Shown: piece after piece, positions 1 through 20,734 of the stretch
Numbering within the stretch: the first letter of the stretch is position 1
Layout: the number at the start of each line of letters is the position of its first letter
Source of the DNA: an uncultured Anaerolineaceae bacterium
Lineage (GTDB): Bacteria > Chloroflexota > Anaerolineae > Promineifilales > Promineifilaceae
Direction of reading: 5' to 3'
Length of the DNA stretch: 20,734 bases
NCBI GenBank assembly: GCA_937967805.1
Contig: CALBTC010000477.1
Span: 1-20,734, forward strand
Position numbers and translations under genes: made by a program
Notes under the pieces: generated by a model
Told to the model about the DNA's origin: nothing
Seen by the model: the letters and a program-made list of their open reading frames with translations, nothing else
Database searches by the model: none

Positions 1-1
1 C

Positions 2-151
2 GAAGGCGACGTGGGCCAGCGCGAACTGTGGCCCTGGCTGCTGGCCATCGCCGTGATTGTGCTCATTGTCGAGTGGTGGGTCCACCACCGCGGCACCCGC
101 TGGCCCAAGCTGCCCAGCATTGCAGCCTTAAACCGTCTGCGACAACGATAA
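2..151 (+). CDS. C-terminal end of a membrane protein, possibly VWA/BatA-like (partial)
   Basis: An open frame enters from the left edge and stops at TAA 149-151, giving 49 residues. It contains one hydrophobic helix (about residues 9-28, LWPWLLAIAVIVLIVEWW) followed by a basic tail ending N-R-L-R-Q-R. The pattern 'R-E-L-W-P-W-L-L...E-W-W-x-x-H-R' resembles the last transmembrane segment of large Chloroflexota proteins with BatA-like N-termini and von Willebrand A domains; that is recall, and the diagnostic domains lie outside the window. Codon use is GC-rich, in contrast to the AT-rich gene that follows. Confidence 0.6.
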   Translation, partial: EGDVGQRELWPWLLAIAVIVLIVEWWVHHRGTRWPKLPSIAALNRLRQR

Positions 152-201
152 ATTTTCATCAGAAGTTTCGCAAATTGCTCCTTCTGTTACACAAAATTGA
201 A

Positions 202-843
202 ATGTGGAAATTTACTAATCAGCAGAGAATCAGTCAAAAAGAACTCTTGTCTCGAATTGGCAAGATTCTATTTATCAGCAGTTTTCTTATCTTCCTTGGG
301 AGCTTATTTGCCTTTTCGGTCGATTTTACTTTTCCATTTGTTGAATCAATAATGTTTTTTAGTCAGTTCAGCATCTATTTAGGCGCTGTTTTGGTAGCTA
401 TTGCAACCTTTCTCACTTGGAATAGTTCGCCATTTTGGGACTTTATTTTTAATCAAAGCAGCATTTTTCTGATCGTCATCGGCTTTGGAATAGCTTGGTG
501 GAATACGATGCATGATAAGCCTGTCATCCATGGAATAATAATCGTTTGGATTGCATTTGGATTGATAGGTTTAGGCAGACGATTTGACTCATCACGCCAC
601 CTGAGTCTGGATAATTCAAACGTTGCCAACAAGTCCCCTAATCTAAAGTTTGCATTGCTGAAAGCGATTAAAACAGCTGCAATTGGTTTATGTGTCAGCG
701 CAATTATAGGTGCCTGTTTTACTGGTTTACTATTTGGATTCAATGCAAGTGCATTACTTGTTGGTGCAACTTTCGGAGGACTAATTGGTCTGTTTTTTGG
801 TGCACTTATTGGTGCATTGGTAGTCACCAGTAAATTGCACTAA
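202..843 (+). CDS. orphan multi-pass membrane protein, AT-rich
   Basis: A 213-residue protein starting at ATG 202. The frame is open upstream to 28, but that part overlaps the coding end of the preceding gene, so ATG 202 is the first sensible start. No clear Shine-Dalgarno site is visible. Five to six hydrophobic segments are evident: roughly residues 21-40, 49-68, 78-95, 108-124, 151-173 and 182-209. The last two are Gly/Ala-rich with small-residue patterns (G-A-T-F-G-G-L-I-G-L-F-F-G-A-L-I-G-A), typical of tightly packed helices. No catalytic motif or known family was recognised. Its base composition is clearly more AT-rich than every other gene here and it contains no copy of the ACGGCCGT word, which hints at recent acquisition. 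Function unknown. Confidence 0.6.
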   Translation: MWKFTNQQRISQKELLSRIGKILFISSFLIFLGSLFAFSVDFTFPFVESIMFFSQFSIYLGAVLVAIATFLTWNSSPFWDFIFNQSSIFLIVIGFGIAWWNTMHDKPVIHGIIIVWIAFGLIGLGRRFDSSRHLSLDNSNVANKSPNLKFALLKAIKTAAIGLCVSAIIGACFTGLLFGFNASALLVGATFGGLIGLFFGALIGALVVTSKLH

Positions 844-910
844 AGCCATATTAATTCAGAGCTAATGAGCTGTTTCGATTGCAAATCATAATCTTAAATT
901 CCGGTTTTTT

Positions 911-1861
911 ATGAGTGAACAAGCCAGTTTAGAAACAGAAACAACAATGACAGCCAATCCCCGCTGGTGGTGGCTGGTGGCTGGTTTGGTGCTTTTGCTG
1001 CTGATCTGGCTGGTGGTGGCGTTGAGTGGTTCACGGCCGTTGAAGATGTGGCAGGATACGGCCGTTCCCCTAGACGTCACTCTCAACGGCCAGCCGTTGC
1101 TGGTTGATTTTGACGCCCTGAATGACAATCCAGCCGAGTACACCAACAAGCGCATCCAGGTCAGCGGCAGCTTTTTGCGGCTGGAGGCGGAAGATTGCGA
1201 ACTGTTCAACGGGCCGCGCATCCAGTGGGGGCTGGTGGCCGAAGGATTGCAGCTCAACGCCCGCGGCTTTGAGGCCATCGTCCTGCCCATCGTTTCACCG
1301 GGCACGCCAATGACCTTGCAGGGCATCTGGCGCCGCTATCCTGGCCCGGCCGGCTGCGGCAAGGAGCCGCCAACCGGGCTGTGGTACCTGGAAGTGGAGC
1401 AAATTGTGCAGCCCAACCCGCTGGTAGCCGGGACGCGCACGCCTGTAGCCGTCCTTTCCATCACGCCGCCCCCCTTTCCCTCGGTGACGCCTACAACATT
1501 TGGCTCGCCGACTGCGGTCGGCACGCCTATTCCCAGCGTCACGATTGTAAGTACGGTGGTGGTGGGTACGCCCAGCAGCACGCCGACGCTTGACGGAACG
1601 GCCGTCACCGCCACAGCAACAGCCACGCCAACCAGTACCGCCACAGGCACGTTAGCCACACCTACCAGCGGTCCCGGCACGCCGACAGGCGCACCCGGCA
1701 CCCCAACCAGCACGGCCACGCCCAGCGGCACACCCGGCAGCGGCCCTGGCACGCCCACACCAACCAACCCGCCATCCGTTACGGCTACACCTGGCGGTTA
1801 TCCTGGGCCGACATCGCCGGCCCCGTCTCCCACAAATACACCAGACCCTTACACTAATTGA
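911..1861 (+). CDS. membrane-anchored surface protein with Pro/Thr/Gly stalk
   Basis: A 316-residue protein with a short cytoplasmic N-terminus and one strongly hydrophobic helix (about residues 19-38, WWWLVAGLVLLLLIWLVVAL). A compact extracellular domain of about 120 residues (50-170) follows, with Cys96 and Cys149. The C-terminal third (about 185-316) is low-complexity Thr/Pro/Gly/Ser, built from degenerate T-P-T and G-T-P units, like an O-glycosylated stalk. The globular part alternates short strands with glycines (V-S-G-S-F, W-G-L-V-A-E-G) and could be an OB-like barrel, but no family was recognised. With the stalk at the C-terminus, the protein probably reaches out through the cell-wall layer. 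Met13 (947) is an alternative start; neither start has a clear ribosome binding site. The TTT-to-TGA end is followed by a 51-bp gap to nudC. Confidence 0.75.
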   Translation: MSEQASLETETTMTANPRWWWLVAGLVLLLLIWLVVALSGSRPLKMWQDTAVPLDVTLNGQPLLVDFDALNDNPAEYTNKRIQVSGSFLRLEAEDCELFNGPRIQWGLVAEGLQLNARGFEAIVLPIVSPGTPMTLQGIWRRYPGPAGCGKEPPTGLWYLEVEQIVQPNPLVAGTRTPVAVLSITPPPFPSVTPTTFGSPTAVGTPIPSVTIVSTVVVGTPSSTPTLDGTAVTATATATPTSTATGTLATPTSGPGTPTGAPGTPTSTATPSGTPGSGPGTPTPTNPPSVTATPGGYPGPTSPAPSPTNTPDPYTN

Positions 1862-1912
1862 ATAATTTGCGGACAATTACGCAATGACTCAGTTACATTT
1901 CACGGAGCAATC

Positions 1913-2746
1913 ATGAATTTATCATTCTCCCCCGCCGTTACGCCCGCAATTGAAAACAGCGCCCCAGCCCTTTGGTTCATCTTTCGTGGCAGTGATTTGC
2001 TGGTGCTGGATGAAGGCGAAACGGCCGTCCTCCCCCAGAGCACCCATGACCTTCAATTTTTGCGGCAGCATTATTTGGGCTGGATTGAGGGGGAAACGGC
2101 CCCAACCCACTGTTTCGCGGCAGAGGTGGCTGAAGAAACCGCCCCACCGCCCGACATGCAGTTTGCCGGACTGCGCCAATTGTTTAACCGGCTGTCTACG
2201 GATCATTTGTGGCTAGCGGGACGGGCCGTGCAAATCATCGACTGGGACCGCACAAATCAATTTTGCAGCCGCTGCGCCACGCCCAACGAGATTTTGGAGC
2301 ACGAGCGGGCCAAAAAGTGCCCCAACTGCGACCTCACCACCTATCCCCGCATCGCCCCGGCGATCATTGTGCGGGTGGATCGAGAGATTGACGGCGTGCC
2401 TCATTTGCTGCTGGCGCGGAACGGCCGTTGGCGGCGCGGCTGGTACAGCGTGTTGGCCGGCTTTGTAGAACCGGGCGAAACGTTAGAGCAATGCGTGCAC
2501 CGCGAAGTGTTTGAAGAAACGGCCATTCGCCTGAAAAACGTGCGCTACTTTGGCAGCCAGCCGTGGCCCTTCCCCAATTCGCTCATGGTGGCTTTTACGG
2601 CCGAATACGCCGGCGGCAGCATCGTCCTGGAAGAAGAAGAGCTGGATGACGCCCAATGGTTCACCGTCGACACCTTACCCAACCTTCCCTCCAGTCTAAG
2701 CATCGCCCGGCGTTTGGTCGATGACTTTGTGCGCCGAAACTCGTAA
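1913..2746 (+). CDS. nudC: NAD(H) pyrophosphatase NudC (Nudix hydrolase)
   Basis: NudC hydrolyses NADH/NAD+ to NMN(H) and AMP, and in characterised bacteria also removes NAD caps from RNA. The 277-residue product has the expected order: an N-terminal domain (1-110), a four-cysteine zinc ribbon (Cys118, Cys121, Cys136, Cys139), then the Nudix fold. The Nudix box spans residues 183-205 (G-x5-E-x7-R-E-V-F-E-E-T-A-I), and the NudC signature S-Q-P-W-P-F-P is at 215-221. The Gly near the end of the Nudix box is Ala (E-E-T-A-I instead of E-E-x-G-I). Length is slightly above the 257 residues of E. coli NudC. ATG 1913 is supported by GGAG at 1904-1907. Cytosolic. The gene carries two ACGGCCGT words, read in two different frames (T-A-V and N-G-R). 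Confidence 0.95.
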   Translation: MNLSFSPAVTPAIENSAPALWFIFRGSDLLVLDEGETAVLPQSTHDLQFLRQHYLGWIEGETAPTHCFAAEVAEETAPPPDMQFAGLRQLFNRLSTDHLWLAGRAVQIIDWDRTNQFCSRCATPNEILEHERAKKCPNCDLTTYPRIAPAIIVRVDREIDGVPHLLLARNGRWRRGWYSVLAGFVEPGETLEQCVHREVFEETAIRLKNVRYFGSQPWPFPNSLMVAFTAEYAGGSIVLEEEELDDAQWFTVDTLPNLPSSLSIARRLVDDFVRRNS

Positions 2747-2895
2747 AGATGCGACGCACTTTCACAAGAGACTTCATAAACGTCGGCACACCACGAATGC
2801 AAATTTCACGCTAAGCCGCCAAGTGCGCAAAACGGTCTTTGCGACTTTGCGCGAGGCTATTTTCAAGGGAGCCAGGGATGCCATTGCTCTGGGCA

Positions 2896-2910
2896 AAGTG
2901 CATCGCACTT
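2896..2910. terminator. short hairpin between converging genes
   Basis: AAGTGC (2896-2901), ATC loop, GCACTT (2905-2910) forms a tight 6-bp hairpin in the 182-bp gap between nudC (+) and the phosphoesterase (-). No U-run follows on the + strand. The gap also carries a short-word repeat with GCGCAAA (2825-2831) and TTTGCGC (2846-2852) facing each other. A bidirectional terminator role is inferred from position only. Confidence 0.3.
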
Positions 2911-2928
2911 CGAACTTATTGCGAGAAA

Positions 2929-4527
2929 TCATTCGTCAAACAGCCGCACTTCCAGCGGGGCATTGGCCTGGGCCGACCATTGCAGCAGTTCCGGCATGTC
3001 CTTATTTTTGGCTTCGTCGCTGTGCTGCACGCGGCCAGGCACCAGGCGCAAGAAGGAGAGCTGCTCATCGGGGCGAAGCAGCCGTTCAGATTCGCTAAAG
3101 ACGGGCACCCAGGCCCCGGTGTTGACGTACCATTGGCGGTAGGCGGGCCGATCCTTATCCGTGGGCGACAGGGGCCGGGCATCGGCGGAGTGATCATGGC
3201 CAAAGATGAAGTAGCGCACGCTGCCGTAGCCGGGATGGGTGCCGCCGTTGAGCAGCCGGGCAATGCGGCCCGACGCCGCATACAAATAATCACCTTCCAG
3301 CAGTTGATCCAACGATCGGATCATGCTTGATGCTGTGAAGCCAAACACAACTGCCAGGAGCCCGGCAATGATAGCAGGCCAGTAAATACCCAGGGCAATT
3401 ACGCGCACTGCAATAAACAGCAGGGCAATTGTCAGCAAAACCAAAATAATGCTGCCGCCCAAACGCAGTATCGTCTGCCCGGTAGAGCCGGAAATAGCTT
3501 CCCGACTGTGTATTTGAATATCGTGAATAGCTTTAAGAAAATCATCGGCCGTTTCCGGCATGGGTGGTTTAGCAGCTCGTTCCTTCACCTTCTTGTTAAC
3601 CTTACGCCGCGCTTCTAAATATTCTGGCAAGAGTTGCCAAAGAAAGGTGGACAGTTCACTTGGCGCGTGACGCAGCACCCAAAAAACGTAGCGCGATATG
3701 GGTTTCATATTGTCGGCGAAGGGATGAATGTGCTCGACCTTGTTAAAAAAGTAGCGCACAAACAGGGAACCGGAGGGCAGTTCGATAAAGTCTGGCTCAT
3801 CGGGGAGGCGGGGGTCTTCAAAATTTTTGAAGGCGTTGGCCGGTTCGTATTGGCAGCCGTGTTCCACGTAAAATAGCTCCGGCTCGTATAAAAACGTGGG
3901 CGGAAAGGTGACCCGTTTTTGCAGATCGTCCAGGCTGAGGGCGTCTGGCATATTTTCATACAGGGGCAGAAGGGCTTGGTCATTGTTAGGAACGGCCGTT
4001 TCCCGCCAATCTGCATACGCCTGCTGCAATAGCTGGCGCAATTGCAATTGCACGTCAGGCCAGTACAGCTCAACGTCGTGATTCCCTTTCATGAGCACCA
4101 GCTCATTGCCCGGCTGGGCCACAAACCAGGCTAACGCCTGAAAAAAGGTCGGATGACCGGCAGCAATCTGGGTTGCTTTCCACACAATTTCCGGCGAAGC
4201 GGTGCCCAGGCCAAACTCGCGATCATTTTTGCGCAGTTCATCATAACTGCGTACGCCCTTCACCTTAAACAGTTCGTCGCCTTCTTTGGGTAAGGAAACG
4301 ACCTGCAAGAAATCGAAGATGTCGCCATTGATCACCAGTTTCCAGGGGATGTTGTGATATTCAACGGCCGTTTCCCGGCGGCTCAACTGCACATGATGAG
4401 CGATAAATTGGGCAAACGGCACGTCCTGGAAAAAGTCTTCATTGCGATGAATTAAGCCACTGGCCGGATTACGCCCTTCGCTCAGGTGGAAATCACTGAC
4501 AAAAAGATAATTGAACTGTTGTGCCAT
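2929..4527 (-). CDS. calcineurin-like metallophosphoesterase with membrane hairpin
   Basis: A 532-residue dinuclear-metal phosphoesterase. Metal-ligand motifs appear in the family order: S-D-F-H (Asp12, His14), N-G-D (Asp69), G-N-H-D (148-151), V-E-H-G (His223) and G-H-D-H (443-446). Between the last two lies a long insertion with two hydrophobic segments (about 354-376 and 383-402), so the chain crosses the membrane and returns, and the final G-H-D-H stays on the same side as the rest of the active site. The substrate cannot be told from sequence; related proteins act on phosphodiesters such as nucleotides or lipid-linked substrates. The start is ATG 4527-4525 with GGAGGG about 8 nt upstream. 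It is transcribed divergently from the dTDP-glucose dehydratase gene through a promoter that overlaps the other gene's. Two ACGGCCGT words lie within the gene. Confidence 0.85.
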   Translation of the reverse strand: MAQQFNYLFVSDFHLSEGRNPASGLIHRNEDFFQDVPFAQFIAHHVQLSRRETAVEYHNIPWKLVINGDIFDFLQVVSLPKEGDELFKVKGVRSYDELRKNDREFGLGTASPEIVWKATQIAAGHPTFFQALAWFVAQPGNELVLMKGNHDVELYWPDVQLQLRQLLQQAYADWRETAVPNNDQALLPLYENMPDALSLDDLQKRVTFPPTFLYEPELFYVEHGCQYEPANAFKNFEDPRLPDEPDFIELPSGSLFVRYFFNKVEHIHPFADNMKPISRYVFWVLRHAPSELSTFLWQLLPEYLEARRKVNKKVKERAAKPPMPETADDFLKAIHDIQIHSREAISGSTGQTILRLGGSIILVLLTIALLFIAVRVIALGIYWPAIIAGLLAVVFGFTASSMIRSLDQLLEGDYLYAASGRIARLLNGGTHPGYGSVRYFIFGHDHSADARPLSPTDKDRPAYRQWYVNTGAWVPVFSESERLLRPDEQLSFLRLVPGRVQHSDEAKNKDMPELLQWSAQANAPLEVRLFDE

Positions 4528-4661
4528 GGGGAACCCTCCAAAATAATAAGTTCTAAATTATTGTTATTGGATTGATCGTAAGGAAATACGAATGGTTGAT
4601 CAAGTATTTTTGGTGTCGGTACGGCCGTTGCCGCTGAGAAAACATCTGCCAGCGTAGGAAA

Positions 4662-4690
4662 AGTATAGCATACCCGTACTTGGCTGTGAA
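4662..4690 (-). promoter_or_regulatory. sigma-70-type promoter for the metallophosphoesterase
   Basis: Read on the minus strand: TTCACA (4690-4685), a 17-nt spacer, then TATACT (4667-4662) preceded by TGC, giving the extended -10 TGCTATACT. The predicted start near 4655 leaves a leader of about 128 nt that contains an ACGGCCGT word at 4621-4628. The -35 box overlaps the -35 box of the opposite promoter by one base. Confidence 0.6.
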
Positions 4691-4708
4691 AACGGCCTTC
4701 GCTACAAT
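4680..4708 (+). promoter_or_regulatory. sigma-70-type promoter for the dTDP-glucose dehydratase
   Basis: TTGGCT (4680-4685), a 17-nt spacer, TACAAT (4703-4708). Predicted transcription start is near 4715, about 70 nt before the GTG start at 4785. Its -35 box overlaps that of the divergent promoter at base 4685, so the two polymerases should exclude each other. Confidence 0.55.
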
Positions 4709-4784
4709 GGCACGGCTCGGTTTATTGCTTAAAGAACGTGAATAATCCCAAAACTCCTGCAAAGGAACCAAAAGAGGTCTACTT

Positions 4785-5801
4785 GTGAAAAATATCATCG
4801 TGACAGGTGGTGCCGGCTTCATCGGCGCTAACTTTGTTCTCTATATGCTGAAAAAATATGACAATTACAACATCATCGTCTACGACAAGCTCACCTATGC
4901 CGGGAATCTGGACAACCTGCTGGAAGTCGCCGACGATCCGCGCTACAGCTTCGTGCGCGGCGACATTTGCGACGCCGAAACGGTAGAAGCGACTATCCAA
5001 AAGTACGAGGCTGACACCATCGTCAACTTTGCCGCCGAAACCCATGTGGATCGCTCCATTATGGACCCGGATGCGTTTATTCAGACCGGCGTGTACGGCA
5101 CCTACGTGCTGCTGGAAGCGGCCAAAAAGCACGGTCTGCGCTACCATCAAATCTCCACCGACGAGGTGTATGGCCACATCCCCGAAGGATATTCCAGCGT
5201 GGAAACCGACAAGCTGGACCCGCGCAGCCCGTATGCTGCCAGCAAAGCCAGCGGCGATCTGCTGGTGAACGCGTACTTCATCACCTATGGCCTGCCGGTG
5301 ACCATCACGCGCGGCTCCAACAATATTGGCCCATTCCAATACCCGGAAAAGGTAGTGCCGCTCTTTGCCACCAACGCCATCGATGAAGAACCGCTGCCGC
5401 TGTATGGCGACGGCCGTCAGATGCGTGAGTACCAATACGTGCTGGACCATTGCGAAGCCATCGACCTGGTGCTGCACAAGGGCAAGCTGGGCGAAGCGTA
5501 CAACATTGGCACGGGCGAAGAGATGGAAAATGTGCAGATGGTGGAAATTTTGCTGGAGACGCTCAACCGGCCCAAAGACCTGATCAAACATGTAAAGGAT
5601 CGGGAAGGACACGACCGTCGCTACAGTCTGAACATCGACAAGATCAAGGCGCTGGGTTGGAAACCGCGCCATTCTTCAGCAGAGGCCGTGGCAAAGACGG
5701 CCGTCTGGTACCGTGAAAACGAATGGTGGTGGCGCAAAATTAAATCCGGCGAGTTTAAAGAATATTACGAGCGACAGTACGGCCACCGCTGGCAAAAGTG
5801 A
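4785..5801 (+). CDS. rfbB: dTDP-glucose 4,6-dehydratase (RmlB/RfbB family)
   Basis: This extended short-chain dehydrogenase/reductase converts dTDP-glucose to dTDP-4-keto-6-deoxyglucose, the committed step to dTDP-rhamnose and other deoxysugars of surface polysaccharides. The 338-residue protein shows the NAD-binding G-G-A-G-F-I-G (8-14), the catalytic S-T-D-E-V-Y-G (124-130, with Thr125-Asp126-Glu127) and Y-x-x-x-K (Tyr150, Lys154). Two usual family blocks are altered: the common T-N-V-x-G-T is T-G-V-Y-G-T (101-106), and the usual R-D-W-L-Y-V-x-D-H is R-E-Y-Q-Y-V-L-D-H (214-222). The reaction assignment is therefore probable rather than certain; another NDP-sugar dehydratase is possible. GTG start with AGAGG at 4773-4777. 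No rmlA, rmlC or rmlD lies in the window. The stop is followed at once by a perfect 21-bp inverted repeat. Confidence 0.85.
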   Translation: MKNIIVTGGAGFIGANFVLYMLKKYDNYNIIVYDKLTYAGNLDNLLEVADDPRYSFVRGDICDAETVEATIQKYEADTIVNFAAETHVDRSIMDPDAFIQTGVYGTYVLLEAAKKHGLRYHQISTDEVYGHIPEGYSSVETDKLDPRSPYAASKASGDLLVNAYFITYGLPVTITRGSNNIGPFQYPEKVVPLFATNAIDEEPLPLYGDGRQMREYQYVLDHCEAIDLVLHKGKLGEAYNIGTGEEMENVQMVEILLETLNRPKDLIKHVKDREGHDRRYSLNIDKIKALGWKPRHSSAEAVAKTAVWYRENEWWWRKIKSGEFKEYYERQYGHRWQK

Positions 5802-5803
5802 AA

Positions 5804-5854
5804 CGTAAAGCGTGAAACGTGATTAACTCACGCAATCACGTTTCACGCTTTACG
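5804..5854 (+). terminator. perfect 21-bp inverted repeat after the dehydratase
   Basis: Arms 5804-5824 and 5834-5854 are exact reverse complements, separated by 9 nt, and begin 3 nt after the stop codon. The arms consist of repeated short words (CGTAAAG, CGTGAAACGTG). No U-tract follows. It may terminate or stabilise the mRNA, and it resembles the other short-word inverted repeats in the window. Confidence 0.6.
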
Positions 5855-5902
5855 CTTGGATTACTAGTTTCTAAGTAGTGTCCCATTGCCAAAGTGGTCC
5901 TG

Positions 5903-5911
5903 TGCTATACT
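5903..5911 (+). promoter_or_regulatory. extended -10 promoter upstream of lipoprotein sugar dehydrogenase
   Basis: TGCTATACT matches an extended -10 (TGn + TATACT at 5906-5911). A TTGCCA lies 14 nt upstream, too close for a standard -35. The same 9-mer occurs in two other intergenic regions (minus strand at 4662-4670, plus strand at 13278-13286). Confidence 0.45.
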
Positions 5912-5947
5912 TATGCGCGTGCTTATTTTTAGCTGATTTACAGACCC

Positions 5948-5986
5948 ACCCTTCGCTTGATTGCTCCGCCATCCTACGCGAAGGGT
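5948..5986 (+). promoter_or_regulatory. leader hairpin covering the ribosome binding site
   Basis: ACCCTTCGC (5948-5956) pairs perfectly with GCGAAGGGT (5978-5986), followed by TTTTATT and then ATG 5993. The 3' arm contains AAGGG (5981-5985), the only Shine-Dalgarno-like sequence for ATG 5993 and correctly spaced 7 nt away. The hairpin would therefore hide the ribosome binding site, and it also resembles an intrinsic terminator. It may be an attenuator, a translational switch, or just a terminator for upstream transcription. Confidence 0.45.
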
Positions 5987-5992
5987 TTTATT

Positions 5993-7321
5993 ATGAGAAA
6001 TAGTATGCGTAGATCGTTTGTCCTTATTTTTATCATTGCCTTTCTCACGTTGGCGGCCTGCCAGAGCAATACAACGATAGAACCGCTTGTCCCTCCAGCC
6101 GCTACCCTTGCACCACCTGTGATTAACACGGCCGTACCTGCCACCAACACCCCGCCACCCCCACCGGTCATCAGCGAAGAAACTGCACCAACCTCACCAG
6201 CCGCAACCGACGCTCCGCCCACTGAAATTCCATCACCCCCAACCAACACGCCCATCCCCGAAAACCCAGTCAGCAGTATCAGTCTGGAGCCGGTTGTCAG
6301 CGGGCTGATTCAGCCGCTGTACGTCACCCACGCATTTGATGACCGGCTGTTTATCCTGGAACAGGCGGGCACCATTCGCATTTTTCAAAACGGCGCGCTG
6401 CTTTCCACCCCCTTCCTGGACATTCAGGACCCGGTCGGCTCCAACAGCAACGAACAGGGATTGCTGGGGCTAGCTTTTCATCCCAATTATCAGGAAAACG
6501 GCACCTTCTTCCTAAACTACACCGATGTGAACGGCAACACCAACATCGCCCGTTACCGCGTCAGCAGCGATCCCAACGTGGCTGACCCCGCCAGTGAGCA
6601 AATTTTGCTTACCATTCCGCAGCCTTTTGCCAACCACAACGGCGGCATGATCGGCTTTGGCCCCGATGGCTACCTGTACATCGGCGTAGGCGACGGCGGC
6701 AGCCAGGGCGACCCGCAGGGCAACGGGCAAAATCCGGGCACGCTGCTGGGCAGCATTTTGCGGCTGGACGTAGACAGCGCCGACGGCAGCTACACCATCC
6801 CCGCCGACAATCCGTTTGTGGACGACCCCACCGCCCGGCCAGAGGTATGGGCTTACGGTCTGCGCAATCCGTGGCGCTTTAGCTTCGACCGGCTGACCAA
6901 TGATTTGTTTGTGGCTGACGTGGGCCAAAACAGTTGGGAAGAAGTGAGCTGGCTGGCCGGCGGCACGCCCGCCGGCCAAAATTTTGGCTGGAACCGCATG
7001 GAAGGCAATCATTGCTACACACCCAACTGCAATCCGGCGGAGTATGTGCCCGCTATTTTTGAATATAACCATACCCAAGGTTGCTCCATCAGCGGAGGAT
7101 ACGTGTACCGGGGGCAGCAGTTTTTGAGTCTGTACGGCAATTATTTCGCGGCCGATTTTTGCAGCGGCACGATCTGGGGCGTGTTTCAGCAGCCGGACGG
7201 CACCTGGCAATCCACCATCGTGCACCAGAGCGGCCTGCCCATTAACAGCTTTGGCGAGGATGTGAACGGGGAGCTGTATGTGGTCGCCCGCACCGGGCAG
7301 ATTTTGCAGATACGGCCGTAA
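5993..7321 (+). CDS. lipoprotein PQQ-dependent sugar dehydrogenase-like beta-propeller
   Basis: A 442-residue product with a lipoprotein signal (basic n-region, hydrophobic 9-20, lipobox L-A-A-C with Cys23). A Pro/Thr-rich tether of about 65 residues follows, then a glucose/sorbosone dehydrogenase (PQQ-type) six-blade propeller. Typical blocks are Q-G-L-L-G-L-A-F-H-P, N-H-N-G-G-M-I-G-F-G-P-D-G-Y-L-Y, G-D-G-G, G-L-R-N-P-W-R-F-S-F-D and G-Q-N-F-G-W. By homology it oxidises aldose sugars outside the cell using PQQ; the substrate is unknown. ATG 5993 was chosen because it gives a clean signal peptide; the TTG 36 bases upstream adds nothing useful. It is a paralogue of the gene at 8628 but is lipid-anchored and lacks that protein's C-terminal Y-L-P-L-V tail. 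The last codons, CGG CCG TAA, lie inside an ACGGCCGT word. Confidence 0.85.
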   Translation: MRNSMRRSFVLIFIIAFLTLAACQSNTTIEPLVPPAATLAPPVINTAVPATNTPPPPPVISEETAPTSPAATDAPPTEIPSPPTNTPIPENPVSSISLEPVVSGLIQPLYVTHAFDDRLFILEQAGTIRIFQNGALLSTPFLDIQDPVGSNSNEQGLLGLAFHPNYQENGTFFLNYTDVNGNTNIARYRVSSDPNVADPASEQILLTIPQPFANHNGGMIGFGPDGYLYIGVGDGGSQGDPQGNGQNPGTLLGSILRLDVDSADGSYTIPADNPFVDDPTARPEVWAYGLRNPWRFSFDRLTNDLFVADVGQNSWEEVSWLAGGTPAGQNFGWNRMEGNHCYTPNCNPAEYVPAIFEYNHTQGCSISGGYVYRGQQFLSLYGNYFAADFCSGTIWGVFQQPDGTWQSTIVHQSGLPINSFGEDVNGELYVVARTGQILQIRP

Positions 7322-7330
7322 AAGCAGGTT

Positions 7331-7410
7331 GCAAGTAAGCAAGTCTGCAAGTAAGCAAGTCACAACTCCACATATCTCACTTGCACACCGGCACACTTGC
7401 AAACTTAAAT
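7331..7410. repeat. short-word repeat in the intergenic gap
   Basis: GCAAGTAAGCAAGTC occurs twice in exact tandem (7331-7345 and 7347-7361), followed by inverted words CACTTGC and ACACTTGC between about 7379 and 7401. It can fold back on itself. It lies between the lipoprotein sugar dehydrogenase and the esterase, just before the esterase's AAGGAG site, and is one of several distinct short-word repeats in the window. Confidence 0.7.
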
Positions 7411-7436
7411 AACCCATCACCGCAAGGAGTTCCAAT

Positions 7437-8543
7437 ATGACGCAGTTAACAAAAGTTCGTCTCTTCAGCCTGTTTGTCTTATTTTGTATTTTAATCATAA
7501 CGGCAGCATGGTCAGCGCAGGCAGGCGGTTCATTTCCACCAAACCCTAGCAACTACTGGAACATGGGCCAAATGGCGCTGCCCAGTAACGGCAATGGCGA
7601 CATTGAACATTGCACGCTAGAAAGCAGCAATCTAAAAACACCAAACAACGTGGTGGGTTTTAACGTCTACACGCCCCCCAGCTACAACAGCAGCAGCCAA
7701 AGATATCCGGTGATTTACCTACTGCACGGCGTTAACGGCAATGAGTACAATTATTTCAACGGCTTCAACAACAATACCTTCTTCAACAGCAGCAGCGGCA
7801 GCCTGCCCGGCCTTATCGACAGCGGGCTGGCGGATGAGGCGATCATCGTTTTTGTTAACGGCGGCGCCGGCAGCTTTTATGACGATTGGGACGACAGCAC
7901 GGGTAACGGACCGAGCTCCAGCTTCCCCATCCTGGCTGAATCGGTCATTATGGAAGACGTGATTCCGTTTATCGACGCCAACTTCCGCACGATTGCCGGG
8001 CGAAACGGCCGTGCCATCGAAGGCTTCTCCATGGGCGCGCGTGGGGCCATCAAGCTCGCTTTCACCTATCCGGACCAATTCTGCTCCACCATCGCCTATG
8101 CCGGGGCCGCCTATGAATCCGTCCCGAACTCTGCTGGCCCCGACCACCCCCGGTCTGGCGAACTGCCTCTCGAATACAAAATTTCCACAATTGCCAATAA
8201 CAATGCAGCGGCTATCTTGTCTAACGGACTGCAAATTCGCATGGTGGACGGCGCTGGCGACCTAGCTGCAGGGCAGGGCATAGGCAACGATGATTTAAGC
8301 ATTTGGCTCGACAACCTGGGCATTGGTTATGAGTTTGTGCCCAACCAAAGTGGCGTCAGCTCACACAGTTGGGCGCAATACCATCAGGCTACCGGCGCTT
8401 ACGGGTTAAATTTCCACTTCCAATGTTTTGCCGCGGCCCAAGGCGCCATGTCTACCCCCATCATTTTGGGCACGGCCGATCAATTTACGTATTTGCCTTT
8501 GGTAATCAAACCAGCGCCCGTGAGTGCTGGGTCATGTAATTAA
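7437..8543 (+). CDS. secreted esterase, alpha/beta hydrolase (esterase D / feruloyl esterase-like)
   Basis: A 368-residue exported hydrolase. A signal peptide covers residues 1-29 (hydrophobic 9-24, A-Q-A cleavage region). The fold begins at P-V-I-Y-L-L-H-G (91-98, oxyanion side), the nucleophile elbow is G-F-S-M-G (Ser198), and the likely catalytic His is His310 in S-S-H-S-W; Asp275 is a candidate acid. This fits the esterase D/PHB-depolymerase-like family, which cleaves acyl or feruloyl esters on carbohydrates; the substrate is inferred from the family and from the neighbouring sugar dehydrogenases. A strong AAGGAG at 7424-7429 sets the ATG start. The C-terminus carries F-T-Y-L-P-L-V (350-356) and a late Cys367, like the tail of the next gene. 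It sits between the two propeller paralogues. Confidence 0.85.
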   Translation: MTQLTKVRLFSLFVLFCILIITAAWSAQAGGSFPPNPSNYWNMGQMALPSNGNGDIEHCTLESSNLKTPNNVVGFNVYTPPSYNSSSQRYPVIYLLHGVNGNEYNYFNGFNNNTFFNSSSGSLPGLIDSGLADEAIIVFVNGGAGSFYDDWDDSTGNGPSSSFPILAESVIMEDVIPFIDANFRTIAGRNGRAIEGFSMGARGAIKLAFTYPDQFCSTIAYAGAAYESVPNSAGPDHPRSGELPLEYKISTIANNNAAAILSNGLQIRMVDGAGDLAAGQGIGNDDLSIWLDNLGIGYEFVPNQSGVSSHSWAQYHQATGAYGLNFHFQCFAAAQGAMSTPIILGTADQFTYLPLVIKPAPVSAGSCN

Positions 8544-8551
8544 TGAGGGCC

Positions 8552-8607
8552 AACCTCCCGCAGGTTCTGTCTACAGACATCGCCGAAGTTCAAACCTGCG
8601 GGAGGTT
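8552..8607 (+). terminator. 15-bp inverted repeat after the esterase
   Basis: AACCTCCCGCAGGTT (8552-8566) and AACCTGCGGGAGGTT (8593-8607) are exact reverse complements separated by 26 nt; the loop contains a small TCTGT/ACAGA hairpin. It starts 8 nt after the esterase stop and ends 8 nt before the GAGGAG site of the next gene. No U-tract. It has the same geometry as the repeat at 20618-20674, although the sequence is unrelated. Confidence 0.55.
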
Positions 8608-8627
8608 TATCTTCGAGGAGTAGTGGC

Positions 8628-10013
8628 ATGAAGAAGCGTTGGATTTTGTTAGCAGGATTGTTTGTTTTGGTGACGGGGTTTTTGGGGCAAACGGCCGTTT
8701 CCGCCCAGCCAACCACCGCACCCGCCGCACCAGACGGCAGCGTCAGCCTGAGCGCCGCACTGGTAGAAAGCGGCTTCACCCAGCCGGTAGACATTGCCAA
8801 TGCCGGGGACGATCGCCTGTTCATCGTGGAGCAGCCGGGTGTTATTCGCATTATTGATGCCAACGGCAGCAAGCTGGATGAGCCATTTTTGGATATCAAC
8901 GGCATTGTCGACAGCGAAACTCATTCTGAGCGCGGTTTGTTGGGGCTGGCGTTTCATCCAGATTATCCCAACACGCCTTATTTTTACGTGAACTATACGG
9001 CCGTTTCCGGCAGCGGCGACACCATCATTGCCCGCTATACCGTCAGCAGCGATCCCAACGTAGCCGACCCGAACAGCGCCGTTGAAATTCTGCGCATCGA
9101 CCAGCCTAACGCCAACCACAACGCCGGCGACCTCAACTTTGGCCCGCAAGACGGCTACCTCTACATCGCCATGGGCGACGGCGGTGGTGCTAACGATGAG
9201 GGCACCGGGCACAATCCTGAAATCGGCAATGCCCAGGATATGGCCCAACTGCTGGGCAAAGTGCTGCGCATTAACGTCGATGGTGACAGCGGCCTGGCTC
9301 CTGACTGCGGCACCGTGAACAGCGGCACACCCCCCTACACTATCCCCACCGATAATCCATTCACCGCCGGCGGCGATGGCATCTGCAACGAAATTTGGGC
9401 TTCCGGATTGCGCAACCCGTGGCGCGTGAGCTTTGACCGGCAGACGTTTGATTACTACATTGCCGATGTGGGCCAAAGTGCCTGGGAAGAGGTCAACTTC
9501 CAGCCCGCCAGCAGCACCGGCGGCGAAAATTATGGCTGGCGCTGCTACGAAGGTAACAATCCTGCCAAAAACTTTGATGCTGGATTGTGTACCGACACCT
9601 ACGTTTTCCCTTTTGACGAATATCCACGTAACAATCAAGACGATGATTACGATGAGGGTCAGGCAATTACTGGTGGTTACGTGTACCGGGGCAATGACTA
9701 TCCGTCATTGAACGGCATCTATATTTACGCCGATTTTATTAGCAACAACTTTTGGCTGGCGCAAAACAACGGCGGCTGGAACATTACGCCGCTGGGCAAC
9801 ATTACCATCAATGGTAGCAGCAGCACTGTCAGCAACCCCAGCACGTTTGGCGAGGGCTGCGATGGCGAACTGTACGTCGCCAGCCACAGCGGCACCATCT
9901 ACCAGATTCAATCCGGCAGCGGTGCCAAGGTTGAAGGGGCTGCGCTGGACCAGTTTGTCTATTTACCGTTGGTGTTTGGTGGCAACGGTACTGGGTTAAT
10001 CTGCTCAGGCTAA
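8628..10013 (+). CDS. secreted PQQ-dependent sugar dehydrogenase-like beta-propeller
   Basis: A 461-residue paralogue of the 5993 gene. A cleavable signal peptide (residues 1-26, ending A-V-S-A before Gln27) replaces the lipobox, and there is almost no tether. The PQQ-type propeller blocks recur in order: R-G-L-L-G-L-A-F-H-P, N-H-N-A-G-D-L-N-F-G-P, M-G-D-G-G-G, G-L-R-N-P-W-R-V-S-F-D, G-E-N-Y-G-W-R-C-Y-E-G-N and a final S-H-S-G-T-I-Y-Q-I. It is expected to oxidise sugars extracellularly. The C-terminus is an added tail, D-Q-F-V-Y-L-P-L-V (441-449), then a Gly-rich stretch and Cys459. A strong GAGGAG (8615-8620) precedes ATG 8628. It runs tail to tail with the HNH module, 11 bp from its end. 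Confidence 0.88.
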   Translation: MKKRWILLAGLFVLVTGFLGQTAVSAQPTTAPAAPDGSVSLSAALVESGFTQPVDIANAGDDRLFIVEQPGVIRIIDANGSKLDEPFLDINGIVDSETHSERGLLGLAFHPDYPNTPYFYVNYTAVSGSGDTIIARYTVSSDPNVADPNSAVEILRIDQPNANHNAGDLNFGPQDGYLYIAMGDGGGANDEGTGHNPEIGNAQDMAQLLGKVLRINVDGDSGLAPDCGTVNSGTPPYTIPTDNPFTAGGDGICNEIWASGLRNPWRVSFDRQTFDYYIADVGQSAWEEVNFQPASSTGGENYGWRCYEGNNPAKNFDAGLCTDTYVFPFDEYPRNNQDDDYDEGQAITGGYVYRGNDYPSLNGIYIYADFISNNFWLAQNNGGWNITPLGNITINGSSSTVSNPSTFGEGCDGELYVASHSGTIYQIQSGSGAKVEGAALDQFVYLPLVFGGNGTGLICSG

Positions 10014-10024
10014 ATCTCTAGCTT

Positions 10025-10430
10025 TTATGGATAATATCCAGACTCAATTAGCTTGGCACGAACGGCAACTCGCCCCGGTCGATTTAGCTGCAATACAAAA
10101 ATTGTAACTCTGCCAATTCGGCTTTTTGGCACAATCATGCCAGCATCAATGAAGAAATGTTCCGTCCATTGGTGTCGGCGTGGGTTAAAAAGCGGGGCGA
10201 GTTCGCCAGTATCGGAATCAAAAGCTGCTACCTCACTGCCTTTGAAACGATTACATTGAAAGCAAGACCAGGCCAAATTCTCAAGGGAATCTACACCACC
10301 ATGTTTTTTGGGAATAATGTGGTCAGGTTCGTGCCGCTTGATGCTGTGATCTTTCATGCAGCAAACAATATTCGCACCGTTGGCTAGCACGTTCAGAAAG
10401 TTGTTGTTTTACAGAAGGAGAAACTGTCAC
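10025..10430 (-). pseudogene. HNH endonuclease, frameshifted by one extra A
   Basis: Two frames together make one HNH nuclease. The first starts at GTG 10430-10428 and reads M-T-V-S-P-S-V-K-Q-Q-L-S-E-R, then R-C-E-Y-C-L-L-H-E, and soon stops. The second carries D-H-S-I-K-R-H-E-P-D-H-I-I-P-K-K-H-G-G, C-F-Q-C-N-R-F-K-G and the rest to TAA at 10025. Removing one A from the three-base run at 10352-10354 (GAAAGAT to GAAGAT) joins them into a 134-residue protein with the full HNH set: C-E-Y-C, D-H-I-I, the His/Asn pair and C-x-x-C. The GTG overlaps the stop of the upstream small gene as GTGA, indicating translational coupling. It could be a true inactivating mutation, a sequencing error or slippage. 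The downstream half still looks conserved. Confidence 0.75.
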
Positions 10431-10783
10431 GAATTATTAGACTGGTCGAGTTTGGCTAGCGCCGTTGCTTTTACTAATTGAAGCTGCTCCTCAAGCAAAC
10501 TTAAGCGTTCTAATTCAACTTCTTCCGCTTTGCTCAAGGTGTCGTTACGATTCTTTTCCAGTAGCTCACTAATACGCTTTTCTACGTCGTCAGAAAAGCG
10601 AAAGGTAGCTAATTCGGCAGGCTGCGGGTCTCCCGTTAGAAAAGTGATGGCTTCAACATAGGCTTTGGTAGAGAGCGGTGCAAAGCGACTAATGCCCATT
10701 TCCAATACTAGTGGCAGCTGATCACCTATCTCACTTAGGGTGTGGGCAAGATGTTCGGGGACTTCCAGAGTAATAGTTGTCAT
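10427..10783 (-). CDS. small antitoxin-like protein coupled to the HNH gene
   Basis: A 118-residue cytosolic protein that opens M-T-T-I-T-L-E-V-P-E-H-L-A-H, the usual start of a small family I recall beside HNH nucleases in Cyanobacteria and Chloroflexota. The middle (F-R-F-S-D-D-V-E-K-R-I-S-E-L-L-E-K-N) and the long acidic C-terminal helix (E-E-V-E-L-E-R-L-S-L-L-E-E-Q) suggest an all-helical partner protein. Met at 10783 was chosen over Met at 10798 because GGAGA sits 8 nt before it and it matches the family start. Its stop overlaps the GTG of the HNH gene by four bases. An antitoxin or adaptor role is inferred from gene pairing; no DNA-binding motif is certain. Confidence 0.7.
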   Translation of the reverse strand: MTTITLEVPEHLAHTLSEIGDQLPLVLEMGISRFAPLSTKAYVEAITFLTGDPQPAELATFRFSDDVEKRISELLEKNRNDTLSKAEEVELERLSLLEEQLQLVKATALAKLDQSNNS

Positions 10784-10842
10784 AGGCAATGTCTCCATAA
10801 CTCCAACGTAGGAAAATTAGAGCATAGGCACAGACGTTTCAG

Positions 10843-12027
10843 CTACGGCCGTTCCACCAAAGGCAGATAAAATTTCTCGGTCAATTCAAAAGGGGTAAAC
10901 AGAGGGCCGGTGAAGCAGGGATATGTTTCCGGGTCCGGTTCGCCGCTGACCGTCCAGCAGAAACGGCCGTCGCCATCCTCTGCTTCCGGTAACCGGTCCG
11001 TAACGGACTGGGCCACATACCACAACACCAGGTTGGCGCTGCCGATTGGCTCGCCATCGACAAAATTTTCTGGCCCCTGCCTGTGATCATCATAGCAGCA
11101 GTAATCGATGCTCCAACTGGGTAAATCGGTATCCCCTTCCGTCGGTTTATGCAGCGTGACGTAAATGAAGGGATCGTCTGCCTTGCCATCGTCGTTGAAC
11201 TGGCCTAGCCCTGGCTCAACCGTATAGCCCTGGCCGCTTCCGTCTAGCACGAGCCAGCCCTGGTTGGCGCTGTTAAGCTGGTGCGGGCCAAAATTTGAGG
11301 CGTAAGGCGTGCGATACAGTTCTGACTGCTGGAACGCCCACTGCTGGCCATCCCAAAAAGCGAAGCTGTCGTTATTGTCGCCATTAACAGCAATATCTAT
11401 GCGCACAACAGGGCGGTAAACCGGCTGCTGCATGGCGGGGTCTGTGCCGCAGCCTTTGCCATAGGCGCCGGCCACAATGCGAAAACGGCCGTCCACAAAA
11501 AACTGGTAATGCTGCTCATACCGGTAATTACACTCATTGCCCCACTGCGACATGCGAAAATCCTGCACTACCTCAAAACCAACCACCGTGCTGCCGTCCT
11601 GCAAATCACGCACCTGGGTTTCTTCGTAAGGCAAAATGAGAAAACCGCCACCACTACCGCCACAGCCGATTACATCTCTAAATCCGGGAGAGATAGCATA
11701 CTCGCCATTGTAATCCACATGCCATTCGGGCAGCGAAGCGCTGGTGAGAACGGCGCGCCCCTGGTAAGTAACGTTAAAAATGCGCAGGCCATCGTTGCCG
11801 CTGGTTTCATAGTTGAACGCCCAGCCATCCCGGTTCACGCTACCCGGCGCAGGACAGCCACCCTCCGGCTCATTGGGAATTAAACTGGCAATGCCAATTT
11901 CTGCACTTGCCCCGATCACTTCTTTCCCCACCAACAACGCAAGCAACGCTATCCCCAGAACAATTCCCAGCCCCACAAAACCTCTCTCCAATCTCTTTTT
12001 CCTCTGTGTCCTCTGTGGCTCACCCAA
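10843..12027 (-). CDS. exported copper-amine-oxidase-like protein without copper ligands
   Basis: A 394-residue exported protein. The basic n-region (K-K-R-L-E-R) and hydrophobic 17-33 form a signal peptide or anchor. The body aligns by eye with the catalytic domain of copper amine oxidases: G-L-R-I-F-N-V-T-Y-Q-G-R then S-L-P-E-W-H-V-D-Y (80-106), N-Y-R-Y (167-170, at the TPQ tyrosine N-Y-D/E-Y), D-G-R-F-R, then V-R-I-D-I-A-V-N-G-D-N-N, and near the end L-V-L-W-Y-V. The H-x-H copper pair is Tyr204-Arg-Pro206, and the third His position appears to be Asp344, so redox activity is unlikely. The tail is K-F-Y-L-P-L-V-E-R-P. The TTG start at 12027 overlaps the Rieske stop; GTG at 11976 after GAGAGG is an alternative that would leave the repeat-derived residues outside the protein. 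Confidence 0.65.
   Translation of the reverse strand: MGEPQRTQRKKRLERGFVGLGIVLGIALLALLVGKEVIGASAEIGIASLIPNEPEGGCPAPGSVNRDGWAFNYETSGNDGLRIFNVTYQGRAVLTSASLPEWHVDYNGEYAISPGFRDVIGCGGSGGGFLILPYEETQVRDLQDGSTVVGFEVVQDFRMSQWGNECNYRYEQHYQFFVDGRFRIVAGAYGKGCGTDPAMQQPVYRPVVRIDIAVNGDNNDSFAFWDGQQWAFQQSELYRTPYASNFGPHQLNSANQGWLVLDGSGQGYTVEPGLGQFNDDGKADDPFIYVTLHKPTEGDTDLPSWSIDYCCYDDHRQGPENFVDGEPIGSANLVLWYVAQSVTDRLPEAEDGDGRFCWTVSGEPDPETYPCFTGPLFTPFELTEKFYLPLVERP
12000..12017. repeat. tandem 9-mer at the start of the amine-oxidase-like gene
   Basis: TCCTCTGTG is repeated exactly twice (12000-12008 and 12009-12017). In the coding direction it reads CACAGAGGA twice and supplies P-Q-R-T-Q-R. This word (CACAGAGGACACAGAGG) is familiar to me as an intergenic repeat in many bacterial genomes, so the first residues of the gene are probably repeat-derived. 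Confidence 0.6.
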
Positions 12028-12367
12028 TTTTCACCTTCACAATGCCCGCTTCCACCTTGACAGGATATTTTTTGAGGCGATAGTTTTCATCTTCAGGCCA
12101 GAGAATACGGCCGTTGCGAATGTCCCAGCAATATTCATGATCGGCGCAGGTTACTTTGTAACGGCTCAGCCACCCTTTGGCAAAATCGGTTGAGGCATGG
12201 GGACACTCAGCCGAGAAAGCATACAGCTCGCCTTCCCAGCTGGTGAGGATAATTTTGTGGCCGTTGATGGTAACGGCCGTCATCTGCCCCGCCTGCACCG
12301 CATCAGCAGGTACGGTCGTGAAGTAACCTTCGGCGTCTGGCGTAGCTTTGGAGCGGAATAAATGCAT
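12020..12367 (-). CDS. Rieske-type [2Fe-2S] ferredoxin
   Basis: A 115-residue single-domain Rieske protein that carries electrons through a His/Cys-ligated [2Fe-2S] cluster. Cluster ligands are C-P-H (Cys55, His57) and C-A-D-H (Cys74, His77), with the surrounding H-A-S-T-D-F-A-K-G-W and C-W-D-I-R-N-G patterns typical of oxygenase-type or NirD-like ferredoxins. No signal peptide or membrane helix, so it acts in the cytosol. No reductase or oxygenase partner is in the window. It ends with TGA overlapping the possible TTG start of the next gene by 8 nt and follows the selenoprotein gene by 73 bp, so the three may be co-transcribed. Three ACGGCCGT words lie in or near the gene. Confidence 0.9.
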   Translation of the reverse strand: MHLFRSKATPDAEGYFTTVPADAVQAGQMTAVTINGHKIILTSWEGELYAFSAECPHASTDFAKGWLSRYKVTCADHEYCWDIRNGRILWPEDENYRLKKYPVKVEAGIVKVKIG

Positions 12368-12390
12368 GGGGTTTTATACAACAAGGGGGC

Positions 12391-12436
12391 GTAATTGGGT
12401 AATTAAGTATTGTCAGACAGCGAGTTACCCAATTAC
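12391..12436. repeat. 12-bp inverted repeat between redoxin and Rieske genes
   Basis: GTAATTGGGTAA (12391-12402) and TTACCCAATTAC (12425-12436) are exact reverse complements separated by 22 nt, followed by further copies of the same word (CAATTACTCGATTAC). It lies in the 73-bp gap. It may act as a processing or termination hairpin between the two genes. Confidence 0.6.
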
Positions 12437-12440
12437 ACAA

Positions 12441-13070
12441 TTACTCGATTACATCGGGCTCGGGTTCGGCCATAAGCGTTTCAATGGCGGCCACGGCCTC
12501 CAAATCGGAGCCACGGCTGAATTCGCCGATGTGCTGGTAGCGGATACGGCCGTTCTTGTCAATCAAATAAGTGGTCGGCCAAAAGCGCTGGTTGTAAGCT
12601 CGCCAGGTCAGCCGGTCGTTGTCGATGGCTACCGGATAGGTTATCCCGAAGCGCTCGATGGCATTCTTCACGTTGTCAACCTCGCGCTCGTAAGCAAATT
12701 CTGGATAATGGATACTGATGACGGTAAAGTCGTCACCTTCGTACTGTGCTTGCCATTCCTTGACCCAAGGAATCGTCCGTTGACAATTAATTCAGCCAAA
12801 GGTCCAGAACTCCAGCAGCACCACTTTGCCCCGCTGGTCGGCCAGCGTTACTGGACCGTCGCTGTTGAGCCAGACATCGTTCTGAAATTCGGGCGCTTCG
12901 CCCATGTCAGGTAAATCCACTACGACCTCCGCTAAAGTTGGCGGCGCTTCTGTACTGCTGCTGACAACAACCTCAGCCACGCCGCTGCTGGTTTCTTCGG
13001 CAGCAGGCGTTGTACAGGCGGCTGCTGCAAGAATGAGTATGAGGGATACGGCCGTCTGTTTTCGTATCAT
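12441..13070 (-). CDS. predicted selenoprotein: thioredoxin/redoxin-fold lipoprotein with UxxC active site
   Basis: One frame of 209 codons, interrupted only by TGA at 12794-12792. Read as selenocysteine, the protein has an export signal (hydrophobic 7-18, A-A-A-C with Cys19 as possible lipid site), a low-complexity linker (20-55) and a thioredoxin-like domain (about 58-205). The active site is L-E-F-W-T-F-G-U93-I-N-C96-Q-R-T-I-P-W-V, where homologues have C-I-N-C, and the cis-Pro strand is F-W-P-T-T-Y-L-I-D. The residues after the TGA (V-K-E-W, F-T-V-I-S-I-H-Y-P-E-F) are the normal continuation of TlpA/redoxin proteins. A SECIS-like hairpin follows the TGA. ATG 13070 has a strong GGAGGT 6 nt upstream. 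It should reduce or isomerise disulfides, or reduce peroxides, outside the membrane. Alternatives: nonsense mutation or TGY-to-TGA sequencing error. Standard gene callers split it in two. Confidence 0.75.
12750..12794 (-). promoter_or_regulatory. bacterial SECIS-like element with the recoded UGA
   Basis: UGA at 12794-12792. Eighteen nt later ATTCCTTG (12773-12766) pairs perfectly with CAAGGAAT (12762-12755), closing a GGU loop (12765-12763); the loop begins 26 nt after the UGA. A lower stem can form between UUGUC (12786-12782) and GGCAA (12754-12750), with an 8-nt bulge on the 5' side. Known bacterial SECIS elements lie directly behind the UGA, with a small apical loop containing G/GU about 16-37 nt away, so this fits well. 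SelB would bind the loop. Its own sel genes are not in the window. Confidence 0.65.
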
Positions 13071-13100
13071 CTGGTTACCTCCAAGTCGTATTCGGTGATC

Positions 13101-13144
13101 CGTAAACCGTCATCGGCATACGCTTACCGTTTACCGTTTACCGT
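13101..13144. repeat. TTACCGT triple repeat with inverted words
   Basis: TTACCGT occurs three times in exact tandem (13124-13130, 13131-13137, 13138-13144), preceded by the inverted word GTAAACCG (13102-13109). It lies in the leader or promoter zone of the selenoprotein gene. The same word family is read in frame inside the large regulator gene at about 18484-18543. Confidence 0.65.
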
Positions 13145-13277
13145 CCCAGTCTACGCCACATAGCTTAAAAGAGGCTTACAGAATGCTTACCAGATGTGCC
13201 TTCACCTATCATTTACGGAAAATTTGCGGCCTGCCTACACAATAAGGGAAGATAGTCAGCTAGATTGTAATAAAACC

Positions 13278-13296
13278 TGCTATACTGTTACGTAAC
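13278..13296 (+). promoter_or_regulatory. extended -10 promoter with palindrome at the start site
   Basis: TGCTATACT (13278-13286) is an extended -10 identical to those at 4662-4670 (-) and 5903-5911 (+). Immediately downstream GTTACGTAAC (13287-13296) is a perfect 10-bp palindrome covering the expected transcription start, a classical operator position. It lies about 150 nt upstream of the adenylate cyclase start. Confidence 0.5.
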
Positions 13297-13444
13297 AACA
13301 CCACCTGTCCTTGCAATTTAAGGGGTTGCAGTTTGTCATAGCCTCTTGTTGTTTTGTAGTGAATAAACGCAGACCGCGAACACGCTTTGTGTTTTCTAAA
13401 ACCACTTTGCGGTTTACGTAAATGACCAGCCAGAGGATGTAGCT

Positions 13445-15202
13445 TTGAACGATTTACCGTCAATTACCCAGATTCAGACCAATATCCGCCAGCTTCGCGA
13501 TCTGATTGATAACCTCGGCAGCACCGTCAATCAACAGCACCAAACCCTCATCACCACCCGCGCCGAAATTGCCCAAAGAGCCGCTACCCAATCCAGCGAT
13601 GAGCTGGCCCGCCTGCTGGTTCATGTGCGGCGCAACCTGGAAGATTTGGAACGTCGCTTCAAAGAGCAGCAAAAAGAGCAAGAACAGCTCCAGGCTCTGC
13701 AAGAAATTAGCCGGGTCATCAACTCATCGTTAGACCTGAACGAAGTGTTGGGCTTTGTGATGGATTCCATCATTGACCTGACCAAGGCCGAGCGAGCCAT
13801 TTTGCTGCTGAAAGATGAAGAAACCGGTGAGCAGGAGGTAAGCCTTTACCGCAACGTAGACCGGGAAACGATTGAAAAATCGTCTGCCTTCGAGATAAGC
13901 CGCAGCATTGTGCGCACCGTGGCCGAAACAGGCGAGCCGGTGGTCACGATGAACGCCCAATCAGACAGCCGCTTTGCTGCTCAGGAAAGCATCATCAGCT
14001 ACAATCTGCGCTCCATTTTATGTGTTCCCCTCAAAATCAAAGATGCCATCACCGGCGTGATTTACGCCGATAACCGCATTGCCTCCGGCGTTTTTGGCAA
14101 CCCCGACCGGGATTTGTTGGCGTCGTTTGCCAACCAGGCGGCCGTGGCCATCGACAATGCCCGCCTGTTCCAGCAGATACAAGATAACCTGATCGAAATT
14201 ACCGAGATGCGCGATTTGATGGACAACGTCTTTGCCTCCATCGCCAGCGGCGTGATCACTATTGATGAGGAAGAGCGGATTGCTCTGTATAACCGGGCGG
14301 CGGAACGGATTTTGGGGTTCCCGGAAACGGCCGTCATCCACCAAACCTACAAAACCGCCATGGAAACGCTTGGCCTGCCCGTGGAGCCGCTTATTCAGGA
14401 CGTGTGGACCAACGGCGGCGCGCACAATACCGAAGTGGACGTCATCGTCAACAAGCGGCCCGGCATGACCTCGCTCAATCTCACCCTCACCCCGCTGCGC
14501 GACTATGGCCAGGAGATGCTGGGCGTGGCCATGGTGCTGGACGACGTGACGGAAAAGAAGCGCCTGGAAAGCGTGCGTCGCTATCTGCCCCCCGCCCTGG
14601 TAGACCAGATTCGTGACCTGGATGCCGCGCAACGGCCGCAGCGCAGCATCATGAGCGTGCTCTTTGCCGACGTGCGCGGCTACAGCACCTTCAGCGAACA
14701 TTTGGACCCGGAAAAGCTCATCCAGATTATGAACGGCTACTTCACCGAATTTGTCTACGCCATCAACGAATACCAGGGATTGACCGATAAATTCATGGGG
14801 GACGCGGTCATGGCCCTGTACAACACGCCGCTCAACCCGCAGGAAAATCACGCCGAGCGCGCCATCCGCACGGCGCTGATGATCCGCAAAAACATGCAGC
14901 GCTACCTGGCCGAACTGTCGGAAGACAAACGTCTGCACTTTGGCATTGGTATTCACACGGGTGAAGCGGTGGCGGGGAACGTGGGCAGCAGCCTGCGCAA
15001 GGATTACTCAGCTATCGGCGACGCGGTGAACCTCTCCAAGCGCATCCAGGAAAACGCCCAGGCTGACGAAATTCTGATCAGCCGCGCCACCTACGAGCAG
15101 GTAAAGGATTGGGTCCAGGCCGAACCGCTGGAACCAATGAAAGTCAAAGGCCGCCAAACCCCAGAACAAATTTACCGTTTAACAGGTGCTTTGGCTGAGT
15201 AA
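13445..15202 (+). CDS. GAF-PAS class III adenylate cyclase
   Basis: A 585-residue soluble signalling enzyme predicted to make cAMP from ATP. An N-terminal helical/coiled-coil region (about 8-95) leads into a GAF domain (about 96-240), a second short coil (242-262), a PAS domain (about 262-372, ending D-V-T-E-K-K-R-L-E) and a class III cyclase domain (about 400-580). Metal-binding aspartates are Asp409 (F-A-D-V-R-G-Y-S) and Asp453 (K-F-M-G-D-A-V-M-A). Lys449 and Asp520 (K-D-Y-S-A-I-G-D-A-V-N) are the adenine-specifying pair, and Asn529 and Arg533 are the transition-state residues; the set is complete. The start is TTG with a GAGG sequence about 8 nt upstream, which may keep expression low. The GAF and PAS ligands are unknown. 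Transcription probably starts at the extended -10 promoter near 13286. Confidence 0.9.
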   Translation: MNDLPSITQIQTNIRQLRDLIDNLGSTVNQQHQTLITTRAEIAQRAATQSSDELARLLVHVRRNLEDLERRFKEQQKEQEQLQALQEISRVINSSLDLNEVLGFVMDSIIDLTKAERAILLLKDEETGEQEVSLYRNVDRETIEKSSAFEISRSIVRTVAETGEPVVTMNAQSDSRFAAQESIISYNLRSILCVPLKIKDAITGVIYADNRIASGVFGNPDRDLLASFANQAAVAIDNARLFQQIQDNLIEITEMRDLMDNVFASIASGVITIDEEERIALYNRAAERILGFPETAVIHQTYKTAMETLGLPVEPLIQDVWTNGGAHNTEVDVIVNKRPGMTSLNLTLTPLRDYGQEMLGVAMVLDDVTEKKRLESVRRYLPPALVDQIRDLDAAQRPQRSIMSVLFADVRGYSTFSEHLDPEKLIQIMNGYFTEFVYAINEYQGLTDKFMGDAVMALYNTPLNPQENHAERAIRTALMIRKNMQRYLAELSEDKRLHFGIGIHTGEAVAGNVGSSLRKDYSAIGDAVNLSKRIQENAQADEILISRATYEQVKDWVQAEPLEPMKVKGRQTPEQIYRLTGALAE

Positions 15203-15318
15203 TTTAACGAATGGGGTATTTCGGCAAATTGTTTTTGAACAGTTTCGTTAGCACAGTTATTGGATTTGCTTTGGGCATATTCATTTGCGTCGCAATTTGG
15301 CGAACCAATTGATTTTAA

Positions 15319-15594
15319 TCAACCTGCCTTCTGTGATGATTTTGGACGGGGAGCAGGAACACCATACAGCATCCCTTCTACACTGATATCTTCATCAATC
15401 TCAGGCCAGGAGACACCTTCTCCATCACCAATAATTTCATAATTAGCGCGTTGCTCCGGGGTCGCTTCTGATAAGCGCCAGGACCAAACGAGAGGAACGC
15501 TGATGGTACGGCCGTCAACCAAATAAGCTGTAATCGTGTCTTCTGTAACTTCAATATCTTTTAATTTTACTGTTACTCTATCCACAATGTTCAT
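15319..15594 (-). CDS. DUF2442 family protein
   Basis: A 91-residue cytosolic protein of the DUF2442 type: a strand-rich N-terminus, V-K-L-K-D-I-E-V-T-E-D-T-I-T-A-Y-L-V-D-G-R-T-I-S-V-P-L-V-W, then S-W-R-L-x-x-A-T-P-E-Q-R, and the conserved end W-P-E-I-D-E-D-I-S-V-E-G-M-L-Y-G. ATG 15594 was chosen because GAGG lies 6 nt upstream; the TTG at 15606 gives four extra residues. The gene overlaps the end of the DUF4160 gene by 17 bp, so the two are translationally coupled. DUF2442/DUF4160 pairs recur in bacteria and are suspected toxin-antitoxin-like modules; the biochemical role is not known to me. Confidence 0.85.
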   Translation of the reverse strand: MNIVDRVTVKLKDIEVTEDTITAYLVDGRTISVPLVWSWRLSEATPEQRANYEIIGDGEGVSWPEIDEDISVEGMLYGVPAPRPKSSQKAG

Positions 15595-15814
15595 GCCAAG
15601 CCTCAATTAAAATCGCAAGGTTATCCTGAATCAGCCTGCGAATCCGATTCAATTCTCTGGGAGTAAAGCCCTGATTTCGACCCAGGGCAATTGGTTCAAG
15701 CCAGAACTTGCATGTCATTTTTTCTCGCCGTACATGAACATGCATCGGCTCGTTACAGTCAAAGCTGTAGAAAAAGAAGCGGTATGGGCCCAAAATATTT
15801 TTTACAGTGGGCAT
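15578..15814 (-). CDS. DUF4160 family protein
   Basis: A 78-residue protein of the DUF4160 type. Diagnostic features are M-P-T-V at the start, F-F-F-Y-S-F-D, the histidine motif E-P-M-H-V-H-V-R (about 22-29), and a helical C-terminus, L-N-R-I-R-R-L-I-Q-D-N-L-A-I-L-I-E-A-W. It is first in the pair, with a strong AAGGAGGAG sequence before ATG 15814. Its partner DUF2442 starts inside its 3' end. Within such pairs it is presumed to be the partner of the DUF2442 protein; which is the effector cannot be told from sequence. Confidence 0.85.
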   Translation of the reverse strand: MPTVKNILGPYRFFFYSFDCNEPMHVHVRREKMTCKFWLEPIALGRNQGFTPRELNRIRRLIQDNLAILIEAWHEHCG

Positions 15815-15887
15815 TCTCTCCTCCTTAACAAATCAAGACACAACCGCTTCCACCCAATAAGTGAAATATAACACAACCCTCGACAAT

Positions 15888-16397
15888 CTAGAAATCCTTG
15901 ACATACCGAATCTCGTGCAGTTCCAGTCCGCCGGGGCGAGTTTCTACCTTTGTCGTGCCGTCTGGCATAAAGCCAAACTGCTCGTAAAAATGGATGGCCC
16001 GCTCGTTTCCGGCCAGTACCCACAACGATACCGCCTGGTAACCTTGTTTTTCCAGCCGGGCAAGACCTTCTTTCATGAGGGCTGCGCCAAAGCCTTTGCC
16101 CCACCTGTCCGGCAGAAGATAGATGGCGTAAATTTCGCCGGTTTTGTCTTGGTCTAAATCTTCGTCGCGGGTACGGCCGTACGACACAAACCCCACCACT
16201 TGTCCATCGTCCTCATACACAGGCACATCATTGGCCGGATTAGATAGCACTCGCTGCCACTGCTCAATACGTCGCTCAACCGAAAGATTGGCCAAAAAAT
16301 CATCCGGCAGCAGTCCCCGATACGCCCCTTGCCACGACTGCACGTGAACGGCCGCTATCTGCTCTGCATCTTCCACCGTCGCCAGTCGAACTGTCAT
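15888..16397 (-). CDS. GNAT family N-acetyltransferase
   Basis: A 169-residue acetyl-CoA-dependent transferase. The fold starts T-V-R-L-A-T-V-E-D-A-E-Q-I, continues with S-W-Q-G-A-Y-R-G-L-L (21-30), and has the acetyl-CoA pyrophosphate loop R-W-G-K-G-F-G (98-104) after I-Y-L-L-P. Motif B is A-G-N-E-R-A-I-H-F-Y-E-Q-F-G-F (129-143). The S-W-x-x-A-Y-R-G-L-L block is shared with many small-molecule or protein N-acetyltransferases; the substrate cannot be told. ATG 16397 was preferred over 16418 because GGAGAG lies 7 nt upstream and the family begins there. Cytosolic, apparently a single-gene unit downstream of the DUF3052 remnant. Confidence 0.88.
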   Translation of the reverse strand: MTVRLATVEDAEQIAAVHVQSWQGAYRGLLPDDFLANLSVERRIEQWQRVLSNPANDVPVYEDDGQVVGFVSYGRTRDEDLDQDKTGEIYAIYLLPDRWGKGFGAALMKEGLARLEKQGYQAVSLWVLAGNERAIHFYEQFGFMPDGTTKVETRPGGLELHEIRYVKDF

Positions 16398-16522
16398 GGT
16401 CACTCTCCACTGAGCCACTTTTCAACGTCAGAAGTCCAATTGCGGATACGGCCGTAACCCGCCGCAAAAAACCAACCTTCCGCCCCTCAACAAAAAATGA
16501 TTCCCAAACCTCACCAAGTAAA

Positions 16523-16708
16523 TTATTTCTCATCAGCTTTTTGTCGGTTCTCCTTGCGGATGACCAGCTTCAGGCCAGACCAGGTGGTATCAACGGCACA
16601 CACTTTTACGTCCACCAGACCCAGCGGTAAAATCAGTTCCCGAATCACATCTTCGGTGACATCTGTGGGCACCTTGGACGCTTTTTTAGGCCAGGAGACC
16701 CAAATCAT
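16523..16708 (-). pseudogene. DUF3052 family, C-terminal remnant
   Basis: A 61-residue frame carries the C-terminal half of a DUF3052 protein: W-V-S-W-P-K-K-A-S-K-V-P-T-D-V-T-E-D-V-I-R-E, then L-G-L-V-D-V-K-V-C-A-V-D-T-T-W-S-G-L-K-L-V-I-R-K. Family members are about twice as long, and the missing N-terminal half is not in the other frames upstream, where the 3' end of the large regulator sits (its stop TAG is 8 nt before this ATG). The remnant may be translated by coupling from the regulator. The conserved motifs appear undamaged, so a functional short version is possible. Confidence 0.6.
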
Positions 16709-16716
16709 GCATCCTG

Positions 16717-19700
16717 CTATCCTCTCGGATTTTCTTCAACCAATTGGGCAATCACGTCATCAAGTTTGAGGTTTTTTACGGCCGTTTCCACCTCAACCAT
16801 CATCTCATCAGGCAGTTCCGCCTTGAGTTCCTGCAGCAGCTTCTGCGCCTTTTCCAGCGTGGTGGCCTCAATGGCTTCCTGCCGGGCAGCAAAGGTGAGG
16901 AGCTGCGCGGCATGCTGCATACGGCCGTAGCTCATTTCCAACTCCGCCACATCCACCACCGTGGCAATGGCCGACCAGACCACGCCTACCTCCTGCGCCA
17001 GTTGCAGCGACTCGTTAAAATAACGACGCGCTTTTTTCCGTTTGCCCTGCTTGCGGTAAATCGTGCCCAGCACCGACAAGCCACCGACCATGCCCCGCCG
17101 GTGACCGATCTTCTCGTGCGCGGCATACGCTTTTTCAATGTAATCGAGGGCCTCATCAAATTGCTCTAGCTCCGCATACACCATGCCTATGTTGTGGCTG
17201 GTAGCCGCCATGCCCCATTCATGATTGTTTTCCTTAAGAATTGCGTATGCCTGTTTGTATTGCCGCAGCGCTTCGTCGAATTTTTCCTGGCGATTGGCAA
17301 TGATGGCGATGTTGTTATGTAAAATTGCAATGCGCAGCGAATTGTTTAATGATTTGGCTAAGGCCATCGCTTCCGCAAAATAGCCCCTGGCCTCTTCGTA
17401 ATTTCCCACGCCAACCTCCAAATTGCCTAGCGTGTTGAGCAGGACCATTTTCAGGTCGTCGTCACCGGCATCCGTATCATCGCAAAGCTTTAGCGCCTCC
17501 TGTAAATAAGGGCGGGCCTCATCCCACGCACCCCGATCATGCACCACGTCCCCCAAGTGTTTGAGGCAAAAGAGGCGCGTGCGGGTTAGCTTATGCTGCT
17601 GCGCCAGCCCGTTGGCTTCCTTTAGAACAGCCTCCGCTTCGGGAAATTGCCCGGTCTGGTAAAGAAAATAACCCAGCTCTACCTGAATTTTAATGGCGAT
17701 TTGCTTATGAACGGCCGTCTCCGCCCGTTCCTTTACCCGCCGCAAACTTTCCTCAAACAGCGCCACCCCTTCCAAAAAGCGACTGCGATCAGCTAAAAAG
17801 CGGCTGAATCCTGTGACCAGTTTGTTGAGAACGGCCGTATCCATCTCTACCACACCCCACTGCCAGGCGATACGAATATTCTCCCAATCTGCCCCCAATG
17901 CCGCCAACACTTCTGGCGCTTCGCTCCCTTTCAAGGCCGGTTCATGCCCCTGTACAAACTCGGTAAAATAACGCGCCTGAGCCGCCTCGGTCTGGGCTTC
18001 CTCCTGGGGATGGGCCGCCAACTGCTCCTGGGCAAATTGCAGCAGCAGGGGATGGCGGCGGAAGCGTTGGTCTTCATCCAGCCGCAGGAAAGATCGGTCT
18101 ACCAGGGACATCAGCTGGGGCGGCGTGGCATGGGTCACTTGCTGCGCCGCTGCCCGCGTAAACCCACCGCGAAACACAGACATCTGCCGGAACAAGGCTT
18201 GTTCAGCGGCCGAAAGCATTTGCCAGCTTGTCTCGATGACGGCCCGCAGGCTGCGGTGGCGCTCCGGCACGTCGTGTAAGGTCGTGCTGAGGGCATCTAA
18301 TCCGCGCTGAATTTCCGTCACGATCTCAGCCACGGCCAGCACGCGGGTCCAGGTGGCGGCCAGCTCCAGCGCCAGCGGCAGTCCGCCAACAAGTTGACAT
18401 AATTTGGTTACGGCCGTTTCCTCCCCCGCCAGATCAAAATGGGGCCGAACACGCTGCACCCGGTTGGCAAAAAGCTGCACGGCCGGGTAATCGGTGAACG
18501 GTATTCGGTTATCGGTCATTGGTTTACCGCTTACCGGGTACGGGAGACCTTCCAGCTCCAGCAAACGCTCCGCTTGCAGGCGCAGCCGCTCACGGCTGGT
18601 GGCAATGAGGCGCAATTCGGGTGCTTCCTGCGTCAGTTGGCTGAGGAAGTCACGCAGCTTGTCGTTGAGCAGATGCTCCAGGTTATCCAGCACCAGCAAG
18701 GCTTCCAGCGGTTTGAGCTGGTTAAGCAGCTGCGTCGCTACAGCTTCCTGCCCAGACAAGGTAAGGTCCATCGCTTCGGCAACGGCCGTTACAACCCCAT
18801 TTAAATCCTGAAACGCAACCAATGAAACCAACCACACCCCATCAGCAAACGCCCCTACCTGCCCCCGCGCCGCTTCCTGCGCCAGCCGCGTCTTGCCCAT
18901 GCCGCCCGGCCCGGTGATGGTAAGGAGACGGCCGTCCGGCTCCGCCAGCCATTTTTCAATCTGTGTTAATTCGTTTTCACGTCCGATGAAGGTGGTGGTT
19001 GGTGCGGGGAGATTGTGTTTTTGTGACAAGGTGACCGGGTGACCGGGTGACAAGGTGACCTGCTCAGAGAGCTTCACCTTGTCACCTTGCCACCTTGTCA
19101 CCTTGTCATCTCTTATCGCTTCATAAAGCTCAACAGTCTCCTCATCCGGCTCTACGCCCAGCTCGTCGGCGAGAATGGCGGTGCACTGCTCGTACTGGAC
19201 CAGGGCGGCGGGACGCTGGTTGTCCAGCGCATAAAGCAGCATGAGCTGGCGGTGGGCTTCTTCTTGCAGCGGATCGAGCGCCAGCAGCCGCTGGGCGTGC
19301 TGAATGCCGTCGCTGAATTGGCCACGCTGCTGGTGAAAGGTAATTAAAGTGGATAGTGCATCGAGCATCATTTGCCGCAGGCGTTCCTGTTCCAACAGCA
19401 CCCACGCTTCAAACTCGGGCACGCCGCGCAGGTTGAATCCGGCCAGGAAGTCGCCCTTGTAGTGGGAAACGGCCGTTTGCAACTGCGCCGCCACTATCCT
19501 GGTAAGTTTCCCATCTTGCTGCCGCGCCTGGGCCTGATCAATTGCCTGCTCAAACGCGATTACATCCAGCTGGTAATCCGCGTCGGTATTGATGGCAACG
19601 GTATGCCGATCGGCGATCAAATATTTCTCTAGCTGTTTGCGTAAGCTGGAAAGAATGACGCTGAGGTTAGCCAGGGCACGGCTCTGGTCGTTGTCTGGCC

Positions 19701-19863
19701 AGAAGAGGGTGGCAATGGTTTCGCGAGGATGTGGGCGCGGGTTGCAAGCGAGGTAAACCAGCAGGCCATCTGCCTTGCGCGAGGCAAAGCCGGTAACGGC
19801 CGTTCCGTTTTGCGCAATATTCAGCCCCCCCAGCAGTGAAATTGTCAATTCAGGCTGATTCAT
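16717..19863 (-). CDS. AfsR/SARP-like regulator: BTAD, NB-ARC ATPase and TPR domains
   Basis: A 1048-residue transcriptional regulator. Residues 1-95 match an OmpR-type winged helix (L-L-G-G-L-N, R-K-A-D-G-L-L-V-Y-L-A, F-W-P-D-N-D-Q-S-R-A-L-A-N-L). The bacterial transcriptional activation domain covers about 100-250 (Y-K-G-D-F-L-A-G-F, A-L-V-Q-Y-E-Q-C, L-G-V-E-P-D-E-E-T). The STAND/NB-ARC module has Walker A G-P-G-G-M-G-K-T (318-325), Walker B L-L-V-L-D-N (389-394) and G-L-P-L-A-L (494-499). The C-terminal 400 residues are TPR repeats with A-x-x-x-x-x-Y-A spacing. Such proteins sense a signal through TPRs, bind ATP, oligomerise and activate promoters. Two linkers (about 252-282 and 441-460) are encoded by short-word repeats. 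No clear Shine-Dalgarno site; ATG 19863. Confidence 0.9.
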   Translation of the reverse strand: MNQPELTISLLGGLNIAQNGTAVTGFASRKADGLLVYLACNPRPHPRETIATLFWPDNDQSRALANLSVILSSLRKQLEKYLIADRHTVAINTDADYQLDVIAFEQAIDQAQARQQDGKLTRIVAAQLQTAVSHYKGDFLAGFNLRGVPEFEAWVLLEQERLRQMMLDALSTLITFHQQRGQFSDGIQHAQRLLALDPLQEEAHRQLMLLYALDNQRPAALVQYEQCTAILADELGVEPDEETVELYEAIRDDKVTRWQGDKVKLSEQVTLSPGHPVTLSQKHNLPAPTTTFIGRENELTQIEKWLAEPDGRLLTITGPGGMGKTRLAQEAARGQVGAFADGVWLVSLVAFQDLNGVVTAVAEAMDLTLSGQEAVATQLLNQLKPLEALLVLDNLEHLLNDKLRDFLSQLTQEAPELRLIATSRERLRLQAERLLELEGLPYPVSGKPMTDNRIPFTDYPAVQLFANRVQRVRPHFDLAGEETAVTKLCQLVGGLPLALELAATWTRVLAVAEIVTEIQRGLDALSTTLHDVPERHRSLRAVIETSWQMLSAAEQALFRQMSVFRGGFTRAAAQQVTHATPPQLMSLVDRSFLRLDEDQRFRRHPLLLQFAQEQLAAHPQEEAQTEAAQARYFTEFVQGHEPALKGSEAPEVLAALGADWENIRIAWQWGVVEMDTAVLNKLVTGFSRFLADRSRFLEGVALFEESLRRVKERAETAVHKQIAIKIQVELGYFLYQTGQFPEAEAVLKEANGLAQQHKLTRTRLFCLKHLGDVVHDRGAWDEARPYLQEALKLCDDTDAGDDDLKMVLLNTLGNLEVGVGNYEEARGYFAEAMALAKSLNNSLRIAILHNNIAIIANRQEKFDEALRQYKQAYAILKENNHEWGMAATSHNIGMVYAELEQFDEALDYIEKAYAAHEKIGHRRGMVGGLSVLGTIYRKQGKRKKARRYFNESLQLAQEVGVVWSAIATVVDVAELEMSYGRMQHAAQLLTFAARQEAIEATTLEKAQKLLQELKAELPDEMMVEVETAVKNLKLDDVIAQLVEENPRG
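18484..18543. repeat. ACCGATAA-type repeat read in frame in the regulator
   Basis: In the coding direction ACCGATAACCGAATACCG, TTCACCGATTACCC and GGTAAGCGGTAAACC form a short-word repeat like that at 13101-13144. It encodes about residues 441-460 (P-Y-P-V-S-G-K-P-M-T-D-N-R-I-P-F-T-D-Y-P), a loop inside the NB-ARC module. Confidence 0.55.
19025..19108. repeat. GGTGACAA/CACCTTGT inverted short-word repeat inside the regulator
   Basis: The left arm 19025-19060 consists of GGTGACC and GGTGACA words. The right arm 19075-19108 is CACCTTGT repeats, the inverse word. Loop is about 14 nt. In the coding direction it yields D-K-V-T-R-W-Q-G-D-K-V-K and V-T-L-S-P-G-H-P-V-T-L-S (about residues 252-280), the linker between the BTAD and NB-ARC domains. 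The arms are imperfect, and their length is a multiple of three, keeping the frame open. Confidence 0.75.
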
Positions 19864-20177
19864 GTGGCAACACAGAAAAGAATTAGAGTTACGAAAGAGT
19901 CACTCATTTCGATGGTTCCATAAAAGAACAGAAATCACCCGGATGACGCCGCCAGGACAGAAATGATTATAACAGAACCAACGTGTAACAAATAAACCGC
20001 AAAACATCCCGGCAGAAACGGCCGTCGAAACAGATTCTTTATTCCCCGAAAAGAAAAATAAAGAGTTCCTAAAGAGTGCCTTGCTAAGCTAAAAACAGTT
20101 AATAGCTGAACGGCCTTGGCCACCGACAAAGTGTGATGCAGGGCCAACGAATATCAACAGTAAAGGAGATTTTTGTG
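19864..20177. other. 314-bp divergent intergenic region
   Basis: It lies between the large regulator (-) and the SnoaL-like gene (+). It holds a minus-strand extended -10 (TGTTATAAT at 19974-19966), one ACGGCCGT word (20018-20025), an AT-rich inverted repeat (TCTTTATT 20036-20043 / AATAAAGA 20057-20064) and the AAGGAGAT ribosome site of the + gene. No clear + strand promoter and no small gene was recognised. Confidence 0.6.
19966..19974 (-). promoter_or_regulatory. extended -10 promoter of the large regulator
   Basis: On the minus strand TGTTATAAT is a consensus extended -10 (TGn + TATAAT at 19971-19966). No good -35 at 17 nt. The predicted start near 19959 leaves a leader of about 97 nt before ATG 19863. 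Confidence 0.5.
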
Positions 20178-20597
20178 ATGAATCGTACCAATTTAGAAGT
20201 TGCCCGTTTGGTTTGTGAAGAAGTGTGGGGTAAAGGCAAAGCAGAGCTTGTCGATGAGCTGTATGCCGAAGATTACGTGGATTTAAATCCCGTCCCCGGC
20301 GTTCCGGCCAACCGTGAAGGGCTAAAAATGCAGTTGGGCATGTATCATCAGGCATTCCCAGACCTGAGCGTCACGGTAGAAGACACGGTAGCAGATGGTG
20401 ACAAAATTGTTGTTCGCTACACCATCCAGGGCACCCACCGCGGCGAGCTGATGGGCATCCCCGCCACGGGCAAATCGGGTGAGATTGCCGGCATCAGCAT
20501 GGTCCGCCTGGCCAACGGCAAAGTAGTAGAAGAGTTCTCGCTGGCCGACATGATGATGCTGTTCCAGCAGCTCGGTCTCGCGCCAGAAATAGCCTGA
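20178..20597 (+). CDS. SnoaL-like polyketide cyclase / ester cyclase family protein
   Basis: A 139-residue single-domain protein of the SnoaL-like fold (NTF2-like alpha+beta barrel). Recognisable blocks are V-W-G-K-G-K-A-E-L-V-D-E-L-Y-A-E-D-Y-V-D, G-L-K-M-Q-L-G-M-Y-H-Q-A-F-P-D-L-S-V-T-V-E-D, D-G-D-K-I-V-V-R-Y-T-I-Q-G-T-H-R-G-E-L-M-G-I-P-A-T-G and the final G-K-V-V-E-E-F-S-L-A-D. These match the SnoaL-type ester cyclase family, most of whose members are uncharacterised and are not in polyketide pathways. Cytosolic. ATG 20178 was chosen because AAGGAGAT sits 7 nt upstream; the extra upstream residues (from 20133) lack a ribosome site. Transcribed divergently from the large regulator. Confidence 0.9.
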   Translation: MNRTNLEVARLVCEEVWGKGKAELVDELYAEDYVDLNPVPGVPANREGLKMQLGMYHQAFPDLSVTVEDTVADGDKIVVRYTIQGTHRGELMGIPATGKSGEIAGISMVRLANGKVVEEFSLADMMMLFQQLGLAPEIA

Positions 20598-20617
20598 TCT
20601 TGTTAGCAACCATAGAA

Positions 20618-20674
20618 AGATTGGACCATTTTCCTCTGCAAACGGCAATGGCTTAAAACAAAATGGTCCAATCT
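20618..20674 (+). terminator. 15-bp inverted repeat after the SnoaL-like gene
   Basis: AGATTGGACCATTTT (20618-20632) and AAAATGGTCCAATCT (20660-20674) are exact reverse complements with a 27-nt loop, starting 20 nt after the stop. No U-tract on the 3' side. Same arm length and loop size class as 8552-8607. Confidence 0.55.
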
Positions 20675-20734
20675 CCACCTCTGGACTTTATCCATTTAGT
20701 TGACAAAAAAAGCGGGCAAGATAGGCTGGTTCCA

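Follow-up and report, generated by a model that had tools for sequence, protein, structure and literature searches.

The question raised by this locus is whether a redoxin gene that carries a TGA codon in its active site is one gene or two, and whether that codon is a stop, an error or a signal for selenocysteine (Sec). In the window (the whole stretch of 20,734 nt analysed), the earlier note had pointed to a minus-strand frame running from 13070 to 12441 and interrupted solely by a TGA at 12794-12792. This is confirmed here: with TGA translated as U, the frame (12441..13070) yields a 209-residue protein that ends at a TAA and begins with an ATG preceded, 7 nt ahead, by GGAGG. The TGA (12792..12794, minus strand) falls, as claimed, at the first catalytic position of F-W-T-F-G-U-I-N-C-Q-R, and 116 residues follow U93. 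Pfam assigned the protein to Redoxin (E 5.9e-16) and AhpC-TSA (E 1.8e-15), and also to Thioredoxin_8. Its N-terminus is a hydrophobic leader (13014..13070, minus strand; MIRKQTAVSLILILAAAAC) with a lipobox-like AAAAC at its end, and Cys-19, the presumed lipidation site, was nearly invariant in an alignment of 35 proteins, so that the product, a DipZ/TlpA-like redoxin, is probably a lipoprotein. The same alignment showed invariant residues on either side of site 93, among them Cys-96 (12783..12785, minus strand), the presumed resolving cysteine of U-I-N-C, and W164-P165, in which Pro-165 (W-P-T; 12576..12578, minus strand) is a candidate cis-proline of the thioredoxin fold according to an AlphaFold2 model.

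The forecast that automatic annotation would report two short hypothetical genes was roughly right, since 114-aa fragments beginning just past the UGA do exist in the protein database (P0104 and P0110, 88% and 85% identical), but these are named "redoxin family protein". Such entries are what would be expected if translation truly terminated at the UGA and a 114-residue redoxin were started separately, perhaps as a selenium-controlled switch. That downstream product, however, would have to start at an ATT codon within the active site and would be devoid of the preceding strand, the leader and the nucleophile, and the invariant residues flank the site on both sides. We thus rejected two separate genes and consider this arrangement very improbable, while noting that genes with a UGA for Sec normally yield some termination product, which can coexist with Sec decoding.

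By sequence, the closest solved structures were the C-terminal domain of DipZ (E 1e-35), SOQ1 (plant SUPPRESSOR OF QUENCHING 1; E 5.5e-26) and NHLRC2 (human NHL repeat-containing 2; E 5e-21). The AlphaFold2 model, built from 35 sequences (mean pLDDT 88), places residue 93 immediately ahead of the first long helix, and Foldseek ranked DipZ at positions 1-6 (36-38% identity), NHLRC2 at position 7, then the bacterial SPOA0173, and SOQ1 at position 11. On the basis of its predicted thioredoxin fold, its U-I-N-C in the place of C-I-N-C and its best similarities, the protein belongs to the DipZ/NHLRC2/SOQ1 thioredoxin-like group. The C-I-N-C active site of Mycobacterium tuberculosis DipZ (PDB 2hyx, 5cyy) aligns with U-I-N-C, but the first position is Cys in DipZ and UGA in the window protein, which is short, free-standing and probably a lipoprotein, whereas DipZ additionally carries membrane and carbohydrate-binding-like domains. 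NHLRC2 and SOQ1 share the thioredoxin-like group with the window protein, which nevertheless is not NHLRC2 proper, since it stops after the thioredoxin fold and has no NHL propeller, and the NHLRC2 motif, in the accessible part of its structure paper, is the all-cysteine CCINC (PMC6107167). ResA, TlpA and DsbE likewise have a CxxC thioredoxin fold and appeared among the Foldseek matches, but their kinship was weaker than that of DipZ by both sequence and fold, and the ResA model NF002854 of NCBIfam scored 73.2 bits (E 2.3e-20) against a cut-off of 170. By analogy with thioredoxin-like enzymes, the U93 selenolate would be expected to attack and C96 to resolve. Some homologues were longer (P0009, P0015, P0016, P0018, P0021 and P0022; 324-353 residues), and in P0009, P0016 and P0018 the CINC/CYNC domain was present in two tandem copies.

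Synteny sets the window beside two MAGs, G001 and G011, labelled Anaerolineaceae and Anaerolineae. A gene for a Rieske [2Fe-2S] ferredoxin-like protein (12020..12367, minus strand; Pfam Rieske E 3.1e-12) lies 73 nt downstream of the redoxin gene and is a possible operon partner; a homologue was found in the fetched flanks of 8 of the 16 relative loci compared, at most 300 nt downstream in 7. Although the two proteins may be linked, inspection by eye disclosed no evident signal sequence in the Rieske protein, and direct electron transfer is therefore not assumed. In protein sequence, this neighbour was 97.4% identical to its counterpart in G001 and 90.4% to that in G011, and the GAF-cyclase neighbour 96.8% and 95.4%, respectively; the redoxin itself was nearer to that of G011 (92% over 159 columns). 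Elsewhere in the window, two related secreted proteins resembling PQQ-type glucose/sorbosone dehydrogenases (named by eye; 5957-7321 and 8628-10013, plus strand) flank an esterase-like gene, and relatives of both were present at the G001 and G011 loci. Fourteen other in-frame TGA candidates of the window were judged by position alone: 13 fell within listed genes, for the most part in another frame or on the opposite strand, with one corresponding to the stop of gene 911-1861, and the remaining one was upstream of gene 16717-19863. A plasmid search returned 916 records with weak matches, none spanning 80% of the query and all below 60% identity.

We then considered the codon at site 93 among relatives. 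The search of 52 genomes of the Chloroflexota family of G011 yielded 21 orthologues, 22 with the window; at the order level 21 of 56 genomes had a match at E 1e-40 or better, and in a class-wide draw 94 of 396 had one at E 1e-30 or better. The frame was open across the site in all 22 orthologues, with TGA in 13 and TGC or TGT in 9. In the 81 sequences aligned in total, the codon was TGA in 56 and Cys in 25 (TGC 13, TGT 12) and nothing else, a ratio that is not a frequency because the set was partly picked for TGA. The earlier note had named nonsense mutations elsewhere in the gene as a sign against its reading, and the result went the other way: in all 56 TGA forms the site was the sole stop of the aligned stretch, and one stop each somewhere in the alignment was found in only two of the 25 Cys rows (L159 and L169). 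The TGA was recovered in many separate assemblies and so does not stem from a sequencing-read error. The gene thus shows an in-frame UGA where homologues have Cys, with conserved sequence on both sides.

The proposed SECIS-like element was also found as described, as a perfect 8-bp stem closing a GGU loop, AUUCCUUG-GGU-CAAGGAAU (12755..12773, minus strand; loop at 12765-12763), that starts 18 nt after the UGA and has its loop beginning 27 nt past it. A further 5-bp lower stem suggested at the same time did not hold up, as it formed partly in the fold of the window but, across 40 relatives, its 65.5% of paired cells did not exceed what shuffles gave. To judge the hairpin against the protein code, synonymous codons were redrawn and hairpins of at least 7 pairs with a G within the first two loop positions were counted. 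For the window alone such a hairpin arose in 4.8% of redraws, only mildly beyond chance. It was present, however, in 13 of 13 TGA orthologues (redrawn mean 0.9, maximum 6, 2000 sets) and in 53 of the 56 TGA forms when the set was widened (redrawn mean 2.2, maximum 8, 500 sets), versus two of the 25 Cys forms (L058, and L165 by another hairpin; redrawn 0.83). At the standard spacing and register, 49 of the 56 TGA forms, counting the window, had a stem of at least 6 pairs with a GGU or GUU loop; a stem of this kind was present in 2 of 25 Cys forms. The latter are L058 (TGT), which keeps the full GGU hairpin, and L114 (TGC), with a CUU loop; both look like SECIS relics. Folding energy was a weak discriminator (z = -0.88 for a 50-nt stretch and -2.90 for the 19-nt hairpin), and an Rfam search with the window and with the 141-base site gave no match to a SECIS family.

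Seven of the 56 TGA forms depart from the standard register. Four of them (L127, L135, L160 and L161) display a shifted hairpin, in the stretch UCCCUAGUUUGAGGGA, and L162 and L163 weaker ones. In the seventh, L065 (genome G018), the usual hairpin is gone and a different perfect 8-bp hairpin with a GUUC loop stands at 19 nt, its loop 8 nt nearer the UGA, which is possibly a relocated SECIS.

In the 40 distinct sequences in the standard register, pairing extended to 98.1% of cells (89.8 on average in shuffles), 20 cells were double changes (shuffled 3.4) and the covariation score was 0.216 (shuffled 0.068). None of 500 shuffles reached any of these values, but shuffles leave in place the shared ancestry that inflates such counts. 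Slid registers were only 45-62% paired. Not every measure stood out: four of the 8 pairs changed on both sides, matched by 21 of 500 shuffles and so not exceptional, and the further pair types were ordinary (395 of 500 shuffles as high). The paired changes go across the protein code: Pro CCC occurred together with Arg AGG or CGG and CCU with Lys AAG or Gln CAG, Trp UGG with Val GUC (9/9) and Ser UCG with GUG or UUG (37/37). Codon choice inside the hairpin was skewed as well. In the TGA forms, Arg was AGG in 43 of 48 cases, as compared with 18 of 428 in the rest of the same genes; Leu was TTG in 38 of 41 (135 of 752 elsewhere) and Glu was GAA in 47 of 47 (333 of 682 elsewhere), versus 1 of 8, 4 of 18 and 6 of 11, respectively, in the Cys forms. 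As judged from these comparisons, a hairpin with a G in its small apical loop lies downstream of the UGA, behaves as a bacterial SECIS under selection and is nearly confined to UGA forms; this selection at the RNA level is the strongest single argument for the selenoprotein reading.

Sec decoding also calls for a dedicated machinery, and this was sought in the relatives. Among the 52 family genomes, 42 were over the cut-off for tRNA-Sec, 44 for SelB, 42 for SelA and 48 for SelD; for the 12 with a TGA form the numbers were 10, 10, 10 and 12. Of 14 well-known genomes used as controls, E. coli alone was over the cut-off for SelA, two were so for SelB and two for SelD, but five were so for tRNA-Sec, Caulobacter, Thermus and Thermotoga among them, which means that the cut-off of the tRNA-Sec model is loose. 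In every genome counted, nonetheless, the best tRNA-Sec match reached at least 59.5 bits against a cut-off of 47, and in the first 12 genomes ARAGORN identified the best match as a tRNA-Sec with anticodon UCA in all 9 that were over the cut-off, and as Ser or Leu tRNAs in the other three. Within the family, 10 of the 12 TGA-form genomes had a tRNA-Sec, as did 7 of the 9 Cys-form genomes; in a second set, the counts were 39 of 43 for genomes of the TGA redoxin, 14 of 16 for those of the Cys form and 16 of 18 for those whose TGA form was drawn in the phylum scan described below. Most Cys forms thus reside beside a Sec system, so the swap is not accounted for by a lost machinery. The tRNA-Sec was not found in 6 of 55 TGA-form genomes (G007 and G021, plus G195, G276, G158 and G323, for which the filters used lose weak matches), and G007 also had neither SelA nor a full SelB; these genomes look like drafts, so that the absence is weak evidence. 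Wherever SelD was found, in 48 genomes, its own gene had one in-frame TGA (48 of 48), and in the 12 loci read (L102-L113) the predicted Sec always lay in [CS]AGUA[SA]K. Eight of these 12 SelD genes showed hairpins of at least 6 pairs, with the loop at 17, 18 or 21 nt, varying among genomes.

These data bear on the idea that the UGA is read as Cys or Trp through a variant code, a suppressor tRNA or plain readthrough. Inserted Cys would be functional, as the Cys forms illustrate, but TGA is an ordinary stop that ends 7 of the 17 window genes listed, which indicates that UGA has not been wholesale reassigned, and the tRNAs with a UCA anticodon were tRNA-Sec at 9 of 9 loci read. Moreover, a covarying hairpin with a loop G is needed by SelB and not by plain readthrough, and SelD of the same genomes has the same arrangement. 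A variant code was therefore rejected, and we regard any such Cys or Trp reading as highly unlikely. The SelB-dependent recoding put forward in the earlier note is instead supported by the TGA/Cys pattern at the site together with the covarying, codon-forcing hairpin of the TGA forms.

The history of the site was examined in two trees. With the site masked, a tree of the 22 orthologues plus 8 outgroup rows required 6 Sec/Cys changes (5-7 in bootstraps), and a quick, poorly resolved tree of 106 rows 18, of which at least 6 were forced. Sec and Cys have thus, on these phylogenies, been swapped repeatedly in this kind of protein. Change counts by themselves give no direction, but the homologous hairpin in most TGA forms and the relics in two Cys forms favour an early gain followed by many losses. 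The window (TGA) paired with G001 (TGC) with moderate support (87/81) in the orthologue tree, a fork that the wide tree did not resolve; in the 19-nt hairpin, the window was identical to G011 at 19 of 19 bases and to G001 at 13 of 19. That TGA is one base away from TGC or TGT, and that G001, the nearest relative by flanking genes, has TGC, is what a Cys gene turned into a pseudogene by a nonsense mutation, or a sequencing error, would give, but this is scarcely credible and was rejected, as the recurrence of the same codon in many assemblies, the intact and conserved downstream frame and the retention of the hairpin almost solely where TGA occurs in effect refute it.

The Sec reading of UGA-93 is then, with high confidence, the best explanation: a single protein, rather than two, would be made from the gene, with a SelB-dependent ribosome reading UGA-93 as selenocysteine under the direction of the hairpin 18 nt downstream. 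The product would be exported and anchored to the membrane as a lipoprotein, and outside the membrane it would act on its substrate as a DipZ/TlpA-type thiol-disulfide oxidoreductase in which the U93 selenolate is the nucleophile and C96 the resolving thiol. The comparison of sequences establishes UGA/Cys exchange at a fixed site, selection on the hairpin that is nearly restricted to the UGA form and, in the majority of relatives, a Sec machinery; that the organism of the window decodes the UGA likewise is what we infer. On this evidence, there is strong support for a real and conserved selenoprotein gene.

The UGA form extends beyond these orthologues. When 400 genomes drawn from the phylum were scanned with the pattern F-W-T-[FY]-G-U-I-N-C, two mismatches allowed, 93 matched, as compared with 3 hits for the reversed pattern. 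The 106 matches listed comprised 67 with TGA and 39 with TGC or TGT, with no other codon; 67 of the 400 genomes had a TGA match, and in 12 genomes TGA and Cys matches occurred together. In G480, for example, an NHL-repeat Sec form (L187, WTFC-U-INC) and a Cys form (L188, WTFG-C-INC) lie about 35 kb apart on one contig. W-T-[FY]-C-U-I-N-C was the form in 51 of the 67 TGA matches listed. Of 20 loci read, 18 had TGA in the searched motif and one (L188) had Cys; in L198 the motif was missed, but a stop aligned at the site. Fourteen of the 18 TGA loci run on for at least 357 residues past the UGA, and L197 ends at the contig end. Pfam found NHL repeats in both L187 and L193, consistent with an NHL propeller there, and L193 (Chloroflexota, WTFC-U-INC) matched SOQ1 (E 3.4e-114) and human NHLRC2 (E 6.2e-111) nearly end to end. 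The solo forms L190-L192 and L204 displayed only a weak hairpin, as did L203 and L206.

A second redoxin family (L184, L185 and L186, in G031, G027 and G026) had an in-frame TGA in W-[TGA]-P-x-C, at the position of the thioredoxin CxxC, and is likely another UxxC selenoprotein by its sequence. In L183, one of four weak TGA paralogues, the TGA was near the C-terminus, away from the active site.

Thioredoxin-fold UxxC selenoproteins are a known kind, as entries in earlier surveys indicate. The accessible part of a 2026 review has a table of predicted prokaryotic selenoprotein families in which a "Redoxin family protein" (PF08534, UxxC) is traced to two papers, the Global Ocean Sampling one of 2008 and that of Peng from 2016 (PMC13188914), and the parts seen of the 2008 marine survey include a "Prx-like 3, pfam08534, UxxC" (PMC2398784); in the 2016 survey (PMC5029168), the one passage found deals with something other than the redoxin UxxC family. 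The listed family (example HEU0032618.1) has the Pfam family and the U-x-x-C in common with the window protein, as compared by description only, and may overlap with it. The strings "Chlorofle" and "NHL" do not occur in the text available of PMC13188914, nor do "redoxin" and "Chlorofle" in that of PMC12013277. As far as the available passages go, selenocysteine of Chloroflexi is already known in formate dehydrogenase (PMC4959059, PMC5736913), and the NHLRC2 structure paper counts chloroflexi among the holders of homologues, with the motif CC(I/V)NC, its "seleno" passages referring to selenomethionine (PMC6107167). Within the openly licensed literature, we found no report of a Sec form of DipZ or NHLRC2.

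What deserves following up is the phylum-wide group, with its NHLRC2-type members and its repeated exchange of Sec and Cys. We consider it somewhat more probable than its opposite that a large, unnamed group of Chloroflexota selenoproteins exists, made up of DipZ-type lipoproteins and NHLRC2/SOQ1-type NHL-repeat proteins, in which the first catalytic Cys is Sec, Sec and Cys have been exchanged many times, the first Cys of C-I-N-C is the redox nucleophile group-wide and the hairpin also dictates protein sequence. Annotation that halts at the UGA leaves such proteins absent from databases or truncated, as in the 114-residue entries. In this family, Sec/Cys swaps form a closely spaced natural series that includes close relatives, and, since most genomes of either form have tRNA-Sec, tests of why selenocysteine is kept can be made without having a lost machinery as the chief confounder. 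If the group reading is true, the hairpin would constrain the protein, with changes in Trp/Ser, Val and Lys/Arg moving together so that base pairs are kept. The swaps would also point to the catalytic residue of NHLRC2-type proteins. NHLRC2 is a disease gene whose activity is, to our knowledge, unsettled; by marking the first Cys of C-I-N-C as the nucleophile, the exchange of Sec and Cys would predict, through the motif alignment, that Cys-90 of human NHLRC2 is the attacking thiol.
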